From: Halorubrum sp. CBA1229
GTDB lineage: Archaea; Halobacteriota; Halobacteria; Halobacteriales; Haloferacaceae
Assembly: GCF_003721435.2 (NCBI RefSeq)
Contig: NZ_CP054585.1
Location: forward strand, 2,294,001 to 2,358,000
DNA length: 64,000 bases
Direction: 5' to 3'
The notes under the pieces are model-generated. The model saw only the letters and a program-made list of their open reading frames with translations, had not been told where the DNA came from and ran no database searches. Below are positions 1-64,000 of this stretch, in pieces; the stretch's first letter is position 1; each line of letters starts with the position of its first letter. Made by a program: the position numbers and the translations under genes.

Positions 1-1
1 G

Positions 2-589
2 AACCCGCTCGCGGCGGCGACCGCGGCGGTCGAGCTCGCGCGTCACGACGGCGGCGAGAACGACGACGCGCTCGACCGGGCGGCGAACGCCCACGAGCGG
101 ATGGACGACCTCATCGAGGGGCTCCTCTCGCTGGCGACCGCGGGCCGCTCCGTCGACTCCGCGGACCGGGTGTCCCTCGAGGCGACGGTCCGGCGGGTCT
201 GGTCGCGGCTCGAGTCGGCGGACGCGACGCTGTCGGTCGAGGGGCCGGACGCGACGGTGCTCGCCGACGGCGACCGGCTCGAACAGCTGCTCTCGAACCT
301 GTTCCGCAACGCCATCGAACACGCGGGTGACGACGTCGCGGTGCGGGTCGATATCGAACGCCGCCCGGACGGCGTCGCGCTCGCCGTCGCCGACGACGGC
401 CCCGGGATCCCGCCGGACCAGCGATCGCAGGTGACCGAGCGCGGCGTCTCGCTCGGGGGCGGGACGGGGCTCGGGCTCGCGATCGTCGTCGACATCGCCG
501 AGGCGCACGGGTGGGAGCTCTCCGTCGAGGAGTCCGAGTCGGGCGGCGCTCGCTTCGTGATCGGCGGGATCGAGCCTGCGGACGACTGA
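2..589 (+). CDS. Sensor histidine kinase, C-terminal part (5' end outside window)
   Basis: The reading frame is open from base 2, so this is the last 195 residues of a longer protein. It begins in the dimerisation/phosphoacceptor region (an NPL run just after where the H-box should be) and continues into a GHKL ATPase domain. The N-box is LSNLFRNAIEHA near visible residue 96, the G1 box DDGPGIPP near 132 and the G2 box GGGTGLGLAIV near 153. It would autophosphorylate on the missing histidine and pass phosphate to a response regulator; the input domain and partner are not in view. It ends with TGA at 587-589. Confidence 0.92.
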   Translation, partial: NPLAAATAAVELARHDGGENDDALDRAANAHERMDDLIEGLLSLATAGRSVDSADRVSLEATVRRVWSRLESADATLSVEGPDATVLADGDRLEQLLSNLFRNAIEHAGDDVAVRVDIERRPDGVALAVADDGPGIPPDQRSQVTERGVSLGGGTGLGLAIVVDIAEAHGWELSVEESESGGARFVIGGIEPADD

Positions 590-688
590 GGCGATGTCGG
601 GAGGCGGGTGCGACGCCCCGACGCCGTCCCGCGCCGATCGCCTCCGCCGACGGCCACTTGTGGATCGAGCCCCGCCCTGCGAACGACG

Positions 689-1591
689 ATGTCCGTCACC
701 CTGCCGCTGGACTCGCTCGACGGCTACCGACGGTTCTCGCGGTTCAACTCGCCGTACCCCGCTCACGACGACGGCCGCGCCGTCGACCTGTACCCCGAGG
801 CCGGGCGGGGGATATCACCCGTCTCGGGAGTCGTCCGCGAGACCCGGACCGTCGGCTGTCCGGACCGGCCGTACGCCGCGAGCGAGGACCACCTGATCGT
901 CGTCGACCTCGACGACGAGTGGTGTCGACGAGCCGGCGCCGAGCCCGGGACGGTCGCCCGGGTCCTCCACGTGATCCCCGAGGTGTCGCCCGGCGACCGC
1001 GTCGCCGTCGGCGACGACCTCGGACCGACGACGCGCTCCGGGTTCTTCGGGCAGTGGGTCGACGACCACGTCCACCTCGGGTTCCGGGCGCCAGACGCGA
1101 GCGCGCTCAGGGCGAGCGGGTCGCTCCCGGTCGCCGTCGACGTCGCCGTCGAGCCGGTCCCGTGGGACGGGTGCGGAACCGTGATCGAACGCGGCCCGAC
1201 CCACGTGCTCCTCGACGCGCCGACGCACCCCGACCCGGGCGGGACGTTCGCCGCGCTCGCGAGCGACGAGGGGGTCCCGCTCGACGGCGGGCTGGCCCAC
1301 TACGCCGGTGGGGGCGTCTTCGGCGGCGACTCCGCCGGCCGTCTCGACGAGCGAACGACGGCGACGCTGTTCGGCACTCGCGTCGGCGCCGCGGACGGCC
1401 GGGGGCTCGCGTGGGATCCGGTCGACGTGCTCGCGAACGGCGAGCGAGTCGTGGGGCTGTCGCTGTTCGCGGCGCGGGACGCGGGGTACGGCGCGAAGGT
1501 CGTCTGCCCGGACCGCGAGTTCGAGATCGGCGAGGCGGTGTCGCTCGGCGTGGTCCCGAGCGACGACCCGATCCGGCTCGGCGCGGGGTGA
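689..1591 (+). CDS. Conserved haloarchaeal protein with M23-like (lysostaphin-fold) region
   Basis: A 300-residue soluble protein. An upstream in-frame ATG at 608 exists, but the 27 residues it adds are low-complexity and Pro/Arg-rich, so I start at the ATG at 689 (MSVTLPLDSLDGY). Residues about 35-140 resemble the beta fold of M23/Gly-Gly endopeptidases and biotinyl domains: a PVSGVV segment near 45, a GDRVAVGD turn, then HVHLGF near 126, like the H-x-H metal motif of M23. The C-terminal half is rich in beta strands and unassigned. There is no signal peptide, so a cytoplasmic non-peptidase role is possible. The fold call is inference; the frame is well supported by codon bias. Confidence 0.75.
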   Translation: MSVTLPLDSLDGYRRFSRFNSPYPAHDDGRAVDLYPEAGRGISPVSGVVRETRTVGCPDRPYAASEDHLIVVDLDDEWCRRAGAEPGTVARVLHVIPEVSPGDRVAVGDDLGPTTRSGFFGQWVDDHVHLGFRAPDASALRASGSLPVAVDVAVEPVPWDGCGTVIERGPTHVLLDAPTHPDPGGTFAALASDEGVPLDGGLAHYAGGGVFGGDSAGRLDERTTATLFGTRVGAADGRGLAWDPVDVLANGERVVGLSLFAARDAGYGAKVVCPDREFEIGEAVSLGVVPSDDPIRLGAG

Positions 1592-1844
1592 GGATATTCG
1601 CCGCGCTACTGAGAACAGGTGGCGAACAGCCGGCGCGGGCGCTCTCCGCGGCGGTACGCCGGACTCCCGTCTCGGCCGCCGCGGGCGAGGCGTCAGGTCA
1701 CGGGGCGGCTGGCTCGGTATCGCTGATAAGCGGTCGGACTGGTCGCGGTACAGCCGGACTCCGGCCCGCCGTCGGCGCCGCCAACCTCGAGTCGGTTGTT
1801 TCCCGTTTCAGGGGCTACAAGCGGGACCCTCGTGTGGGAGTGGT

Positions 1845-2306
1845 ATGAACCGGACAGACGTCGCGGATTTGGACCCGCTCTCCGCGGAGGCCGTCGCGCT
1901 CGTCGAGCGTCGGATCGAGGAGGAGCACGGCTACCTCTCGTGGCTGAACACGTCGGTCGACGTCGTCGAGCGCGGGCGGGTCGTCCTCTCTATCCCCTTC
2001 GACGACAAGCTGACGAACAGCGACGGCGGCACTATCCACGGCGGCGTGGCGGCGACCCTGATCGACACCGCCGGCGGGATCGTCCAGCGGACCGCCTTCG
2101 AGGACCCGCTTTCCGGGGAGGTCGCGACGGTGAACCTCAACGCGAGCTACCTCCGCCCGGCGACCGGGGACCTCACCGCCGAGGCGACGATCGTCAGGTC
2201 CGGCGGCTCGATCGGCGTCAGCGACATGACCGTCACCAGCGCGACCAACGGCGAGGCCGCCGAGGTCGTCGTCGGTCAGGGTTCGTTCCGGCTGTTCCGC
2301 GAGTAG
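1845..2306 (+). CDS. PaaI-type hotdog-fold thioesterase
   Basis: A 153-residue single-domain protein of usual length for the PaaI/YdiI thioesterase family, which hydrolyse acyl-CoA thioesters. The family signature GGTIHGGVAATLIDTAGG lies at about residues 61-78 and supplies the hotdog helix and catalytic Asp/Gly region; NLNASYLRPA near 103 is the usual next strand. The start ATG at 1845 follows a weak TATA-like sequence (GGCTACAAGC) by about 27 bp, as expected for a leaderless haloarchaeal transcript. Its last 31 bases overlap the 3' end of the converging moeA-fusion gene. The substrate cannot be deduced. Confidence 0.9.
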   Translation: MNRTDVADLDPLSAEAVALVERRIEEEHGYLSWLNTSVDVVERGRVVLSIPFDDKLTNSDGGTIHGGVAATLIDTAGGIVQRTAFEDPLSGEVATVNLNASYLRPATGDLTAEATIVRSGGSIGVSDMTVTSATNGEAAEVVVGQGSFRLFRE

Positions 2307-4267
2307 CCCGCGAGGCCGTCGAGGAGGTCGGCGGGGTCGTCGAGCGCGCTCGCGAGCGCCGCCACCGCGTCGCGGTCGGCCCGCTCCGGCGCCGCGCGCA
2401 CGACGACGGACTGCTCGCCCAGCGACACGAACTCGCAGTCGAGCCGCTCCGCCGTCTCGCGGAGGCCGAGCCCGACGTCGGCGTCGCCGGTGATCACCTT
2501 CCGCGCCGGGCTCTCGAACGCTCGCACGGTCAGCTCGTAGCCCGCGGTCGCCTCCGTCAGCTCGCTCCGCGACGCCGACCGCTCGTCGGCGAGCGCGTCG
2601 AGCGCGTCGTCGAGACTCCGGCGGAGCCCGGAGTCGGTCGGACGGTTGACGAACCGCAGGTCGCGGTCCACGACCGCGCCGAGCCCCGTCACGTCGGCCG
2701 GGTTGCCGGCGGGAACGACGAGCCCCCACTCGCGGGTCCAGCCGCCCAGATCGACCGTTTCGACCTCTCGATCCGTCGGTCCCGCGACGACCGCCACGTC
2801 CGGGACGCCGTCGCGCAGCCGCCGGAGCCCCTCGCGGGACCCGACCGGCAGGTACCGCGGGCGCTCCAACCGGTCGAGCAGGCGGTTGAGCGCCGGGTCG
2901 TCCTCGCCGACGCCGAGCAGGGTCGGCGGACGCACGTCCGGCGAGAACAGCTGCACCGTGACGCGCTCGCCTCGATCGAGGTACTCCGTGTCCGGGTCGA
3001 CGGCGACGACCCCGTCGGCCTCGACGAGGCTCGTCGTCGCCCCGGAGCCCTTGTCGACCGGGTAGACGAGCGGGCGGTCGTCGTCGTTCAGGTCGAGGAG
3101 CCCGACCGGCATCAGCCGCATGCGCCCCTCGCCGTAGCGCTCGCCGACGGCCATCCGACCCTCGACGGTCGCCGTCGCGGGCTCCGGTTGACCGGCCGCC
3201 TCGCGGATCGCGGGCGCGACGAACGTCCGGAAGATCGTGAGCGCCGACACGGGATAGCCGGGGAGCCCGACGTATGCCGACTCGCCGGTGCGATCGCTCT
3301 CGAGGGCCGCGTCGCTCCCGCCGCGGTCGAGGCGCCCGACGAGCATCGGCTTGCCGGGCTTGACCGCGACGCCGTGGAGCAGCAGCTCGCCGCGCTCCTC
3401 GATCACGCGGTAGATGACGTCGACCGCGCTCGCCGAGGTCGACCCCGACGAGAGCACGAGGTCGCACTCGTCGGCCGCGCGCCGGAGCAGCCGCTCCATC
3501 TCCTCGTAGTCGTCGCCGGCGTGCGGGTAGAGGACCGGCTCGCCGCCCGCCTCCTCGACGCCGGCGGCGATGGTCGTCGAGTTCACGTCGTATATCTCCC
3601 CGCGCGAGGGGTCGAGGGCCTCGCCCGGGCGCACCAGCTCGTCGCCGGTCGAGACGATCCCGACCCGCGGCTTCCCCTCGACCGGCACCTCGTCGACGCC
3701 GAGCGCGGAGAGCAGCCCGATCTCGCGGGGTGTCAGCCGCGTTCCCGGACCGAGCGCGCGGGCGCCGGCCGCGATGTCCGCGCCGGCGCTCATCACGTGG
3801 TCGCCCGGCGCGACGGCGGTCCGGATCGCGATCCGGTCGGGCTCGTCTTCGTCTTCCTCCGCGTCGGGGTCGTCCCTCTCCGCGTCCAGCTCGTCCGTGC
3901 GCTCGACCATCACCACGGCGTCGGCGCCCTCGGGCATCACGGCACCCGTGGAGATCTCGGCGCAGGTGCCCGGCGCGACGGTCACCGCTGGGGCGGCGCC
4001 GGCGTGGACCGACCCGACGAGGTCGAGCTCCGCGGGGTCAGCCTCGTCGGCGCCGAAGGTGTCGCGGGCCCGGACCGCGTACCCGTCCATCGAGGCCCGG
4101 TCGAAGCCGGGCACGTCGATCGCGGCGTCGATCCGCTCCGCGAGGACGCGGCCGCGGGCGTCCTCTAACGGGACCGTCTCCGGCTCCGGCGAGAGGTCGA
4201 GTGACTCGATCGCCGCGTGCGCGGCCTCGGGCGTCGCCAGGTCGCGGAACTCCTTGCGGTCGCTCAC
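2276..4267 (-). CDS. moeA: MoeA molybdopterin molybdenumtransferase fused to a PBP-like C-terminal domain
   Basis: A 663-residue two-part protein. Residues 1 to about 410 are MoeA, which inserts molybdate into adenylylated molybdopterin: the MDGYAVRARDTFG motif is near residue 60, STGAVMPEGADAVV near 108, and GLPGYPVSALTIF near 325. The usual TGGxSxG loop reads SSGSTSASAVD here. Residues about 430-650 look like a LysR/PBP substrate-binding domain (VAVVAGPTDREVETVDL, RFVNRPTDSG, ADVGLGLR), a fusion known from archaea and some bacteria and probably an oxyanion or cofactor sensor. It starts with GTG at 4267; that GTGA overlaps the TGA of the upstream moeA by 4 nt, so the two are translationally coupled. 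Confidence 0.93.
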   Translation of the reverse strand: MSDRKEFRDLATPEAAHAAIESLDLSPEPETVPLEDARGRVLAERIDAAIDVPGFDRASMDGYAVRARDTFGADEADPAELDLVGSVHAGAAPAVTVAPGTCAEISTGAVMPEGADAVVMVERTDELDAERDDPDAEEDEDEPDRIAIRTAVAPGDHVMSAGADIAAGARALGPGTRLTPREIGLLSALGVDEVPVEGKPRVGIVSTGDELVRPGEALDPSRGEIYDVNSTTIAAGVEEAGGEPVLYPHAGDDYEEMERLLRRAADECDLVLSSGSTSASAVDVIYRVIEERGELLLHGVAVKPGKPMLVGRLDRGGSDAALESDRTGESAYVGLPGYPVSALTIFRTFVAPAIREAAGQPEPATATVEGRMAVGERYGEGRMRLMPVGLLDLNDDDRPLVYPVDKGSGATTSLVEADGVVAVDPDTEYLDRGERVTVQLFSPDVRPPTLLGVGEDDPALNRLLDRLERPRYLPVGSREGLRRLRDGVPDVAVVAGPTDREVETVDLGGWTREWGLVVPAGNPADVTGLGAVVDRDLRFVNRPTDSGLRRSLDDALDALADERSASRSELTEATAGYELTVRAFESPARKVITGDADVGLGLRETAERLDCEFVSLGEQSVVVRAAPERADRDAVAALASALDDPADLLDGLAGYSRNSRNEP

Positions 4268-5559
4268 GGCGTCACCTCCCAGAGCTCGACGTCAACGACC
4301 TCGCCCGCGTCGAGCCCCTCCCGCGGCTCCGGCACCACGACCCAGCCGTCGGCGAGCGCGACGCTCGAGAGGATGCCGGAGCCGCTCGCGCGGGTCGGCG
4401 TCGCGGCGGGGAGGTTCGTTTCGCCCCCGCCGCCGTCGGCCGACTCGTCGGCTCTCTCGTCGGCGTCTTCACCCTCGACGCCGCCTCCTCCCTCCGAGAG
4501 CGCCACCCGCGCGAACGTCCGCGTCCCGGGCTCGCTCGGCACCTTCCGGTCGAGGACCGCGCGCCGCGTCGGGAACGGGTCCGCGGTCGTCCCGCCCACG
4601 CGCTTCTGGACGGGTCGGAGGAACTGCGCGGCGTTGACGATGCAGGCCACCGGGTAGCCGGGCAGCGAGACGACCGGGGTGTCGTCGGCGACGCCGAGAC
4701 AGACCGGGTGCCCCGGCTTCAGCGCGACGCCGTGGACCAGCACCTCGCCGAGCCCGTCGACGACCTCGGGGATCAGGTCGCGCTCGCCGACCGACGATCC
4801 GCCGGTAGTGACGACCACGTCGGCGTCGAGGTCGGCCTCGACCGCGGCCGCGAGCGCGTCTTCGTCGTCGGTGACAACGTCGCGGTAGCGCGCCTCGCCG
4901 CCCCAGCGCTCGACCAGCTGCGAGACGGTCAGGCCGTTCGTCTCGATCACCTCGCCGGGGTCCGGGTCGGATTGGACCAGCTCCTCGCCGGTCGGGATCA
5001 CGGCGACGGTCGGCGGCTCGTACACGGGGACCGCGTCGAGCCCGACCGACTTCAGGAGGCCGAGGTCGGAGGGGCGGAGGACGTGGCCCGCGTCGAAGAG
5101 GCGCTGCCCGTCCGCGACGTCCTCGCCGGCCTCGCCGACGTTCTCGCCGGTCGCGACCGCGTCGAACGCCTCCACCTCGTCGCCGATCTCCTCGACCTGC
5201 TCGATCATCACGACCGCGTCGGCGCCCTCCGGGACCGCGCTGCCCGTGTGGACCCGCGCGGCCTCGTCCGGCGCGATCGACTCGGCCTCGGTGCCGGCGG
5301 CACGGAGCACCGCCGGCGACCGGCCGGACGCGCCGAAGGTGTCCTCGGCGCGGACCGCGTACCCGTCCATCGCCGCTCGGTCGTAGCTCGGGACCGGCGC
5401 CGGCGCGTCGATCGGCTCGGCGACGACTCGGCCGTCGGCGTCGGCGAGCGGCACCGACTCGGTCCGGCCGTGGGGCTCGGCGGCGTCGAGCAGCGTCGCC
5501 AGCGCGTCCGCGACGCGGGTCCGCCGCTTGAAGCCGGCCTCGCGTCTGTCGTGGCTCAT
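4264..5559 (-). CDS. moeA: Molybdopterin molybdenumtransferase MoeA (stand-alone)
   Basis: A 431-residue MoeA without extra domains. It carries the canonical AAMDGYAVRAEDTFG segment, TGSAVPEGADAVVMIEQ, the substrate loop TTGGSSVGERD and SLPGYPVACIVNAAQF, then the C-terminal beta-barrel domain IV. The ATG at 5559 (MSHDRREAGF) is preferred to an upstream alternative start at 5586 because residues before it (PAGPKRTP) are not family-like. It is the first gene of a two-moeA operon; its stop overlaps the GTG start of the fusion paralogue by 4 nt. Two paralogues are usual in archaea and may serve Mo and W cofactors separately; that division is inference. Confidence 0.95.
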   Translation of the reverse strand: MSHDRREAGFKRRTRVADALATLLDAAEPHGRTESVPLADADGRVVAEPIDAPAPVPSYDRAAMDGYAVRAEDTFGASGRSPAVLRAAGTEAESIAPDEAARVHTGSAVPEGADAVVMIEQVEEIGDEVEAFDAVATGENVGEAGEDVADGQRLFDAGHVLRPSDLGLLKSVGLDAVPVYEPPTVAVIPTGEELVQSDPDPGEVIETNGLTVSQLVERWGGEARYRDVVTDDEDALAAAVEADLDADVVVTTGGSSVGERDLIPEVVDGLGEVLVHGVALKPGHPVCLGVADDTPVVSLPGYPVACIVNAAQFLRPVQKRVGGTTADPFPTRRAVLDRKVPSEPGTRTFARVALSEGGGGVEGEDADERADESADGGGGETNLPAATPTRASGSGILSSVALADGWVVVPEPREGLDAGEVVDVELWEVTP

Positions 5560-5664
5560 GGGCGTTCGTTTCGGGCCCGCGGGCAAAAACCCCGCTCCCC
5601 GGGCGGTCGGAGCGCTCCCCGTCGCACCGCGAGCGGACCCCCACCGCGCGGGTTCGCGACCGCC

Positions 5665-6585
5665 TCAGGTGACCCACGAGAGGATCCGCGCCGCGCGGTG
5701 CGTCCCCTGGATCGCGGCGACGCGGGCGGCCGAGAGCGTCTCGGCGACCCCGCGCCGCGCCGCGGTCGCGCTCCGGACCGCGCCGGTCCGGGCGTAGTAC
5801 CCGGACTTGCGCCCCGCGGCGCCGACGTAGTGTTTCGCGGCCATCCGGATCGGCGCGCGGCGACCGTCGACCGTGGTCGTCCCCTTCCGGATCGCGTCGA
5901 GGACGTCGTCGCCGGTGACGTCGGCGATCGACTCGCGCCCCTCGACCTCGACCTCGGTGAAGGCTCGCCCCACGTACTCCAGGTGGTGCGCGTCGCTGGC
6001 GGCCACGCCTGGGTAGTCGTACTTCGCCGCGAAGCGCCGCGCGCGGCGGTTGCGGTACCCGGTGAACAGCCACGCGTTGAACACCTCGACGGCGTCGACT
6101 TCGTGGAGCTCGGCGGGCTCACCTCTCGCCGCTGCCGCGTCCCCGTCGGCGGGCGACGACTCCCGCGACCCGTCACTGACGGGAATCGCGTCCTCGTCCG
6201 GCTTCGGAACCGGGATGTTCCGCTGGCGGACGCCGTGGCGCGAGCGCTGGAACGGGTGCGGCACGATCGCGACCCCACCGCGGTCGTGGATCCACTCGAT
6301 CGTCTCGTCGTACGGCTGCCGGCGCGGCGGCATCCGCTCGACGCCGACCGCGAGCAGGTGGCCGTGCGCGGTCGACACCTCGACGCCGGGGATTCCGATC
6401 AGGCCGTACTCCGGGGCCAGTTCGGCCGCCCGCTTCGACTCGCCGATCACGTCGTGGTCGGTGATCACGACCGCGTCGAGACCGATCTCCGCGGCGTGCT
6501 CTAAGATGAGCTCCACCGGCTCGTGGCCGTCGTAGCTCTCGTCCGAGTGGACGTGGGTGTCGATGCTGACGGTGACGCTGGACAC
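5665..6585 (-). CDS. PHP-domain metal-dependent phosphoesterase
   Basis: About 306 residues. The four PHP motifs are visible: DTHVHSDES at the N-terminus, ITDHDVIG near 45, VPHPFQRSRHG near 115 and ASDAHHLEY near 195. They supply the His/Asp ligands of a trinuclear metal site for phosphoester hydrolysis (histidinol-phosphate phosphatase or 5'-AMP exonuclease relatives). I start at GTG 6585 because a TATA box at 6607-6616 lies about 26 bp upstream, fitting a leaderless transcript; an upstream TTG at 6600 is the alternative. An acidic linker (residues about 130-155) interrupts the barrel. The substrate is unknown. Confidence 0.88.
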   Translation of the reverse strand: MSSVTVSIDTHVHSDESYDGHEPVELILEHAAEIGLDAVVITDHDVIGESKRAAELAPEYGLIGIPGVEVSTAHGHLLAVGVERMPPRRQPYDETIEWIHDRGGVAIVPHPFQRSRHGVRQRNIPVPKPDEDAIPVSDGSRESSPADGDAAAARGEPAELHEVDAVEVFNAWLFTGYRNRRARRFAAKYDYPGVAASDAHHLEYVGRAFTEVEVEGRESIADVTGDDVLDAIRKGTTTVDGRRAPIRMAAKHYVGAAGRKSGYYARTGAVRSATAARRGVAETLSAARVAAIQGTHRAARILSWVT

Positions 6586-6606
6586 ACCCAGAGTAGACAA
6601 CGGGAG

Positions 6607-6616
6607 ATACTTAAAT
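6607..6616 (-). promoter_or_regulatory. TATA box of the PHP-domain gene
   Basis: On the minus strand the sequence reads ATTTAAGTAT, centred about 26 bp before the GTG start at 6585. This matches the haloarchaeal pattern of TATA box plus leaderless mRNA and is the reason for the chosen start. Confidence 0.6.
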
Positions 6617-6638
6617 GCGCGAGAGGCGTCTGACGATA

Positions 6639-6982
6639 CTTATAAATCGAGTGCGGTGGCGCGCCTCCGAGCGGCCGCCCTCGGCGGCCGCGAGGAGTCC
6701 GCGAGGGAGTCAGTCGGCCGGAGCGAAGCGGAGGTCGACTGACGAGGCTGGGGAGGCGTGAGGCGCGGTGCTGTTGGGGCGGGACTCAAAGGGGCAGTCG
6801 CCGGCGGCAAAGCCGCCGGCTGCCAGAGCTCCTCGAGTCCTCGCGGCTGGGGCTTTGGAGGTGGTCACCGCATCAGCGACAGCGACGATGTACAGCCGAG
6901 CGGTTGGGGCTTTGGAGGCCTTCACAGACCGTCTACTGTCAGCTATTTATAAACTAGGAACCGAGGAGTTAGAGGCAGCCAC
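6639..6982 (+). repeat. Dispersed structured element, copy A (candidate multicopy RNA)
   Basis: First of five related intergenic elements. It opens with a TATA-like TTATAAAT (6640-6647) and then GCGCCTCCGAGC. Hairpin I has arms 6672-6679 and 6683-6690. Hairpin II has arms 6711-6719 and 6733-6741, with the loop GGAGCGAAGCGGA. The invariant 23-bp core is at 6741-6763, followed by GGGACTCAAAGGGGCAG. The distal stem is shortened: its left arm is replaced by a small GC hairpin (about 6788-6812) and the internal GTAAGCACCG motif is absent. The right arm CTCGCGGCTG is kept. Three decaying copies of the 3' block (GGGGCTTTGGAGGTGGTCACC type) follow, and TTTATAAA lies at 6946-6953. No conserved reading frame is present. 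The gap holds no gene. Confidence 0.8.
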
Positions 6983-7123
6983 CGCGACAGCATGGGTCTA
7001 TAAACCAGAGAGAAGACATTCGGTGGAAGCACCCGGGTCACCATCGACCACGCACGAGCAGCGGAGGTATTGACGGCAGTCGCCCTCCTCTACGTCGGTC
7101 GTGAGCCCGAAATCGTATCCCGA

Positions 7124-8071
7124 TCAGCCGAACAGGCCCTTGATCCGATCCACCACCGACCCCTCCTCGTCGTCCGCCTCGGCCTCCTTCCGCTGCTGCT
7201 CTCGGAGCTCTCGGAGCTTCGCGGCCTGGTTGTCGGTCCCCGAGCCGCTCGCGGTCTTCGTCTCGCCGCCCTGGAGTCCCTTCAGCTCCGAGACCGCGTC
7301 GTTGACCGTCCCGGAGGTCGTCCGGGTCTCGGTGGCGGAACCGGCGAGCTTCTCGCGGTCGACGTCGACGTCGTCGACCGCGCTCGTGTCGAGCTCCAGC
7401 CGGCGCGTCTCGCTCCGCTCGACCCCGCCCCACGTCAGCTCCGCGTCCTCCAGCTCGCGCTCGATGTCCGCCCGGACCTCGGCGTCGGTGACCGACTCGC
7501 CGTCGGCGCCCGCGCCATCCGCGCCGCCGGCCGAACCCTCGCCTCCGGCGCCGCCCGCGGCGGATCCGGCTCCGGCCGCGCCGCCCGCGGCGACGCCCGT
7601 CGCGCGCTCGACGCGGTGAGCGACCAGCGCGCTGCCGGTCGCGGCGATGACGGCGACGAGCCCGAGGGTGTACACCGCGACCACCTGCGCGCTGTAGTCG
7701 GTGTCGGGAACGTTCCAGTAGTACGGGTACGCCCAGGTGAACAGCCCGACGGCGACGAGGGTGATCGCGGTGCCGACGCCGGCGAGGTACACCATCCGAC
7801 GGTCGACGGGGAGCAGCACGACGACGCCGAGGAGGAGGGCCGGCAGCCCGACCGCGGCGGCGACGCCGGCGACCTCTCGGACCGCGTACGTCGACAGCGC
7901 CTCGGACGGGAGCGTGGCGCTGTAAAAGAAGATTGCGACGCCGACCAGTCCGAGCCCGATCCCCGCGAAGAAGAGCCCGAACCCGGCGTACACGTCGATC
8001 GTCCGGTCCGGGTCGCCGACGTAGCGCCGGTAGTACTCCAGCAGGCGGTTCTCCGCGTTCGACTCGCTCAT
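7124..8071 (-). CDS. Four-TM membrane protein with disordered tail (CdpA-like division protein)
   Basis: 315 residues. Four hydrophobic helices are at about 28-50, 64-86, 92-112 and 128-150. A long Ala/Gly/acidic cytoplasmic tail follows, ending in the short amphipathic peptide DEEGSVVDRIKGLFG. This layout matches CdpA of Haloferax volcanii, a membrane anchor linking FtsZ and SepF/PRC-barrel proteins at the division ring; I recall its N-terminal region as DUF7139, but no search was run. The tail would recruit soluble division proteins. A TATA-like ATCATTAG lies about 25 bp upstream of the ATG. No division genes adjoin it. Confidence 0.72.
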   Translation of the reverse strand: MSESNAENRLLEYYRRYVGDPDRTIDVYAGFGLFFAGIGLGLVGVAIFFYSATLPSEALSTYAVREVAGVAAAVGLPALLLGVVVLLPVDRRMVYLAGVGTAITLVAVGLFTWAYPYYWNVPDTDYSAQVVAVYTLGLVAVIAATGSALVAHRVERATGVAAGGAAGAGSAAGGAGGEGSAGGADGAGADGESVTDAEVRADIERELEDAELTWGGVERSETRRLELDTSAVDDVDVDREKLAGSATETRTTSGTVNDAVSELKGLQGGETKTASGSGTDNQAAKLRELREQQRKEAEADDEEGSVVDRIKGLFG

Positions 8072-8183
8072 ACGGGACGGTATCCGCCGACTCTAATGAT
8101 TGTTACCCCGCGGGCGTCGCGACGCCGACGGCGGCACCCCCTGCGTTTTTGAGGGTCGGCGTCCACCCTTCAGCCGATAGCCC

Positions 8184-8363
8184 GTGTCACTCGACTGCCC
8201 GCGCTGCGGATCGACCCTGTCCACGTTCGCGCTCGGCGGGGCGACGGCGGTCGCCTGCGACGACTGCGGCTACGCCGGCGTCGAGGCCGACCACTCGGGC
8301 GAGCCGCGGCTCGTCGAGAGCTGGGAGGAGGCGTTCGCGCGCTTCCAGGAGCAACACGACTGA
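8184..8363 (+). CDS. Small double-CxxC zinc-ribbon protein
   Basis: A 59-residue protein with CPRCG near residue 5 and CDDCGYAG near residue 25, a complete four-cysteine zinc ribbon, and then an acidic helical tail (LVESWEEAFARFQEQHD). It starts with GTG at 8184 about 27 bp after a T-rich promoter-like stretch. Its stop is 2 bp before the ATG of the next gene, so the two are surely co-transcribed. Such proteins are common in haloarchaea; the partner and role are unknown. Confidence 0.85.
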   Translation: MSLDCPRCGSTLSTFALGGATAVACDDCGYAGVEADHSGEPRLVESWEEAFARFQEQHD

Positions 8364-8365
8364 CC

Positions 8366-9091
8366 ATGCCGACCATCGAGATCACCGACGACGACCGCGA
8401 CCGGATCGAGGCGCTCCGCGAGGAACTGACCGCGGCCCACGCCGGGCCGTACGCCTCGGTCGACACGGGGGACGCGCTCGCGTACCTCCTCGACCTGGCC
8501 GACGCCGTCGACGACCCCGAGCGCACCGCGGACCCGGCCGCGCTCGGCGACGACGAGACCGAGGCGGGGGAGTCGGCGCCCGACGACCCCGACGGCGACG
8601 CGGCGTTCGACCGCGACCGCGCCCGCTCCCGCCTCGAATCGCGCCCGCGGCGGCACGGCGACCCGGACGACGCCGACGAGATGGACCTGTACGAGATGGC
8701 GGCCGCGTTCGACGTGACCGGCCGCAGCGACATGACGAAGGCGGAGCTGGTCGACGCGGTCCTCGACGCGGCCGAGTCGCTTTCGGCGGACCCGTTCTCG
8801 TGGGTCGACGTCGACCTCGGCGGCGCCGATACCGCCACCGGCGCCGCCGATGCTGGGGCCGACGGCGACGATAACGAGGCGGACGCCGACACCGCTGACG
8901 AGGCCGACGCTGACGCCGCCGACGCCGGCGCCAGCCGGGTCAACGCGATGATGAGCCTCCTCGACACCCACGACGACAAGTGGCGCGAGGCGGACGGCGA
9001 CGCGCGGTACGAGGTCGAACTGCCCGACGGCGACGTCGAGACGGCGCGCACCAAAGACGACGTGCGCGCGCTCCTCTTCAAGAACTACTGA
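8366..9091 (+). CDS. Acidic haloarchaeal protein with Rho-N/SAP-like helix motif
   Basis: 241 residues, very acidic. A helical N-terminal region (residues 1-55) is followed by a short Rho N-terminal/SAP-like motif (MDLYEMAAAFDVTGRS then MTKAELVDAVLDAA, about residues 107-138). A low-complexity Asp/Ala linker (about 155-195) comes next, then a conserved-looking C-terminal block (SRVNAMMSLLDTHDDKWRE to VRALLFKNY). The Rho-N-like motif binds nucleic acid in known families, so a nucleic-acid role is plausible but unproven. It lies 2 bp after the zinc-ribbon gene and 9 bp before the next small acidic gene, in one operon. Confidence 0.82.
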   Translation: MPTIEITDDDRDRIEALREELTAAHAGPYASVDTGDALAYLLDLADAVDDPERTADPAALGDDETEAGESAPDDPDGDAAFDRDRARSRLESRPRRHGDPDDADEMDLYEMAAAFDVTGRSDMTKAELVDAVLDAAESLSADPFSWVDVDLGGADTATGAADAGADGDDNEADADTADEADADAADAGASRVNAMMSLLDTHDDKWREADGDARYEVELPDGDVETARTKDDVRALLFKNY

Positions 9092-9100
9092 CGCGAATCC

Positions 9101-9415
9101 ATGGGACTGCTATCGCGACTGCGCGCGTGGATCGGCGGCGAGGGCGACGACCGACCCGCGGACGCCGATCCCGCCGGCGAGGACGCCGCGGAGAGCGCCG
9201 CGGATTCCGACGACGACCCGGACGAACCGACCGGACTCGACCCGAGCGCCGCGACCGAGACCCGGAGCGCGGCGACCGACGACGCCGTCGACGCGCTCCG
9301 CGACGTGCGGCGGTCTCAGGGAGGCTCGCCGGCCGAGAAGGGCGCCGACGAGGCGGCCGGGGACGCCGACGAGACGGCCGGGGACGCCGCCGGCGACGAG
9401 CGCGACGCCCCCTGA
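9101..9415 (+). CDS. Small acidic hypothetical protein
   Basis: 104 residues. An amphipathic N-terminus (MGLLSRLRAWIGG) is followed by a nearly pure Asp/Ala/Glu/Gly low-complexity chain with one short helical island (DDAVDALRDVRRSQGG). No domain is recognised. The N-terminal amphipathic peptide could touch membrane or a partner protein. Codon bias, position 9 bp after the preceding gene, and the acidic composition support a real gene, third in the zinc-ribbon operon. Confidence 0.7.
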   Translation: MGLLSRLRAWIGGEGDDRPADADPAGEDAAESAADSDDDPDEPTGLDPSAATETRSAATDDAVDALRDVRRSQGGSPAEKGADEAAGDADETAGDAAGDERDAP

Positions 9416-9470
9416 CCGACCCGCCGTCCGCCTCGCGAAACGTTAGGTGCCCCCGGCCGAACACGCCCGT

Positions 9471-9998
9471 ATGACCGAGTCGAACGAGAGCGACGGGGAC
9501 GCCGAGAGCGACGCCGCAGGCGTGACCGACCGCGACCGCGAGTTCGTCGACCGGACGATCGAGCTCGCGCGCGAGGCGGTGGAGCGGGGGAACACCCCCT
9601 TCGGGGCGCTGCTCGTCGTCGACGGGGAGGTCGTCGCCGAGGCGCGCAACGAGACCCGGACCGAGGGCGACATCGCGGCCCACCCGGAGCTGACGCTCGC
9701 CCGGCGAGCTGCCCGCGAGCTCGACGCCGACGAGCGCGCGCGCTGCACCATGTACGCCAGCACGGAGCCCTGCCCGATGTGCGCGACGGGGGTCCACTAC
9801 GCGCGGATCGACCGGGTCGTCTTCGGCGTCGCGGGCGAGACGCTGAACGAGCTCACCGGCGACGTCGTCACCGTCCCCTGCGTGGAGGTGATCCGCCGCG
9901 CCGGCGGCGAGACGACCGTCGAGGGGCCGATCGCGACCGAGGCCGCGATGGCGCTCCACGAGTCGTTCTACGGGGACGGATCGGCAGGGGAGGGGTAG
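9471..9998 (+). CDS. Nucleoside/nucleobase deaminase (CDA superfamily)
   Basis: 175 residues with the two zinc-binding motifs of the cytidine-deaminase fold: HPEL near residue 72 (His ligand and catalytic Glu, with Pro in place of the usual Ala) and PCPMCATG near residue 100. The spacing and the AREAVERGNTPFGALLV start resemble guanine deaminase/TadA-like enzymes more than CDA proper, so a purine substrate is possible. I use the ATG at 9471 rather than a GTG at 9447 because an acidic N-terminal extension begins there. A sugar-kinase gene follows by 30 bp on the same strand, which hints at nucleoside salvage. Confidence 0.9.
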   Translation: MTESNESDGDAESDAAGVTDRDREFVDRTIELAREAVERGNTPFGALLVVDGEVVAEARNETRTEGDIAAHPELTLARRAARELDADERARCTMYASTEPCPMCATGVHYARIDRVVFGVAGETLNELTGDVVTVPCVEVIRRAGGETTVEGPIATEAAMALHESFYGDGSAGEG

Positions 9999-10028
9999 CG
10001 TGCGACTCCGTCGAACCCGGCCGGCACC

Positions 10029-11054
10029 ATGAGCGACGCCCCCTCCATCGTCGCGGTCGGCGCCGCGGCGATAGACGAGTGGTACGCCGTCAGCAACCTC
10101 CCGGAACCGGACGGCGGCGCGTTCGCGAGCGAGGTGACGTCCGCGTTCGGCGGCGTGGGCGCGAACGTCGCCGTCGCGCTCGACGGACTCGACCGCGACG
10201 TTGGCCTCGTCAGCCGCGTCGGCGACGACGAGTACGGCCGCCGCGCCCGCGAGTACCTCGCGGCCACCGGCGTGGACGCCTCGCGCGTGCGGGTCGGCGA
10301 CGACCCGTCGACCCGCTCTCTCATCCTCAGCGCGCCGGACGGCGAGCGCGCGATCGTCACGACCGGCGACAGCTTCCGCGAGCTCCGGCTCGACCCCGCC
10401 GACAGGGAGGCGATCGCGGCGGCCGCCGTCGTCTTCCTCACCGGCTACACTCCCGACGCGGTCTCGCGCGACGTTCTTGATGTCGTCGAGTCGACCCCCG
10501 ACCCGCCGGCGCTCGTCTTCGACCTCTCCGGGCCGGTCGAGGAGCTCGTCGGCCGCGGCACCGAGCCGGACACGGTCCGCCGGCTCCTCCACCGCGCGGA
10601 CCTGTTCGTCGCCGGCGACGTCGCCGCCGCGGCTTACTTCGGCGGCGAGGCGGCCGCAGTCGACCGGATCGCGGCCGCACAGCGGGCGCGGGTCGACGCG
10701 GCTGACGGGGTCCGAGGTGCCGGCGACCCGGCCGACGACTGGCCCCGCGCCGTCCTCACGCACGGCGCCGACGGGATGACGGTCGTCGCCGACGGCGACG
10801 TCCGGCGGTTCGACGCCTTCGACGTCGACGTGGTCGACGCGACGGGCGCGGGCGACGCGTTCGTCGCCGGCCTGATCGACCGGTGGGTCGCGGGGGAGGG
10901 CGAGGGCAACGCCGCGACCGCTGGCAACGGGCCCCTCGCCGACGGCGTCCGATTCGCGGCCGCGGTCGCCGCGATCAACTGCACGGAGCGGTTCGCGCAG
11001 GGCGGGCTCCCGACCCGCGAGGAGGTCGAGCGGTTCATCGCGGCGCGGGAGTGA
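10029..11054 (+). CDS. PfkB-family carbohydrate or nucleoside kinase
   Basis: 341 residues of the ribokinase fold. The N-terminal signature GGVGANVAVALDGL is near residue 41, the anion-hole/catalytic signature DATGAGDAFVAGLID near 270, and the central VVFLTGYTPDAV strand near 140. It phosphorylates a hydroxymethyl group with ATP; family members act on ribose, fructose, adenosine or 2-keto sugars. No motif here fixes the substrate. It follows the deaminase by 30 bp, so a linked nucleoside or sugar salvage pair is a reasonable but untested idea. Confidence 0.9.
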   Translation: MSDAPSIVAVGAAAIDEWYAVSNLPEPDGGAFASEVTSAFGGVGANVAVALDGLDRDVGLVSRVGDDEYGRRAREYLAATGVDASRVRVGDDPSTRSLILSAPDGERAIVTTGDSFRELRLDPADREAIAAAAVVFLTGYTPDAVSRDVLDVVESTPDPPALVFDLSGPVEELVGRGTEPDTVRRLLHRADLFVAGDVAAAAYFGGEAAAVDRIAAAQRARVDAADGVRGAGDPADDWPRAVLTHGADGMTVVADGDVRRFDAFDVDVVDATGAGDAFVAGLIDRWVAGEGEGNAATAGNGPLADGVRFAAAVAAINCTERFAQGGLPTREEVERFIAARE

Positions 11055-11072
11055 CCCGAGTCGGACCCGGAC

Positions 11073-11900
11073 TCACCGCGACTCGTCAGCTCGCGCGACG
11101 AGTTCGGCGACTCGCTCCGGGTGGACCGGGGCGGTGGTCTCGCCGCCCTCCTTGAGCGCCGTGCCGACGATGACGCCGTCGGCGACGGCGAGGGTGTCTC
11201 CGACCGTCTCGGCGCTGACTCCGCTCCCGACGAGGACCGGCGTGTCGAGCCCGTGCGCGTCGCGCTCGTCGACGACCGCCGCCAGCGCCTCCGGGTCGGT
11301 CGCCTCACCGGTCCCCCGACCTGAGGCGATCACGGCGTCGGCGAGCCCCCGCTCGGCGGTGTCGGCGAACGACTCCGCGGAGTGCCCCGTCGCCGAGAGC
11401 GGCGCGGAGTGTTTCACGTCGGTGTCGGCGAAGACCCCGACGTCGACCCCGAGCGCCTCCCGGAGCCGGAGCGTCTCGTGGGCCTTCCCCTGGACGACCC
11501 CCTGGTCCGTGACGCGGGCGCCGGTGTGGACGTTCACGCGAATGTAGTCGGCGTCGACCGCGGCCGCGACGGAGAGCGCCGCCTCGGCGTCGTTCCGGAG
11601 GACGTTGACCCCGATCGGGAGGTCGGTCTCCGCGGCGACCGCGGTCGCGGCGCGCGTGACTGCCGCGACGACGTGTTTCGGCGCGTCGTCGGGGTAGAAG
11701 GGGGCGTCGCCGAAGTTCTCGATCATGATCCCGTCGACGCCGCCGCGGTCGAGCGCGCGGGTGTCGGTCGCGGCGCGGTCGAGCGCGTCCCGCATCGCGC
11801 GGGCGCCGTCCGCCGGCGCCTTCGGCGCGCCTGGGAGGGGCGGCAGGTGTACCATGCCGATGACCGGCGCGTCCGTGCCGAAGGTGGCCTCGAACTCCAT
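11073..11900 (-). CDS. BtpA/SgcQ family TIM-barrel protein
   Basis: 275 residues. The family opening PVIGMVHLPPLPGAPKA follows about 12 residues from the chosen ATG at 11900. GGVDGIMIENFGDAPF, the strand YIRVNVHTGARVTDQG and the C-terminal phosphate-binding strand VLVGSGVSAETV follow. BtpA is known from cyanobacteria as a factor stabilising photosystem I, but archaeal members probably act as TIM-barrel enzymes of unknown reaction. A further in-frame ATG at 11930 is a possible start; a TATA-like TTTTATCGG lies at about 11946-11954 on the plus strand. Confidence 0.88.
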   Translation of the reverse strand: MEFEATFGTDAPVIGMVHLPPLPGAPKAPADGARAMRDALDRAATDTRALDRGGVDGIMIENFGDAPFYPDDAPKHVVAAVTRAATAVAAETDLPIGVNVLRNDAEAALSVAAAVDADYIRVNVHTGARVTDQGVVQGKAHETLRLREALGVDVGVFADTDVKHSAPLSATGHSAESFADTAERGLADAVIASGRGTGEATDPEALAAVVDERDAHGLDTPVLVGSGVSAETVGDTLAVADGVIVGTALKEGGETTAPVHPERVAELVARADESR

Positions 11901-11983
11901 GTCACCGCCCGCGACGCCCGCGGCCCTCATAAGCGTCCCCACACGGTTTTATCGGTCGGGGGCGAACTCCCGGCCGAAGGCCC

Positions 11984-12433
11984 ATGAGTCTCGACGTCGA
12001 CGACGACCCCGCGACCCGGAGCGGCGAGCTGACGCTCGTCCTCTCGCTCGGCGCCGCGCGGCGGCTCGCCGACCCCGCGGCGGCGTTCGCCGAGGCCCGC
12101 CGGTGGAGCCGATACGTGGGGATCGTCGCCAACGACGCCGACGCGGTCGAGCGGTTCGTCCGCGACCGCGGCGTCGAGAACGACTACGCCCTCCGCAACT
12201 GGGACAAGTGGGGGACGCTCGGCGACATCCACGACGAGGCCACCACCCCGCGACACGTGTTCGTCGGCACCTCCCCGTCCGACCGCCGCGTCGCGACCCA
12301 CGTCGGCTTCGAGTACCGGTCGATCCGCGAGGCGGCGGAGCGGGCCGACTGGGAGCTCTCCGAGCCCGGAGCCAGCGAGGAGTCCGGTTTCATCGAGCGC
12401 CTCCGACGCACGGTGAGCGACCGACTGGGCTGA
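11984..12433 (+). CDS. DUF7124-like haloarchaeal protein, paralogue of the 28.2-kb gene
   Basis: 149 residues without membrane segments. The central pattern LADPAAAF, RRWSRYVGIVAND, RHVFVGTSP and GFEYRSIREAAERADWEL matches in order the protein at 28172-28591 (LADPNDVF, RQWTEYVGVVSE, RHVFVGVDD, WEFLQVEDAAEAAGWVL), so the two are paralogues. The function is unknown; the name DUF7124 is from memory. The ATG at 11984 is divergent from btpA, and its promoter shares the 80-bp gap between them. Element copy B follows 33 bp downstream. Confidence 0.8.
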   Translation: MSLDVDDDPATRSGELTLVLSLGAARRLADPAAAFAEARRWSRYVGIVANDADAVERFVRDRGVENDYALRNWDKWGTLGDIHDEATTPRHVFVGTSPSDRRVATHVGFEYRSIREAAERADWELSEPGASEESGFIERLRRTVSDRLG

Positions 12434-12465
12434 GTGGCGGCCAAACTCGGATCGGCGCGTCGACT

Positions 12466-12890
12466 ATTTATAAATGGACCGCGGCGGCGCGCCTCCGAGC
12501 GGTCGCCGCGGGCGACCGCGAGGAGGGAGGGACCGAAGGTCCCTCTGACAGCCGGCGGCGGAGCCGCCGGCGAGAGCCCGCGAGGGAGTCGGACCGGCGC
12601 GGCCGCGCCGGTCCGACGAGGCTGGGGAGGCGTGAGGTGCGGTGCTGTTGGGGCGGGTGGGACTCAAAGGGGCAGCCGCGAGGCCGCAGTAGGCGACGTA
12701 AGCACCGCAGCGAGCAGCGCGAGCGAGGAGCGCAACGAGCGTACTGCGGCCTCGCGGCTGGGGCTTTGGCGGTGTTCACCACGGAGTCATCGATCACGTC
12801 CAGCTTCGCGACTGAGCCTTTGGAGGTGTTCACCGGTGATCCGTGGTCGATCATTTATAAATGAACAACTGAACCTTTGGAAGCGGTCAC
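12466..12890 (+). repeat. Dispersed structured element, copy B (candidate multicopy RNA)
   Basis: It starts at ATTTATAAAT (12466-12475). Hairpin I has arms 12500-12507 and 12511-12518. Two extra hairpins absent from copies A, C and D follow (about 12526-12545 and 12551-12571). Hairpin II has 14-bp arms at 12588-12601 and 12604-12617. The 23-bp core is at 12615-12637. The distal stem has perfect 19-bp arms (12673-12691 and 12742-12760) and encloses GACGTAAGCACCG. Three 3' blocks of the CTTTGGAGGTGTTCACC type begin near 12765, 12813 and 12870, and TTTATAAA is at about 12854-12861. It fills the 535-bp gap before the pterin dehydratase gene; no ORF is conserved with other copies. Confidence 0.85.
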
Positions 12891-12968
12891 GCGCCCGAAA
12901 CCCACGCTCTCCTCAGACACTCGATCCGGCACCGAAGGTACAAACCGCTCGTCCCCCAACGGTGCCAC

Positions 12969-13319
12969 ATGACACCGTCACTCGCGGATGAGCCGGTCGA
13001 ACACGCGGAAGAGGGGGCCGAGCCGCTGACCGACGACGAGTACGCCGAGTACCTCGCCGAGCTCGGGGACGCGTGGGAGGTCGTCGACGACCACCACCTG
13101 GAGGCGTCCTACGAGTTCGACGACTTCGCGACAGCGCTGGCGTTCACCAACGACGTCGGCGAGCTCGCCGAGGAGGAGTGGCACCACCCGGACCTGCACC
13201 TGTCGTGGGGCGAGGTCGGCGTCGAGATGTGGAGCCACGACATCGACGGGCTCCACGAGTCCGACTTCGTGATGGCCGCGCGCATGGACCGGATCTACGA
13301 CGAGTACGGGGACGACTGA
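12969..13319 (+). CDS. Pterin-4a-carbinolamine dehydratase
   Basis: 116 residues, typical PCD/DCoH length with a 17-residue acidic extension. The active-site signature EEWHHPDL is at about residues 69-76, and the [18 protein letters not shown] helix before it is family-typical. It dehydrates 4a-hydroxy-tetrahydropterin; in organisms lacking aromatic amino-acid hydroxylases it is thought to act in pterin recycling or molybdopterin-related metabolism. No hydroxylase gene adjoins it. The start ATG at 12969 has no downstream competitor in the conserved region. Confidence 0.93.
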
Positions 13320-13438
13320 CGCGTCCGGCTTCCCGACGCGCTCGCCCGTCCGTCATCCGTCCGCCACGGAGCCGAGGCGGCAACGGAGCCGAGGCGGCAA
13401 CGGACGGGTTTAAAACCCTCCCAGCGAAAGTCAGGGTA

Positions 13439-13921
13439 ATGAGCGCGAACGTCTTCCTGGTCCCGATCGACCCGGAGAACTTCGATCGAACGGTCCGGTC
13501 CGCGGTCGACCTCACCGAGTACGACGACCGGCCGGATCAGCTCGCCGACCTCGACGAGGCCCGCCTGTGGGCCGTCGACGACGAGAGCGGCAACGGCTCC
13601 ACCTTCGAGCGGATGGAGGAGGGCGACCTCCTGCTGTTCTACCACGACGGGGAGTACGTCGCAACCGGGCGCGTCGGGACGACCTTCGAAGACGAGGACC
13701 GCTGGGCCTCCAGCACGTTCTGGACCGCGTTCCCGACGACCCGCGTGTACACGGTCACCGACTTCGCGGCGGTCTCCGCGCCGAAGCGCGCGGTCAACGC
13801 CATCTTCGACTACTCCGCCGCCTACACGCCCGGCTTCATGCGCGTCGCCGACTCGCGGGTGAACGCCGACCTCTCCTCCATCGAGTCCGCGATCGACCAC
13901 TACACGAAGCGCAACGCCTGA
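13439..13921 (+). CDS. PUA/EVE-like domain protein
   Basis: 160 residues, one domain. The start MSANVFLVPIDPENF and the pattern EEGDLLLFYHDGEYVATGRVG (about residues 60-80) followed by WTAFPTTRVYTV resemble EVE/PUA-like folds, which bind modified bases in nucleic acids and often accompany McrBC-type restriction. No nuclease is adjacent, so the role is open. A TATA box TTTAAAA at about 13409-13415 lies roughly 28 bp before the ATG at 13439, which fixes the start. A T-rich tract follows the stop. Confidence 0.7.
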   Translation: MSANVFLVPIDPENFDRTVRSAVDLTEYDDRPDQLADLDEARLWAVDDESGNGSTFERMEEGDLLLFYHDGEYVATGRVGTTFEDEDRWASSTFWTAFPTTRVYTVTDFAAVSAPKRAVNAIFDYSAAYTPGFMRVADSRVNADLSSIESAIDHYTKRNA

Positions 13922-13930
13922 GCGCGCCGT

Positions 13931-13943
13931 CCCTTTTTAAATA
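13931..13943 (+). terminator. T-rich tract between converging genes
   Basis: CCCTTTTTAAATAA lies about 10 bp after the stop of the PUA/EVE-like gene and before the 3' end of the converging ATPase gene. Archaeal termination uses such U-tracts without a strong hairpin. No stem is seen here. Confidence 0.4.
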
Positions 13944-13974
13944 ACGTCCGGAGCCGGTCAGTACGCCTCCGCGG

Positions 13975-14889
13975 TCAGACCGCCTCGAACAGCGCCTCGT
14001 ACGCCGCCCCGTAGCGTTCCGCGACCCGATCCGGGTTCCCCCGTTCCTCGCCGCCGAGCGCGGGGAGTCCGACCGTCGCCACCGGTTCTATCATGTCGGT
14101 CACCGTCCCCGTGTGTTCCTCCATCGTCCCCTCGCGGGGACTTCCCGAGGCGACCGCGCGGGCCTTCGCGTACCGGTCGCCCGCGTAGATCCGGGCTCGA
14201 CCCGGGTCGACGACGGCGACCGCGTCGGGAGCCACCGGCCCGTCGCGCGGGAGCGGGCCGGCGATGTCCGCGTACGACTCGACGACTGTCGGGACCGGCG
14301 TCGCGGCGACCCGCTCCGCGAGCCGGTCGAACGCCGGGAGGTAGTCGGCGGCCATCACGTCGTTGAAGGCCGCCACGTCGTCCACGCGGGTCGCGTCCGC
14401 GAGTGGGAGCCGGTCGGCGAGGTCGTCGGGCAGGAGCCCCGCGTCCTCGGCCGCGCCGTTGACGATGAACCGGGCGCCGCCCGCGGTCGTGACGCGGTCG
14501 CAGAGGAACGTGCGGTCCGCGTCGCCGAGCATCCCGGTCCGACCGGGCGTCGGCCGCCAGAGGCGGTGGACGGGGTTGATCGACTCGGGCGTAACCGCAT
14601 CGGGCCGCGGCCGGTCCCCGCCGCCGGCCGTCGCGAGCGGCCGCGTGCTCGCGGCCGCGAGCCGTCGCGCGTCCTTCCCGTAGAGGCGACCGCCGTCGGT
14701 CGCGATCCGGTAGTCGTCGTGGTCGAACCAGTGGTCGTTGCCGGCGCGGGGCTTGACGCCGACCGCGTCGCCGACCCGGTCGGCGAGGCTCGCCACCAGC
14801 CCCGTCGAAAACGTCGTCTTGCCGGCGTCGACGCGGGCGCCGCCCGCGACGAGCAGGACCGGCGCGTCGTCGGTTCGGTCCCCGGTCAC
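13975..14889 (-). CDS. P-loop ATPase-like protein
   Basis: 304 residues. It opens with a deviant P-loop GGARVDAGKTTFSTGL (residues about 16-31), like the GxxVDAGKTT loop of SIMIBI/Clp1-type and dethiobiotin-synthetase-like ATPases. VGVKPRAGNDHWFDHDDYR follows and resembles their switch I. The rest is alpha/beta without a named motif. Clp1-like polynucleotide kinase or a metallo-chaperone are possible relatives; I cannot decide. It begins with GTG at 14889, overlapping the stop of the upstream DUF5827-like gene by 4 nt (GTGA), so the two are coupled and probably work together. Confidence 0.82.
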   Translation of the reverse strand: MTGDRTDDAPVLLVAGGARVDAGKTTFSTGLVASLADRVGDAVGVKPRAGNDHWFDHDDYRIATDGGRLYGKDARRLAAASTRPLATAGGGDRPRPDAVTPESINPVHRLWRPTPGRTGMLGDADRTFLCDRVTTAGGARFIVNGAAEDAGLLPDDLADRLPLADATRVDDVAAFNDVMAADYLPAFDRLAERVAATPVPTVVESYADIAGPLPRDGPVAPDAVAVVDPGRARIYAGDRYAKARAVASGSPREGTMEEHTGTVTDMIEPVATVGLPALGGEERGNPDRVAERYGAAYEALFEAV

Positions 14890-15236
14890 GCGTCGGGTTC
14901 GTCGGCGGCGGCCGCGTCGCCCTCGGCGCTCTCCTCGGCGTCGTCGTCCGTATCGTCACCGTCGATCGCGTGCTCGGCGACCCCGTAGTAGCCGGGGCCG
15001 TCCTCCTCCAGCGGCTCCGCGATGACGATGTCCTCGGCGTGGGTCATCACCCACGGGATCGCCCAGTCGATGAGGACCGCCTCGGTGTCGGCGTCGACCT
15101 GCGCGTCCGGCTCTAACCCCTGCAGGAGCCGGGCGATCTCCGGGACGGTGTACATCAGGTCCGGCTCGAACAGCTCGGCGGGCTCGTAGAACTCACACGG
15201 GTAGGTCGCGTCGAACGTCGACTTCGGCTCGGGCAT
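14886..15236 (-). CDS. DUF5827-like haloarchaeal protein
   Basis: 116 residues. The conserved-looking N-terminal 90 residues (YPCEFYEPAELFEPDLMYTV, EIARLLQGLEPDAQVD, DWAIPWVMTHAEDIVIAEP, GPGYYGVAE) match what I recall as DUF5827. An acidic low-complexity tail follows. It is cytoplasmic with no recognisable catalytic motif; the function is unknown. Its TGA overlaps the GTG of the P-loop ATPase gene. Expression is likely from the gap between it and sod. Confidence 0.85.
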   Translation of the reverse strand: MPEPKSTFDATYPCEFYEPAELFEPDLMYTVPEIARLLQGLEPDAQVDADTEAVLIDWAIPWVMTHAEDIVIAEPLEEDGPGYYGVAEHAIDGDDTDDDAEESAEGDAAAADEPDA

Positions 15237-15393
15237 GGGCGGCGATACGGCGTCGGCTCCGTAAACGCTGCCGATACGGTAGCCGACCGTCGGCGCTCGC
15301 GGAACACGAGAGGCACGGCCTCGCGGCTCTCGGCGCGGAGCGGGTCGAAAAAACGTCGGGATTCGACGCGCGGAGCGCGTCCGGCGTGGAGCG

Positions 15394-15993
15394 TTACTCG
15401 AAGAGCTCGACGGCCTGCTCGTAGCGGGCCGAGGGCTCGTCCCAGTCGACGACCTCGAAGAAGTTGTCGACGAACTCGCCGCGGGCCGGGCCGTAGTCGT
15501 GGTAGTAGGAGTGCTCCCAGACGTCCAGCGCGAGGATCGGGTGACCGCCCCAGATCGCTCCCTGGTCGTGCTTGTCGACCACGACGTTGCGGAGCTGGTT
15601 CGAGAACGTGTCGTAGACGAGCAGCGCCCAGCCGGACGCGTTGCCGGCGGCCGCCTCGAACTCGCCCTTCCAGGCCTCGTAGGAGCCGAAGTCCTCCTCG
15701 ATCCGGTCGGCGAGGTCACCGGAGGGCTCGTCGCCGCCCTCGGGGGACATGTTCTGCCAGAACAGGTCGTGGAGGATGTGCCCCGAGGAGTTGTGGGTCA
15801 CGTTTCGGATCGCACCGGCCGACGAGGAGAAGTCGTGCTCCTCGCGGTTCTCCTCGAGCGTCTCTTCGGCCGAGTTCCAGCCGTTCACGTACCCCTGATG
15901 GTGGGTGTCGTGATGCCATTCGAGCACCTGCTCGGAGATGTGCGGTTCCAGCGCGTCGTAATCGTACGGAAGCGGATCGAGTTCGTAGCTCAT
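15394..15993 (-). CDS. sod: Superoxide dismutase, Mn/Fe type
   Basis: 199 residues, standard length. Metal ligands appear in order: EWHHDTHHQGYVNG (first His, residues about 26-38), GHILHDLFW (second His, near 77), then DVWEHSYYHDYG (Asp and His, near 160). It converts superoxide to O2 and H2O2 in the cytoplasm; haloarchaeal enzymes of this type use Mn. The ATG at 15993 gives the usual MSYELDPLPYDYDALEP start. The long upstream in-frame extension (to 16353) runs through tRNA-repeat DNA and is not coding. Confidence 0.97.
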   Translation of the reverse strand: MSYELDPLPYDYDALEPHISEQVLEWHHDTHHQGYVNGWNSAEETLEENREEHDFSSSAGAIRNVTHNSSGHILHDLFWQNMSPEGGDEPSGDLADRIEEDFGSYEAWKGEFEAAAGNASGWALLVYDTFSNQLRNVVVDKHDQGAIWGGHPILALDVWEHSYYHDYGPARGEFVDNFFEVVDWDEPSARYEQAVELFE

Positions 15994-16239
15994 CGTTGTA
16001 TCACCTACTCCGAACATGTGCCGGAAACCTGTTAAAGATAATGCGGCACGTGATACCACACGCCACCTGACGCGAGTGTTATCGGGTGATCCGGAACGGG
16101 GGCGATGGGCTTGCGGTTCAGCCCGAAAACGACGATCACGGGTGTCACTGAAGGCCGCCGTCGTCCGTCGATCAAACGTAACCGAAAAAAGTTTCTCCGG
16201 ATATGCGGACACGAATCGGAAGACGGGGCGGGGGATGCG

Positions 16240-16410
16240 GCGCGAACTGCGCCGCGCGCTCACGGTGGGACTGGGATTCGAACCACGGTCGCTCCCGTTC
16301 GCTCGCCGCGGGGCGGCTCGCTCACCTCTCGCTCCTTGATTCAAATCCTGCACGAGACGCGCGCAGCGCGAACTGCGCCGCGCGCTTACGGTGGGACTGG
16401 GATTTGAACC
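16240..16410 (-). repeat. Direct repeat derived from the tRNA-Ser 3' end
   Basis: A 45-bp unit at 16240-16284 recurs at 16366-16410 (126 bp apart) with only two mismatches. The second copy is the real T-arm and acceptor end of tRNA-Ser plus the adjacent GC-rich palindrome; the first is a detached copy lying downstream of the gene on the minus strand. Between them is a third, weaker fragment (GATTCAAATCC at about 16338). This explains most of the 395-bp gap between sod and the tRNA. It looks like a scar of insertion or unequal exchange at a tRNA 3' end; no integrase remnant is visible. Confidence 0.75.
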
Positions 16411-16472
16411 CAGGAAGCCGTGAGGCTACCGGTTTTCAAGACCGGCGCAATAGGCCACTCTGCCATCCCACC
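16389..16472 (-). tRNA. tRNA-Ser (anticodon TGA)
   Basis: 84 nt on the minus strand. The acceptor stem GGTGGGA pairs with TCCCACC and the discriminator is G, as in archaeal tRNA-Ser. The anticodon loop reads CTTGAAA between paired arms, giving anticodon TGA (serine UCA codons). A long class II variable arm (about TAGCCTCACGGCTT) and a T-arm CTGGG-TTCAAAT-CCCAG are present. CCA is not encoded. Confidence 0.96.
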
Positions 16473-16527
16473 ACGTCCGGACGGTCGGGGTCGTTCGACT
16501 AAGTGGTGTCGGTCCTCGGCCCGTGGG

Positions 16528-17283
16528 TTAGTCTCGCACCACCCGCTCCTCGCCGTCCTCCACGACCACGTCCAGCCCGTGCTCGTGGACGAACGCGGCG
16601 GTGTAGTCGGGGACGACGCGCTCGGCGGCGAACCGCGCGCGCAACACGGGGACGGCGTCGAGCAGGTCGTCGCCGTCGACCATCGACGGCGAGGACTCGA
16701 GGAACTCCACGTCGAGGTCGGCGTCCCGGCCGCGCGACGCCAGCGTCGGGAGGCTCGGGGCCTCGAACGCGCCGTCGAAGTCGATCGGCGCGGTGAAGCC
16801 GGCGTAGTAGGTGCGCCCGCGGGTGGAGGGGCCGAGCACGACCTCGTTCGTCCGGAGCTTCATCGCGGCCGAGTCGATGACGGTGCGCGAGAGCAGCGGC
16901 GCCTGCGGCGTGACGACGGCGACGGAGTCGGCGCCCTCCTCGCGGAGCAGGTGCGTGACGGTGTTGCCGGCGCGCGCACCGAACGACGACCCGACCTGCC
17001 GCTCGAACCGGGCGTCCTCGGTACCGCCGAGGGTGTCGGCGACGAGCGTGCGCAACTCGGCCTCGGGGGCCGTCTCGGTGCGGTGTTCGGCGGGGAGGTC
17101 GTCGTCGACCGGGTAGTTGACGAGGAGGGAGCCGCCGGAGCGGTCGACCGCGAGGACGACGTCTCGGAACAGCGCCTCGTACAGGTCGGCGGCCTCGGCG
17201 GTCGAGAGCGGCGTCGACTCCGCGATCCCGGTCGCGACGAGCCCCTCGCGGGGCGGTTGCGCCATGACGACGACGACGGTCAT
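16528..17283 (-). CDS. Glycosyltransferase/nucleotidyltransferase-like protein (DUF2064 type)
   Basis: 251 residues. The order of segments (VVVVMAQPPREGLVATGI start, LVNYPVDDDLP near 54, TLGGTEDARFERQVGSSFG near 85, VAVVTPQAPLLSRTVIDSA near 122, VVLGPSTRGRTYYAGF near 148) follows DUF2064/CofC-like GT-A folds: the N-terminal strand, the quality-of-match segment, and the VVLGP...YYAGF motif. It probably handles a nucleotide-activated or phosphorylated substrate; the reaction is unknown. It is a single gene downstream of idi on the same strand, with a 105-bp gap between them. Confidence 0.72.
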   Translation of the reverse strand: MTVVVVMAQPPREGLVATGIAESTPLSTAEAADLYEALFRDVVLAVDRSGGSLLVNYPVDDDLPAEHRTETAPEAELRTLVADTLGGTEDARFERQVGSSFGARAGNTVTHLLREEGADSVAVVTPQAPLLSRTVIDSAAMKLRTNEVVLGPSTRGRTYYAGFTAPIDFDGAFEAPSLPTLASRGRDADLDVEFLESSPSMVDGDDLLDAVPVLRARFAAERVVPDYTAAFVHEHGLDVVVEDGEERVVRD

Positions 17284-17388
17284 AGCGGACCGAGTCGCCC
17301 GCGCGTCTTCAAGTCGCCGTTTCGGGTCGGCGCCGACGACCCGTTCGTGGCCCGCTTCGAGGTCGCACGGAGCCCGCTCGGGGCCGGC

Positions 17389-17985
17389 TCAGGAGAAGTC
17401 GCGCCGCATCGCGATCTCGAACCACGGGCAGAGCCGGAGCTGACGGTACAGCGCCGGGTTCTCGTGGAGGTGCTCGTAGTCGGCCCACAGCATCCCGCCG
17501 ATCTCGGCCTCGTCGGGGTCGAGCGAGGTGTCGTCGAGGGTGACCTTCAGCACCGAGCAGACCTCCCACTCGACACCCTCGTTGGGGTAGTAGCGCTTGT
17601 ACTCGAACTTGTCCGTCACCCGGAGGTCGCCGTACTGGTCCGGCGTGATCCCGAGCTCCTCCTCGAGGCGCTGCGCGGTCGCGTCCTCCTGCGTCTGTCC
17701 CTCGACCGGGTGGGAGGCGACGGTGCCGTCCCAGTGGCCGTCCCAGAGCCGCTTCGTCGGCGCGCGCTGGGCCAGCAGGATCCGGCCCTCGGTGTCGTAC
17801 ACGAGGCAGGTGAACGCCCGGTGGCGGATCCCGTCGCCGGTGTGCGCGTCGAGCCGGTTCACCGTGCCCTGCTCCGTGTCGTCGGGGTCGACGGCGATCA
17901 CGTCCTGAAGCGCGTTCTCGTGGTCCGAGTCGGCGTCGGCCCCTCCGGAGGGGTCGCCGGGAGCGGCCGCGTCCTCTGAGCTCAT
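17389..17985 (-). CDS. idi: Isopentenyl-diphosphate delta-isomerase, type 1
   Basis: 198 residues of the Nudix-fold IDI-1 family. It interconverts IPP and DMAPP for archaeal isoprenoid lipids and carotenoids. RHRAFTCLVYD, the metal-site run HWDGTVASHPVEGQ with the catalytic Cys position altered to Ser in the TVASHP context, the Nudix box GQTQEDATAQRLEEELGI and EWEVCSVLKV are visible. Haloarchaea often also carry a type 2 enzyme elsewhere. The ATG at 17985 is chosen because a TATA box at 18010-18017 lies 27 bp upstream; an ATG at 18003 would sit too close to it. Confidence 0.92.
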   Translation of the reverse strand: MSSEDAAAPGDPSGGADADSDHENALQDVIAVDPDDTEQGTVNRLDAHTGDGIRHRAFTCLVYDTEGRILLAQRAPTKRLWDGHWDGTVASHPVEGQTQEDATAQRLEEELGITPDQYGDLRVTDKFEYKRYYPNEGVEWEVCSVLKVTLDDTSLDPDEAEIGGMLWADYEHLHENPALYRQLRLCPWFEIAMRRDFS

Positions 17986-18009
17986 GAGAACTAGGTCGAA
18001 CACCAGGGC

Positions 18010-18017
18010 TAATAAGC
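18010..18017 (-). promoter_or_regulatory. idi: TATA box of idi
   Basis: On the minus strand the sequence reads CTTATTAG, centred about 28 bp before the ATG at 17985, as expected for a leaderless transcript. Confidence 0.5.
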
Positions 18018-18060
18018 GTTCGATACGCCGGCAGGGGGTCGCCGGCGCGCGACCGGTGAT

Positions 18061-18122
18061 CGCCGCACCCGGGCTGGCACCGCCGCACTCGGACTGGCAC
18101 CCCCCGCACCAGGGCTGGCACC
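18061..18122. repeat. Three 20-21 bp imperfect tandem repeats
   Basis: Units of the form CGCCGCAC-CGGGCTGGCACC repeat three times between the divergent idi and AAA-ATPase genes. They are too short and GC-rich to assign a function; slippage is the simplest origin. Confidence 0.7.
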
Positions 18123-18210
18123 GGTTCGACGCGTGCGAGAGGCGGAACGCCCCCCCGACGGCGGCCGCGGTTCGACGCGCTTAACCGCGTCCCGCGGCTA
18201 CGTCGCGCGG

Positions 18211-19623
18211 ATGAGTAACCCGGCGCTCGACGTCGTCGAGTTCGTGCTGACGACGCACCTCTACACCGAGAACCGCGACCTCGACGAGAACGACCTGCCC
18301 CCGCGCTTCCGCCAGGTGTTCTGGTCGGACGACGCCGCCGACGACGCACCGGGCGGCGTCGAGCGACCGCTCAAGGCGACAAGCGAGACGACCCGAACCG
18401 CCACCGGCGTCGAGCACCCGTGGGAGGCCGTCTCGGACCTCCTCTTTACCCAACGCACCGAGTTCTCCGGCGAGATCTCGCTGACGCAGCCGGCGATGGC
18501 GCTGGAGTGGTACCGCGACCACGCCGACGCCGACCGGATCGCCCAGAACCCGACGGTCGTCGCCGCGCTCGAGCTCGCCGAGGACCTCGACGCGCCCGTG
18601 ACCCACGAGGAGGCGCGCGACGACGTCCGGCCGATCCAGGCCGACCGCGTCTGGATCGACGCCTTGCTGGAGCAGTACTTCGACGAGGACGAGGACGGCG
18701 AGATGCTCGACCTCGTCAACGTGCAGGCTCCCGAGGAGATCGAGACGACGCTCGCCGACCTCGTGCTCACCGGCGACCAAGAGGGAGAGATCCAGAAGAT
18801 CGTGAAGGCGATCGAGCACCGCGAGTACCTCGCGAGCATCGGCCTCCGCGAGATCGGGAAGCTGCTGTTCGTCGGCCCGCCGGGAACCGGGAAGACGACC
18901 GTCTCGCGGGCGCTCGCCCACCAGCTGGGGATTCCGCTCGTCGAGGTGAAGATGTCGATGATCACGAGCCAGTACCTCGGCGAGACGGCCAAGAACGTCG
19001 AGAAGACGTTCGAGGTCGCCAAGCGGCTCTCCCCGTGTATCCTCTTCATCGACGAGTTCGACTCGGTCGCGAAGACCCGCCGCTCCGACGAGCACGCCGC
19101 CCTGAAGCGCGCGGTCAACACCCTCCTCAAGTCGATCGACGAGGTGTCGCTCGTCCGCGACGAGGTCCTCCTCATCGGCGCGACGAACCACCCCGACCAG
19201 CTCGACGCGGCCGCGTGGCGCCGCTTCGACGAGATCGTCAACTTCCCCAAGCCGGACCGGGACATGCGCGCGGACATCCTCCGCGTCGTCACCCGCGAGA
19301 TGAAGATCGCCGACTTCGACCCCGAGGAGGTCGCGGACCGCACGAGCGGGCTCACGGGGTCTGACCTCCGGATGGTGCTGCGCGAGGCCGTCCTCGGCGC
19401 GCTCACGGAGGACCGGATGACGATCACCCAGGAGGACGTGATGGAGGCGGTCGAGGACTTCGAGGAGCGCGACAACCTCAAGAACATGGACATGATCGAC
19501 GGCGAGGGCGCGGAGGTGCTCGGCGAGACGGACTCGGGCGAGCAGGACCACACCCACGACGGCGATTCGTCCCACGAGGACGCGGCCCACGACCACGGCG
19601 CGCACAGCCACTCGCACGACTAG
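18211..19623 (+). CDS. AAA+ ATPase with His-rich C-terminal tail
   Basis: 470 residues. A haloarchaeal N-terminal domain (1-200) precedes one AAA+ module: Walker A GPPGTGKTT near residue 221, Walker B CILFIDEFDS near 276, sensor 1 LLIGATNHPDQLD near 328, and arginine-finger region AAWRRFDEIVNF near 340. SGLTGSDLRMVLREAVLGAL follows as the C-terminal lid. It resembles proteasome-associated and FtsH-like subfamilies but lacks protease or membrane parts. The last 25 residues carry about eight His (DHTHDGDSSHEDAAHDHGAH then SHSHD), a likely metal-binding tail. A TATA-like CTTAA at about 18180 lies 27 bp before ATG 18211. Confidence 0.92.
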   Translation: MSNPALDVVEFVLTTHLYTENRDLDENDLPPRFRQVFWSDDAADDAPGGVERPLKATSETTRTATGVEHPWEAVSDLLFTQRTEFSGEISLTQPAMALEWYRDHADADRIAQNPTVVAALELAEDLDAPVTHEEARDDVRPIQADRVWIDALLEQYFDEDEDGEMLDLVNVQAPEEIETTLADLVLTGDQEGEIQKIVKAIEHREYLASIGLREIGKLLFVGPPGTGKTTVSRALAHQLGIPLVEVKMSMITSQYLGETAKNVEKTFEVAKRLSPCILFIDEFDSVAKTRRSDEHAALKRAVNTLLKSIDEVSLVRDEVLLIGATNHPDQLDAAAWRRFDEIVNFPKPDRDMRADILRVVTREMKIADFDPEEVADRTSGLTGSDLRMVLREAVLGALTEDRMTITQEDVMEAVEDFEERDNLKNMDMIDGEGAEVLGETDSGEQDHTHDGDSSHEDAAHDHGAHSHSHD

Positions 19624-19676
19624 CGCGCCTCCGTCGTCGGGCTGTTCGCCTCCCTCGCGGATCGGTTCGCCTCCGG

Positions 19677-20258
19677 TTACTCTTCGCGCTTGACGCCCGC
19701 CACCGTGTAGCCGAAGCCGCGGTCGACGATCCGGGGATCGAGCCCGGCGTCGTCGAACGCCCGGGCTAGATCCGCCGGCGTCCGGAACCGCGACGCCATC
19801 CCGATCGCGTGCTCGGCGGCGACGAGGACGCGCCCCAGCGGGTGCTCGGGGTCGAACTCCCGGAGTACGAGCGCGCCGCCCGGCGCGAGCACCCGCGCGG
19901 CCTCCCGGATCGCGGCCTCCTGATCGGGCAGGTGGTGGAACGCGTCGACGATCGTGACCGCGTCGACCATCTCGTCGCGGAACGGGAGGCGTCCCGCGTC
20001 GCCGGCGACGCCCGAGAGCTCCCGATCGTCGCGGGCGCGAGCAAGCATCCCGAGGGAGGCGTCGACGACCGCGATCTCCGGTCCCGCCAGCGCGGCGGCC
20101 GCTCGGCCGGAGCCGCCGCCGACGTCGAGCAGCCGGTCGATCGGCCGCGTCGCGTGGTCGAGCCCTGCGGCCAGCGCCTCGCCGTTCGCCGGCGGCATGA
20201 CGCGGTCGTAGAGGGGCGCCGTCAGGTCGAAGAAGCGGACGTCGCCGAGGCCGTGCAT
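19677..20258 (-). CDS. SAM-dependent methyltransferase, class I
   Basis: 193 residues, one Rossmann-fold domain. The SAM-binding motif I LLDVGGGSGRAAAAL is at about residues 43-57, AVVDASLGMLARAR (motif II) near 63, and DAVTIVDAFHHLPD (motif IV region) near 98. This is the UbiE/Methyltransf_11 type. A C-terminal VAGVKREE ends it. The substrate cannot be told; in haloarchaea UbiE-like enzymes may act on menaquinone or small molecules. It is divergent from the acetyltransferase gene, with ATTTAAAT near 20281-20288 in its promoter. Confidence 0.9.
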   Translation of the reverse strand: MHGLGDVRFFDLTAPLYDRVMPPANGEALAAGLDHATRPIDRLLDVGGGSGRAAAALAGPEIAVVDASLGMLARARDDRELSGVAGDAGRLPFRDEMVDAVTIVDAFHHLPDQEAAIREAARVLAPGGALVLREFDPEHPLGRVLVAAEHAIGMASRFRTPADLARAFDDAGLDPRIVDRGFGYTVAGVKREE

Positions 20259-20343
20259 GGGCGCTTTCGGCGACGAGGATATTTAAATAGTCGCGGCGAC
20301 GCCGCGCCGCTCCGCATTTGTACCGCGGCGACGTAACGAGGCC

Positions 20344-20958
20344 ATGGAGTACGCCGTCGTCGGCGGGCCGGGAGCGGAGGCGACGCTGCGGCTCGACTAC
20401 CGGGTGTTCGCCTACGCCGGCAAGTTCGTCGTCGGCGCGCCGGGGAAAGCCGTCCTCCGGACGCCGGACGGCTCGCCGGCGGTCCCGGAGTGGGAGCCGG
20501 AGGAGCCGCTTCCGCCGACGGTCGAGGCAAGCGAGTTCGACGACGACGTGGTCGCCGCGATATCCTTCTCGCCCGACCGGACCGACCCCGCTTGCTGCCG
20601 CCTCCGGTACGTCACCGTCCACGTCGCGCGCCGGGGCGAGGGGCTCGGCCCGCGACTCGTCGATCGGACCGTTTCCCGGCTCGCGGCCGACGGGTACGAC
20701 CGGGTCCGGATCGCGGTGAACAACCCGTTCGCCTACGCGGCGCTTTATAAATGCGGCTTCGCGTACACCGGCGAGCAGACCGGGATCGCCGAGCTGGAGC
20801 TGGAGCGCCCGGCGAGCGAGCCGGCCGCGGAGGCGGGCCCGGGCGGAGAGCGGTACCGCGCCGGGCTCCGCGCCTTCCGCGAGGGCGACCGCGACCTCGA
20901 CCCGCGCGAGGAGGGGTTCATCGCGGACCGGCTCGGGGAGGGTGGGGAGTCCGGATAG
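20344..20958 (+). CDS. GNAT-family N-acetyltransferase
   Basis: 204 residues. The acetyl-CoA loop RRGEGLGPRLVDRTV (R/Q-x-x-G-x-G) is near residue 97, preceded by strand RLRYVTVHVA and followed by RIAVNNPFAYAALYKCGFAYTG, the usual GNAT C-terminal segment. The first 70 residues are specific to haloarchaea, and an acidic helix (about 165-204) is appended. The target (protein, small amine or tRNA) is unknown. It ends just before the triplicated TspO stop-codon repeat of the converging gene. Confidence 0.85.
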   Translation: MEYAVVGGPGAEATLRLDYRVFAYAGKFVVGAPGKAVLRTPDGSPAVPEWEPEEPLPPTVEASEFDDDVVAAISFSPDRTDPACCRLRYVTVHVARRGEGLGPRLVDRTVSRLAADGYDRVRIAVNNPFAYAALYKCGFAYTGEQTGIAELELERPASEPAAEAGPGGERYRAGLRAFREGDRDLDPREEGFIADRLGEGGESG

Positions 20959-20966
20959 CCGACCGG

Positions 20967-21029
20967 CTCAGTTCAGCGCCCAGATCTCTCAGTTCAGCGC
21001 CCAGATCTCTCAGTTCAGCGCCCAGATTC
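20967..21029 (-). repeat. 21-bp tandem repeat triplicating the tspO stop codon
   Basis: Three head-to-tail 21-bp units (20967-20987, 20988-21008, 21009-21029, the last slightly diverged). On the tspO strand each unit reads in frame as ATC TGG GCG CTG AAC TGA plus GAG, so the ending IWALN-stop occurs three times in the same frame. Only the first stop (21010-21012) should be used. The cause is probably replication slippage. Confidence 0.85.
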
Positions 21030-21567
21030 CGTAGTTGAGCGCGGTCGCGAAACAGACCCACGCGAGGTAGGGGACAAGCAGGAGCGCGGCCCGGCGGTCG
21101 ACGCGGTCGAACGCGGCGATCGTCGCGACCACGAGCGGGAGCAGCGCGGCGAGCACGGCGAGCCCGAGGTCGGCGCGTTCGAGGCCCCAGAAGACGGGCG
21201 ACCACGCGACGTTGAGACCGAGTTGGACGGCGAACAGCCCGAGCGCGGTCCGGGCGTCGCGGGCGGTCCTGGGATCGCGCGCGACCTCCGGCGCGTTCGC
21301 GACGCCCGCACCGCTGACCGCGTCGCGGCCCCGGAGGTAAACGAGCGCCGCGGCGGCGCCCAGCAGCGCGTACAGGATCGGCCAGACCACGCCGAACGCC
21401 CAGCCCGGCGGGTAGTACGCCGGCAGCGCGAGCTCTGCGAACCACGCGCTCTCGGTGGCGGTGAAGGGGACGCCGACCGCCCCGATCAGGTTGACGGCGA
21501 CCGCGGCGGCGGCGATCAGGAGGGCGTCCCGGCGGTCCGGGAGTCGGGATCGGACGGCGGTTACCAT
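21010..21567 (-). CDS. tspO: TspO/MBR family membrane protein
   Basis: 185 residues, five predicted TM helices: about 16-36, 58-78, 108-128, 133-150 and 158-176. Family marks are LPAYYPPGWAFGVVWPILYA near residue 48 (with the W-x-P-x-Y ligand-pocket region) and GLNVAWSPVFWGLERADLG near 115. TspO proteins bind porphyrins, bilins or sterols and modulate tetrapyrrole and oxidative-stress responses. A minus-strand TATA (ATTTAAGCC, about 21590-21599) lies 27 bp upstream of the ATG. The loop between helices 2 and 3 (VYLRGRDAVSG...) is longer than usual. Confidence 0.95.
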   Translation of the reverse strand: MVTAVRSRLPDRRDALLIAAAAVAVNLIGAVGVPFTATESAWFAELALPAYYPPGWAFGVVWPILYALLGAAAALVYLRGRDAVSGAGVANAPEVARDPRTARDARTALGLFAVQLGLNVAWSPVFWGLERADLGLAVLAALLPLVVATIAAFDRVDRRAALLLVPYLAWVCFATALNYGIWALN

Positions 21568-21630
21568 ACGCCGACGTACGCGGCTGGACGGCTTAAATCA
21601 CGTCGCCGTCAACCCGCTGAATCCCGCCGC

Positions 21631-22680
21631 CTACCCGCCGCCGATCGCGTCGTAGTCCTCGCGGAACGTCTCCAGCGTCGCCGCGAGCACGCCGATGACG
21701 ATGGGGCCGACGAACAGCCCGGTGAACCCGACCGAGTAGATCCCGCCGAACACGCCGAGGAGGATGACGGCGGGGTTCAGGTGCGCCTGCTGGTCGATGA
21801 CGATCGGTCGGGCGTAGTTGTCCACCATCGCGATGACGAACACGCCGTACAGCGCGAGCAACACGCCGGCCGTGACCTGATCGACGACGACGAGGTACGC
21901 CGCGGCCGGCCCCCAGACGAAGAACGCCCCGATCAGCGGTAACAGCGCCAGCACGGCCATGACGAACGTCCAGAAGACGACGTTCGGGATGCCGGCCGCC
22001 CAGAGGCCGATCCCCGCGACCAGCGCCTGCAGCAGCGCCACAACGATGTGTCCGATCACCACGCCGCGGGTCATCGCGTCGACGCGGTCGACGAGGTCCG
22101 CGGTGACGTCCGAGGGGAGGGGGCTCGTGTCGCGGATCCACCCCACGAACGCCGGCCCGTCGAGCAGCGCGTAGTAGACGAGAAACAGCGCCAGCGAGAG
22201 CCCCACCGAGGCGCGGAGCGTCGTGCTGACGACCCCGCTGACGCCGCCGAACAGCGTGTTGACGAGGGCCTGACCGATCGTCGCGAGCACCTCGCCGACC
22301 TCGACCTCCTGACCGGTGAGCGCCGCGATCTCGGCCTCGATCGCCGCGACCTCGATGTCGGTGTTCCCCCGCGCGATCGCCGTGAGGTCCCGGACGAACA
22401 CCCACGAGATGTACGCGACCGGGAGGATCACGGCGACGACCGATGCGACGATAAGCGAGATTCCGGAGAGCATCCGTCCGAGCCGACGGGACAGCGACTC
22501 CCCGACGCGACGCGCCAGCGTCCGACTGATCCCCCGTGAGAGCCGCACGTGGAACGGGTAGAGCACGTACGCGAGGATCGCCGACGCGATGACGTACTCG
22601 GCGAACGGCAGGATGACGAACAGCGTCAACAGCGCGACCGTGCCGATCAAAAGGAGGAGAAACGACTGGCCGCGGTTCAT
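21631..22680 (-). CDS. AI-2E family transporter (PerM-like)
   Basis: 349 residues with 7-8 hydrophobic segments in the family layout: two N-terminal helices (residues about 8-45), one near 70-95, an extracellular/cytoplasmic helical region (about 100-190), then a cluster of four helices to 335. The terminal motif NPAVILLGVFGGIYSVGFTGLFVGPI is family-typical. Members include the E. coli TqsA AI-2 exporter and Na+/H+ antiporter-like proteins of halophiles; the substrate here is unknown. A TATA on the minus strand (GTTTATATTT, about 22699-22708) sits 24 bp before the ATG. Confidence 0.9.
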   Translation of the reverse strand: MNRGQSFLLLLIGTVALLTLFVILPFAEYVIASAILAYVLYPFHVRLSRGISRTLARRVGESLSRRLGRMLSGISLIVASVVAVILPVAYISWVFVRDLTAIARGNTDIEVAAIEAEIAALTGQEVEVGEVLATIGQALVNTLFGGVSGVVSTTLRASVGLSLALFLVYYALLDGPAFVGWIRDTSPLPSDVTADLVDRVDAMTRGVVIGHIVVALLQALVAGIGLWAAGIPNVVFWTFVMAVLALLPLIGAFFVWGPAAAYLVVVDQVTAGVLLALYGVFVIAMVDNYARPIVIDQQAHLNPAVILLGVFGGIYSVGFTGLFVGPIVIGVLAATLETFREDYDAIGGG

Positions 22681-22734
22681 GCAGGGCGCTCTCGCCGCCG
22701 AAATATAAACGTGGGCGGCTCCCGAGACGGTGTC

Positions 22735-22782
22735 CGACTACGCGTCGACCCGACTACGCGTCGACCCGACTACGCGTCGACT
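22735..22782. repeat. Three 16-bp tandem repeats
   Basis: CGACTACGCGTCGACC repeats three times without spacers between the AI-2E transporter promoter and the end of the next gene. Each unit contains the palindrome ACGCGT. No function is evident. Confidence 0.8.
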
Positions 22783-22801
22783 CCGTTATGCGCCTACCTC
22801 G

Positions 22802-23398
22802 CTACGCGCTCGCCTCGTCCTCGTCGAGCCCGGGCGCCGCGGCCGGGTCGACCTCGTCGGGCTCCTCGGTCTCGCCGCCGACGATCGTCTCGCCGTCGTC
22901 GGTCTGGACGTAGACGTCGTCGGCGAAGCCGGCGAGCGCGTTCTCGTACTCGGGGGTCTCCAGCCGCTCCGGCGTCTCGGGGGCGTCGGCGACGCCCTCG
23001 ACGGGTCGGAACTCGCCGAGCGGGTCGTCGATCGTGATCCCGTGCGTCGTGAAGAACTCCTCGTAGCGCCGGTAATGCTCCTCTAACTCGTCGCCCGGGA
23101 TCTCCATCATCTCCGTCCAGCCGTGGTTGAAGAAGTCGAAGTTGGCCTGCACGTGGGTGATCTCGCGGGCCTCGGCCTCCGGGAAGCCGGCCTCCAGGGC
23201 GGCCACGTACGCGTCCATCGTCCCGTCGAAGAAGTCGTCGAGGTGCTCGCGGCGCTCCTCCCGGCGCTCCTCGTCGGCCTTGTTGAGGAAGATGCTCGTG
23301 TGGAGGTCGACGAGCTTGTCGTTCGCGACGTCGCCGACGACCGGCGTCGTCAACGCCTTCTTCGCGGCCCAGTGGCGGATGTTCTGCCGGATCTTCAT
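22802..23398 (-). CDS. DUF6149-like haloarchaeal protein
   Basis: 198 residues, cytoplasmic and helical. The N-terminal 130 residues (MKIRQNIRHWAAKKALTTP, LVDLHTSIFLNKADEERREE, AREITHVQANFDFFNHGWTEMMEIP) look conserved; the acidic tail from about residue 140 is variable. I recall this family as DUF6149, with no known function. It is a single gene with its own promoter. Confidence 0.82.
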   Translation of the reverse strand: MKIRQNIRHWAAKKALTTPVVGDVANDKLVDLHTSIFLNKADEERREERREHLDDFFDGTMDAYVAALEAGFPEAEAREITHVQANFDFFNHGWTEMMEIPGDELEEHYRRYEEFFTTHGITIDDPLGEFRPVEGVADAPETPERLETPEYENALAGFADDVYVQTDDGETIVGGETEEPDEVDPAAAPGLDEDEASA

Positions 23399-23499
23399 AC
23401 GGTTCGTTGGGCCGGCACGACCTTGAATCTGTGGCGTTTCTGTCGCGTCGGACCGTCGACGAGCCGACGCCGGCCGCCCGCGAGAACCGACGCAAGTGT

Positions 23500-23520
23500 T
23501 ATTGTACAGTATTCACAATA
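23500..23520 (+). promoter_or_regulatory. Promoter/operator of the DUF1684-like gene
   Basis: An inverted repeat TATTGT (23500-23505), 9-nt spacer, ACAATA (23515-23520) covers the likely TATA box (GTTATTGT) and initiation site 11-31 bp before the ATG at 23531. The spacer region also makes a TGTACA hexamer (23503-23508), the same word as the two boxes before trpD. A repressor site is plausible. Confidence 0.5.
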
Positions 23521-23530
23521 CTAAGGTGAG

Positions 23531-24112
23531 ATGAACGCGACCGAGACCGGCGACTGGGCCGAGCGGATCGAACGGGAGCGTCGCGAGAAGGAAGCGCAGT
23601 TCCGCGAGTCGGCGCGGTCGCCGCTGCCGATCGGGATGCGCGGCGACGCGTTCCCCGGGCTCGCGTACTACGATCCGGACCCGGCGTACCGGTTCGACCT
23701 CCCGCTCCACGAACACGACGAGAAGGAGACGATACCCGTCGAAACCACCGCGGACGGCGAGCAGACGTACCGCCGGTGGGGGGAGTTCCGATTCGAGATC
23801 GACGGCGAGACACACTCGCTGCAGGCGTATCGCCCGACGGACGGCTCGGACCGGTTCTGGGTACCGTTCCGCGATCAGACCAACGGCGAGGAGACGTACG
23901 GCGCGGGGCGGTACCTCGATCTCATGCCCGACCGCGACCGGGCCGACGACGAGTGGACCCTCGATTTCAACGTCGCGTACAATCCCACGTGCGCGTACAA
24001 CCACGCCTACGAGTGCCCCCTGACGCCCACGGAGAACTGGCTCGACGTCCGGATCGAGGCCGGCGAGCGCGACTTCCCCGCCGAGCCCGCCGGCGCCGGC
24101 GACCGCGACTGA
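23531..24112 (+). CDS. DUF1684 family protein
   Basis: 193 residues. The core pattern is GLAYYDPDPAYRF, RWGEFRFEIDGETHSLQAY, FWVPFRDQTNGEETYGAGRYLDL, and WTLDFNVAYNPTCAYNHAYECPLTP. The last segment, with NPxCAYN and the CPL/TP ending, is characteristic of DUF1684. The family is of unknown biochemical function, found in many bacteria and haloarchaea. The protein is soluble. A 20-nt inverted repeat overlaps its promoter. Confidence 0.9.
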   Translation: MNATETGDWAERIERERREKEAQFRESARSPLPIGMRGDAFPGLAYYDPDPAYRFDLPLHEHDEKETIPVETTADGEQTYRRWGEFRFEIDGETHSLQAYRPTDGSDRFWVPFRDQTNGEETYGAGRYLDLMPDRDRADDEWTLDFNVAYNPTCAYNHAYECPLTPTENWLDVRIEAGERDFPAEPAGAGDRD

Positions 24113-24223
24113 GCGTATCGATCACGACGGGGAACGGGCCCGACGCGGGACCCGAGCGTGTGAATATCACGGTTGTCAACGCGGATGACAACCCACATTA
24201 ACCCCGAATCCGAACGGCCGCAC

Positions 24224-25462
24224 ATGAGCGATTCGTACGTGATCGTCGGGGACGGTATCGCGGGCGCGTCCGCGGCCGAGACGCTGCGCGAGCAAGCGCC
24301 TGACGCCGAGATCACGGTTCTCACCGACGAGGGGGAGTCCCTCTACAACCGGATCCTGATCAAAGAGTACGCGAAGGGGAAACTCCCCGAGGCCCCCATC
24401 TCGATCCACCAGGAGGGGTGGTACGACGACCACGACGTCGACCTCCGACTCAACACGGTCGTCGTCGACATCGACGTCGAGAACGACGCGATCCACACCC
24501 ACGAGGGCGAGACGTTCGAGTACGACACGCTGCTGCTCGCGATCGGCGGCACGCCCCAGCAGCTCCCGGTCGACAACGCCGACGCCGACGGGATCCACCA
24601 CTTCTGGACGTTCCAAGACGCCCGCAAAATTAAGGAGAGCGTCGAGGACGCCGAGAAGGCCGTCATCGTCGGCGCCGGCCTCCTCGGTATCGACTTCGCG
24701 GCCATCTGCGGCGCGCAGGACGTCGAGGCGAAGTACCTGATGCGCGGCGACAACTGGTGGCGCTACGCGCTCTCCGAGGAGGGCGCGGAGATCATGCACG
24801 ACGCGATGCGCGAGCGCGGCGTCGAGCCCGTCTTCGGCTCCGGCGTCGACCGCTTCGAGGTCGACGACGAGGGCCACGTCGTGGCCGCGGTCGACCCGAA
24901 CGGCGAGCGCCACGAGTGCGACTTCGCGGGCGTCGCCATCGGCCTGAACTTCAACACCGAGCTCGTCGAGGACACGCCGCTGGAGCTCGAGGACGGCGTT
25001 GTCGTCGACGAGTACATGCGCACCAACGTCGACAACGTGTTCGCCGCGGGCGACATCACCACTTTCAACGACCTGGTCCTCGGCGAGCGGGCGAAGAACG
25101 GCTCGTGGGGCTCGGCGAAAGAGCAGGGGACTGTCGCCGCCCGCAACATGCTCGACTACGGCAGCGAGGAGTTCAGGTGGGTCTCCTCGTACTCGATCAC
25201 GCACTTCGACTTCCCGTTCCTCTCGTTCGGCCACCCGACACTCGGCGACGATTCGGTCGAGGCGACCACCGCCGAGGGCGAGTGGCGCCGCGTGGCGCTC
25301 AAGGACGGCAAGGTCGTCGGCGGCGTCCTCATCGGCGACCTCTCGCCGCAGTCCGCGTTCAAACAGCTCATGCGCGAGGGCCGCGACGTGAGCGGCCAGA
25401 CGGAGCTCCTCATGGAGCCCGGCTTCTCGGTCGACGACCTGGCGGCGACGACAGAGCAGTAA
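24224..25462 (+). CDS. FAD-dependent pyridine nucleotide-disulfide oxidoreductase (NirB/Nox-like)
   Basis: 412 residues with two Rossmann domains: the FAD site VGDGIAGASAAETL at the N-terminus, the second dinucleotide site VIVGAGLLGIDFA near residue 148, and the flavin-contacting VDNVFAAGDITTF near 270. SLYNRILIKEYAKGKL early on matches the NADH:rubredoxin oxidoreductase/nitrite-reductase small-flavoprotein group. There is no redox CxxxxC pair. It may reduce a rubredoxin or oxygen using NAD(P)H. The ATG at 24224 follows a TATA-like CATTAACC by about 26 bp; an upstream ATG at 24173 is less likely. Confidence 0.9.
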   Translation: MSDSYVIVGDGIAGASAAETLREQAPDAEITVLTDEGESLYNRILIKEYAKGKLPEAPISIHQEGWYDDHDVDLRLNTVVVDIDVENDAIHTHEGETFEYDTLLLAIGGTPQQLPVDNADADGIHHFWTFQDARKIKESVEDAEKAVIVGAGLLGIDFAAICGAQDVEAKYLMRGDNWWRYALSEEGAEIMHDAMRERGVEPVFGSGVDRFEVDDEGHVVAAVDPNGERHECDFAGVAIGLNFNTELVEDTPLELEDGVVVDEYMRTNVDNVFAAGDITTFNDLVLGERAKNGSWGSAKEQGTVAARNMLDYGSEEFRWVSSYSITHFDFPFLSFGHPTLGDDSVEATTAEGEWRRVALKDGKVVGGVLIGDLSPQSAFKQLMREGRDVSGQTELLMEPGFSVDDLAATTEQ

Positions 25463-25544
25463 CGCCGCCGTCGCTCGGGCCGTTTTCGTTCCGCGGAACC
25501 GAGCCAGTAGATTTTCACGTCTGTCGGCCGTATTCTCGCTCCTG

Positions 25545-27779
25545 ATGCCACGCGAACCGTCCGCCGACTCCCCGTCGCCGCCGGGCGGCGGCTTCGCCGC
25601 TTCGTTCGTCGAGGGATGTTCTGATCCGGTCATCTCCGTCGACGGCGACGGCGCCGTCGTCTACGCGAACCCGGCAGTCGAGTCGGTCCTCGGCTACGAC
25701 CCCGCCGAGCTTCGCGACGGGCGCTTCGCGGAGCTGATCCCCGAGGGGCGCGACGACGAGCGCGTCCGCTCGCTCCGGCGGCGGCTGTCGTCCCCCGCGG
25801 AGCTGGCCGAGGCCGGCGGCTTCGCCTGTCCCCTGCGGCACGCCGACGGGCGGACGGTCGCCTTCTCCGTGCGGTTCCACGAGCACCGCCCGTCCGGCGA
25901 CCCCGTGTACACCGGGGTGTTTCGGGACGGCGTCGAGGAGGCGGCCGCACGCGACCTGCGGACCTTCCGTAACCTCGTCGAGCACGCCGGTCACGCCGTC
26001 TACGTCACCGACACCGACGGGACGATCGAGTACGTCAACCCGGCGTTCACCGAGAACACGGGGTACGATCCCGACGAGGCGGTCGGCGAGACGCCGGCGA
26101 TACTCAACTCGGGTGAGATGTCCGACGAGTACTTCGGGGCGCTGTGGGAGACGATCGAGGCCGGCGGCGTGTGGGAGGAGGAGATCGTCGATCGCCGGCG
26201 CGACGGCGAGACGTACCACGCCCACCAGACGATCGCGCCGGTGTTCGACGAGGACGGCGACGTCTCCCGGTTCGTCGCGATCCAGACCGACGTGACGGAG
26301 CAGCGTGAGGCCGTCGGGCGGCTGAAGCAGTACCGCGACGTCGTCGAGGCGCTCGGCGATCCGATCCTTCTCCAGAATCGCGACGGCGAGTTCGAGCTGC
26401 TTAACGAGGCGGTGAGCGACTTCGCCGGCGTCCCCCGGGAGGAGCTGTACGGGAGGGACGAGTTCGCATTCATGGACCCCGAGACGGCGGCCGAGATCGC
26501 CGAGCGCCGGCGGGAGGTGCTCGACCGGGAGGAGCCGGTCGAGTACGAGGTGTCGCCGACGTTCGAGCGCAGCGACCGCGAGGCGACGTTCAACACGCGG
26601 CGGTCGCCCTACTACGACGCCGACGGCGAGTTGGCTGGCACCTTCGCGATCTGCCGGGATATCACCGACATGAAGCGCCGTGAGGCGGAGCTCGAGCGCT
26701 ACGAACGCGCCGTCAACGGGGCGACCGACCTCATCGCCGCCGTCGACCGCGACGGTCGCTTCCTGTTCGCGAACCCCCAGTACCGGGCGTACCACGAGAT
26801 CGGAGCCGACGACGTGCGGGACCTCACGCTCGCGGACGTCGTCGACGACGACCGGTTCGACGACGTGGAACGACACGTCGACCGCGCGCTGCGGGGTCAG
26901 CCCGTGGAGTACCGGACGAAGCGCACGCACCCCGTCCGCGGAACGCGCACGTTCGACGTCCGGTACTACCCGCTGGAGGACCCCGACGGAGACGGGGTCG
27001 CCGGCGTGGTCGGCGTCCTCAGAGACGTGACCGACAGCGAGAACCGGGCGCGCCAGCTCAGCGTCGTGGACCGGGTGCTTCAGCACAACCTCCGGAACGC
27101 GCTGACGGTGATCCGGGGACGGGCGACTGAGATCGTCGAAACGGCCCCCGAGGTCGACGGCGACTCCGACGGCGGCGACGGCGACGCCAACGGCCCCGAC
27201 GGCGGCGGCGATGTCGCTGTCGCCGCCGAGGCGGCCTCGTACATCGTCTCGCGGGCGGACGACCTCCTGACGACGAGCGAGAAGGCCCACCACATCACCG
27301 AGATCCTGAGCGACGCGCCCGAGGTGGAGCCGATGGACGTGGGGCGTGCCGTCGACGGGGTGGTCGAGTCGATCGCCGCCGAGTACCCGGACGCGGACGT
27401 CTCGGCGTCGACGCCGGCCAACGGGAAGGCCGTCGCCTCGGCGACCGCGTGGCTCGACCGCGCGCTGGCGGAGCTCGTCCGGAACGCGATCGTCCACCAC
27501 GACGGGGACCCGACCGTCGACGTGACCGTCGAGACGACCGCGGAGGCGATTCGGGTGCGAATCGTCGACGACGGCCCCGGCCTGACCGACATGAACCGCG
27601 ACGTGCTCGAGACGGGGCGCGCCGTGGACGCGCTGTACCACGGGAGCGGGCTCGGCCTGTGGCTCGTCTACTGGGTCCTCCAGCAGTCGGGCGGGTCGGC
27701 GACGGTCGAGGATGTCTCGCCCCGCGGGACCGCGGTGACGGTGACGCTCTCTCCCGCGCCCGAGCGACAGCGCTCTTGA
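25545..27779 (+). CDS. Multi-PAS sensor histidine kinase
   Basis: 744 residues, soluble. Four PAS repeats follow one another at about 12-125, 135-258, 260-374 and 378-500. Each begins with a phrase like DPVISVDGDGAVVYANPA or HAVYVTDTDGTIEYVNPAF. Haloarchaeal H-box RVLQHNLRNALTVIRG has the phospho-accepting His near 512. The ATPase domain has the N-box ALAELVRNAIVHHDGD near 640, G1 DDGPGL near 675 and G2 GSGLGLWLVYWV near 700. An acidic Gly/Asp loop (about 535-555) splits the dimerisation helices. The stimulus is probably redox or a small ligand; no response regulator is adjacent. Confidence 0.95.
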   Translation: MPREPSADSPSPPGGGFAASFVEGCSDPVISVDGDGAVVYANPAVESVLGYDPAELRDGRFAELIPEGRDDERVRSLRRRLSSPAELAEAGGFACPLRHADGRTVAFSVRFHEHRPSGDPVYTGVFRDGVEEAAARDLRTFRNLVEHAGHAVYVTDTDGTIEYVNPAFTENTGYDPDEAVGETPAILNSGEMSDEYFGALWETIEAGGVWEEEIVDRRRDGETYHAHQTIAPVFDEDGDVSRFVAIQTDVTEQREAVGRLKQYRDVVEALGDPILLQNRDGEFELLNEAVSDFAGVPREELYGRDEFAFMDPETAAEIAERRREVLDREEPVEYEVSPTFERSDREATFNTRRSPYYDADGELAGTFAICRDITDMKRREAELERYERAVNGATDLIAAVDRDGRFLFANPQYRAYHEIGADDVRDLTLADVVDDDRFDDVERHVDRALRGQPVEYRTKRTHPVRGTRTFDVRYYPLEDPDGDGVAGVVGVLRDVTDSENRARQLSVVDRVLQHNLRNALTVIRGRATEIVETAPEVDGDSDGGDGDANGPDGGGDVAVAAEAASYIVSRADDLLTTSEKAHHITEILSDAPEVEPMDVGRAVDGVVESIAAEYPDADVSASTPANGKAVASATAWLDRALAELVRNAIVHHDGDPTVDVTVETTAEAIRVRIVDDGPGLTDMNRDVLETGRAVDALYHGSGLGLWLVYWVLQQSGGSATVEDVSPRGTAVTVTLSPAPERQRS

Positions 27780-27874
27780 CCGCCGACCCGCGCGCCTGAC
27801 CGTCGGTCTCGGCGTCGTCCCACGCGCTCGGAACCGGCGCAACGTTTATCATGATCTATGGTGTGTGTTATCGC

Positions 27875-28090
27875 ATGTCACTCCGAGAGACGGGGCGGCG
27901 GCTCCGGCTCCGCCGAACCGGCTGGATCCCGCCGGACGCGCGGGTCCGTCACTACGACGAACTCGGCGAGGACGCTCAGATCCTCGTCAGAGAGCTCGCC
28001 GGGCGACCGCGAACGGCGCCGGAGCTCGACGACCTCGACGACGGCGACTTCGTGAAGTTCACCGACTACTACCAGGTCCGCACGCGCTGA
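27875..28090 (+). CDS. Small haloarchaeal protein, function unknown
   Basis: 71 residues: a basic N-terminal patch (RRLRLRRTGWIPPDARVRHY) then an acidic helical segment (DELGEDAQILVRELAG) and a beta-like end (DDGDFVKFTDYYQVRTR). No family motif is recognised with certainty. The ATG at 27875 is preferred to 27851 because a TATA-like TTTATC at 27844-27849 lies about 28 bp before it. Confidence 0.72.
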   Translation: MSLRETGRRLRLRRTGWIPPDARVRHYDELGEDAQILVRELAGRPRTAPELDDLDDGDFVKFTDYYQVRTR

Positions 28091-28171
28091 GGACGGCGAC
28101 GCGGCGTCGGCCGACCTCGATACCCGCTGCGGAAGCGAAGTTGTTTTCGCCCGCCGCGAGAACGCGTATCC

Positions 28172-28591
28172 ATGGACAGTGGCGGATCTACCGACATGAC
28201 GCTCGCGTTCGAGCTGGAGGCGCTGAAGGCGCTCGCTGACCCCAACGACGTGTTCAACAACGCCCGGCAGTGGACGGAGTACGTCGGCGTCGTCAGCGAG
28301 AAGCCGACGTACGTCGTGACCAACTTCACCCGGAAACACCGCGTGCGTCAGGACTTCTTCTCGGGCCCGCGCGGCGTCGAGGAGAGCTTAGAGAACATCG
28401 CCGGCCAGTTCGACACGGACCGGCACGTGTTCGTCGGCGTCGACGACGAGGACGAGGCCGTCGCCGAGGCCACCGGCTGGGAGTTCCTGCAGGTCGAGGA
28501 CGCGGCCGAGGCCGCCGGCTGGGTACTCGCGACCGAGGAGCCGGACGAGGACGAGGCGCCCGAGGAGTCGTCGCGAGACGACTGGCCCTAA
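28172..28591 (+). CDS. DUF7124-like protein
   Basis: 139 residues. It shares its whole central order of motifs with the protein at 11984-12433 (LADP, RQWTEYVGVVSE, RHVFVGVDD, WEFLQVEDAAEAAGWVL). The N-terminal MTLAFELEALKAL looks like the family core start; an ATG at 28196 is the alternative. An acidic tail (ATEEPDEDEAPEESSRDDWP) ends it. Its function is unknown. MoaB follows 77 bp downstream on the same strand. Confidence 0.82.
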   Translation: MDSGGSTDMTLAFELEALKALADPNDVFNNARQWTEYVGVVSEKPTYVVTNFTRKHRVRQDFFSGPRGVEESLENIAGQFDTDRHVFVGVDDEDEAVAEATGWEFLQVEDAAEAAGWVLATEEPDEDEAPEESSRDDWP

Positions 28592-28668
28592 GTCGGCGTC
28601 GTCCGGAACGACGCGAGCGACCGCCGCGTCGGGGAGGTGTTTTCACCGTCGACCGGATACGTGAAGCC

Positions 28669-29373
28669 ATGAGCGACGCGCACGACCACGACGAGGAGGG
28701 AGATGGTCACGGCGAGGGAGAGGGCCACGGCGAGAGCGACCGCCATCACGACGAGGGGCATGACCACGACCACCACCATCACGACGCCGATTCGATCGCG
28801 GTCGCGGTCATGACGGTGTCGTCCTCGCGCTCGCTCGACGAGGACCCCTCCGGCGACTACGTGGCCGCCGCCTTCGAGGAGGCCGGCCACGAGGTCGCCG
28901 TCCGCGAGCTGGTCCCCGACGAGTACGACAGCGTCCAGGGGACGGTAGACCGGCTGGCCCGCCGCGAGGACACGGACGTCGTCGTGACCACGGGCGGGAC
29001 CGGCGTGACGCCCGACGACGTGACGCCGGAGGCGGTCGCCGGCCTCTTCGCGAAGAAGCTTCCCGGCTTCGGCGAGCTGTTCCGCCGGCTCTCGCAGGAG
29101 GAGATCGGGACGCGGACGATCGGCTCGCGGGCGACCGCCGGGATCGCCTCCGCCACGCCCGTCTTCTGTCTGCCCGGCTCCGAGAACGCGGTGCGGCTCG
29201 GCGTCGACGAGATCATCCTCTCCGAGGTCGGCCACCTCGTCGGGCTCGCCGGGCGGGGCGTCGACGAGACCGGCGAGGAGGTGAAGGCGGAAGACGCGGG
29301 CGAGGAAGAAGACGACCACGACGCGGGCGAAGAAGCGGACGCCGGCGGCTCGGCCGACGACGGCTCGGATTGA
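28669..29373 (+). CDS. moaB: Molybdenum cofactor biosynthesis protein MoaB/Mog family with His-rich N-terminus
   Basis: 234 residues. Residues about 40-200 form the MogA/MoaB fold: VAVMTVSSSRSLDEDPSGDY, DTDVVVTTGGTGVTPDDVTPEAV (the TGGTG molybdopterin-binding loop) and ATPVFCLPGSENAVRLG. It adenylylates molybdopterin before metal insertion by MoeA, whose two paralogues are in this window. The first 39 residues hold about a dozen His (DRHHDEGHDHDHHHHDAD), a probable metal-binding tail, and the C-terminus is acidic low-complexity. The ATG is at 28669. Confidence 0.92.
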   Translation: MSDAHDHDEEGDGHGEGEGHGESDRHHDEGHDHDHHHHDADSIAVAVMTVSSSRSLDEDPSGDYVAAAFEEAGHEVAVRELVPDEYDSVQGTVDRLARREDTDVVVTTGGTGVTPDDVTPEAVAGLFAKKLPGFGELFRRLSQEEIGTRTIGSRATAGIASATPVFCLPGSENAVRLGVDEIILSEVGHLVGLAGRGVDETGEEVKAEDAGEEEDDHDAGEEADAGGSADDGSD

Positions 29374-29397
29374 CGCCCTCCCCGCGCTGAAGCGCGA

Positions 29398-29411
29398 GGG
29401 GTCCCTTTTAA
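29398..29411. terminator. T-rich tract between converging moaB and trpG
   Basis: GGTCCCTTTTAAATAG lies just after moaB and covers the trpG stop. A GC hairpin-like sequence (CGCGCTGAAGCGCG, 29381-29394) precedes the T run, giving an intrinsic-terminator look on the plus strand. Confidence 0.4.
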
Positions 29412-30055
29412 ATAGACGCGAGGAAGTTCCGGATCAGGTCGTGGCCCGCAGCGGTCAACACGCTCTCCGGATGGAACTGCACCGCCTCGATCGGGTGGTC
29501 GCGGTGGCGGATCCCCATCACGATCTCGTCGCCCTCGTGGTCCGTCGTCGCCGTCACCGCGAAGGCGTCGGGGACCTCGGTGGCGGCCAGCGAGTGGTAC
29601 CGCCCGGCGCGGAACCCCTGATCGAGCCCGGCGAACACCCCCTTCCCGTCGTGGTCGACCGGGAACGCCTTCCCGTGGATCGGCTCCGGGGCGTGACCGA
29701 CGGTGCCGCCGTACTCGTACACGGCGGCCTCGAGGCCGAGGCAGACGCCGAGCGTCGGGACCTCGGGCGAGAGGTCGCGGAGCACGTCGGTCGTCACGCC
29801 CACGTCGCGCTCGTTCTTCGGGTGACCGGGACCGGGGCTGATGAGGATCGCGTCCGGCTCGGCGTCCCGGATCTCCGCGAGCGACGCGGTGTTTTTAAAC
29901 ACCGTCACGTCGATCGGCTCCGGTTCGCCGCTCGCTTCGGCTCCGGCGTCGTCCCCGTCGCCCGCCGCGCCCTCGTCGCCGAGCGTCTGGTCCGAGACGT
30001 ACTCGACGAGGTTGTACGTGAACGAGTCGAAGTTGTCGACGACGACGACGTTCAT
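29408..30055 (-). CDS. trpG: Anthranilate synthase glutamine amidotransferase subunit
   Basis: 215 residues, class I glutamine amidotransferase. The start VVVDNFDSFTYNLVEYV, the oxyanion loop ISPGPGHPKNE, the nucleophile motif GVCLGLEAAVYEYGG (Cys near residue 105) and the catalytic HPE in QFHPESVLTAAG are all present. It supplies ammonia from glutamine to TrpE. An acidic insert (GDEGAAGDGDDAGAEASGEP, about 27-46) is unusual. It is the last gene of trpDFEG; its ATG overlaps the trpE stop by 4 nt (ATGA). Confidence 0.96.
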   Translation of the reverse strand: MNVVVVDNFDSFTYNLVEYVSDQTLGDEGAAGDGDDAGAEASGEPEPIDVTVFKNTASLAEIRDAEPDAILISPGPGHPKNERDVGVTTDVLRDLSPEVPTLGVCLGLEAAVYEYGGTVGHAPEPIHGKAFPVDHDGKGVFAGLDQGFRAGRYHSLAATEVPDAFAVTATTDHEGDEIVMGIRHRDHPIEAVQFHPESVLTAAGHDLIRNFLASI

Positions 30056-31704
30056 TCGTCGACCTCCGCGCCGGCCGGGAGGGGGTCGTCCTCGGGCGAC
30101 TCCTCGTCCCGGATCCGGTCGATCGCGGTCAACACGCCGTCCATCTTCTGTTCGGTCTCCTCGTACTCGGCGGCCGGGTCGGAGTCGGCGACGAGCCCGG
30201 CGCCGGCCCGGACGGTCACCGCGGTCTCGGCCGGGTCGCTCGCGCCCGCCGGCGACTCGTCGAGCGTCGCGGTCCGGATCACGATGGCGAAGTCGGCGTC
30301 GCCGGTCCACGCGTAGTAGCCGACGCCGCCCCCGTACGCCTCCCGCGGGGTGGTCTCCAACTCCTCGATGATCTCCATCGCGCGCACCTTCGGCGCGCCC
30401 GTGAGGGTGCCGGCGGGGAACGTCGCGCGCGTCGCGTCGAACGCGTCGGCGTCGGCCGCCATCGTCCCCGTGACCGTCGACTCGATGTGCTGGACGTGGC
30501 TGTACTTCAGCACGTTCATGAACTCCTCGACGCGGACGGAGCCCGCCTCCGAGACGCGCCGGACGTCGTTGCGCGCGAGGTCGACGAGCATCGTGTGCTC
30601 GGCGCGCTCCTTCGGGTCGGCGAGCATCTCGCCGGCGAGCCGGCGGTCCTCGACCGGGCTCGTCCCGCGGGGGCAGGTGCCCGCGATCGGGTTCGAGACG
30701 ATCCGGTCGCCCTGCACAGACACCAGCGTCTCCGGGCTCGCGCCGACGATGCTCCGGTCGTCGTGGCGCAGCACGTACATGTACGGCGAGGGGTTCACCT
30801 CGCGGAGCGCCGCGTACAGCCCGAGCGAGTCCACCTCGCCGCGGAGCTCGCGGCTCCGCGAGATCACGCCCTGGTAGATGTCGCCGTCGAGGACGTGCCG
30901 CTTGGCGGTCCGGACCGCCTCCTCGTACTCCTCGCGGGGGTCGGCCGACTCCGACTCGACTCGGATCCCGTCGGGCTCCGGCGGCGCGGCCTCGCGCAGC
31001 TCAGCCCCCACGCGCTCCGCCTCGGCGACGAGGTCGTCGTAGACGGCCGCGGGGTCGTCGTCGACGCCGATCACGGGCGTGAAGACGAGCTCGGCGCTCC
31101 CCTCCTTCTCGTCGAAGACGACCGTGCGGGTCGTTAACGCGAACTCGGCGTCGGGGAACTCGGTCTCCGGCCGCTCGACGCCGACCTCCTCTAACCAGAG
31201 GTCGTAGACGGCCTCGTACGCGAGGAAGCCGACGAACCCGCCGGAGAGGATCTGGCGGTCGGTGTCGGGGAACCCGCGCAGGCTCACGTCCGGGAACGCC
31301 GCGCGGATCCGGTCGACCGCGTCGCCGGCGGCGGGGCCGATCTCTTTCTCAGATCCGTCCCCGACGAACTCGGCCGCGGGGCCGAGCCGAGTCACGTCGG
31401 TGCGGTCGGGGTGGACGGAGACGATCGCCTCGGGGTCGTAGCCGACGAACGAGTAGCGGGCGTGCCGGTCGGCCTTCCCGCCCGACGTGAACGCGCCGTC
31501 CGGGTCGCTGGAGGCGACCTTCTCGCCGGACTCCAAGAGGAACCCGTACGGCCCCTCGCCCACGAGGGTGGCGTACGTCGCGAGCGGGGTCACGTCGGCG
31601 TCGAGCGTCGCTGACGCGCGGACGACGACCGGGCGCTCGGCGTCGGCGGCGAGCTCGACGAACGCGGCTTTCGAGCGGTTCAGCGGGGAGCCGTCGTCGC
31701 TCAT
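30052..31704 (-). CDS. trpE: Anthranilate synthase component I
   Basis: 550 residues of the chorismate-binding family. Core motifs: DIYQGVISRSRE, VNPSPYMYVLRHDDRSIVGA (the NPSPYM phrase), IAGTCPRG, AEHTMLVDLARNDVRRV, FPAGTLTGAPKVRAMEII and YGGGVGYYAWTGDADFAI. It converts chorismate plus ammonia into anthranilate. The N-terminal PLATYATLVGEGPYGFLLES region near residue 45 holds the usual tryptophan feedback site. It overlaps trpF by 4 nt upstream and trpG by 4 nt downstream, ensuring balanced subunits. Confidence 0.97.
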   Translation of the reverse strand: MSDDGSPLNRSKAAFVELAADAERPVVVRASATLDADVTPLATYATLVGEGPYGFLLESGEKVASSDPDGAFTSGGKADRHARYSFVGYDPEAIVSVHPDRTDVTRLGPAAEFVGDGSEKEIGPAAGDAVDRIRAAFPDVSLRGFPDTDRQILSGGFVGFLAYEAVYDLWLEEVGVERPETEFPDAEFALTTRTVVFDEKEGSAELVFTPVIGVDDDPAAVYDDLVAEAERVGAELREAAPPEPDGIRVESESADPREEYEEAVRTAKRHVLDGDIYQGVISRSRELRGEVDSLGLYAALREVNPSPYMYVLRHDDRSIVGASPETLVSVQGDRIVSNPIAGTCPRGTSPVEDRRLAGEMLADPKERAEHTMLVDLARNDVRRVSEAGSVRVEEFMNVLKYSHVQHIESTVTGTMAADADAFDATRATFPAGTLTGAPKVRAMEIIEELETTPREAYGGGVGYYAWTGDADFAIVIRTATLDESPAGASDPAETAVTVRAGAGLVADSDPAAEYEETEQKMDGVLTAIDRIRDEESPEDDPLPAGAEVDE

Positions 31705-32345
31705 GCGAGCTCCATCTCCCGGCCCGCGTTCGCGACGAAGCGGGCCACTGCGTTGTGGTCCTTCCGGCCGTCCGCGAGCTCGACGCCGGAGGCGACGTCG
31801 ACGGCGAACGGGTCGGCGACGCGGACCGCTTCGGCGACGTTGTCGGCCGTGAGCCCGCCGGCGAGCACGACCGGCGACGTGAGCCGGGCCGCCAGGTCGC
31901 CCGTCTTCGCCCAGTCGTGGGTCTCGCCGGTGCCGCCGGCGCCGGCGTCGTCGGTGGAGTCGATCACGAGCGCGTCGGTGACGGCGTCGAACTCCTCGGC
32001 GCGGGCCGGGTCGTCGGCGTCGACCGCGAGCAGCACCTTCCGCTCGGTCTCCGCGCGGATGTACCGGATCTCGTCGGCGGTCCACTCGCCGTGGAGCTGG
32101 AGCGCGTCGGGCCCGATCGTCCGGACCAGTTCGACCGCGCGCTCGGCGGAGTCCGGCATCGTGACGAGCGTCGCGGTGACGAACGGCGGCACGTCCGCGA
32201 GCAGTTGCGCCGCCGTCGCGGGGTCGATCTCGCGCCCCGAGTCGACCGGCACCTCCGAGATCACGCCGACCGCGTCGGCGCCGGCGTCGATCGCGGCCCG
32301 GAGGTCCGCGCCGCGCGTGAGCCCGCAGATCTTCACCCGGGCCAT
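31701..32345 (-). CDS. trpF: Phosphoribosylanthranilate isomerase
   Basis: 214 residues, TIM barrel. The start MARVKICGLTRGADLRAAID is the classical PRAI signature with the catalytic Cys at residue 7; the catalytic Asp lies in the LLAVDADD/VIDSTDD strands. PVVLAGGLTADNVAEAV and DVASGVELADGRKDHNAV form the phosphate site. It performs the Amadori step of tryptophan synthesis. The ATG overlaps the trpD stop by one base. An upstream in-frame extension to 32405 is not used. Confidence 0.96.
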   Translation of the reverse strand: MARVKICGLTRGADLRAAIDAGADAVGVISEVPVDSGREIDPATAAQLLADVPPFVTATLVTMPDSAERAVELVRTIGPDALQLHGEWTADEIRYIRAETERKVLLAVDADDPARAEEFDAVTDALVIDSTDDAGAGGTGETHDWAKTGDLAARLTSPVVLAGGLTADNVAEAVRVADPFAVDVASGVELADGRKDHNAVARFVANAGREMELA

Positions 32346-33394
32346 CAGTCGTCGTCCTCCGGCCCCGCTGTCGCCCCCGTTTTCCGGGCTCCTCCGTCGC
32401 CGCACAGCGCCGCGAACTTCTCGGCGGCCGCGCCGGAGTCGATCGCCTCGGCGGCGCGCTCGACGCCCGCCTCGAGGGAGTCGGCCTCGCCGGCGACGTA
32501 GATCGCCGCGCCGGCGTTCGCGAGGATCAGGTCCCGTTTCGGGCCCGTGACGGAGCCGTCGACGATCCCGCGCAGGTCGGCCGCGTTCTCCTCGGGGGTC
32601 CCCCCGGAGACGGCCTCGATCGGGGCGCGGTCGAGCCCGAGGTCCTCGGGGGCGAGCGTGAACTCGGTGACGTCCTCGCCCTCGACCTCCGCGACGACCG
32701 TCTCGTCGTGGATCCCGATCTCGTCCATCCCCGCGCCGTGGACGACCAGCGCGTGCTCGACGGGCATGTGCGCGAGCGCCCGGGCGATCGTCCCGACCAG
32801 TTCGGGGTCGTAGACGCCGAGCACCTGCGCGTCGGCGCCAGCGGGGTTGGTGAGCGGGCCGAGCACGTTGAAGATCGTCCGCATCCCGAGCTCCTTGCGC
32901 GGGCCGATGACGGCCTTCATCGCCGGGTGGAAGACGGGCGCGAGCATGAACCCGATCCCGTCGGCCTCGATGGCGTCCTCGACGGCCGGCGGCTCGGCCT
33001 CGACGTCGGCGCCCGCGACCTCCAGCACGTCGGCGCTCCCCGAGGAGGAGGAGACGGAGTAGTTGCCGTGCTTGGCGACCGGGACGCCCGCGCCCGCGGC
33101 GACGATGGCGGCGGTCGTCGACACGTTGATCGTGTCGTGGTCGTCGCCGCCGGTCCCGCAGGTGTCGACGAGGGGCTCGCGGTCCGGCTCGATCGTCCGG
33201 GCGGCGTCGCGCATCCCCTGCGCGAAGCCGGCGATCTCGGCCTCCGTCTCGCCCTTCGCCCGGAGGGCGGCGAGGAGCGCGCCGATCTGCGCCTCGGTGG
33301 CCTCCTCGAAGACCAGCCGCGCGGCCTCGCGCGACTCCTCGACAGTCAGATCCGCCCCGTCCGTCACGCGTTCGACCGTGTCGTTGATATCCAT
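32345..33394 (-). CDS. trpD: Anthranilate phosphoribosyltransferase
   Basis: 349 residues. VDTCGTGGDDHDTINVSTTA (the PRPP/phosphate loop), AKHGNYSVSSSSGSADVLE and NVLGPLTNPAGADAQVLGVY are family hallmarks. It joins PRPP to anthranilate. It is the first gene of trpDFEG. The ATG at 33394 (MDINDTVERVTDG) is preferred to an upstream in-frame ATG at 33433, which lies between the operator boxes and would precede the expected transcript start. TrpC, TrpB and TrpA are not in the window. Confidence 0.96.
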   Translation of the reverse strand: MDINDTVERVTDGADLTVEESREAARLVFEEATEAQIGALLAALRAKGETEAEIAGFAQGMRDAARTIEPDREPLVDTCGTGGDDHDTINVSTTAAIVAAGAGVPVAKHGNYSVSSSSGSADVLEVAGADVEAEPPAVEDAIEADGIGFMLAPVFHPAMKAVIGPRKELGMRTIFNVLGPLTNPAGADAQVLGVYDPELVGTIARALAHMPVEHALVVHGAGMDEIGIHDETVVAEVEGEDVTEFTLAPEDLGLDRAPIEAVSGGTPEENAADLRGIVDGSVTGPKRDLILANAGAAIYVAGEADSLEAGVERAAEAIDSGAAAEKFAALCGDGGARKTGATAGPEDDD

Positions 33395-33426
33395 AGTGTT
33401 CACCGATGTATTACTTCGCGTTGTGA

Positions 33427-33451
33427 TGTACAAGTCTGTACACTAATTTAA
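33427..33451 (-). promoter_or_regulatory. trp operon promoter with two TGTACA boxes
   Basis: On the minus strand TTAAATTA (33444-33451) is a good TATA box. Directly downstream are two TGTACA hexamers (33437-33442 and 33427-33432), 4 bp apart, lying between the TATA box and the predicted start near 33420. TGTACA is the TRP-box consensus bound by TrpY in Methanothermobacter thermautotrophicus. A bound repressor here would block polymerase. Confidence 0.65.
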
Positions 33452-33511
33452 CCCTGTCGCCGCGACGGGACGCGTTCACACGACGAGAAGCGAGCGACGG
33501 CCGGCCCCGGC

Positions 33512-35224
33512 TCAGAACAGGCCGGGGACTAGGACGTACGTCAGCAGCATTCCGAACAGCCCGGCGAACAGCGCGAACAGCGCCATCGGGACGATGGCCT
33601 TCCGCAGCAGGTCACCCTCGCGTCCGGTGATCCCGACGACGCCGCAGATGGCGGCGACGTTCAGCACCGACACCATGTTACCGAGGCCGCCGCCGACGTT
33701 CTGGAGGCTGACGACGATCGTCCGGGAGAGCCCGACCGTCTCGGCGGCGTTGTACTGGAGCACGCTGAAGAGGATGTTCGACGACGTGTTGCTGCCGGTC
33801 ATGAACGACCCGATGGCGCCGACCCACGGCGAAACGACCGGCAGCAGGCCGCCGGCGCCCATGGCGAGCGCGCGGCTCAGCGCCTCCATCATCCCGAGCA
33901 GGTCGGCGGTGTTCGTCTGCGACTGGATCATGATCTGCGTCATCGAGACGGCGATGATCAGCGTGAGCGCCGCGGGCGCGACCTGCGTCACCGAGCGTCG
34001 CCAGGCCGCCCCCATCTCGTCGGCGTCCATCCCGTGGAGGAGACCGGTGAGGATCGCGATGGGGATGAACGGCATCGTCCCCGGGAGGTAGAGGTACTGG
34101 AGGGTGTAGCCGAGCTCGGTGCCTAGGATCGAGTCGAGGCTGACCGTGAAGCTCTGGATCCAGCCGAGCACGGCGACGCCGCCGACCGTGAGGTCCGGCC
34201 AGCGCGTGACGAGCAGCGCGAGCGCGACGAGCAGGTACGGCGTCCACGCGAGCAGCACGGGCATCTCTTTTCTCGGCCGGTCCCGAGCGATCTCGTCGAG
34301 TTCCAGCCCGCCGAGCCACGTGTCGGTCCACGTCGACTCGTCGGGGAAGTCCCACTCGCGCTCCGGGACGAGGACGTCGTTGTTCGCGAGCAGGAGGCCG
34401 ACCGCGAGCACCACGAACCCGGCCGCGATGTCGGGGAGCGCGGGGCCGACGAACCACGCGATCAGGAGCTGCGTCCCGCCGGTGACGGCGCCGAGGAGCA
34501 GCGCGAACGGCGCGATGGGGAGGGTGCTCCGCACGGCGCGCGAAACGCTCCGTCCGCCGTCGGCGTCGCCGAACCAGTAGGTCAGGAAGAACACGCCGAG
34601 CAGCCCCCAGAAGACGTACGTCACTCCGGTGACCACGCCGCTCCAGGCGGAGACCATCGAGAGGAACTCGCCGACGCCCATCGAGCCCGACAGCGCCGGT
34701 TCGATGACCGCGCCGGTGCCCCCGATGACGGGGGTGCCGGCCGCCCCGAACGGCGGGTTCGGCGCGTTGAAGAAGAGGCCGAACACCGCGGCGGCCAGCG
34801 GCGGAAACCCGAGGCCGATGAGCAGCGGCGCGGCGAGCGCGCCCGGCGTCCCGAAGCCGGCCGCCCCCTCGATGATCGTCATGAACCCGAGACCGACGAG
34901 GAGCACTTGGATGCGACGGTCCTCCTCGATCTGTCCGAAGTACCACCGGATCGTGGCGATGGCGCCGCTGCCTTCGAGGTAGTTCATCAGCAGGATGGCA
35001 CCGAACACGATGAGGATGATGTCCACGGCCTGGAGCACGCCGTACACCGCCGACGCGACAAGCCAGTTTGGCTCCATGCCCCAGTAGGTGAGCCCGATAC
35101 CGGTCGCGAGGAGCCAGCCGACCCCCATCGCTCGCGCCGCGGACCAACGGAGCCCCGCGAGCAGCACGAACGCGACGCCGATCGGCACGGCACCGACGAG
35201 TGCGAGTGAGAGCACGTTAGTCAT
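33512..35224 (-). CDS. lctP: L-lactate permease family transporter
   Basis: 570 residues, about 13-14 TM helices, standard LctP/LldP length. Family phrases: VGLGFMTIIEGAAGFGTPGALAAP split around residue 110, FNAPNPPFGAAGTPVIGG near 148, VSPWVGAIGSFMTGSNTSSN near 465 and LQNVGGGLGNMVSVLNVAA near 505. It imports lactate or glycolate with protons or Na+. The N-terminus MTNVLSLALVGAVPIGVAF is the first helix. No lactate dehydrogenase gene is adjacent; the 190-bp upstream region is AT-rich and holds likely promoters. Confidence 0.95.
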   Translation of the reverse strand: MTNVLSLALVGAVPIGVAFVLLAGLRWSAARAMGVGWLLATGIGLTYWGMEPNWLVASAVYGVLQAVDIILIVFGAILLMNYLEGSGAIATIRWYFGQIEEDRRIQVLLVGLGFMTIIEGAAGFGTPGALAAPLLIGLGFPPLAAAVFGLFFNAPNPPFGAAGTPVIGGTGAVIEPALSGSMGVGEFLSMVSAWSGVVTGVTYVFWGLLGVFFLTYWFGDADGGRSVSRAVRSTLPIAPFALLLGAVTGGTQLLIAWFVGPALPDIAAGFVVLAVGLLLANNDVLVPEREWDFPDESTWTDTWLGGLELDEIARDRPRKEMPVLLAWTPYLLVALALLVTRWPDLTVGGVAVLGWIQSFTVSLDSILGTELGYTLQYLYLPGTMPFIPIAILTGLLHGMDADEMGAAWRRSVTQVAPAALTLIIAVSMTQIMIQSQTNTADLLGMMEALSRALAMGAGGLLPVVSPWVGAIGSFMTGSNTSSNILFSVLQYNAAETVGLSRTIVVSLQNVGGGLGNMVSVLNVAAICGVVGITGREGDLLRKAIVPMALFALFAGLFGMLLTYVLVPGLF

Positions 35225-35264
35225 GGTTGGTGACTACGCCCATGCGTCACCGTCGCGCGACCGC

Positions 35265-35352
35265 CCATATGTAATTTTCTTTTCCCGTGACATCAATCCG
35301 AGATGCCGACTGCTGCCCCCGATTTTTAACATTATTATAAATGATATATCTC
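35265..35352 (-). promoter_or_regulatory. AT-rich promoter region upstream of lctP
   Basis: A stretch unusually AT-rich for this window (AATTTTCTTTTC near 35273, TTTTTAACATTATTATAAAT near 35324). Minus-strand TATA-like words lie 45-120 bp before the lctP start, so a leadered transcript or several start sites are possible. No clear inverted repeat was found. Confidence 0.4.
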
Positions 35353-35415
35353 GATCGAGGGCGCGGTCGCGAGGCCCCCGTGAGAAAGCCTCGCCCGCTC
35401 TCTCGCGGCCGCCCG

Positions 35416-35676
35416 TCACCCGTCGGCGAGCTGGATCCCCCGCGCAATCACGTACATCAGCACGACGCCCGCGCCGACGGCCAGCACGAACTGCGACGCG
35501 ACGGTCAGGAGGCCCGCGAGCAGCCCTCCGGGGCCGACAAGCAGCGTGATAAGGAACAGGAGCAGCGCCGCTCCTCCGAACAGGATGACGAGCCCGGCGA
35601 GCGGCAACGCCTCCGACAGGATCTGACCGAGGTCCAACTCTCCCGACGCCTGATCGATGAACGGCGGTGACGACAT
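35416..35676 (-). CDS. Small two-TM membrane protein
   Basis: 86 residues from ATG 35676 (MSSPPFIDQASGELDLGQIL). Two long hydrophobic helices (about 24-46 and 52-78) are joined by a GPGG turn, with a short charged C-terminus (ARGIQLADG). No family is recognised. It lies 48 bp downstream of dabA on the same strand and could be part of that transporter's transcript, or an independent gene: TTATAAATG at about 35700-35708 is TATA-like and 25-30 bp upstream. Confidence 0.72.
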   Translation of the reverse strand: MSSPPFIDQASGELDLGQILSEALPLAGLVILFGGAALLLFLITLLVGPGGLLAGLLTVASQFVLAVGAGVVLMYVIARGIQLADG

Positions 35677-35724
35677 GGTCGTACCGTCTGCGCACACACT
35701 TATAAATGGAGCAGCGCGCCCGCG

Positions 35725-38256
35725 TCAGTCGTCGGCGGCCGCGGGGGCGACCGGATCCTCCGGCTCGGTCGGCGCCTCCGGGTCACTCGTCGCTTCCGGC
35801 CCGGCCGGTGCCTCCGGTTCCGCCGCCGACGGCTCGGACATCGGCTCCCACTCCATGCCGCGCTCGTACCGGAACGCGCGGTGGTCCCGGGTGGGGTCGA
35901 CGACCGTCAGCGAGAGCCACTCGTTGTCGAGCAGCTCGGTCACCTCGTCGTGGTCGGCCAGGGCGTCGGTGACGCGCTCGACCGGCGCGTGGAGGACCGC
36001 GGAGAGCCGGAGCGGCTGATGGTACGGCGTCTCGTGGTCGGCCATCAGCGACTGGCGGGGGAGGCCGGTCATCAGATCGCCGCCGTTGCCCTGGTAGACG
36101 CCGACGTTGCCGACGGGGTTCTGCGTCGCCTTCGACCCGCTCCCGTAGGCCGCGTTGTCGACGGTCGAGAAGTAGTACTGGGCGTTGATCCACTGGGTGA
36201 CGACCATCGGCCCCGCGAGGATCGACTCGAGCGCGTCGCCGTCGGGGTCGGTCGACCAGTCGTACGAGTGGAGGAACGCGCGGCCGTCGAGGTCGAGGTC
36301 GCTCGTCAGCTCGCGGGGCCCGACGACGAAGCCGGCGTTGCCGGCCAGCCCCCACTCGGGACGCGTCTCGGCCCAGTCGCCGGCGCGGCGCTCGGTCTCC
36401 TCGACGCCCGCCACGGCGTCGGCACCCATCGACGCGGCGCGCTCGGCGGCCGCGCCCTCGCGGGCGGCGTCGAGGTCCGCGCGCAACCGCGCGAGGTCGT
36501 CCGCGTGGCTCTCCGGCACGTCGCCGTACAGCTCGACCTCGTCGGTCGTCGTGTTGTGCTCGCCGGCGAGGAAGACGGTGTCGTCGGGGACGTCGAAGCC
36601 GCGCTCGCGCAGCGCCGCCTTCACACCGGCGTCGTTGCAGATCGACGCGAGGACGCGGGCGTTCGGCCCGCCGGGGTTGCCGGCGCACGCGCCGCAGTCC
36701 AGGCTCGAGTCGTACGGGTTGTTCGTCGTCTCGCTCGCGTGCCCGACGAAGGCGACGAGCCGGCCGAACTCCTCCCACCCCATCAGCTCGAAGGCGGTCG
36801 CGGCGTACTCGACCTTCTCTTCATCGGTCAGCCCCACGGGCAGGTCGCCCGCGTGAGTGTGCTGGTGGTGGACGGTCTGCTCGCAGAACTCGCGGTCGTC
36901 GGGCACCGCGTCGTCGGCGGCCCCCAGCAGGTCGCGGACGCGACCCGGGAGGAGCGTGCGGGCCGCGAGCGCGAGCCCGTAGCCGCTCCCGGCGTTCTCG
37001 ACGAAGCCGAAGGCGCTGGCGGGGTTCGTTTTCAGCTTCTTGACGACCTCGCCCGCGACCTCGCGGACGCTCGACCGGCGGTCGCGACGCGCCCGCGCCT
37101 CCCGCTCGGTCGGGATCTCGCTGATCCGGTGTTGCGGTTCCAAGATCGGCGGACAGGCGTCGACCGACGTCTCGGCGTCGTACCCCTGATACTCCATCGG
37201 GACGCCGAAGAAGCCGGCGTAGCCGTGGGTCTCGTAGTCGCCCTCGGCCTCGACGTGACGCCGGATCACCTCCGAGCGGGTGTCGATGCAGAACACCAGC
37301 TGCGCGTCGGGGCGGTCCGACGGTCCGCCTCCCGCGGCCGGCGACTCGCCCTCGGCTGCCGGCTCGCTCTCGGCCAACGCCCGGCTCTCGGCGGCGACGC
37401 GGTCGACGACCTCGGTGCGGTAGCTCGCCTCCCACGCGCTCAGGAACGCCTCGGCGAGCTCGTCGGCCGGGTCGGCGTCAGCGGCGTCGGGGCCGGTGGC
37501 GGCGTCGAGTTCGACGCCGAACCCGTCGAGCAGCGCGAGACGCACCGCGAGGTACTCCGCCAGCGTGATCGGGCACGCCGACTGCCACGCGCCGTCGTCG
37601 TCCGCGCGCCGCTTGATGAAGCCGGTCCACCCCGGGAGCGCGGCCAGCTGCGCCTCGAAGATCGGTACCCACTGGCTCTCCGGGTACGGGTCGAGGACGG
37701 CCTCGATCGCTTCGGTCGGGGTCTCGGGGAGCGACGCGAGGATCCCCTCGTCGGGGACCGCGGCGTCGTGTGCCGCCACCTCGCGGAAGGCGGCGTAGAA
37801 CCCGTCGTCGCGGTCCGGCATCGACCACGCGGCGTGTCCCTCGTCGAGGAAGGCCGAGAGCCACTTCGTCAGCACGTGGTCGACCCGCTCGGCCCCCTCG
37901 TCAGACGGGGCCGCGTCCTCGTCAGACGGCGCCGACTCGACCGCGGCGTCCACGCGCTCCAGCAGCGTCTCCGGGTCGGCCTCGTAGCCGCGGTCAGCGA
38001 GCTCCGACTCGAGCGTCTCCCGGTCGATCCGCCCGTCGTCGAGCGCGGCCCGGAACGCCTCCCGGCTCGGGTAGCCGCGGCCGCCCAGCAGGTCGGCCGC
38101 CTGCGTCACCGCCTCGTCGAACGGCACGTTCTCGAACCCCGAAAGGGGGTTGGCGGTCACGAACGAGTGGATCGGCCAGACCGACCCGACCGTCGCCGCC
38201 GCCTCGTCGATGCTGTCGTGGATGACGCTGTCGTCGATGGTTGATTCGGTGCTCAT
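35725..38256 (-). CDS. dabA: DabA, carbonic-anhydrase-like subunit of the DAB inorganic carbon transporter
   Basis: 843 residues, the DUF2309/DabA family. Zinc-site residues match those known in Halothiobacillus DabA: CIDTRSE (Cys and Asp near residues 323-325), GHASETTNNPY (His near 502) and DCGACAG (Cys near 517). WPIHSFVTANPLSGF at the N-terminus and VTQWINAQYYFSTVDNAAYG near 690 are family-typical. With DabB it hydrates CO2 to bicarbonate vectorially, driven by the ion gradient, on the cytoplasmic face. Acidic inserts (about 105-125, 268-285, 320 region) and a Pro/Glu tail are halophilic additions. Its ATG overlaps the dabB stop by 1 nt. Confidence 0.95.
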   Translation of the reverse strand: MSTESTIDDSVIHDSIDEAAATVGSVWPIHSFVTANPLSGFENVPFDEAVTQAADLLGGRGYPSREAFRAALDDGRIDRETLESELADRGYEADPETLLERVDAAVESAPSDEDAAPSDEGAERVDHVLTKWLSAFLDEGHAAWSMPDRDDGFYAAFREVAAHDAAVPDEGILASLPETPTEAIEAVLDPYPESQWVPIFEAQLAALPGWTGFIKRRADDDGAWQSACPITLAEYLAVRLALLDGFGVELDAATGPDAADADPADELAEAFLSAWEASYRTEVVDRVAAESRALAESEPAAEGESPAAGGGPSDRPDAQLVFCIDTRSEVIRRHVEAEGDYETHGYAGFFGVPMEYQGYDAETSVDACPPILEPQHRISEIPTEREARARRDRRSSVREVAGEVVKKLKTNPASAFGFVENAGSGYGLALAARTLLPGRVRDLLGAADDAVPDDREFCEQTVHHQHTHAGDLPVGLTDEEKVEYAATAFELMGWEEFGRLVAFVGHASETTNNPYDSSLDCGACAGNPGGPNARVLASICNDAGVKAALRERGFDVPDDTVFLAGEHNTTTDEVELYGDVPESHADDLARLRADLDAAREGAAAERAASMGADAVAGVEETERRAGDWAETRPEWGLAGNAGFVVGPRELTSDLDLDGRAFLHSYDWSTDPDGDALESILAGPMVVTQWINAQYYFSTVDNAAYGSGSKATQNPVGNVGVYQGNGGDLMTGLPRQSLMADHETPYHQPLRLSAVLHAPVERVTDALADHDEVTELLDNEWLSLTVVDPTRDHRAFRYERGMEWEPMSEPSAAEPEAPAGPEATSDPEAPTEPEDPVAPAAADD

Positions 38257-39755
38257 TAGGCGCCTCCGTCGTCGTACTCTCCGGTGTTCGTCAGGACGGT
38301 ACCGGGGGACGGGTGCCCCGCGTTCAGCAGCGCGACGTAGAGGCGCCGGCTGCGCTCGTGGACGCCGGCCTCCATCGCGAGGTACGCCGCGAGGAAGGCG
38401 ACGGCCACGAGACCGTGGACCGCGGTCAGCTCGGTCGGCGCGGTGACGACCGGGAGCCCGGCCAAGAGCGTCGAAACGGCCCTGTACACCAGCGCGTACA
38501 CGGTGATTGCCGGAAGGAAGGCCAGCGGGACCGCGCCGTAGCGGACCCCCGCCGGGAGCTCGGCGTGCCCGACCGCGCCGCGCGCCGCGTGGAGGGTAGT
38601 GAAAACCACGAACAGGACGAGCAGGAGACCGCTGTCGACGCTCGTCCCTTTCCCCGTCAGCAGCACGAAGACCGCGCCCCCCGCCAGTCCGGTCGCCAGC
38701 GTCACGGCGAGATCGAGGACGCGGAATCCGCCGGTCGCGTCCTTCGCCTTCTCGGCCGGGCTCGTCCGCTCGATCCCGCCGCCCGCGCCGAGGAACTGGT
38801 ACGCCTTATAAAACCCGTGCAGAATCAGATGGGTGATCGCGGCCCCGAAGAAGCCGAGGCCGGCCTGCATGATCATGAATCCCATCTGCCCCACCGTGGA
38901 GCAGGCCAACTTGCTCTTAACGTCCGGGCGGACGGACTTGAGGAGCTTCCCAAGCAGCGCGCTGGCCGCGCCGACCGCGACGATCGCGAGCATGAGGGTC
39001 GCGTCGCCGGTGACGACCGGCGCGAAGCGTAACAGGAGGACGCCGCCGGCGTTGACGAAGCCGGCGTGCATCAGCGCCGACGCCGGCGTGGGCGCGGTCA
39101 TCGAGGAGAGGAGCCAGCCGTGGAACGGCACGAGGGCGGACTGGATCATCGCCGCGAGGACGAGCGAGCCGGCGGCGACGAGCCATATCGGCCCGCCGAG
39201 CGCGTCGGCGGCCGCGGCGACGCCCGATACCGTCGTCGCGCCGGTCGCCCACCAGAGCGCCGCCAGCGCGACGCCGAGGAGCGCGCTGCTGGCGACGAAG
39301 TACCGCCGGGCGACCGCCGCGGCCGCCCGCGCCTGCTCCCAGCCGTCGACGATGCCGATCAGCCTCGCCATCGCCAGCCCCATCGCCAGCCACAGCAGTC
39401 CGAACAGGGCGAGGTGGTCGGCCGCGACGAGCGTCATCACGACCGTTACGAACCCGAACACGGTGAGGAAGAACTCCGTCTCGTGGGCGCTCCCCGCCAT
39501 GTAGCGGCGCGAGTAGCTGTGGACGACGCCGCCGAAGAAGGCGACGACGACCCACATCAGGACGGTCAGCCCGTCGACGGCGACGACCCCGGGGATCTCC
39601 GGAGCGAACCCGAACCGAACTCGGCCGACGAGCGCGGCGACGCTCGCGGCGAACAGCGACCACGCGAGCCACGTGAGTGCGACGGGCACGACCGGCCTCT
39701 CGGCCGTCGTGTCCGGGAGCGCTCCGACCGCCGGTTTCGAGGTAGACCCTGACAT
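38256..39755 (-). CDS. dabB: DabB, NuoL-like proton/cation-conducting subunit of the DAB transporter
   Basis: 499 residues, about 13 TM helices, of the NuoL/MrpA antiporter-like family. HSYSRRYMAG near residue 80, PFHGWLLSSMTAPTPASALMHAG near 210 and KLACSTVGQMGFMIMQAGLG near 283 carry the buried Lys/His/Glu of the ion channel; HGFYKAYQFLGAG follows. It couples ion entry to DabA CO2 hydration. It is the first gene of a tight dabBA operon. The region upstream is AT-rich with an inverted repeat that may be an operator. No neighbouring RuBisCO is seen. Confidence 0.93.
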   Translation of the reverse strand: MSGSTSKPAVGALPDTTAERPVVPVALTWLAWSLFAASVAALVGRVRFGFAPEIPGVVAVDGLTVLMWVVVAFFGGVVHSYSRRYMAGSAHETEFFLTVFGFVTVVMTLVAADHLALFGLLWLAMGLAMARLIGIVDGWEQARAAAAVARRYFVASSALLGVALAALWWATGATTVSGVAAAADALGGPIWLVAAGSLVLAAMIQSALVPFHGWLLSSMTAPTPASALMHAGFVNAGGVLLLRFAPVVTGDATLMLAIVAVGAASALLGKLLKSVRPDVKSKLACSTVGQMGFMIMQAGLGFFGAAITHLILHGFYKAYQFLGAGGGIERTSPAEKAKDATGGFRVLDLAVTLATGLAGGAVFVLLTGKGTSVDSGLLLVLFVVFTTLHAARGAVGHAELPAGVRYGAVPLAFLPAITVYALVYRAVSTLLAGLPVVTAPTELTAVHGLVAVAFLAAYLAMEAGVHERSRRLYVALLNAGHPSPGTVLTNTGEYDDGGA

Positions 39756-39840
39756 CGTTCAGTCCGTGCGACCGTTCTCGGCAGCCGACGTGACTCCGCC
39801 GGGCCGATTCTGGTCGTCTTCACTCCGCTTTGAGAACAGA

Positions 39841-39908
39841 TTGTGTATTAAATCTATTTATCTTCACAATTCGTTCGATATAACTACATTATAGAACATT
39901 ATAGTTAT
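39841..39908 (-). promoter_or_regulatory. AT-rich control region of dabBA with nested inverted repeats
   Basis: In the 333-bp gap between divergent dabB and the amidohydrolase gene, TTGTG (39841-39845) pairs with CACAA (39865-39869) across TATTAAATCTATTTATCTT. ATAACTA (39880-39886) pairs with TAGTTAT (39902-39908), and CATTATAGAA/CATTATAG is a direct repeat between them. TATA words occur in both directions. The sequence is far more AT-rich than its surroundings, and the two symmetrical sites suggest a dimeric regulator. They lie 85-150 bp before dabB, so the dab leader may be long. Confidence 0.5.
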
Positions 39909-40088
39909 TGGCGGCGGCAGAGGGGACTAGGCAAGGAGAAGGGTGGTGACGGGTCCGCGGGCCGGCTCGGACCGGCCGTCGCAGTCTCGCCGCCGCGACT
40001 GATCCGCTCCCGTTCGTCGACCTCGTTCACGGTTCGTTCGCGATCCGCGTTCAGAAAACCATATCGTTCTCCGATCCGCACTGTCGGT

Positions 40089-41105
40089 ATGGAGGAGATA
40101 ACGGGGACCGTCCTCGCCGGGGAGTCGTTCGAGCCGACTCGCGGCCGCGTCGTTGTCGAGGACGGCCGGATCGAGGCCGTCGAGGAGGTCGAAACGGGGT
40201 CGACCGACATCATCGCGCCCGCGTTCGTCAACGCGCACACGCACCTGGGTGACTCCGTCGCGAAGGAGGCGGCCGTCGGGCTGTCGCTCGACGAGGCGGT
40301 GGCCCCGCCGGAGAGCCTGAAACACCGGCGGCTCGCGGCCGCCGACCGCGCCGAGCTCGTGTCGGCGATGCGCCGGACGCTCCGATACATGCGGCGGACG
40401 GGGACGGTCTCCTGTCTGGACTTCCGCGAGAACGGGGTGCCCGGGGCGCGGGCGCTCCGCGAGGCGACGGCGCCCCTCGACGTCGACCCGTTCGTCTTCG
40501 GGAGCGGTGACCCCGCCGTCCTCGATGTCGCCGACGGATACGGCGCGTCCGGCGCGAACGACGACGCGTTCGACGCGGAGCGCGCCGCCTGCGCGGAGCG
40601 GGGCGTCCCCTTCGCCATCCACGCCGGCGAGCCGGACGCGACCGACATCCACCCGGCGCTCGACTTGGAGCCGGACCTGCTCGTCCACATGGTGCACGCG
40701 GAGCGAGAGCACCTCGACCGCGTCGCTGAGCAGTCGGTGCCGATCGCCGTCTGCCCCCGTGCGAACACCGTTCTCGGCGTCGGCGACCCGCCGATCCGAG
40801 AGCTGCTCGATCACGCGACGGTCGCGCTCGGCACGGACAACGTCATGTTGAACTCCCCGTCGATGTTCCGCGAGATGGCGAACGCGGCGAAGCGGTTCGA
40901 CGTGACCGACCGGGAAGTCCTCCGGATGGCGACCGCCGCCGGCGCCGAGATCGCGGGGCTCGACTGCGGCGTCATCGAGCCCGGTCGCCGGGCGGCGCTC
41001 GTCGTCATCGACGGCGGCTCGGACAACCTGGTCGACACCGAGGACCCGGTGCGAGCCGTCGTCCGTCGCGCGAGCGCGCTCGACGTCGACCGCGTCGTTA
41101 TTTAA
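40089..41105 (+). CDS. Amidohydrolase-family metal hydrolase
   Basis: 338 residues of the ATZ/TRZ-like amidohydrolase fold. Metal and catalytic motifs in order: NAHTHLGDS near residue 50, IHAGEPDATD near 178, LVHMVHAE near 201 and ALGTDNVMLNSP near 250. APAFVNAHTH and EPGRRAALVVID flank the barrel in the small beta-sandwich domain. It deaminates or hydrolyses a purine, pyrimidine or amide; the substrate is unclear. The region resembles 5'-methylthioadenosine/S-adenosylhomocysteine deaminase relatives but is shorter. Confidence 0.9.
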   Translation: MEEITGTVLAGESFEPTRGRVVVEDGRIEAVEEVETGSTDIIAPAFVNAHTHLGDSVAKEAAVGLSLDEAVAPPESLKHRRLAAADRAELVSAMRRTLRYMRRTGTVSCLDFRENGVPGARALREATAPLDVDPFVFGSGDPAVLDVADGYGASGANDDAFDAERAACAERGVPFAIHAGEPDATDIHPALDLEPDLLVHMVHAEREHLDRVAEQSVPIAVCPRANTVLGVGDPPIRELLDHATVALGTDNVMLNSPSMFREMANAAKRFDVTDREVLRMATAAGAEIAGLDCGVIEPGRRAALVVIDGGSDNLVDTEDPVRAVVRRASALDVDRVVI

Positions 41106-41129
41106 CCCGGATTTTAAACTGATCGCGGA

Positions 41130-41603
41130 TTAGGAGTCGGTCTCGGCGTCGAACGTCCCGAACGGCGTCGTCTCGTGGCTCCGCACGAGGACCTCGTCGG
41201 CGACGGTGAGCCCCATGTCGAGTAGCTCCTGTGCCACGGGCGTGATGTCGTCGTCCGACTCGCCGACGACCGTCACGAGGAGGTTCTGCTCGCCGGTGAC
41301 CAGCTCCTGGACCGAGACGACGCCGTCGACCTCGAGAATCTCCGGCAGCAGCTCGCCGCGCTCGGGTATCGACGCGGTGCAGTAGAGCAGCATCCGGAGC
41401 GGGTACCCCGACCGCTGGTAGTCGACCTCGGCGCTGTACCCCTTGATCACCCCGTCGGACTCGAGGCGCTGGATGCGCTTGCGGACGGTGCTGTCCGAGG
41501 TCCCGGCCCGCTCGGCGATGTCACCGGACGAGGTGTTCCGCGCGTCTTCCTGTAACGCGTACAGGATCGCCCTGTCCACGTCGTCGATCGCTTCGTCGGC
41601 CAT
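41130..41603 (-). CDS. Lrp/AsnC-family transcriptional regulator
   Basis: 157 residues. The N-terminal winged HTH (DDVDRAILYALQEDARN, IAERAGTSDSTVRKRIQRLESDGVIKGYSAEVD) is followed by a RAM ligand-binding domain (LLVTVVGESDDDITPVAQELLDMGL, VLVRSHETTPFGTFD). Such octameric regulators sense amino acids. Whether it controls trp or dab is unknown; its own promoter at about 41634-41645 is unusually AT-rich. Converging with the amidohydrolase gene, it ends 24 bp after that gene's stop. Confidence 0.94.
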   Translation of the reverse strand: MADEAIDDVDRAILYALQEDARNTSSGDIAERAGTSDSTVRKRIQRLESDGVIKGYSAEVDYQRSGYPLRMLLYCTASIPERGELLPEILEVDGVVSVQELVTGEQNLLVTVVGESDDDITPVAQELLDMGLTVADEVLVRSHETTPFGTFDAETDS

Positions 41604-41633
41604 ACCGGTGGCTCCGTGGCATGGCCACTTTAC

Positions 41634-41645
41634 TTTTATATATTA
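41634..41645 (-). promoter_or_regulatory. TATA box of the Lrp/AsnC gene
   Basis: The minus-strand sequence AATATATAAAAG lies about 30-40 bp before the ATG at 41603, inside a 27-bp AT run. It is the strongest TATA consensus in this half of the window. Confidence 0.6.
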
Positions 41646-41677
41646 TTTTTAAACCGGAAGCGCGAATCCGCCCCGGC

Positions 41678-42304
41678 CTACGCGACGTCGAGCGCGGTCG
41701 CCCCGTCCGCCTCGACGACGACCACCGGGACCTCGGCGTCGTCGATCACGGTGTCGGTCGTGGAGCCGAACACGAACCGCCCGACGGTGCCGGTCGTGGG
41801 GGCGCCGACGACCACGAGGTCGTAGTACGGGGACTGCTCGACGATCGCCCCCGCCGCGGTGCGGTCCTCGACGAGCCAGCGGTCAACCCGGTCGAAGCCG
41901 CCGAGGCGGTCGCGGGCGGCCGAGAGGAGGCGGTCGCCGGCGGCGGCGTACTCGTCGCTGTCGGCGTCGTCGACCGCCGTCGCGTCCCCGTCCACGAGCG
42001 CCTCGTCGGAGGGGACGACGTGGAACAGTTCGAGCCACGAGCCGGTCGCGTCGGCGATCTCGCGGGCCACGTCGACGGTCGCCCCGGTGTGGGGACCGGC
42101 GCCCACCGCAACCAGGATCGAAGACACCCGATCCGGGCGCGTCGCCCGGTCGACTCCCTTCAGACGGGCGTGTGCCGCCGTCTCGGTCGACTCGGCCGCC
42201 TCCCTGACGGCCGGCTCGACGACGGGCTCGCCGATCCGGTTCCCGATCCGGTCGTCGGCCACCGGCGACTCGGCGCTCGCCTCGTCCGCGTCGCTCCCGT
42301 GCAT
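41678..42304 (-). CDS. Universal stress protein (UspA family)
   Basis: 208 residues. An acidic haloarchaeal extension (1-60) is followed by one Usp domain: ILVAVGAGPHTGATVDVAREIAD, GSWLELFHVVP, and the ATP-site ending YDLVVVGAPTTGTVGRFVFGSTTDTV then VPVVVVEADG. The G-2x-G-9x-G-S/T pattern (GAPTTGTVGRFVFGST) predicts ATP binding. It is an individual gene upstream of the Lrp promoter. Confidence 0.92.
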   Translation of the reverse strand: MHGSDADEASAESPVADDRIGNRIGEPVVEPAVREAAESTETAAHARLKGVDRATRPDRVSSILVAVGAGPHTGATVDVAREIADATGSWLELFHVVPSDEALVDGDATAVDDADSDEYAAAGDRLLSAARDRLGGFDRVDRWLVEDRTAAGAIVEQSPYYDLVVVGAPTTGTVGRFVFGSTTDTVIDDAEVPVVVVEADGATALDVA

Positions 42305-42381
42305 ACCCCTACTGTCTGACGCGCGTCCGATAAATCCCGTTGGTCCGCGCCGCTCAGCCGCCCCGGTCGCCGCGAGCGGCG

Positions 42382-43665
42382 TCAGTCCCGGAAGAACTCG
42401 GCGTGCTCGAACGGCTCCTCTTCGCCCTCGACGGCGACGACATCGAGCGCGGTCACCGCGGCGCCGACCCCGAGGAGCCCGGCCAGGCTCGGCTCGGTCC
42501 GGCCCTCGTCCCCGGAGATCAGCTCCTTGATGTAGAGCCCGCCGGCGCCGTGGATCTCGACGGTCGCGTGGCGCGCGTCGTCGAGCTCAGCGGTCGCCTC
42601 GTACACGTCGCGCTCGCGGGTGATGCTCGCGCGCCGGTGGTCTACCCGGTTCGGGGTGTACTGCTCGACGGTCGTCCCCTCCAGCTCGTCGACCGCGGCG
42701 GCCAGCGCGTCGGCGTCGACGTCGGCGTCGAAGGTCACCTGCGCGCGGTAGCGCTTGGCGGCGTCGAGCTCCTTCACGCGCTCGACCATGTCGTACGTCG
42801 CGAGTCGGAGCCCCTCGACCTCGACGGCGCCGTCGGCGAAGGCGTTGATGTCGCTCTGGAGGCGCTCGACGTCGACCCGGCGGCGGCGCGGCTCCTCGAC
42901 CTCGACCACGAAGGGGCGGCCGGTGCCGAGCATCAGCGCGTCGACGTCCTCGCGGCCCGCGCCGTGGAACGTCGCCTCCGTGCCGTCCATCACGTCCTCG
43001 ACGATCGGCGCGGTGTACTCCTCGACGCTGTCGTCGTAGAGGTAGCCGGAGCCGCCGCAGTGGTCGCAGGGGTCCGCGCCCTGCCGGCCCGAGCCCTTAC
43101 ACTCGCGGCAGGGCCACTCGGTCTGGGGGATGTCGCGCTCCAGCTTCCGGTAGCGCCCGTAGACGAACGCCGAGTTCACCTTCGCGTCGAGCGCGTCCTC
43201 CGCGAGGTCGATCGTGAACTGCACGTCGGGCCGGTCGAAGGAGACCTCCGCGCCCGTGAGCCGACCGAACCGCTTGCCGACCTCGCGGTTGAACTCCGAC
43301 TTGAACGGCTCGCCCGCGTCCTCGTCGAGGCCGGCGTCAGCGCGGAGCAGCGCCTCGTTCTCCTCGATCAGCGGCGGGGGGCGGGTGCCGACGTTGTAGG
43401 TGGAAAACTCGATCCCCTCGATCGCCTCGGCGGCGCGCTCGGCCCACTCGTCGAACTCGGTGCAGCGTCCCTCACAGACCCAGCAGTCCGCGGTCTCGAC
43501 CGGCTCGTGGTCCTCGTCGTCGCGCAGCGCGATCGAGACGCGCAGCGCCGAGCCGCGCTCGGCGTTCGACAGCCCGAAGCTCCGGTCGGCGACGAGCCGG
43601 CCGAGACAGGCGTCGCACACCGGCCCCGTCTCGGTCGCCCGCGCCGCGACCTCCAGTACGTCCAT
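42382..43665 (-). CDS. pus10: tRNA pseudouridine synthase Pus10 (archaeal, psi54/psi55)
   Basis: 427 residues. The N-terminal zinc/THUMP part has CDACLGR near residue 17 and CWVCEGRC near 62. The catalytic domain has REDVDALMLGTGRPFVVEV near 265 with the catalytic Asp, and HGAGGLYIKELISGDEGRTEPSL near the end. An inserted CxxCxGxG zinc segment (CRECKGSGRQGADPCDHC, about 192-209) is like DnaJ zinc ribbons. It makes pseudouridine 54 and 55 in archaeal tRNAs. Initiation is at ATG 43665; the DUF5830-like gene lies divergently 138 bp away. Confidence 0.96.
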   Translation of the reverse strand: MDVLEVAARATETGPVCDACLGRLVADRSFGLSNAERGSALRVSIALRDDEDHEPVETADCWVCEGRCTEFDEWAERAAEAIEGIEFSTYNVGTRPPPLIEENEALLRADAGLDEDAGEPFKSEFNREVGKRFGRLTGAEVSFDRPDVQFTIDLAEDALDAKVNSAFVYGRYRKLERDIPQTEWPCRECKGSGRQGADPCDHCGGSGYLYDDSVEEYTAPIVEDVMDGTEATFHGAGREDVDALMLGTGRPFVVEVEEPRRRRVDVERLQSDINAFADGAVEVEGLRLATYDMVERVKELDAAKRYRAQVTFDADVDADALAAAVDELEGTTVEQYTPNRVDHRRASITRERDVYEATAELDDARHATVEIHGAGGLYIKELISGDEGRTEPSLAGLLGVGAAVTALDVVAVEGEEEPFEHAEFFRD

Positions 43666-43803
43666 ACGCCCTCCAGCGCCCCGCGTGGTAACTGTCTTAC
43701 TACATCGCGGGCCAACGGCGGCAGGGCGGCCGGCGCCCCCCGCTCCGCACTCGCCCCGCCGTCTCCCGGCCGACTTAAGAGGGTCCGAGTCGTTTCGCCG
43801 GGC

Positions 43804-44190
43804 GTGAACGAGCCGGCGTCCCGGGAGGAGAAGCTGGAGCTCGGCGTCGAGCTGCTCGCGCACCTCGAGCACGAGGAGCTCCCGCTGCCGGACGCGATCG
43901 ACCGGATCGAGACGGTGACGACGAGCCCCGCGCTCACCCGGGAGATCCTCGACGCCGCCGAGAAGCGCGGCGTCATCGAACGCGAGGACGCACGTCTCAG
44001 AGTCCAGCGCGGCGGCACCTACGTCAACTACGACAGCCAAGTCGTCCAGCGGGAGGGCGAGTTCGAGTGTCGCCGGTGCGGGACCGGCATCACGACCGGC
44101 CACTTCGTGAAACTCGACGCCGGCGAGCTCGGTCCGTTCGGCTCCTCCTGCATCCGGAAGGTGACCGGGCGCGATTCCGACGACGAGTGA
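43804..44190 (+). CDS. DUF5830-like zinc-ribbon haloarchaeal protein
   Basis: 128 residues. The N-terminal helical part (EEKLELGVELLAHLEHEELP, DAIDRIETVTTSPALTREILDAAEKRGVI) is followed by a CRRCGTGITTGHFVKLDAGELGP segment and GSSCIRK, which give three visible cysteines of a zinc ribbon (fourth ligand uncertain, possibly His). I recall it as DUF5830. It starts with GTG at 43804; TTAAG about 30 bp upstream is the TATA. Element copy C begins 20 bp after its stop. Confidence 0.8.
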   Translation: MNEPASREEKLELGVELLAHLEHEELPLPDAIDRIETVTTSPALTREILDAAEKRGVIEREDARLRVQRGGTYVNYDSQVVQREGEFECRRCGTGITTGHFVKLDAGELGPFGSSCIRKVTGRDSDDE

Positions 44191-44210
44191 GCGTCGCGAC
44201 CGCGACACGT

Positions 44211-44521
44211 ATTTATAAATCCATACCGCGGCGGCGCGCGCCTCCGAGCGGCCGTTTATAAACGGCCGTGAGGAGCGCGTGCGAGGGAGTCGGTCGCCCG
44301 GAGCGACGCGGAGGGCGACCGACGAGGCTGGGGAGGCGTGAGGATGCGGTCGCTGTGCGGGGCGGGACTCGAAGGGGCAGCCGCGAGGGCGACGCACGGC
44401 GACGCAAGGACCGCAGGGAACGAGCGAAGCGAGTGACCGAGGACCGTAGCGAGCCGCGCGAGCCGTCGCGGCTGGGGCTTCGGCGGTGTCCACCGACAAT
44501 ACGGAGTCAACCGTTTACAAA
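44211..44521 (+). repeat. Dispersed structured element, copy C (candidate multicopy RNA)
   Basis: Opens with ATTTATAAAT (44211-44220). Hairpin I is a perfect 20-bp palindrome with a TATA word in its centre (44249-44268). Hairpin II: arms 44289-44299 and 44313-44323, loop GGAGCGACGCGGA. The 23-bp core is at 44321-44343, then GGCGGGACTCGAAGGGGCAG. The distal stem keeps only the outer CAGCCGCGA/TCGCGGCTG pairing (44379-44387 and 44465-44473). A variant GACGCAAGGACCG replaces GACGTAAGCACCG. One clear 3' block (GGGGCTTCGGCGGTGTCCACC) and a weakened end box GTTTACAAA follow. It fills the gap before trpS and no ORF is shared with other copies. Confidence 0.82.
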
Positions 44522-44649
44522 CAAACGACCGAACTGAGTGCGACCACATCTGCGACGCCGGTCTCACCACCATCCGCGTCTCCACCTTCGTATGCCACGT
44601 CCTGACGCGCAAGCGAACGGTTTTTGCGTCGACCGACGGGAGGAGACGT

Positions 44650-46359
44650 ATGGACGAGGACACCCCCGAGGAGACGGGGTCGGCGGCGCGGGTGGACGAC
44701 GCCGACCCCCGACGCGACGCCCCCGCGGTTCGATCGGACGGCGGCACGGAGCGCGCGGACGGACCGACCGAGGACGTCGCGCTCGACCCGTGGGGGTCGG
44801 CGTCGGTCGGCGACTACGCGGACCTCTTCGAGGAGTTCGGCATCGAGGCGTTCGACGACGTGGCCGACGACGTTGCCGACCCGCACTACCTGATGCGCCG
44901 CGGTGTCATCTTCGGGCACCGCGAGTACGACGCCGTCGCCGAGGCGATGGCGAACGACGAGCCGTTCGCCGCGCTCTCCGGGTTCATGCCCACCGGCGAC
45001 CCGCACATCGGCCACAAGCTCGTCTTCGACGAGATCATCTGGCACCAACAGCAGGGCGGCGACGCCTTCGGGCTGATCGCCGACCTCGAGGCCCACTCCG
45101 CCCGGGGGATGTCGTGGGACGAGATCGACGAGCACGCGCGCAACTACCTCCTCAGCCTGCTCGCGCTCGGCTTCGACGCCGAGGACGGCGAGCTGTACCG
45201 GCAGTCCGACAACCGGGCGGTGCAGGACCTCGGCTTCGAGCTGGGCTCGAAGGCGAACTTCTCGGAGTTCGAGGCGATCTACGGCTTCGACGGCGAGACC
45301 AACATCTCGCACATGCAGAGCGTCGTGACCCAGACCGCGGACATCCTCTACCCGCAGCTCGTCGACGAGCCGAAGCCGACCGTCATCCCGGTCGGTCCGG
45401 ACCAGGACCCGCACGTCCGGCTGACCCGCGACCTGGCGACCCGCGTCCGCTACTTCAAGGTGACCGAGGCGTTCGCGAGCTTCGAGCTCGACGACGACGA
45501 GCGCCAGCTCGTCCGGGCCGCGTACGACGCGCTCGCGGCCGGGGGCGCGGCGGACGACGACGGCGAGGTCGACGACGCCGACACCGACGTGCGCTGTGAA
45601 GACGCCGCCGAGTGGCTCGCCGACTACGAGCCGCCGGAGTCGGGGGCGGACGACGCCGAGGAGGACACCGACGACGCCCCCGACCTCGCGGCCGCCAAGT
45701 CGACCGCCCTCGAGAAGCTCCGGGCGGGCGGGAAGGAGCCGCTCCGCCCCCGCGTGCGGTTCTTCGACCGCAACGCCACCGACGAGGCGTTCGAGGCCCT
45801 GATCGAGGCGGTCGACGGCGAGAAGCGCGTGTTCGAGGGGCACGTCGACGCCTTCGACCTCACCCGCGGCGAGGCCGAGTCGGTCGCCCGCGAGGTCGAG
45901 ATCGACCACGACGGGTTCGGCTTCCGGCAGCCCTCCTCGATCTACCACCGGTTCATGACCGGGCTCACCGGCGGGAAGATGTCCTCGTCGATCCCGGCGA
46001 GCCACATCTCGCTGCTCGACGACCCCGCGGACGGCTACGACAAGGTGAAGGCGGCGACCACGGGCGGCCGCGACACCGCCGAGAAGCAGCGCGAGCTCGG
46101 CGGCGAGGCCGACGAGTGCCCCGTCTACGAGCTGTACGCCTACCTGCTCGCGGGCGACGACGACGAGCTGACGAGGACCGTCTACTCCGAGTGCGTCAAC
46201 GGCGAGCGCCTCTGCGGCGGCTGCAAGGAGCAGGCCGCCGAGCTGATGCGGGAGTTCCTCGAGGACCACCAGGAGAAGCGCGCGGAGGCCGAGGAACTGC
46301 TCGACGACCTCGACATCGACCTCGACTCCGACCGGCGCGGGACCGGCGGCGAGCACTAA
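44650..46359 (+). CDS. trpS: Tryptophanyl-tRNA synthetase
   Basis: 569 residues, class I. The HIGH-type signature is SGFMPTGDPHIGH near residue 115, the KMSKS loop GGKMSSSIPAS near 442. VIPVGPDQDPHVRLTRDLA and SIYHRFMTGL are archaeal TrpRS features. It charges tRNA-Trp. A long acidic insert (residues about 294-350) and a 60-residue N-terminal extension are halophilic additions. It lies right after element copy C, whose end is about 125 bp before the ATG. No tRNA-Trp or attenuator is seen there. Confidence 0.96.
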   Translation: MDEDTPEETGSAARVDDADPRRDAPAVRSDGGTERADGPTEDVALDPWGSASVGDYADLFEEFGIEAFDDVADDVADPHYLMRRGVIFGHREYDAVAEAMANDEPFAALSGFMPTGDPHIGHKLVFDEIIWHQQQGGDAFGLIADLEAHSARGMSWDEIDEHARNYLLSLLALGFDAEDGELYRQSDNRAVQDLGFELGSKANFSEFEAIYGFDGETNISHMQSVVTQTADILYPQLVDEPKPTVIPVGPDQDPHVRLTRDLATRVRYFKVTEAFASFELDDDERQLVRAAYDALAAGGAADDDGEVDDADTDVRCEDAAEWLADYEPPESGADDAEEDTDDAPDLAAAKSTALEKLRAGGKEPLRPRVRFFDRNATDEAFEALIEAVDGEKRVFEGHVDAFDLTRGEAESVAREVEIDHDGFGFRQPSSIYHRFMTGLTGGKMSSSIPASHISLLDDPADGYDKVKAATTGGRDTAEKQRELGGEADECPVYELYAYLLAGDDDELTRTVYSECVNGERLCGGCKEQAAELMREFLEDHQEKRAEAEELLDDLDIDLDSDRRGTGGEH

Positions 46360-46401
46360 GTCGTCCACTCTCGGCGTAGCGGGTGATTCTCGCACACCTT
46401 C

Positions 46402-46866
46402 TTTATAATAGACAGTGCGGTGGCGCGTGCCTGCGAGCGGCCGCCACCGGCGGCCGCGAGTCAGCTCGCGCGAGGGAGTCGGCGGTCCGGAGCGAAGCGG
46501 AGGACCGCCGACGAGGCTGGGGAGGCGTGAGGTGCTGTGCTGGGCGGTGCGGGGCGGGACTCGAAGGGGCAGCCGCGAGGACAGCGCAAGCGTTCACGAG
46601 AGCTTTGCTCTCGTGAGCCAATCAGAACGCTTCGCGTTCTGATGACGACGTAAGCACCGGAACGAGGGAGCGAACGGAGTGAGCGACCGAGTGAGGAGCG
46701 TGGTTCGAGACGCCTTTGGCGTCTCGTCATCACGAAAGGCGCAGAGCGCCTTTCGAACGACAGCGAGCGTGCGCTGTCCTCGCGGCTGGGGCTTCGGAGG
46801 TGTTTGTCGCCGGTTCGCTAGCGACTATTTATAAGTAAGCGGCTGGGGCTTCGGAGGTGTTCTCAG
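46402..46866 (+). repeat. Dispersed structured element, copy D (largest; candidate multicopy RNA)
   Basis: Opens with TTTATAATA (46402-46410). Hairpin I arms are 46438-46445 and 46449-46456; hairpin II arms 46478-46488 and 46502-46512 with loop GGAGCGAAGCGGA; 23-bp core 46510-46532. The distal stem has perfect 19-bp arms (46570-46588 and 46770-46788) whose inner 9 bp differ from copy B. Inside are four compact hairpins, near 46596-46616, 46624-46642, 46706-46726 and 46733-46755, plus GACGTAAGCACCG (46647-46659). Two 3' blocks follow (from about 46784 and 46841) with TTTATAAG between them (46828-46835). It fills the gap between trpS and the DUF5518-like gene. Confidence 0.86.
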
Positions 46867-46902
46867 CGGATCCGAGCTCGACCACTCATAACAGCGACCG
46901 AC

Positions 46903-47265
46903 TTACAGTTCGTCTTTTACGTACACGCCCAGTACTCCGCCGAGCGCGCTCAACACGACGGTGTAGGCGACGCCGCCCAGCACGGCGATCGCCCCGAGGA
47001 GGAAGATCCCCCCGGCTGCGATCCCGATCTCGGCCGGGAACGCGAAGAACCCCAAAAGCGGGAAAACGACCAGCACGAGCAACAGCAGCCCGACGATCGG
47101 GATCGACGCGATCGCGCCGGAGAGCGCGCCGACCCGCAGCCCGTCGTCGCCGTTTAAATACCCGGCGACCGCGCCGCCGAGGAGGGGTGAGATACCGGTG
47201 AACGAGAGGAGGGCCGACGCGATAGCGCCGACCACCGCGTTGAGGAGGGTGTTTTCGGTGTCCAT
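46903..47265 (-). CDS. Small DUF5518-like membrane protein
   Basis: 120 residues with three to four hydrophobic stretches: VVGAIASALLSFTG, a GG-rich GGAVAGYLNGDDGLRVGALSG turn, IVGLLLLVLVVFPLLGFFA, and GIFLLGAIAVLGGVAYTVVLSALGG. The central GYLNGDDGLRVGALSGAIA is typical of what I know as DUF5518. The function is unknown. It starts at ATG 47265 and faces the HerA-like gene divergently. Confidence 0.85.
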   Translation of the reverse strand: MDTENTLLNAVVGAIASALLSFTGISPLLGGAVAGYLNGDDGLRVGALSGAIASIPIVGLLLLVLVVFPLLGFFAFPAEIGIAAGGIFLLGAIAVLGGVAYTVVLSALGGVLGVYVKDEL

Positions 47266-47410
47266 GCGCTGTCCGACTCCCGGCGGCGGCATACGTTTTG
47301 CGGACCTCGAAGTACGAGCCATCCACGACCGACGCGACCGGTCGAGGGACGAGGCGACCGGCCGACGACCGAGGCGATGGTTTATGAGGCGGGCGCCACC
47401 TCTCACGGGT

Positions 47411-49366
47411 ATGAGCGAGGAGGAGACGATCCACGTCGCGGACGTCAGCGAGGGGATCGGCGGCGACGCGACGGCGGAACCCGGCGCTCCGGTCGAACTC
47501 CCGGTGGTCGACGTGCTCACCGGCCGGTCTTTTATAACGGGCAAAAGCGGGTCCGGCAAGAGTAACACCGCGTCCGTCGTGATTGAAAATCTGCTATCTA
47601 ACGGATTTCCTGTCATGATCGTGGACACTGACGGGGAATATTACGGACTTAAGGAAGAGTATGAAATTCTCCACGCCGGCGCCGACGACGAGTGCGACAT
47701 CGTCGTCTCCCCGGAGCACGCCGAGAAGCTCGCGAACCTCGCCTTAGAACAGAACGTCCCGATCATCCTCGACGTCTCCGGCTACTTGGAGGAGGAGACC
47801 GCCAACGAGCTCCTCCTCGAAGTCGTCAAGCAGCTGTTCGCGAAGGAGAAGCGCATGAAGAAGCCCTTCCTCCTCGTCGTCGAGGAGTGCCACGAGTACA
47901 TCCCCGAGGGCGGCGGGATGGACGAGACGGGGAAGATGCTGATCAAGGTCGGCAAGCGCGGGCGGAAGCACGGCCTCGGCATCGTCGGGATCAGCCAGCG
48001 CCCGGCCGACGTCAAGAAGGACTTCATCACACAGTGCGACTGGCTCTGCTGGCACCGGCTCACTTGGGACAACGACACGAAGGTGGTCGGGCGGATACTC
48101 GGCTCCAAATACTCGAACGCGGTCGAGGATCTGGGCGACGGCGAGGCGTTCCTGATGACCGACTGGGACGAGTCGATCCGCCGCATCCAGTTCCACCGCA
48201 AGGAGACGTTCGACGCGGGCGCGACCCCCGGCCTCGACGACTTCGAGCGCCCGGAGCTCAAGTCGGTCTCCAGCGACCTCGTCGGCGAGCTCCAGTCCAT
48301 CTCCGACGAGACGGAGCGCCGCGAGTCCGAGATCGCCGACCTCAGACAGAAGCTCGACAAGAAGGACCAGCGGATCGCCGACCTCGAGCGCGAGCTGGAG
48401 GAGGCCCGCGACCTGAGCAACATGGCCGACCAGTTCGCGCAGGCGCTCCTCGGGAAGGCCGAGGCGCCCTACCGCGGCGGGAGCGGGCACTCCTCGGTCG
48501 ACGGTGGGCGGTCCGTGGCCGGCGACCGCGGAAACGGCGAGGACGACGACCAGTCCGTGCTCAAGTCGTACGACGAGGCGGTCGCCGCGACCAGAGACGG
48601 CGGCGGGGAATCGGACGCCGACGCCGCCCCCGTTGACGCCGCCGTCGGCGCCGAAGACGTCACCGACGACACCGGTGAGGCCGACACCGCCGACGGCGAC
48701 CCCGAGGACGCCGAGGCGCCGCCCGAGGACGACGTCGAGCCCGTGACGCGCGCTGACGTCGCCGAGAGCGCGCTCCGCTTCGACGACGCCGTCGAACTCG
48801 GCACCCGCGAGGCGGTGATCGAGGAGCTCCGCGGCCGGATCGAGGCCCTCCCGGAGCTGTCGCGGGGGATGCTCCGCCACTACCGCCGCGAGGGCGTCAG
48901 CGACCCCGTCGCCGCCCACATCGACGCCGGCGGCGACGGCGACTCGGGGCACGCCTACAGCCGTCATCGACCGATTCGACGGGCGGGACTCATCCGACAC
49001 GCCGGACGCGGACACTACGCCTACGCCGTCCCAGACCTGATCCGCGAGGCGTACGCCGACCGGCTCGACGAGGAGAGCGTCCGGGAGATAGTCCGCGCCG
49101 TCGAGACCGCCTTCGTCCCCCCGGCAGAAAGGAGCTACCCGCCCGACGCTGACCCGACCGAGGTCGGCGTCGCATCCGGCGACGGCGCTATCGACAACGC
49201 GGACGGCGACGGTGCTGTCGACGACACGGACGGCGACGACGCTATCGTCGACACGGACGACGACGGCGAGCCCCCCGAGGCCGAAGAGGGCGCAGATCGA
49301 CCGACGAGCGCACTGAGCGACGCCGCGCGGCGCCTCGCGGAGCGCGGTCGCACCGGCGACGAGTGA
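47411..49366 (+). CDS. HerA-like (DUF87) ATPase
   Basis: 651 residues. Walker A ITGKSGSGKSN is near residue 40, Walker B FLLVVEECHEYIPEG near 155, and GLGIVGISQRPADVKKDFI near 190 is the motif-3 region with the arginine. A coiled coil (about 295-345), acidic linker (345-455), a winged-helix-like C-terminal domain (about 460-570) and an acidic tail follow. HerA-family motors work with NurA in DNA end resection; this orphan type lacks a NurA neighbour and is common in haloarchaea. A roughly 95-bp patch (47573-47667) uses AT-ending codons unlike the rest of the gene. Confidence 0.92.
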   Translation: MSEEETIHVADVSEGIGGDATAEPGAPVELPVVDVLTGRSFITGKSGSGKSNTASVVIENLLSNGFPVMIVDTDGEYYGLKEEYEILHAGADDECDIVVSPEHAEKLANLALEQNVPIILDVSGYLEEETANELLLEVVKQLFAKEKRMKKPFLLVVEECHEYIPEGGGMDETGKMLIKVGKRGRKHGLGIVGISQRPADVKKDFITQCDWLCWHRLTWDNDTKVVGRILGSKYSNAVEDLGDGEAFLMTDWDESIRRIQFHRKETFDAGATPGLDDFERPELKSVSSDLVGELQSISDETERRESEIADLRQKLDKKDQRIADLERELEEARDLSNMADQFAQALLGKAEAPYRGGSGHSSVDGGRSVAGDRGNGEDDDQSVLKSYDEAVAATRDGGGESDADAAPVDAAVGAEDVTDDTGEADTADGDPEDAEAPPEDDVEPVTRADVAESALRFDDAVELGTREAVIEELRGRIEALPELSRGMLRHYRREGVSDPVAAHIDAGGDGDSGHAYSRHRPIRRAGLIRHAGRGHYAYAVPDLIREAYADRLDEESVREIVRAVETAFVPPAERSYPPDADPTEVGVASGDGAIDNADGDGAVDDTDGDDAIVDTDDDGEPPEAEEGADRPTSALSDAARRLAERGRTGDE

Positions 49367-49370
49367 TCGG

Positions 49371-50333
49371 TCAGAACGGGACGGCGAGGTACTCGCTCGG
49401 GATCGCGTTCCGCGCGGTCACCTGCGGGTCGACAACCTGACTGATCTCCAGCCCGCCGACGAGACTGGAGAACAGGTACGCCTCGGTCCTAGAGAAGCCG
49501 TGGTCGTGCGCCAGCAGCCGCACGACGTCGCGGTTCGCGAGCTCGACGGCCTCCTCCAGCGTCCCGGCGCTCGCGACGGTCTTGACCGCGTCGCCGGTGT
49601 CGACGAGCGGGCGGTCGAGCCCGACCGCGGGGTCTTCGACCACCGAGACCGTCACGTCGATCTCGGTGCCGATCTCGGCGCCGGTCCCGCACATCTCGCC
49701 GTCGGCCATCGCGGCCTTCGAGTCGCCCATCGCGAGCATCGCGCCCTCCTGAAACACGGGGAAGTACGCGGTCGTCCCGGCAGTCATGTCGGTCGTGTCG
49801 AGGTTGCCGCCGTGGTCGTCGGGCGTGAGCGTCGACACCGACTCCTCCGCGGTGGCGACGCCGATCGTCCCGATCACGGGGTCGATCGGAACGTCGATCC
49901 CCTCGAACTCGACCGACCCGCCGCTCGCGCCGCCCCCGCCGCTCTCGCCTGCGCCGCCTTCACTTCCGGTGCCCTCGGCGTCGACCTCGGTGACCCGCGT
50001 CGCCGGGTGTTCGATCTCCGGGTCGTCCTGCAGGAGCCCGAATCCGGGCGCCGTGAGAACTCGCCCGACGTCCTCGGTGACGCGGACCGCCTCGATCTCG
50101 ACCGCGAGCACGTCGCCGGGGCTGGCCCCCTCGACGGCGATCGGACCGGTCGCCGCGTTCACCTCCTCGGGGATGGCGTCGAGGAGGTCGTCGTCGGTCT
50201 GGATCGCCCCGTTCAGGCTGTCGATCGTCTCGATCGTGAGCGACTCGCCGTCCGCGGCCTCGTAGACGGGCTCCATCTCCGGTGCGAACTCGTAGACGTG
50301 ACCGTCGCGATGGGAGACCAGCTCTCGTGGCAT
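49371..50333 (-). CDS. Acetamidase/formamidase family protein
   Basis: 320 residues of the FmdA/AmdA family, which hydrolyse short amides to ammonia. Visible: ASPGDVLAVEIEAVRV near residue 70, PVIGTIGVATAEESVSTLTPDDHGGNLDT near 155-182 (the catalytic HGGN motif), GDSKAAMADGEMCGTGAEI near 205 and DHGFSRTEAYLFSSLVGGLEISQVV near the end. A Gly/Ser-rich insert (about 120-140) is unusual. It ends only 5 bp beyond the converging HerA-like gene. Confidence 0.92.
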   Translation of the reverse strand: MPRELVSHRDGHVYEFAPEMEPVYEAADGESLTIETIDSLNGAIQTDDDLLDAIPEEVNAATGPIAVEGASPGDVLAVEIEAVRVTEDVGRVLTAPGFGLLQDDPEIEHPATRVTEVDAEGTGSEGGAGESGGGGASGGSVEFEGIDVPIDPVIGTIGVATAEESVSTLTPDDHGGNLDTTDMTAGTTAYFPVFQEGAMLAMGDSKAAMADGEMCGTGAEIGTEIDVTVSVVEDPAVGLDRPLVDTGDAVKTVASAGTLEEAVELANRDVVRLLAHDHGFSRTEAYLFSSLVGGLEISQVVDPQVTARNAIPSEYLAVPF

Positions 50334-50521
50334 GTCGTCTCAGACTCGGGAGCGCGCGGACAAAAATCCCCACGCGGACGCCCCTCGCGGACGCCCGGTT
50401 CGAGCCGCGGGGAGAGACGGCGTTCGGCCGTCGGTCTCGGCCCGTCGGTCTCACCGGGCGACGTAACGGATTCGTTTCACCTTCGATCAGCTTTACAAGC
50501 CGACGTCACGCATGGGGCGTA

Positions 50522-51982
50522 ATGACACGTTCTCGGGCGCTCTCCCGCGTCCTCCTCGTGGTGCTCGTCGTCGCTCTCGCCGGGTGTGCGGGCGCGTCGT
50601 TCGGCGATCCGACGGCCACCGATCCGGCGTCTAGCGACGGGTCGGACGTCGCGACGGCGAACGGCTCCCTCGAAGTCCACTACATCAACGTCGGGCAGTC
50701 CGTGAGCACGCTCGTCGTCGGGCCGGACGGCGAGACGATGCTCGTCGACACGGGCCACTACAACGACGACGGGGAACACGTCCTCGAGTACCTCCGGACC
50801 CACGGCGTCGAGCGGATCGACCACCTCGTGACCTCGCACAACGACGCGGACCACATCGGCGGGAACGCGGCGATCATCGACTACTACGAGACCGAGGCCG
50901 ACGGGGTCGGCGCCGTCTACGACCCGGGGATCGCGGCGAGCACCCAGACGTACGGCGAGTACCTCGACGCGGTCGAGGAGCACGACGTGACGCTGTACGA
51001 GACGCGGGAGGGCGACGCGATCGACTTCGGCGAGGTCACCGTCGACGTGCTCGGTCCCCCCGAGCCGTACCTCGAGAACGAGGCCCGCAACGAGAACAGC
51101 ATCGTCCTCAAACTCACGCACGGCGAGACGAGCTTCATGCTGTCCGGCGACGCCGAGGACGACCAGGAGACGTACCTCGTCGAGACGTACGGCGAGGAGC
51201 TCCGGGCGACGGTTATGAAGGCGGGACACCACGGGTCGAGCAGCTCCTCGAGCGAGGCGTTCCTCGACGCGGTCGACCCGGAGGTCGCGGTCGTCTCGAG
51301 CGCCTACGACTCCCAGTACGGGCACCCGCACGAGGAGGTCCTCCGGCGCCTCGGCGACCGGTCGGTGCCGACGTACTGGACGGCGACGCACGGCGACGTC
51401 GTCTTCGTCAGCGACGGGACGATCGTCTCGATACGAACGCAGCGGGAGGCGCCGACGGAGCCGCAGTCGCTCCGCGACGGCGACCCGGTCGACCCCGGGA
51501 CGAGCGGCGACGCGGTGGAACGGGCACAGGTAACCGGTGACGGAGCCGTCGCCGTCACCGACGGCGGCGACGGCACAGATGACTCGGGCAGCGACGGCTC
51601 GGACGGTGACGGCTTGGACGGTGACGACGTGACGGCGGGGGACACGAACGGCACACTCGCGGTCGCGACGATCCACGCCGACGCCGAGGGCGACGACCGG
51701 GAGAACCTCAACGACGAGTACGTCGTCTTCGAGAACGCGGGGACGGAGACGCTCGACCTGTCGGGGTGGGCCGTCGAAGACGAGGCCGGGAAGCGGTACA
51801 GGGTCCCGGACGGCGTGACGCTCGCCCCCGACGAGACGCTGACGCTCAGGACGGGAAGCGGCACTGACACCGGAGACGAGCTCTACTGGGGCGCCGGCTC
51901 GCCGGTCTGGAACAACGGCGGTGACACGGTGATCGTCGAAAACGCTACCGGGGACCGCGTGCTAACGGAGTCGTACGAATGA
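50522..51982 (+). CDS. Secreted ComEC-like metallo-beta-lactamase lipoprotein with lamin-tail domain
   Basis: 486 residues. A lipobox VVALAGCAG at residues about 17-25 after a hydrophobic stretch indicates export and lipid anchoring at Cys 23. The MBL domain (about 50-310) has VGQSVSTLVVG, MLVDTGHYNDD, the metal motif TSHNDADHIGGN, FMLSGDAEDDQE and AGHHGSSSSSS, as in ComEC/Rec2 C-terminal nucleases. After an acidic linker comes a lamin-tail domain (about 375-486: NDEYVVFENAGTETLDLSGW, YWGAGSPVWNNGGDTVIV). It may process extracellular DNA. It overlaps the DUF3006-like gene by 4 nt (ATGA). Confidence 0.92.
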   Translation: MTRSRALSRVLLVVLVVALAGCAGASFGDPTATDPASSDGSDVATANGSLEVHYINVGQSVSTLVVGPDGETMLVDTGHYNDDGEHVLEYLRTHGVERIDHLVTSHNDADHIGGNAAIIDYYETEADGVGAVYDPGIAASTQTYGEYLDAVEEHDVTLYETREGDAIDFGEVTVDVLGPPEPYLENEARNENSIVLKLTHGETSFMLSGDAEDDQETYLVETYGEELRATVMKAGHHGSSSSSSEAFLDAVDPEVAVVSSAYDSQYGHPHEEVLRRLGDRSVPTYWTATHGDVVFVSDGTIVSIRTQREAPTEPQSLRDGDPVDPGTSGDAVERAQVTGDGAVAVTDGGDGTDDSGSDGSDGDGLDGDDVTAGDTNGTLAVATIHADAEGDDRENLNDEYVVFENAGTETLDLSGWAVEDEAGKRYRVPDGVTLAPDETLTLRTGSGTDTGDELYWGAGSPVWNNGGDTVIVENATGDRVLTESYE

Positions 51983-52275
51983 GCCGGATCGATCTCGCCG
52001 ACGGGACGTACACGGCGGTCGTCGACGCGATCGAAGACGGGCTCGCGACCGTCTTCTTCGAGCGCGACGGCGACGACGTGGGCGACGCCGTCCTCGACGC
52101 CGACCGGCTGCCTGACGAGGGCCGGCACGCGGACGCGATCTTGGACGTGCGGATCGAGGACGGGTCGATCGCGACCGCGACGTACGACCCCGACCTCACC
52201 GAGTCCCGTTCCGAGGCCGCCCAAGACCGGTTCGACCGGCTGTCCGAGCGGCCGCCGAAAGACGGTCGGGAATGA
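51979..52275 (+). CDS. DUF3006 family protein
   Basis: 98 residues, a small beta-rich protein: GTYTAVVDAIEDGLATVFFE, DDVGDAVLDADRLPDEGRHADAI, LDVRIEDGSIATATYD. This matches DUF3006, which in both bacteria and archaea typically neighbours or is fused with ComEC-like MBL proteins; the overlap with such a gene here supports a joint role, perhaps as an inhibitor or accessory. The ATG overlaps the TGA of the preceding gene by 4 nt. Confidence 0.9.
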   Translation: MSRIDLADGTYTAVVDAIEDGLATVFFERDGDDVGDAVLDADRLPDEGRHADAILDVRIEDGSIATATYDPDLTESRSEAAQDRFDRLSERPPKDGRE

Positions 52276-52390
52276 GACGACTGGGACCCGTTTCCGAACG
52301 GGTTGCCGCCACGAATCCCGATACCGATTCCCGCTGTATTTCTGCTGGTCGGATGCCGCCGACACCGGTGGCGACGGGTACGAGGATCTG

Positions 52391-52696
52391 GTGTCGCGGT
52401 CGCTATCGGGTGAACGGGCCCGGCGGCGGGCGCGGATAGCGTCGGGGACCGTCGACGAGATGGTCGAGGCCGGGACGCTTTCGGAGGCTGCCGGCGGGGA
52501 AGTGTACTGTTGGGGCGACGACGGTTCCTCTCGGGGAGACGGCGATTCCTGCGGAGAGACCGGTGAGGCTGGCGGCGAAGTCGTGGTGACGCACTGCCCG
52601 TTAGATGCGCCGGCGCTTCACCTGGTGAGTGCGGAGAGCGCGTCGAACGAGGTGAAGTTCAAGGCCGGAGCCGAGCTCTCGAGGAGCGTGAACTAG
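52391..52696 (+). pseudogene. Frame of uncertain status, probably the tail of a degraded gene
   Basis: A 101-codon frame starting at a possible GTG. The frame stays open upstream to at least 52262 without an ATG or convincing promoter. Segments such as IASGTVDEMVEAGTLSE, EVYCWG, VVVTHCPLDAPALHLVSAE and EVKFKAGAELSRSVN look protein-like, with Cys near each end and a Gly/Asp-rich middle. That suggests the C-terminal part of a larger gene whose front is lost. It is the only content of the 430-bp gap 52276-52707. I cannot name the family. Confidence 0.4.
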
Positions 52697-52707
52697 GCCG
52701 TCGCAGT

Positions 52708-53001
52708 TCAGCGATTCTCCCGCTGCTCCACCTTGTTCAGCTCGATCAGCAGCCGGAAGATCGCCTTCACGAGGTTGGCGTCGACGTCGAAGCGCTCGGC
52801 GTTCTCGCCGGCGCGCTCCATCACGCGCTCCTCCTGGCCCTCGTCGGTCGTCGGGAGGTCGCGCTCCTCTTTCACGGCCGCCACGGTGTCGGCGACGTAC
52901 GTCCGGCGGGCGATCAGTTCGACGATCTCTCGGTCGATGTCCTCGATCTCGCGTCGCAGTTCGTCGAGGCTCCGGTCCTCCGTGTTCGGTGTGTCACTCA
53001 T
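52708..53001 (-). CDS. Chorismate mutase, AroQ class
   Basis: 97 residues, all-helical, standard stand-alone length. LDELRREIEDIDREIVELIARRTYVADTVAAVKEER carries the conserved Arg, Lys and Glu ligands in spaced segments, and KAIFRLLIELNKVEQRENR ends it. It converts chorismate to prephenate for Phe and Tyr synthesis. The gene follows shikimate kinase by 15 bp on the same strand, forming a small aromatic-pathway operon. Confidence 0.95.
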   Translation of the reverse strand: MSDTPNTEDRSLDELRREIEDIDREIVELIARRTYVADTVAAVKEERDLPTTDEGQEERVMERAGENAERFDVDANLVKAIFRLLIELNKVEQRENR

Positions 53002-53016
53002 AGGTCGGTAGTGTGC

Positions 53017-53937
53017 TCATTCGACGGTCGCGCCGTCGTTTCGGGTGGTCGTTCGTCGCAGCGTTCCGGGCCGGTCGCCCCACGCGTCGGCGACCGCGTC
53101 GAGGTCGGTCTCGGGGTCGGTCGGGTCCGCGACCGCGACGACGCTCGGGCCGGTGCCCGACAGCGACACCCCGGTCGCGCGCGGCATCGCCTCGACCGCG
53201 GGGTCGGCGTCGAAGCCGAGCGCGGCCGAGAAGGCGAGCCCGTTGACGGTCATCGCCTCGGCGTACCGGCCGTCCAGCGCGAGGTCGGCGACCAGGTCCG
53301 CCATCGGCGCGACGGCCTCGCAGCGGGCCACGTCCGCGTCCGCGCTGTAGGCGCGCTCGGGCGGCGTCCAGACGAGAACGTCCCAGTCGACGGCCTCGCG
53401 CGACCGCAGCTCGTCGCTCGCGTTGTCGGTGACGGTCACGCCGCCGAGCATCGAGGCGGTGGCGTCGTCGAACGCGCCCGTGACCGTCACGCCCGCCTCG
53501 CGGGCGGCCCGCACGCCGAGCCGGCAGGCCTCCAGTCGCGTGACGTCGACGGACGAGCCCGCGGCGTGGGCGGTGTCGTCGGCGCCGCCCGCCTCGTCGC
53601 CCACCGTCAGTCCCAGCGCGTCGCAGGTCGCCAGCACGGTCGCGTTGGCGGCCGCGCTGGAGCTCTTGAGCCCCGCCGCGAGCGGCACGTCGCTGTCGGT
53701 CCGGACGGTGCCGCCCTCGCCGTCGCCCCACCGGTCGGTCGCGAGCGCGACGCAGCGCTCGATCAGGGCGGTGTCGGCGTCGGGGTCCTCGGCGATGGTC
53801 CCGTCCACGCCCTCGGCGGCCGGGTCGAGAGAGACGCTCGCGCGCGTCTCGACGTCGATGCCGAAGGCCGCGCCGGTGCCCGTCGCGAGCGCGTTCAACA
53901 CGGTGCCAGCGCCGAGCGCGGCCGCCCGTCCCTCCAT
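53017..53937 (-). CDS. aroK: Shikimate kinase, archaeal GHMP type
   Basis: 306 residues of the GHMP superfamily that replaces bacterial AroK in archaea. Motif 1 GAGTVLNALATGTGAAFGID at the N-terminus, ATP-binding motif PLAAGLKSSSAAANA near residue 84, and the C-terminal VSLSGTGPSVVAVAD. It phosphorylates shikimate ahead of chorismate formation. I take the ATG at 53937 (MEGRAAALGAG) rather than the upstream alternative at 53979, which would read into the tandem repeat. First gene of the operon with chorismate mutase. Confidence 0.95.
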   Translation of the reverse strand: MEGRAAALGAGTVLNALATGTGAAFGIDVETRASVSLDPAAEGVDGTIAEDPDADTALIERCVALATDRWGDGEGGTVRTDSDVPLAAGLKSSSAAANATVLATCDALGLTVGDEAGGADDTAHAAGSSVDVTRLEACRLGVRAAREAGVTVTGAFDDATASMLGGVTVTDNASDELRSREAVDWDVLVWTPPERAYSADADVARCEAVAPMADLVADLALDGRYAEAMTVNGLAFSAALGFDADPAVEAMPRATGVSLSGTGPSVVAVADPTDPETDLDAVADAWGDRPGTLRRTTTRNDGATVE

Positions 53938-53970
53938 GCACTCACGGCTCGCGAGCGCGGACAAAGAGGT

Positions 53971-54039
53971 AGCGATCACGGCGAGACTCTCGGAGCGATC
54001 ACGGTGAGACCCTCGGGGCGATCACGGCGAGACCCTCGG
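53971..54039. repeat. aroK: Three 23-bp tandem repeats before aroK
   Basis: Units of the form GCGATCACGGCGAGACCCTCGG repeat at 53971-53993, 53994-54016 and 54017-54039, immediately upstream of the aroK start. The number of copies could alter promoter spacing: a minus-strand TATA-like TTTAAATA sits at about 54079-54087. Confidence 0.75.
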
Positions 54040-54082
54040 CGCCACGGCCCCCGCGCGCCGCGACAGGCCGAGGGACCGATAT

Positions 54083-54706
54083 TTAAACCGGATCGGCCGT
54101 TCGAACCGCGGCGTCGACCTCATACCAGTCCACGTCGGCCAGGACGTTCGTCTCTCGGCTCCGGAACGTGATCGAGACGTCGAAGCGACGCGTCCCGTCG
54201 TCGAACCGGTTCCCCGACGTGAACCGGCGGGTGACGTACGCGCCGCCGACCGAGTCGCCCTTCGTTGAGTTCGGAGGAGCCGGGTACGCGTCGACGCGGA
54301 GCTCGACCGTCCCGTAGGTGAACCGTCCCCTGTTCTCGACGGCGAGCCGCGCGTCGACGGTCGTCTCGTACCCGTCGTCGGTCACGTCGCGCACGTCGAC
54401 GCTCGTGACGACGAGCCCGGAGCCGTCCGGCCCGACCTCGTCGGGGGCCGGCTCGTCGTCGGTCTGTTCGGCGGTCGCCTCGTCGGTCGTCGAGTCGTCT
54501 CCCGACGCCTCGTCTCCCGCAGACTCCTCGCTCTCTGCGGGCGCCTCGCCCCCCGCGGACTCCTCGCCTCCGGGACCGTCGGCGTCCTCGCTCTCGCCGC
54601 CGGCCCCGCTTCCGGCCGCGCTCTCGTCGGACTCCACGAGACAGCCGGCGAGCAGGCCGGGGGCGGCCGCGGCGAGCAGCCGCCGCCGGGAGAGCGAGCG
54701 CCTCAT
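54083..54706 (-). CDS. Secreted lipoprotein, unknown function
   Basis: 207 residues. The N-terminus RRSLSRRRLLAAAAPGLLAGCLV has twin arginines and a lipobox ending in Cys (residue 22), so Tat export and lipid attachment are likely. A long Glu/Asp/Ser/Ala linker (about 28-85) leads to a beta-sandwich-like C-terminal domain (VVTSVDVRDVTDDGYETTV, RLAVENRGRFTYGTVELRVDAYP, ISITFRSRETN pattern), like FxLYD/DUF-type extracellular modules. The function is unknown. Confidence 0.82.
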   Translation of the reverse strand: MRRSLSRRRLLAAAAPGLLAGCLVESDESAAGSGAGGESEDADGPGGEESAGGEAPAESEESAGDEASGDDSTTDEATAEQTDDEPAPDEVGPDGSGLVVTSVDVRDVTDDGYETTVDARLAVENRGRFTYGTVELRVDAYPAPPNSTKGDSVGGAYVTRRFTSGNRFDDGTRRFDVSITFRSRETNVLADVDWYEVDAAVRTADPV

Positions 54707-54758
54707 GGACTCCTCCTCGGCGCCGCGCGACCTAAAGGTGGGCTCCGGCTCACGTCGG

Positions 54759-55220
54759 TCACCCCGTCACCGACCCGAGCGCGCCGGTCGCCGCGCCGAC
54801 GACGGCGGCGACGACCGCGGTCGTGAGGAGCGGTCCGAACGCGTCGGCAATCCCGTGCGCCTGCGTCGCGGCCTCGCCCTGCGAGGCGACGACGAGCACG
54901 ACAACGACGATTCCGTAGACGAGCGCGCCGATCCCGCCGCCGATCCCGGAGGTGGCGGCCGCTTCCTGCACGTCGTACGCCCGCGACCCGAAGAGCACGC
55001 CGAGCACGCCCGCGAGGAGCGGCGCGCCGACCAGGGCGGTCGCCGTGACTGCGAGGTACGACTGCGCGACGAACACCGGGCCGAACCGCGCGGTCTCGCC
55101 GGTCGCGGCGGTCGCGAGCGCTGTCTCGGCCCAGCCCGTTCCTACTGCGGCGACGAGGCCGACGCCGACGCCGACCACCGCGAACACCGCCGCCGTGAGA
55201 CCGACGCCGTTCGCGTTCAT
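54759..55220 (-). CDS. Four-TM membrane protein, unknown
   Basis: 153 residues with four helices (about 7-27, 48-70, 88-108, 128-148) and short loops rich in Gly/Ala. No family motif is recognised. The ATG at 55220 overlaps by one base the stop of the upstream lipoprotein gene, so the two are co-transcribed and may form a membrane-lipoprotein pair. Confidence 0.8.
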   Translation of the reverse strand: MNANGVGLTAAVFAVVGVGVGLVAAVGTGWAETALATAATGETARFGPVFVAQSYLAVTATALVGAPLLAGVLGVLFGSRAYDVQEAAATSGIGGGIGALVYGIVVVVLVVASQGEAATQAHGIADAFGPLLTTAVVAAVVGAATGALGSVTG

Positions 55221-56554
55221 CAGGCCACCACCCATCCGTCGGCCAGTCGGCCCTGCCACCCGGTGCGTTCCTCCCACGCGTCCCCGGAGAACCCGGTCGC
55301 GAGAAGGAACTCGCCGGCCCGCACGACGTAGCCGTACTGGATCCCGGCGTGCTCGTCGAAGCCGTAGCGCTCGCCCTCGGCCTCGTCGTGGTAGAGCCGG
55401 TACCAGCGAGCGGGGCCGTCGTCGGTCGAGCCGTCGGCGTCGCCATCGCTCGACTCGTTCCCGGAGAAGTCCGACCCCGCGGCGGTCGCGTCGGGATCGA
55501 TCGGCGCGCGCCCCTCCGTCGACGCGTCGTCGAGGACCGACGCCAGCCGATCGCTCGCCGTCTCGCCGTCCGGGTAGCGCTGCACGTACAGCGGCGTCCC
55601 GTCGAGCTCGTGGGCCCATCCCTCGAACGTCTCGCTCGGGCGGTTGCCCGCTGGCGGGCGGGTCGCGAACGCGACGAACAGCTCCTCGGTCCGGTCCGCG
55701 GGACGGGGGACCGGCCCCAACCGGGCGCGGAGCTCCTCGCGGCGGTCCGGACCGAAGGCGCCCCCGTAGATCTGCGGGATTCGGGAGCGGTCGAACCGGT
55801 CGTCGTCGTACGGCTCGTGCGCGAACGCCGCGAACCCGCGACTCGCGAGCGCGACCTCGACGAACGCCCCCCCTCGGACCCTCCGCCGGCGGTCGTCGCC
55901 CTCCGGCAGGGGGTACAGCAGCCGGTCGAGCAGGCGGTTGTGGATCGGGTCCCGGGAGAACGCCTCCGCGACGTAGGTCGCGGTGCCGATCCCGGCGAAC
56001 CCGCGGCGCATGCGGTCGAGCTCCTCTAGGAACCGGTCCACGTCGTTCCGGGGGGCGACCGTCCGGAGCTCCTCGACGTGGCGCCGCGCCCGCCCGCGGA
56101 TCAGTGCCTCCGGGTAGAAGTGCGGCTCCAGCGCGTCGCCGGCGCGCTCTGCGGCGTCGCGTCCGGCGGCGTCCAGCCGGTCGGCCATCGCGAGGGTCAC
56201 CGCGCCGCTCTCGTCGGCCTCCGCCCTGACGGCGTCGATCTCGGCGACCACGTCGGCGATCGCGTCCCGGTAGGTCGCGACCGCGTCGGGGTACTCGGTC
56301 GCGAACCAGACGGCGTCGTCGACGACGTTCCGGGTCGCGGTCGCGAGCGGCTCGTTCAGGACCGGATCGGGGTCATCGAGCTCGTCTCCGTTCTCGTCGC
56401 CGTCGTCCCCGTCGCTCCCGTCGCCGCCCGCGTCCGGAGGGCCCTCGTCCGGGGCCGCGTCGGGATACTCGACGCCCTGCACGCCGAGACACCCCGCCGC
56501 CCCGGCGGCGAGCCCGACGCCGGCGCCCAACAGCCCCCGTCGCGTCCGTTGCAT
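55220..56554 (-). CDS. Large secreted lipoprotein, unknown function
   Basis: 444 residues. RTRRGLLGAGVGLAAGAAGCLGV (broken into Tat-like RTRRGLLG and a lipobox AAGC with Cys 22) gives an exported, lipid-anchored protein. An acidic linker (about 30-65) precedes a helical region (70-200) and a mixed C-terminal domain with EELFVAFATRPPAGN, PLYVQRYPDGETAS and GYVVRAGEFLLATGFSGDAW. No enzyme motif is seen. It is the first gene of a pair with the four-TM protein. Confidence 0.82.
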   Translation of the reverse strand: MQRTRRGLLGAGVGLAAGAAGCLGVQGVEYPDAAPDEGPPDAGGDGSDGDDGDENGDELDDPDPVLNEPLATATRNVVDDAVWFATEYPDAVATYRDAIADVVAEIDAVRAEADESGAVTLAMADRLDAAGRDAAERAGDALEPHFYPEALIRGRARRHVEELRTVAPRNDVDRFLEELDRMRRGFAGIGTATYVAEAFSRDPIHNRLLDRLLYPLPEGDDRRRRVRGGAFVEVALASRGFAAFAHEPYDDDRFDRSRIPQIYGGAFGPDRREELRARLGPVPRPADRTEELFVAFATRPPAGNRPSETFEGWAHELDGTPLYVQRYPDGETASDRLASVLDDASTEGRAPIDPDATAAGSDFSGNESSDGDADGSTDDGPARWYRLYHDEAEGERYGFDEHAGIQYGYVVRAGEFLLATGFSGDAWEERTGWQGRLADGWVVA

Positions 56555-56692
56555 GGGATACCCTCCCGTCGGCGGGGACTTAAATGTGCCATGCCCGATT
56601 CTCGCGACTGAGGGCGGCGCCGCGCGTCGCCGCGGACCGTCCGGCCGCCGCCGAGCGCGCCCCTTTTGAGGCGGGCGGCCCGAGCGACGCGT

Positions 56693-57151
56693 ATGTCAGC
56701 GCCTTCACGCAGCGACGTCCCGCCGACGTCGATCGGGATCGACCTCCGCGAGGAGGGAGTCGTCGTCGAGTACCTCGACGGCCGGACGACCCTCTACCGC
56801 GGCGCCCCGGACGCGGTCGAGGGGTCGGTGACCGCCGGTCCCGGCAAGGAGACCCACGTGCTCGTCACCGACCCGACCGAGACCGAGGGCGTGATGACGT
56901 ACGTCAACGACTACAACACCGACGACGAGATTCTGGAGGACTCCGGCGTCGGGCGCGTCATGGTCGAGGAGGGAGAGCGGGAAGAGGTGTTCCCCGGCGT
57001 GATCGTCGGCCGGACCGATCAGCGCAACGAGGTGGTCGCGGACCCCGAGATCGCCGGCGGCCGCGTGTTCGTCTTCGTCGAGGACGGCTGGACCGAGGGG
57101 AGCTTCGAGATCGTCGAGGGCCCCGAGGACGGCCTCGACGCGCACCGATGA
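56693..57151 (+). CDS. DUF5796-like haloarchaeal protein
   Basis: 152 residues, beta-rich: VPPTSIGIDLREEGVVVEYL, DGRTTLYRGAPDAVEGSVTA, GKETHVLVTDPTETEGVMTY, then VFPGVIVGRTDQRNEVVADP. I recall this as DUF5796; it has no known role. The ATG at 56693 is chosen over one at 56666 because the added nine residues (MRRAARATR) are atypical. Confidence 0.82.
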   Translation: MSAPSRSDVPPTSIGIDLREEGVVVEYLDGRTTLYRGAPDAVEGSVTAGPGKETHVLVTDPTETEGVMTYVNDYNTDDEILEDSGVGRVMVEEGEREEVFPGVIVGRTDQRNEVVADPEIAGGRVFVFVEDGWTEGSFEIVEGPEDGLDAHR

Positions 57152-57188
57152 GTGCCGCGCCGACCGCGACGTCGGCGACTCCGACCCG

Positions 57189-57428
57189 ATGAGCCTCGCG
57201 AAGCCCTGGCGCGACCTCGATCGCTCGACGGTCGGGAGCGCGCCGAATCGGTACGGGCTGTACGAGCTGGGCGACGCCGACGGCGACACGATCGGATTCG
57301 GCACGGGGGTCCTCCGGGACGAGCTGAAGGAAGCGCTGGCGTACGGCGACGCGGAGCGGGTGCGGTGGGAGCTCGCGGACTCGGCCGAGCACGCGGAGCG
57401 ACTGCTCGCGGAGCACGTCGAGGAGTGA
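57189..57428 (+). CDS. Small haloarchaeal protein (GIY-YIG-like strand order)
   Basis: 79 residues. RYGLYELGDADGDTIGFGTG resembles the first strands of GIY-YIG folds, followed by LRDELKEALAYGDAERVRWEL and a helix. It is too short for a nuclease and lacks the catalytic Arg/Glu pair that I could point to. It lies 37 bp after the DUF5796-like gene on the same strand, probably co-transcribed. Confidence 0.75.
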   Translation: MSLAKPWRDLDRSTVGSAPNRYGLYELGDADGDTIGFGTGVLRDELKEALAYGDAERVRWELADSAEHAERLLAEHVEE

Positions 57429-57530
57429 GTCGGCGAGGCGTTCCGAGCCGCCGACCGGCCCGGGCCGGCGGGACGGCCCGCACTCGTCGGGACCGACAGA
57501 CGAAAGTCCCGCGGTCGCCGAGGGTAAGAC

Positions 57531-57881
57531 ATGAGCGAGGAGGCGGACGCCGACGACGAGGTGTTGCGCGCGAGCGACATCGGCGGCGAGGGGCCGCCGG
57601 TCGAGGAGAAGCCGTACAAGATCGTCTTCGAGGCGAACAAGTGCTTCGGGGCCGGGAAGTGCGCCGAGGTCGGCGACAACTGGGAGATGGACATCCAGAG
57701 CGGGATGGCGAAGCCGCGGTCGTACTACATCGGCGAGGACGAACTGTCGGAGAACGTGCGGGCCGCCGAGGTCTGTCCCGCGAAGAAGGACCAGGGGGTC
57801 ATTCACGTCGTCGACCGGCGCACCGATAAGGAGATCGCGCCCGACCCGCACGGGGACGGGACGCTCTCCGTCGACTGGTAG
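57531..57881 (+). CDS. Single-cluster ferredoxin, probably 3Fe-4S type
   Basis: 116 residues. The cluster motif is NKCFGAGKCAEV (C-x5-C, Cys near 38 and 44) with the last ligand in AAEVCPAKKDQGVI (near 83). The C-x5-C spacing with a later C-P is that of monocluster ferredoxins serving cytochrome P450s and related enzymes, though a 4Fe-4S form is possible. Acidic extensions on both ends are halophilic. It is a likely electron donor; the partner is unknown. Confidence 0.88.
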   Translation: MSEEADADDEVLRASDIGGEGPPVEEKPYKIVFEANKCFGAGKCAEVGDNWEMDIQSGMAKPRSYYIGEDELSENVRAAEVCPAKKDQGVIHVVDRRTDKEIAPDPHGDGTLSVDW

Positions 57882-57960
57882 CCCGGGGGTGTTCGGTCGA
57901 CGCCCGGCGGCGGCGCACATCCGAAAGGCGTTTCACCCCGCCGCCGGAACCGAAATCCGG

Positions 57961-58045
57961 GCGGGGGTGGCTGAGCCTGGCCAAAAGCGGCGGACTTAAG
58001 ATCCGCTCCTGTAGAGGTTCGAGGGTTCGAATCCCTTCCCCCGCA
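57961..58045 (+). tRNA. tRNA-Leu (anticodon TAA)
   Basis: 85 nt. The acceptor GCGGGGG pairs with CCCCCGC and A is the discriminator, as in leucine tRNAs. The anticodon loop CTTAAGA gives anticodon TAA for UUA codons. A long variable arm (class II) and T-arm GAGGG-TTCGAAT-CCCTT are present. No intron and no encoded CCA. Confidence 0.96.
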
Positions 58046-58300
58046 CTCCTGCGGCGCTCACACATCGTGAGCGCCGCGGCTCGGATCGAAGGGATTCGAA
58101 GCAGGGAACGGAGCGAGCGCAGCGAGCGGAGTGAGTGAGGTTCGAATCCCTTCCCCCGCACTCCTGCGGCGAGCAGTTCGCGAGCCGCAGGATTTCGATA
58201 AGGAAGGATTCGGACCAGAGAGGTCGCGCGCAGCGAGCGGAGTGAGTGAGGTTCGAATCCCTTCCTCCGCATGCTGTCGCGAGCACTCCGCGAGCGACAG
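58046..58300 (+). repeat. Partial tRNA-Leu 3'-end copies, each followed by a hairpin
   Basis: After the tRNA comes a hairpin with 11-bp arms (58051-58061 and 58067-58077). A copy of the T-loop/acceptor end, GGTTCGAATCCCTTCCCCCG, lies at about 58139-58160 and is followed by a hairpin (CCTGCGGC/GCCGCAGG, near 58163-58191). A second copy at 58250-58271 (one base changed) is followed by CTGTCGC/GCGACAG (58273-58279 and 58294-58300). A purine-rich block CAGCGAGCGGAGTGAGTGAG precedes both copies (58120 and 58231). The region before the MoaD-like gene holds no other gene. Confidence 0.85.
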
Positions 58301-58325
58301 GGGCCGGTTCGGTTTATAAGACCCA

Positions 58326-58784
58326 CTAACAGCAGAACATGAACGGATAGACGAGGGCGACGCGGTCGCCCTCCTCCAGCTTCGTGTCGAAGCCGTTCTC
58401 GTTCTCGTTGAAGTGGCCGTTCACGAGGATCCGGGCATACGCGATGGTCTGCTCGCCGACCGGGTTCTTCGTCCACGTGCCGGGAAGCTCCTCCGGCGTC
58501 GGCGCCCAACCGCTGTGCGTCGCGTCCGCCTCCTTCTCGGCGATGAGCATCTCTTGGAGCTCCGGGTAGTCCTCGAACAGCTCGTCGAGGAACTCGCGGA
58601 GGGTGTCGCCCGCGAACGTATACTCGAACTCGTACTCGCCGAGCTCCGTGCGGACGTGTCCGGTACAGCGCACGGTGACGGTCGTCTCCGCCTCGGGATC
58701 GGTCGGCCTCGCCGCGTCGGCGTCGCTCTCGGAGTCCGACGCGTCCTCGACGGCGCCCTCCGCCGCCGGCTGACTCGGTGGCAT
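58326..58784 (-). CDS. MoaD/ThiS-like beta-grasp protein with Cys-Cys C-terminus
   Basis: 152 residues. After an acidic N-terminal extension (1-50) the ubiquitin-like fold follows: TVTVRCTGHVRTELGEYEFEY, LREFLDELFEDYPELQEML, YARILVNGHFNENE, and LEEGDRVALVYPFMFCC. Haloarchaeal SAMPs, MoaD and ThiS end in Gly-Gly for adenylylation; here the last two residues are Cys-Cys and no GG is present. An insert (about 93-120) separates helix and strand. It lies divergently next to a nitric oxide reductase gene. The function is uncertain: a sulfur carrier variant or non-conjugated relative. Confidence 0.85.
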   Translation of the reverse strand: MPPSQPAAEGAVEDASDSESDADAARPTDPEAETTVTVRCTGHVRTELGEYEFEYTFAGDTLREFLDELFEDYPELQEMLIAEKEADATHSGWAPTPEELPGTWTKNPVGEQTIAYARILVNGHFNENENGFDTKLEEGDRVALVYPFMFCC

Positions 58785-58822
58785 GCCCGATCGTACGGTT
58801 CTCCGGGGCGTAAGCGACTTCA

Positions 58823-58979
58823 CGAACATATTCGCGTGTCGCCTTCGAGACCGGCAGGCGCGGCGAGCGTCGCTGTCGCGGCGACCGCGGAGGGTGCCGC
58901 TCGGGCCCGCGGCGAGTGTCCCGAAGGCGACCGCGGAGGGTGTACCGAAACGTGGGAACGGCGCCCGAACATGTTGCCG
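58823..58979. promoter_or_regulatory. Divergent MoaD-like/NO-reductase control region with CGAACAT motifs
   Basis: The 232-bp intergenic region has two CGAACATRTT words: CGAACATATTCG at 58823-58834 (nearly palindromic) and CGAACATGTTGC at 58966-58977. They resemble, but do not match in spacing, the CGAAC-N4-GTTCG site reported for the haloarchaeal denitrification regulator NarO. A TATA-like TAAACG at 58981-58986 fits a start at 59017. Confidence 0.45.
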
Positions 58980-59016
58980 CTAAACGGATAGGATGACCGG
59001 GGACAAGCCCCCACCG

Positions 59017-61305
59017 ATGGAACTCACACGTAAGACGATCGCGAAGGTCATCGTCGCGGCGTTCCTGCTCAACCTAGTCGTGATGGGCGCCGGGGCGTGG
59101 TTCGCGTATCAGGAAGCGCCGCCCATTCCGGACGAGGTCGTCGGGCCCGACGGCGAGACGATCGCGACCGGCGACTCGATCCAGGACGGAAAGTCGGCGT
59201 TCCAGCAGTACGGACTGATGAACCACGGGTCGATCCTCGGCAACGGGGCGTACTACGGCGAGGACTACACCGCCGACACGCTCGATTTAAAGGCCGAGCA
59301 CATGCGCGAGTACTACGCGCAACAGGAGCACGGGGCGAGCTACGACTCGCTCTCCGGGCCGGAGCAGGCCGCGGTCGCGGCGACTGTCCGCGAGGACCTC
59401 GATAGCCCCCACGACGGCGGGGCGATCGAGTACTCCGCCGCCGAGGCCTACGCCCACGAGCGGGTGACCGAGACGTACGTCGAGCGCTACCACGGGGGTG
59501 ACCACGACCGGGGCGTGCCCGAGGGGATGATCGAGTCCTCCGGCGAGGCCGAGGACTTCGCCGACTTCGCGCTGTGGACCGCGTGGTTCTCGCACACCGA
59601 TCGGCCCGGCTCCGACAACTCCTACACCAACGAGTGGCCCTACTCGCCGGCCGCCGGCAACGACGCCACCGGCGCCGCGATGATCTGGAGCGTGATCTCG
59701 ATGGTGCTGCTCGTCGGTGCGGCCGGGGGCGCCATCCTCCTCTACAAGTCGGTGACGCTCCCGGAGCCGTCGGCAGAGGGGATCACCGTCCCGGAGCCGG
59801 GCGACGTGAGCGTCTTCCCGAGCCAGCGCGCGGCGCTCCGGTTCATCCCAGTCGCCGCCGGGCTGTTCCTCGCGCAGGTGTTGCTGGGCGGGTTACTGGC
59901 GCACTTCTACATCGAACGCGCCGGCTTCTTCGGGATCGAGGAGGTGTTCGGCGTCCACATCCTCCAGCTGCTCCCCTTCGCCATCGCGAAGACGTGGCAC
60001 ATCGACCTCGGAATCCTGTGGATCGCGTCGACGTGGCTCGGCGCCGGGCTGTTCCTTCCGCCGCTCCTGACCGGCCACGAGCCGCGGAACCAGGCGCGGT
60101 ACGTCAACGTCCTGCTCGGCGCGCTCGTCGTCGTGGTCGTCGGCGGGATGGGCGGCATCTGGCTCGGCGCGAACGGCTACCTCCCCGGCGAGCTCTGGTG
60201 GCTCCTCGGCAACGAGGGGCTTGAGTACCTCGAGGTCGGGAAGGTGTGGCAGGGCGGCCTGCTCGCCGGGTTCATCCTCTGGGCGGTCCTCGCGATCCGG
60301 GGGCTCAAGCCCCTGCTCGACCGCGAGCCGATCTACGGACTCGCGCACATGATCCTCTACGCGGGCGGCTCGATCACCCTGCTGTTCGTCGCCGGGTTCA
60401 TGTTCACGCCGTCGACGAACATCGCCGTCACCGAGTTCTGGCGGTGGTGGGTCGTCCACATGTGGGTCGAGGGCGCCTTCGAGTTCTTCATCGTCGCGAT
60501 CATCGGGCTCACCCTCGTCTCGATGAACCTCCTCACGCGGCGCAGCGCCGAGAAGGCCGTCATGCTGCAGGCGCTCCTGGTGATGGGGACCGGCGTCATC
60601 GGCGTCTCGCACCACTACTGGTGGATCGGGATGCCGGACTACTGGGTGCCGATCGGGAGCGTCTTCTCGACGCTGGAGCTGCTCCCGCTGATCTTCATCC
60701 TCTACGAGGCGATCGGCCAGTACCGGGCGATGACGAGCTCCGGCGGGTTCCCCTACAAGCTCCCCTTCATGTTCATCGTCGCCAGCGGGGTGTGGAACTT
60801 CGTCGGCGCCGGCGTGCTCGGCTTCTTCATCAACCTCCCGCTCGTCAACTACTACGAGCACGGCACCTACCTCACCGTCGGCCACGCCCACGCCGCGATG
60901 TTCGGCGCGTTCGGGTTCCTCGCGCTGGGGATGGTCGCGTACATGCTCCAGCTGTCGATCGACCCCGAGCGCTGGGACGGCTCGTGGCTCCGCGCGTCGT
61001 TCTGGCTCTGGAACGTCGGGCTCGCGCTGATGGTGTTCGTCTCCGTGCTCCCGGTCGGATTCCTCCAGCTCGACGCCGCGTTCACCGGGAGCTACGCGGC
61101 GGCCCGGAGCCTCGCGTTCTACGAGGGGTCGCTCGTCCAGACGCTGTTCTGGGCGCGGCTCCCCGGTGACACGCTGCTCATCCTGGGGACCGTCGTCTAC
61201 GCCGCCGACGTGGTCCGGAAGCGGTTCGTCCTCCGGCGCTCCGAGGACGACCCGACCGTCGACGACATGGCCGTCGCGGAGGGGATCGTGAGCGACGACG
61301 ACTGA
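59017..61305 (+). CDS. norZ: Quinol-dependent nitric oxide reductase (qNor/NorZ)
   Basis: 762 residues, single-subunit heme-copper-family NO reductase with about 14 TM helices. An N-terminal quinol-domain (about 1-220, after one TM) replaces the cytochrome c subunit. WHIDLGILWIASTW, WRWWVVHMWVEGAFEFF, SHHYWWIGMPDYW and VGHAHAAMFGAFGF hold the heme b, heme b3 and FeB histidines and core Glu. It reduces NO to N2O at the membrane. I prefer ATG 59017 (MELTRKTIAKVIV), the family-like start, with a TATA-like word about 33 bp earlier; an ATG at 58993 adds eight residues. Nearby NarO-like motifs suggest anaerobic control. Confidence 0.95.
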   Translation: MELTRKTIAKVIVAAFLLNLVVMGAGAWFAYQEAPPIPDEVVGPDGETIATGDSIQDGKSAFQQYGLMNHGSILGNGAYYGEDYTADTLDLKAEHMREYYAQQEHGASYDSLSGPEQAAVAATVREDLDSPHDGGAIEYSAAEAYAHERVTETYVERYHGGDHDRGVPEGMIESSGEAEDFADFALWTAWFSHTDRPGSDNSYTNEWPYSPAAGNDATGAAMIWSVISMVLLVGAAGGAILLYKSVTLPEPSAEGITVPEPGDVSVFPSQRAALRFIPVAAGLFLAQVLLGGLLAHFYIERAGFFGIEEVFGVHILQLLPFAIAKTWHIDLGILWIASTWLGAGLFLPPLLTGHEPRNQARYVNVLLGALVVVVVGGMGGIWLGANGYLPGELWWLLGNEGLEYLEVGKVWQGGLLAGFILWAVLAIRGLKPLLDREPIYGLAHMILYAGGSITLLFVAGFMFTPSTNIAVTEFWRWWVVHMWVEGAFEFFIVAIIGLTLVSMNLLTRRSAEKAVMLQALLVMGTGVIGVSHHYWWIGMPDYWVPIGSVFSTLELLPLIFILYEAIGQYRAMTSSGGFPYKLPFMFIVASGVWNFVGAGVLGFFINLPLVNYYEHGTYLTVGHAHAAMFGAFGFLALGMVAYMLQLSIDPERWDGSWLRASFWLWNVGLALMVFVSVLPVGFLQLDAAFTGSYAAARSLAFYEGSLVQTLFWARLPGDTLLILGTVVYAADVVRKRFVLRRSEDDPTVDDMAVAEGIVSDDD

Positions 61306-61316
61306 CTTATAAAACG

Positions 61317-61680
61317 GTCCTCCGTTCGCTATCGGTTATTTATAAATCGCTGCCGCTGATGACGCGGCCAACCGCTTCAAAACTCCCGGCCGCGCGGCTG
61401 TACATCGTTGCTGCTACTGACGCGGCGACCACCTCCAAAGCCCCAGCCGCGAGGCGGGCGCACGCTCGCTGCGCTCCTCGTCGCTCGTTTCACTCGCGCC
61501 TGCGGTGCTTGCTTCGCCTCCGCCCGCCTCGCGGCTGCCCCTTTGAGTCCCACCCAACCGCACCGCACAGCACCTCACGCCTCCCCAGCCTCGTCGCTCG
61601 CTGCGCTCGCTCCTCCCTCGCGCGTGCTCCTCGCGCTCGCTTATAAGCGAGCGCTCGGAGGCGCGCGCCGACGCGGCTCT
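61317..61680 (-). repeat. Dispersed structured element, copy E (minus strand; candidate multicopy RNA)
   Basis: Read on the minus strand it begins near 61680 (no clear TATA; the equivalent place reads CATACAGA). Hairpin I is a perfect 22-bp palindrome with TTATAA at its centre (61633-61654). In place of hairpin II stands a purine-rich GAGCGAGCGCAGCGAGCG with weak pairing. The 23-bp core is at 61573-61595, then GGTGGGACTCAAAGGGGCAG. The distal stem has perfect 17-bp arms (61444-61460 and 61521-61537) and includes AAGCACCGCAGG. Two 3' blocks near 61438 and 61385 follow, then TTTATAAA (61340-61347). It fills the gap after the NO reductase gene. Confidence 0.83.
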
Positions 61681-61735
61681 GTATGCCCGACAGGTCATCA
61701 GAACCCCGGTCAACGGTCGGCGTCGCGCTCTCCCC

Positions 61736-62866
61736 TCACGCGATCTTCATCATCCGCGTCTCGAACTTCCCGACCCGGACTCGGACCCACCCCGCGAGTT
61801 CGTCGTCGAGCTCGGGGTCGTCGGTGTCGACGCGCAGCGCGCGCACGTCGTCGAGCTTCGCCCGCGAGGCGACGATCTGGAGGTCGCACTGCCGGATCAC
61901 GGCCGGCGACAGCTGCGGGTTCCCGCGGCCGAAGACGAACCCCTGCCCGCCGATCGGCGAGACGACGATGACGTTCTCCTCGCCGAGCGCGTCGAGGATC
62001 TCCCGCTCCGTCCCGTCCCGCAGCACCACCTCGCCGTCCCGCCACACGTCGACGCCGATCGGTGAGGGCTCGAACCCCAGTTCGGCCTTGATCGCGCCGA
62101 CGGTCGATCCCGGGCCGAGCACGAACGTGACGCCCTTCCCCTCGCGCTCCCGGATGTCGTCGGCGACGCCCTCCGCGAGCGACTCCACAGTTCCGCTCGC
62201 GGTCTGTTTCGACGACTGGAGATCGTCGGCGACGGGGACGCGCGCGACCGCCCGGAGTTCCGGGTGGACCTCGCCCTCCCGGTAGGCGTCCTCGTCGATG
62301 TCCATCACCTCGCGGCGCTCGGTGCGCGAGAACGCCGCCGCGACCTCCGCCGCGTCCTCCGGCGAGACGGCGAACACCGAGGAGTACACCTTCACCCCGG
62401 CGGGGACGCCGAGCATCGGGACCTCGCTGCCGGCCGCCTCCAGCGCCGCCGCCACGTCCGTCGCGGTGCCGTCGCCGCCGACGAACAGGACCAGATCGAC
62501 CGGGTCGAGGGCGTCGGCGCCGCCGCCCTCGCTGAACGCCCGGACCACGCGCGCGGTGTGCTCGGCGGTCGTCTCGGTGGGCCCCGGCGGGTCGCCGTCC
62601 CCGTCCCCGTCGCCGAACGGGTCGACGACCCGGACCGGGTCGAAACCGGCGTCCCTGACCAGCCGATCGCCCATCGGGTCGGCGGCGGTCGAGACGGTCG
62701 CCTCCGGCGCGACCGCCGCGAGCCGCCCTAGCGCCCGCCGCGCGCGGTCCGGGGCCCGCGGCTCAGCGCCGCGGGCGACCGCCTCGGCGACCTTCCCGTC
62801 GGTGCCCTTGAGGCCGACGCGGCCGCCCATCCCGGCCACCGGGTTCATCACGAATCCGACGTGCAT
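61736..62866 (-). CDS. ATP-NAD kinase-like (AcoX-type) protein
   Basis: 376 residues. The N-terminal HVGFVMNPVAGMGGRVGLKG and the glycine motif LFVGGDGTATDVAAAL near residue 128 are of the NAD kinase/diacylglycerol kinase superfamily; VPMLGVPAGVKVYSSVFAV and the C-terminal VIVVSPIGGQGFVFGRGNPQLSP follow the AcoX/DUF-type NAD kinase relatives. These probably phosphorylate NAD or a related substrate; haloarchaea also carry a canonical NadK elsewhere. A minus-strand TATA CTTAAGTTT (about 62888-62896) sits 26 bp before the ATG. Confidence 0.88.
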   Translation of the reverse strand: MHVGFVMNPVAGMGGRVGLKGTDGKVAEAVARGAEPRAPDRARRALGRLAAVAPEATVSTAADPMGDRLVRDAGFDPVRVVDPFGDGDGDGDPPGPTETTAEHTARVVRAFSEGGGADALDPVDLVLFVGGDGTATDVAAALEAAGSEVPMLGVPAGVKVYSSVFAVSPEDAAEVAAAFSRTERREVMDIDEDAYREGEVHPELRAVARVPVADDLQSSKQTASGTVESLAEGVADDIREREGKGVTFVLGPGSTVGAIKAELGFEPSPIGVDVWRDGEVVLRDGTEREILDALGEENVIVVSPIGGQGFVFGRGNPQLSPAVIRQCDLQIVASRAKLDDVRALRVDTDDPELDDELAGWVRVRVGKFETRMMKIA

Positions 62867-62966
62867 GGTCCGACCTACGGCGGCGGAAACTTAAGCGGGC
62901 GCGTCTCGGTCGGCGCGGCGGTCCCGAAGTTCAATACTTAAGACGCCCCCGGAGAAACCGCCGGGT

Positions 62967-63080
62967 ATGCTCCTGGAAGCCGCCGTGACCGAGCCGCTCC
63001 CGATCGACGCGACCGCGACCGCCGTGCTCATCGCGAGCCTCGTCGTCACCGCCGTGTGGCTCGCGTACCTCTACCGGTAG
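62967..63080 (+). CDS. Single-TM microprotein
   Basis: 37 residues: a short N-terminus (MLLEAAVTEPLPID) and one hydrophobic helix (ATATAVLIASLVVTAVWLAY) ending YLYR. A TATA-like TACTTAAG at about 62935-62942 lies 27 bp before the ATG at 62967, making it a credible leaderless gene. Unknown function; such small membrane proteins often modulate a larger transporter or enzyme. It stands alone between two minus-strand genes. Confidence 0.7.
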   Translation: MLLEAAVTEPLPIDATATAVLIASLVVTAVWLAYLYR

Positions 63081-63144
63081 GCCGCGCCGCTCCCTGTCTC
63101 CGTTCTCTTCGACGCCGCTCCCGCCCAGTCGCCGGTCGGCCCGC

Positions 63145-63837
63145 TCACCGCGACTCGACGAGCGTCGACCGCTCTCGCACCCACTCGGCGGCGCGCTCCG
63201 CCTCCGCCGCGCTCGTCGCCGTGATCTTCACGCGGACGCTCTCGCCTGGGTAGGAGCCGACGCTGACGTCGAACTCCTCCTGCAGGGCGGTGAACCGCTC
63301 TAACAGGGCGCTCTCCGGCTCGTCGACGTCGACCGTGACGGTGTGGGTCGGCGTCCCCTCGAACTCGTCGGCGATCGACTCGAACATCGCCTTCATCTCC
63401 GTCGGGACGCCCGGGAGGACGTACACCGACTCGACGACGGCGCCCGGCGCGACCCCGGCCTCGTTGGCGAGCGGTCGGCAGTCGGCCGGCAGGTGCGTCG
63501 TCTCCGCGGCGAGGTCGTCGGCGCTGTACCCCCGATCCGCGAGCCACGCCGCGGCCTCCTCGTTCTTCTCGAGCCCCCGGCCGAAGGCGGCCGCGACCCC
63601 CTCCATCGTCACGTCGTCGTGCGTCGGGCCGAGCCCGCCGGTGACGATCACCGTGTCGTACTCGGCGTGGTACTCGTTGACGACCCGCGCGATCTCGCCG
63701 ACCTCGTCGGGGAGGACGGTCACGCGGCGGACGACGACGCCCCGTTCGTCGAGCCGGTCGCAGAGCCACGTCGCGTTCGTGTTCTCGGTGTCGCCGACGA
63801 GGAGCTCGTCCCCGACGGTGACGACGGCGGCGTTCAT
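63145..63837 (-). CDS. CinA/MoaB-fold competence-damage-like protein
   Basis: 230 residues of the MoCF-binding (CinA N-terminal) fold: AAVVTVGDELLVGDTENTNATWL at the start, VTGGLGPTHDDVTMEGVAAAFG near 75, and GVAPGAVVESVYVLPGVPTEMKAMF near 140. It lacks the amidase half of bacterial CinA, as is usual in archaea. CinA acts on ADP-ribose or deamido-NAD; that link is family knowledge. The ATG at 63837 is preferred over 63870. A Lrp-like RAM-fold end (SVRVKITATSAAEAE) completes it. Confidence 0.9.
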   Translation of the reverse strand: MNAAVVTVGDELLVGDTENTNATWLCDRLDERGVVVRRVTVLPDEVGEIARVVNEYHAEYDTVIVTGGLGPTHDDVTMEGVAAAFGRGLEKNEEAAAWLADRGYSADDLAAETTHLPADCRPLANEAGVAPGAVVESVYVLPGVPTEMKAMFESIADEFEGTPTHTVTVDVDEPESALLERFTALQEEFDVSVGSYPGESVRVKITATSAAEAERAAEWVRERSTLVESR

Positions 63838-63934
63838 ACCTCTGATAAGGCGGCGCGCACTCAAAAGCACCCGAGTTCGGGCCGCGGCTACCGGCCGGAC
63901 GCCCGGCCGCCGGATCCGGAAAATCCCCCTCCGA

Positions 63935-64000
63935 CTACTCCTCGTCGTCGTACACGCCGAGCCCCAGCTCCCGGCGCTTCTCTCGGAGCTCCTCCAGCTG
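63935..64000 (-). CDS. C-terminal end of a protein (rest outside window)
   Basis: The last 21 codons and TAG stop of a minus-strand gene. The visible tail is a charged helix ending LGVYDDEE. It is too short to name. Confidence 0.6.
   Translation of the reverse strand, partial: QLEELREKRRELGLGVYDDEE

Follow-up and report, generated by a model that had tools for sequence, protein, structure and literature searches.

Phased TGTACA boxes at both trp operons point to probable TrpY-type tryptophan control in haloarchaea

In our reading, held with a probability of roughly 0.8, two TGTACA hexamers in the trpDFEG promoter of Halorubrum sp. CBA1229 are the core TRP boxes of an operator that a TrpY-family repressor would bind. 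The boxes match the known sequence, keep a 10-bp phase next to the TATA box, are conserved before trpD in other haloarchaea and recur at the second trp operon, trpCBA, and the genome encodes a TrpY-family protein. From these observations we infer that this protein binds the boxes, with tryptophan as ligand and repression as effect. To our knowledge, there are few proven cases of amino-acid-responsive repression in archaea. TGTACA is reportedly the TRP-box consensus of Methanothermobacter TrpY, which is said to act by TBP occlusion (work of Xie and Reeve in 2005). The kind of system is already known, as M. thermautotrophicus TrpY represses trp by binding TRP boxes (PMC6737238). That study, from 2019, did not settle what TrpY homologues do in haloarchaea and many methanogens, and stated that these branches had yet to be examined (PMC6737238). 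Apart from a remark in that study, our literature search found no work on haloarchaeal TrpY, and no earlier report of TRP-box control in haloarchaea and most of the phylum.

A phased box pair in the trpDFEG promoter

On the minus strand of the window, as we call the whole stretch of 64,000 nucleotides analysed, the promoter reads TTAAATTAG-TGTACA-GACT-TGTACA-TCACAA...ATG, with the trpD start codon at 33394-33392, and is followed by trpD, trpF, trpE and trpG (Table 1). The first-pass annotation had placed a pair of TGTACA hexamers between TATA box and expected start. Both hexamers are present, and their 4-bp gap corresponds to a 10-bp period. It overlooked two weaker boxes on the same phase, AATACA and TGAACA, the latter overlapping the GGTG ribosome-binding-like motif that precedes the trpD start codon. 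Archaeal transcription starts about 25 bp downstream of the TATA box by the established promoter spacing, which puts boxes 1 and 2 before the predicted +1 and the boxes at offsets 30 and 40 in the leader.

Table 1. Promoter elements and genes of the trpDFEG operon (feature, window positions, strand, basis)
TATA box TTAAATTA, trpDFEG promoter	33444..33451	-	sequence
TRP box 1, TGTACA, lattice offset 0	33437..33442	-	sequence; mean mismatch 0.87 over 38 divergent promoters
TRP box 2, TGTACA, lattice offset 10	33427..33432	-	sequence; mean mismatch 0.47 over 38 divergent promoters
Degenerate TRP box AATACA, lattice offset 30	33407..33412	-	mean mismatch 1.53, offset unused in anchoring
Degenerate TRP box TGAACA, lattice offset 40, directly 5' of trpD start codon	33397..33402	-	
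trpD, anthranilate phosphoribosyltransferase, operon gene 1	32345..33394	-	TIGR01245, 414 bits
trpF, phosphoribosylanthranilate isomerase	31701..32345	-	
trpE, anthranilate synthase component I (archaeal)	30052..31704	-	TIGR01820, 576 bits
trpG, anthranilate synthase component II	29408..30055	-	NF041322, 346 bits

Pattern searches for further paired sites, as the annotation had proposed, found exact TGTACA-n4-TGTACA only once in the 3.58-Mb genome, before trpD. Within the window, a pair with up to two mismatches occurs once, compared with 0.05 in shuffled sequence. Single TGTACA hexamers number 10, against 1.1 expected from dinucleotide shuffles; because they are commoner than in shuffles, a lone box is weak evidence, and the weight rests on the phased pair and its conservation.

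The boxes are conserved before trpD and recur at trpCBA

We compared 80 trpD loci, nearly all from haloarchaea, and added loci from further genomes. The exact pair is present in nearly all Halorubrum trpD promoters compared, and in a separate draw of 24 Halorubrum genomes it occurred somewhere in all 24. Poor conservation before trpD in relatives had been named as a result that would count against TrpY control; instead, the boxes are kept, with 113 of 128 haloarchaeal trpD promoters carrying a 10-bp-spaced pair (up to two mismatches) in the proximal 90 bp. By the same measure, no pair was found in the flank just upstream (0 of 126), and control spacings of 9 and 11 gave none in the promoters (0 of 128). 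For a divergent set, we thinned the trpD promoters to 38 with less than 80% identity and aligned them on boxes 1 and 2. Here, the mean mismatch to TGTACA was 1.53 at offset 30 as compared to 5.63 at 29 and 5.76 at 31, and at offset 40 it was 2.53 (1.71 when all promoters were included). Given that offsets 30 and 40 are box-like although they were not used for the alignment, the operator is a lattice at 0, 10, 30 and 40. A TTAA-type element is conserved at the TATA position across the 38-promoter set; farther upstream, beyond the promoter, conservation is lost.

The trpCBA operon carries the same 10-bp lattice (offsets 0, 10 and 20) class-wide in haloarchaea. Upstream of trpC, the CBA1229 sequence is TTA-TGAACA-GATA-CGTGCA-TTAG-TGTACA-GTA-ATG, and the trpC mRNA is predicted to be leaderless. 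Anchoring 28 trpC promoters on the TATA box, independently of the boxes, yielded mean mismatches of 0.82, 2.54 and 0.86 at offsets 0, 10 and 20 and of 3.1-5.7 between them. These means are weakened by three promoters in the set whose anchor fell 6 bp too early, and three loci beyond the 28 had no anchor. Exact TGTACA-n14-TGTACA sites, many of them directly preceding trpC, occurred in 55 of 145 genomes; the control pattern, in reversed form, was present in 1 of 145. CBA1229 is not one of these 55 genomes, since the first of its trpC boxes reads TGAACA.

Box pairs outside the haloarchaea and at other genes

Among 20 trp loci from other families of the phylum, 19 have a pair at the operon head. 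The best 10-bp pair (up to two mismatches) lies directly 5' of the gene taken as the operon's first in 16 loci, two of them with a hand-set start position (L250 and L256), and 5' of trpB, which proved to be the first gene, in three more. Family f20, the one family without the boxes, has no promoter pair in any of eight loci (one in the 20-locus set plus seven more); the one two-mismatch match, at position 3816 of locus L345, looks like coding sequence. In the three f20 TrpY sequences compared, DRKVVV..I replaces DRRVVD.TT in the recognition helix segment, around residues 40-62. That missing boxes and an altered helix coincide in this family fits TrpY as the binder, but it counts as a single evolutionary event.

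Across 293 haloarchaeal genomes we counted 55 exact TGTACA-n4-TGTACA sites, about 41 of them at trpD; four false negatives of the assignment pattern and seven other sites were assigned by eye from sequence. In one genus, a divergent gene for a sodium-dependent (NSS) transporter, NF037979, has an exact pair directly before its start codon in two genomes (L091:1501 and L092:1501), and a third genome of that genus (L323) has TGAACA-GACC-TGTACA at the same place. Most sodium-symporter promoters compared are without boxes, which occur in only one subfamily in one genus; the boxed protein is possibly a tryptophan transporter.

In four Halorubrum genomes (L120-L123; sites 3281, 3195, 3504 and 3172) the exact pair occurs a second time, as TGTACAACCCTGTACA; it precedes a gene for a TFB-like protein (transcription factor B) by about 130 bp and is divergent from a peptidase-like gene, and near-matches recur in other Halorubrum. 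As the gene it precedes is a TFB gene and not a trp gene, we set this pair aside as a trp site; it is possibly a different conserved element.

A TrpY-family protein is encoded away from the trp operons

The first-pass annotation had called for a genome search for a TrpY homologue and noted that the regulator was not in the window. An ACT-domain search of the genome retrieved one candidate of 166 residues, a single-copy match to TrpY_fam (NF053754; 232.5 bits, cut-off 180), and its gene indeed lies elsewhere, at about 1483630-1484130 of contig C1, directly upstream of radA and not adjacent to trp. PF01842 scores above cut-off in this protein. Because Pfam did not recognise the N-terminal half, assignment of the DNA-binding part rests on the NCBIfam match and an AlphaFold model (pLDDT 85.6), in which the N-terminal half is helix-turn-helix-like and includes a beta hairpin, and the C-terminal half has an ACT fold. 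Among solved structures, the ACT half comes closest to amino-acid-binding ACT domains, led by IlvN with valine; a PDB search by sequence returned nothing useful. Within the family, the segment around residues 40-62 is highly conserved.

NF053754 exceeds its cut-off in all 255 good haloarchaeal genomes, mostly as a single copy, and is found in 146 of 147 genomes of the phylum, mostly once. Since the family is almost universal, its co-occurrence with the boxes is weak evidence. Of 60 regions upstream of TrpY genes, 59 have no box pair (up to two mismatches), and thus give no sign of the autoregulation known from the type system.

Discussion

The suggestion that tryptophan control by a TrpY-like protein extends to a haloarchaeon gains support, at the level of sequence, from the TrpY-family gene, the conservation of the boxes and their presence at trpCBA. 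In the mechanism we propose, the TrpY-family protein, with its helix-turn-helix and ACT parts and presumably as a dimer, would bind TGTACA boxes one helical turn apart on a single face of the DNA. Sitting between TATA box and start, it would block TBP/TFB or RNA polymerase under tryptophan-rich conditions, at the trpDFEG and the trpCBA promoter alike.

Boxes of this kind could instead be a genuine operator, responsive to tryptophan or aromatic amino acids, that is bound by a different haloarchaeal regulator, such as an Lrp/AsnC-type or other helix-turn-helix protein. Lrp-type regulators are common, with one encoded in the window at 41130-41603, and in Thermococcus trp is controlled by Tar, a different protein (PMC6737238). 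Moreover, function does not follow from homology by itself: in T. kodakarensis, a homologue with 42% identity to MtTrpY fails to bind the trp promoter (PMC6737238). Still, a box and 10-bp phase kept throughout the phylum need an equally conserved binder, and TrpY is one such family and is known to bind TRP boxes; we consider another binder unlikely.

No operator at all would be involved if the sequence were an RNA attenuator, or a feature that haloarchaeal core promoters or 5'-UTRs have in general. Such an origin would suit boxes that adjoin the TATA box and, at offset 40, overlap the GGTG motif, but the genome has only one exact pair, the predicted leaderless trpC mRNA is boxed nonetheless, and the promoters of the TrpY gene and of most sodium symporters compared are without boxes. 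Boxes 1 and 2 of trpD, being upstream of the predicted start, should not be in the RNA, which argues against an attenuator, and we regard this whole class of explanation as very improbable. Chance, or common ancestry of closely related promoters, is hardly credible: although many sampled genomes are Halorubrum and single TGTACA hexamers exceed shuffles in the window, it is contradicted by the signal in 38 promoters of less than 80% identity, by the pair in 19 of 20 loci outside the haloarchaea and by the unconserved sequence upstream of the promoter.

Given the conserved boxes and the nearly universal TrpY family, a switch proven in a single methanogen is probably ancient and widespread. We think it reasonably likely that TRP-box control is ancestral to the phylum Halobacteriota and shared with Methanothermobacter, that it works through two to four boxes on a 10-bp lattice, that it survived the division of trp into separate operons, and that its one loss came with a changed recognition helix in TrpY. 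On the same reading, the regulon of one haloarchaeal genus would extend to a sodium-coupled transporter, possibly for tryptophan.

As in the M. thermautotrophicus trpEGCFBAD operon, repeated TGTACA boxes in the trp core promoter go together with a TrpY-family protein. Unlike in that organism, the haloarchaeal trp genes form two unlinked operons, each boxed; the boxes keep strictly to a 10-bp lattice, against or downstream of the TATA box; and trpC seems to lack a leader. Whereas M. thermautotrophicus trpY is divergent from trp and autoregulated via TRP boxes, the haloarchaeal regulator gene is unlinked and without boxes, and its product is a putative binder. In outline, the proposed switch also resembles E. 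coli TrpR and TyrR, repressors that respond to an aromatic amino acid. TrpR is unrelated as a protein and has a different operator; TyrR contains an ACT domain, with 2jhe appearing in the list of fold matches, and differs in architecture. Thermococcus kodakarensis likewise has both a trp operon and a member of the TrpY family, TkTrpY (TK1227); this protein differs in that it does not bind the trp promoter, trp being under Tar (PMC6737238).

The boxes assign a likely function to a protein present in almost every genome of the phylum and would represent a regulator-operator pair retained over very long times. They also offer a concrete and cheap test in tractable hosts such as Haloferax volcanii.

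Several features near the operon were observed in passing. Upstream of the trpD promoter, many haloarchaea other than Halorubrum (many Natrialbaceae and others; L051-L088) share a conserved TTGAAGGTTTCGAATCG element. In the window, an LctP-type lactate permease gene (33512-35224, minus strand) lies directly upstream of the trp operon. At higher positions on the same strand (35725-39755), the gene for a large protein without NCBIfam match adjoins that of a NuoL-like antiporter subunit, an arrangement that we take to resemble the DabA-DabB inorganic carbon transporter.
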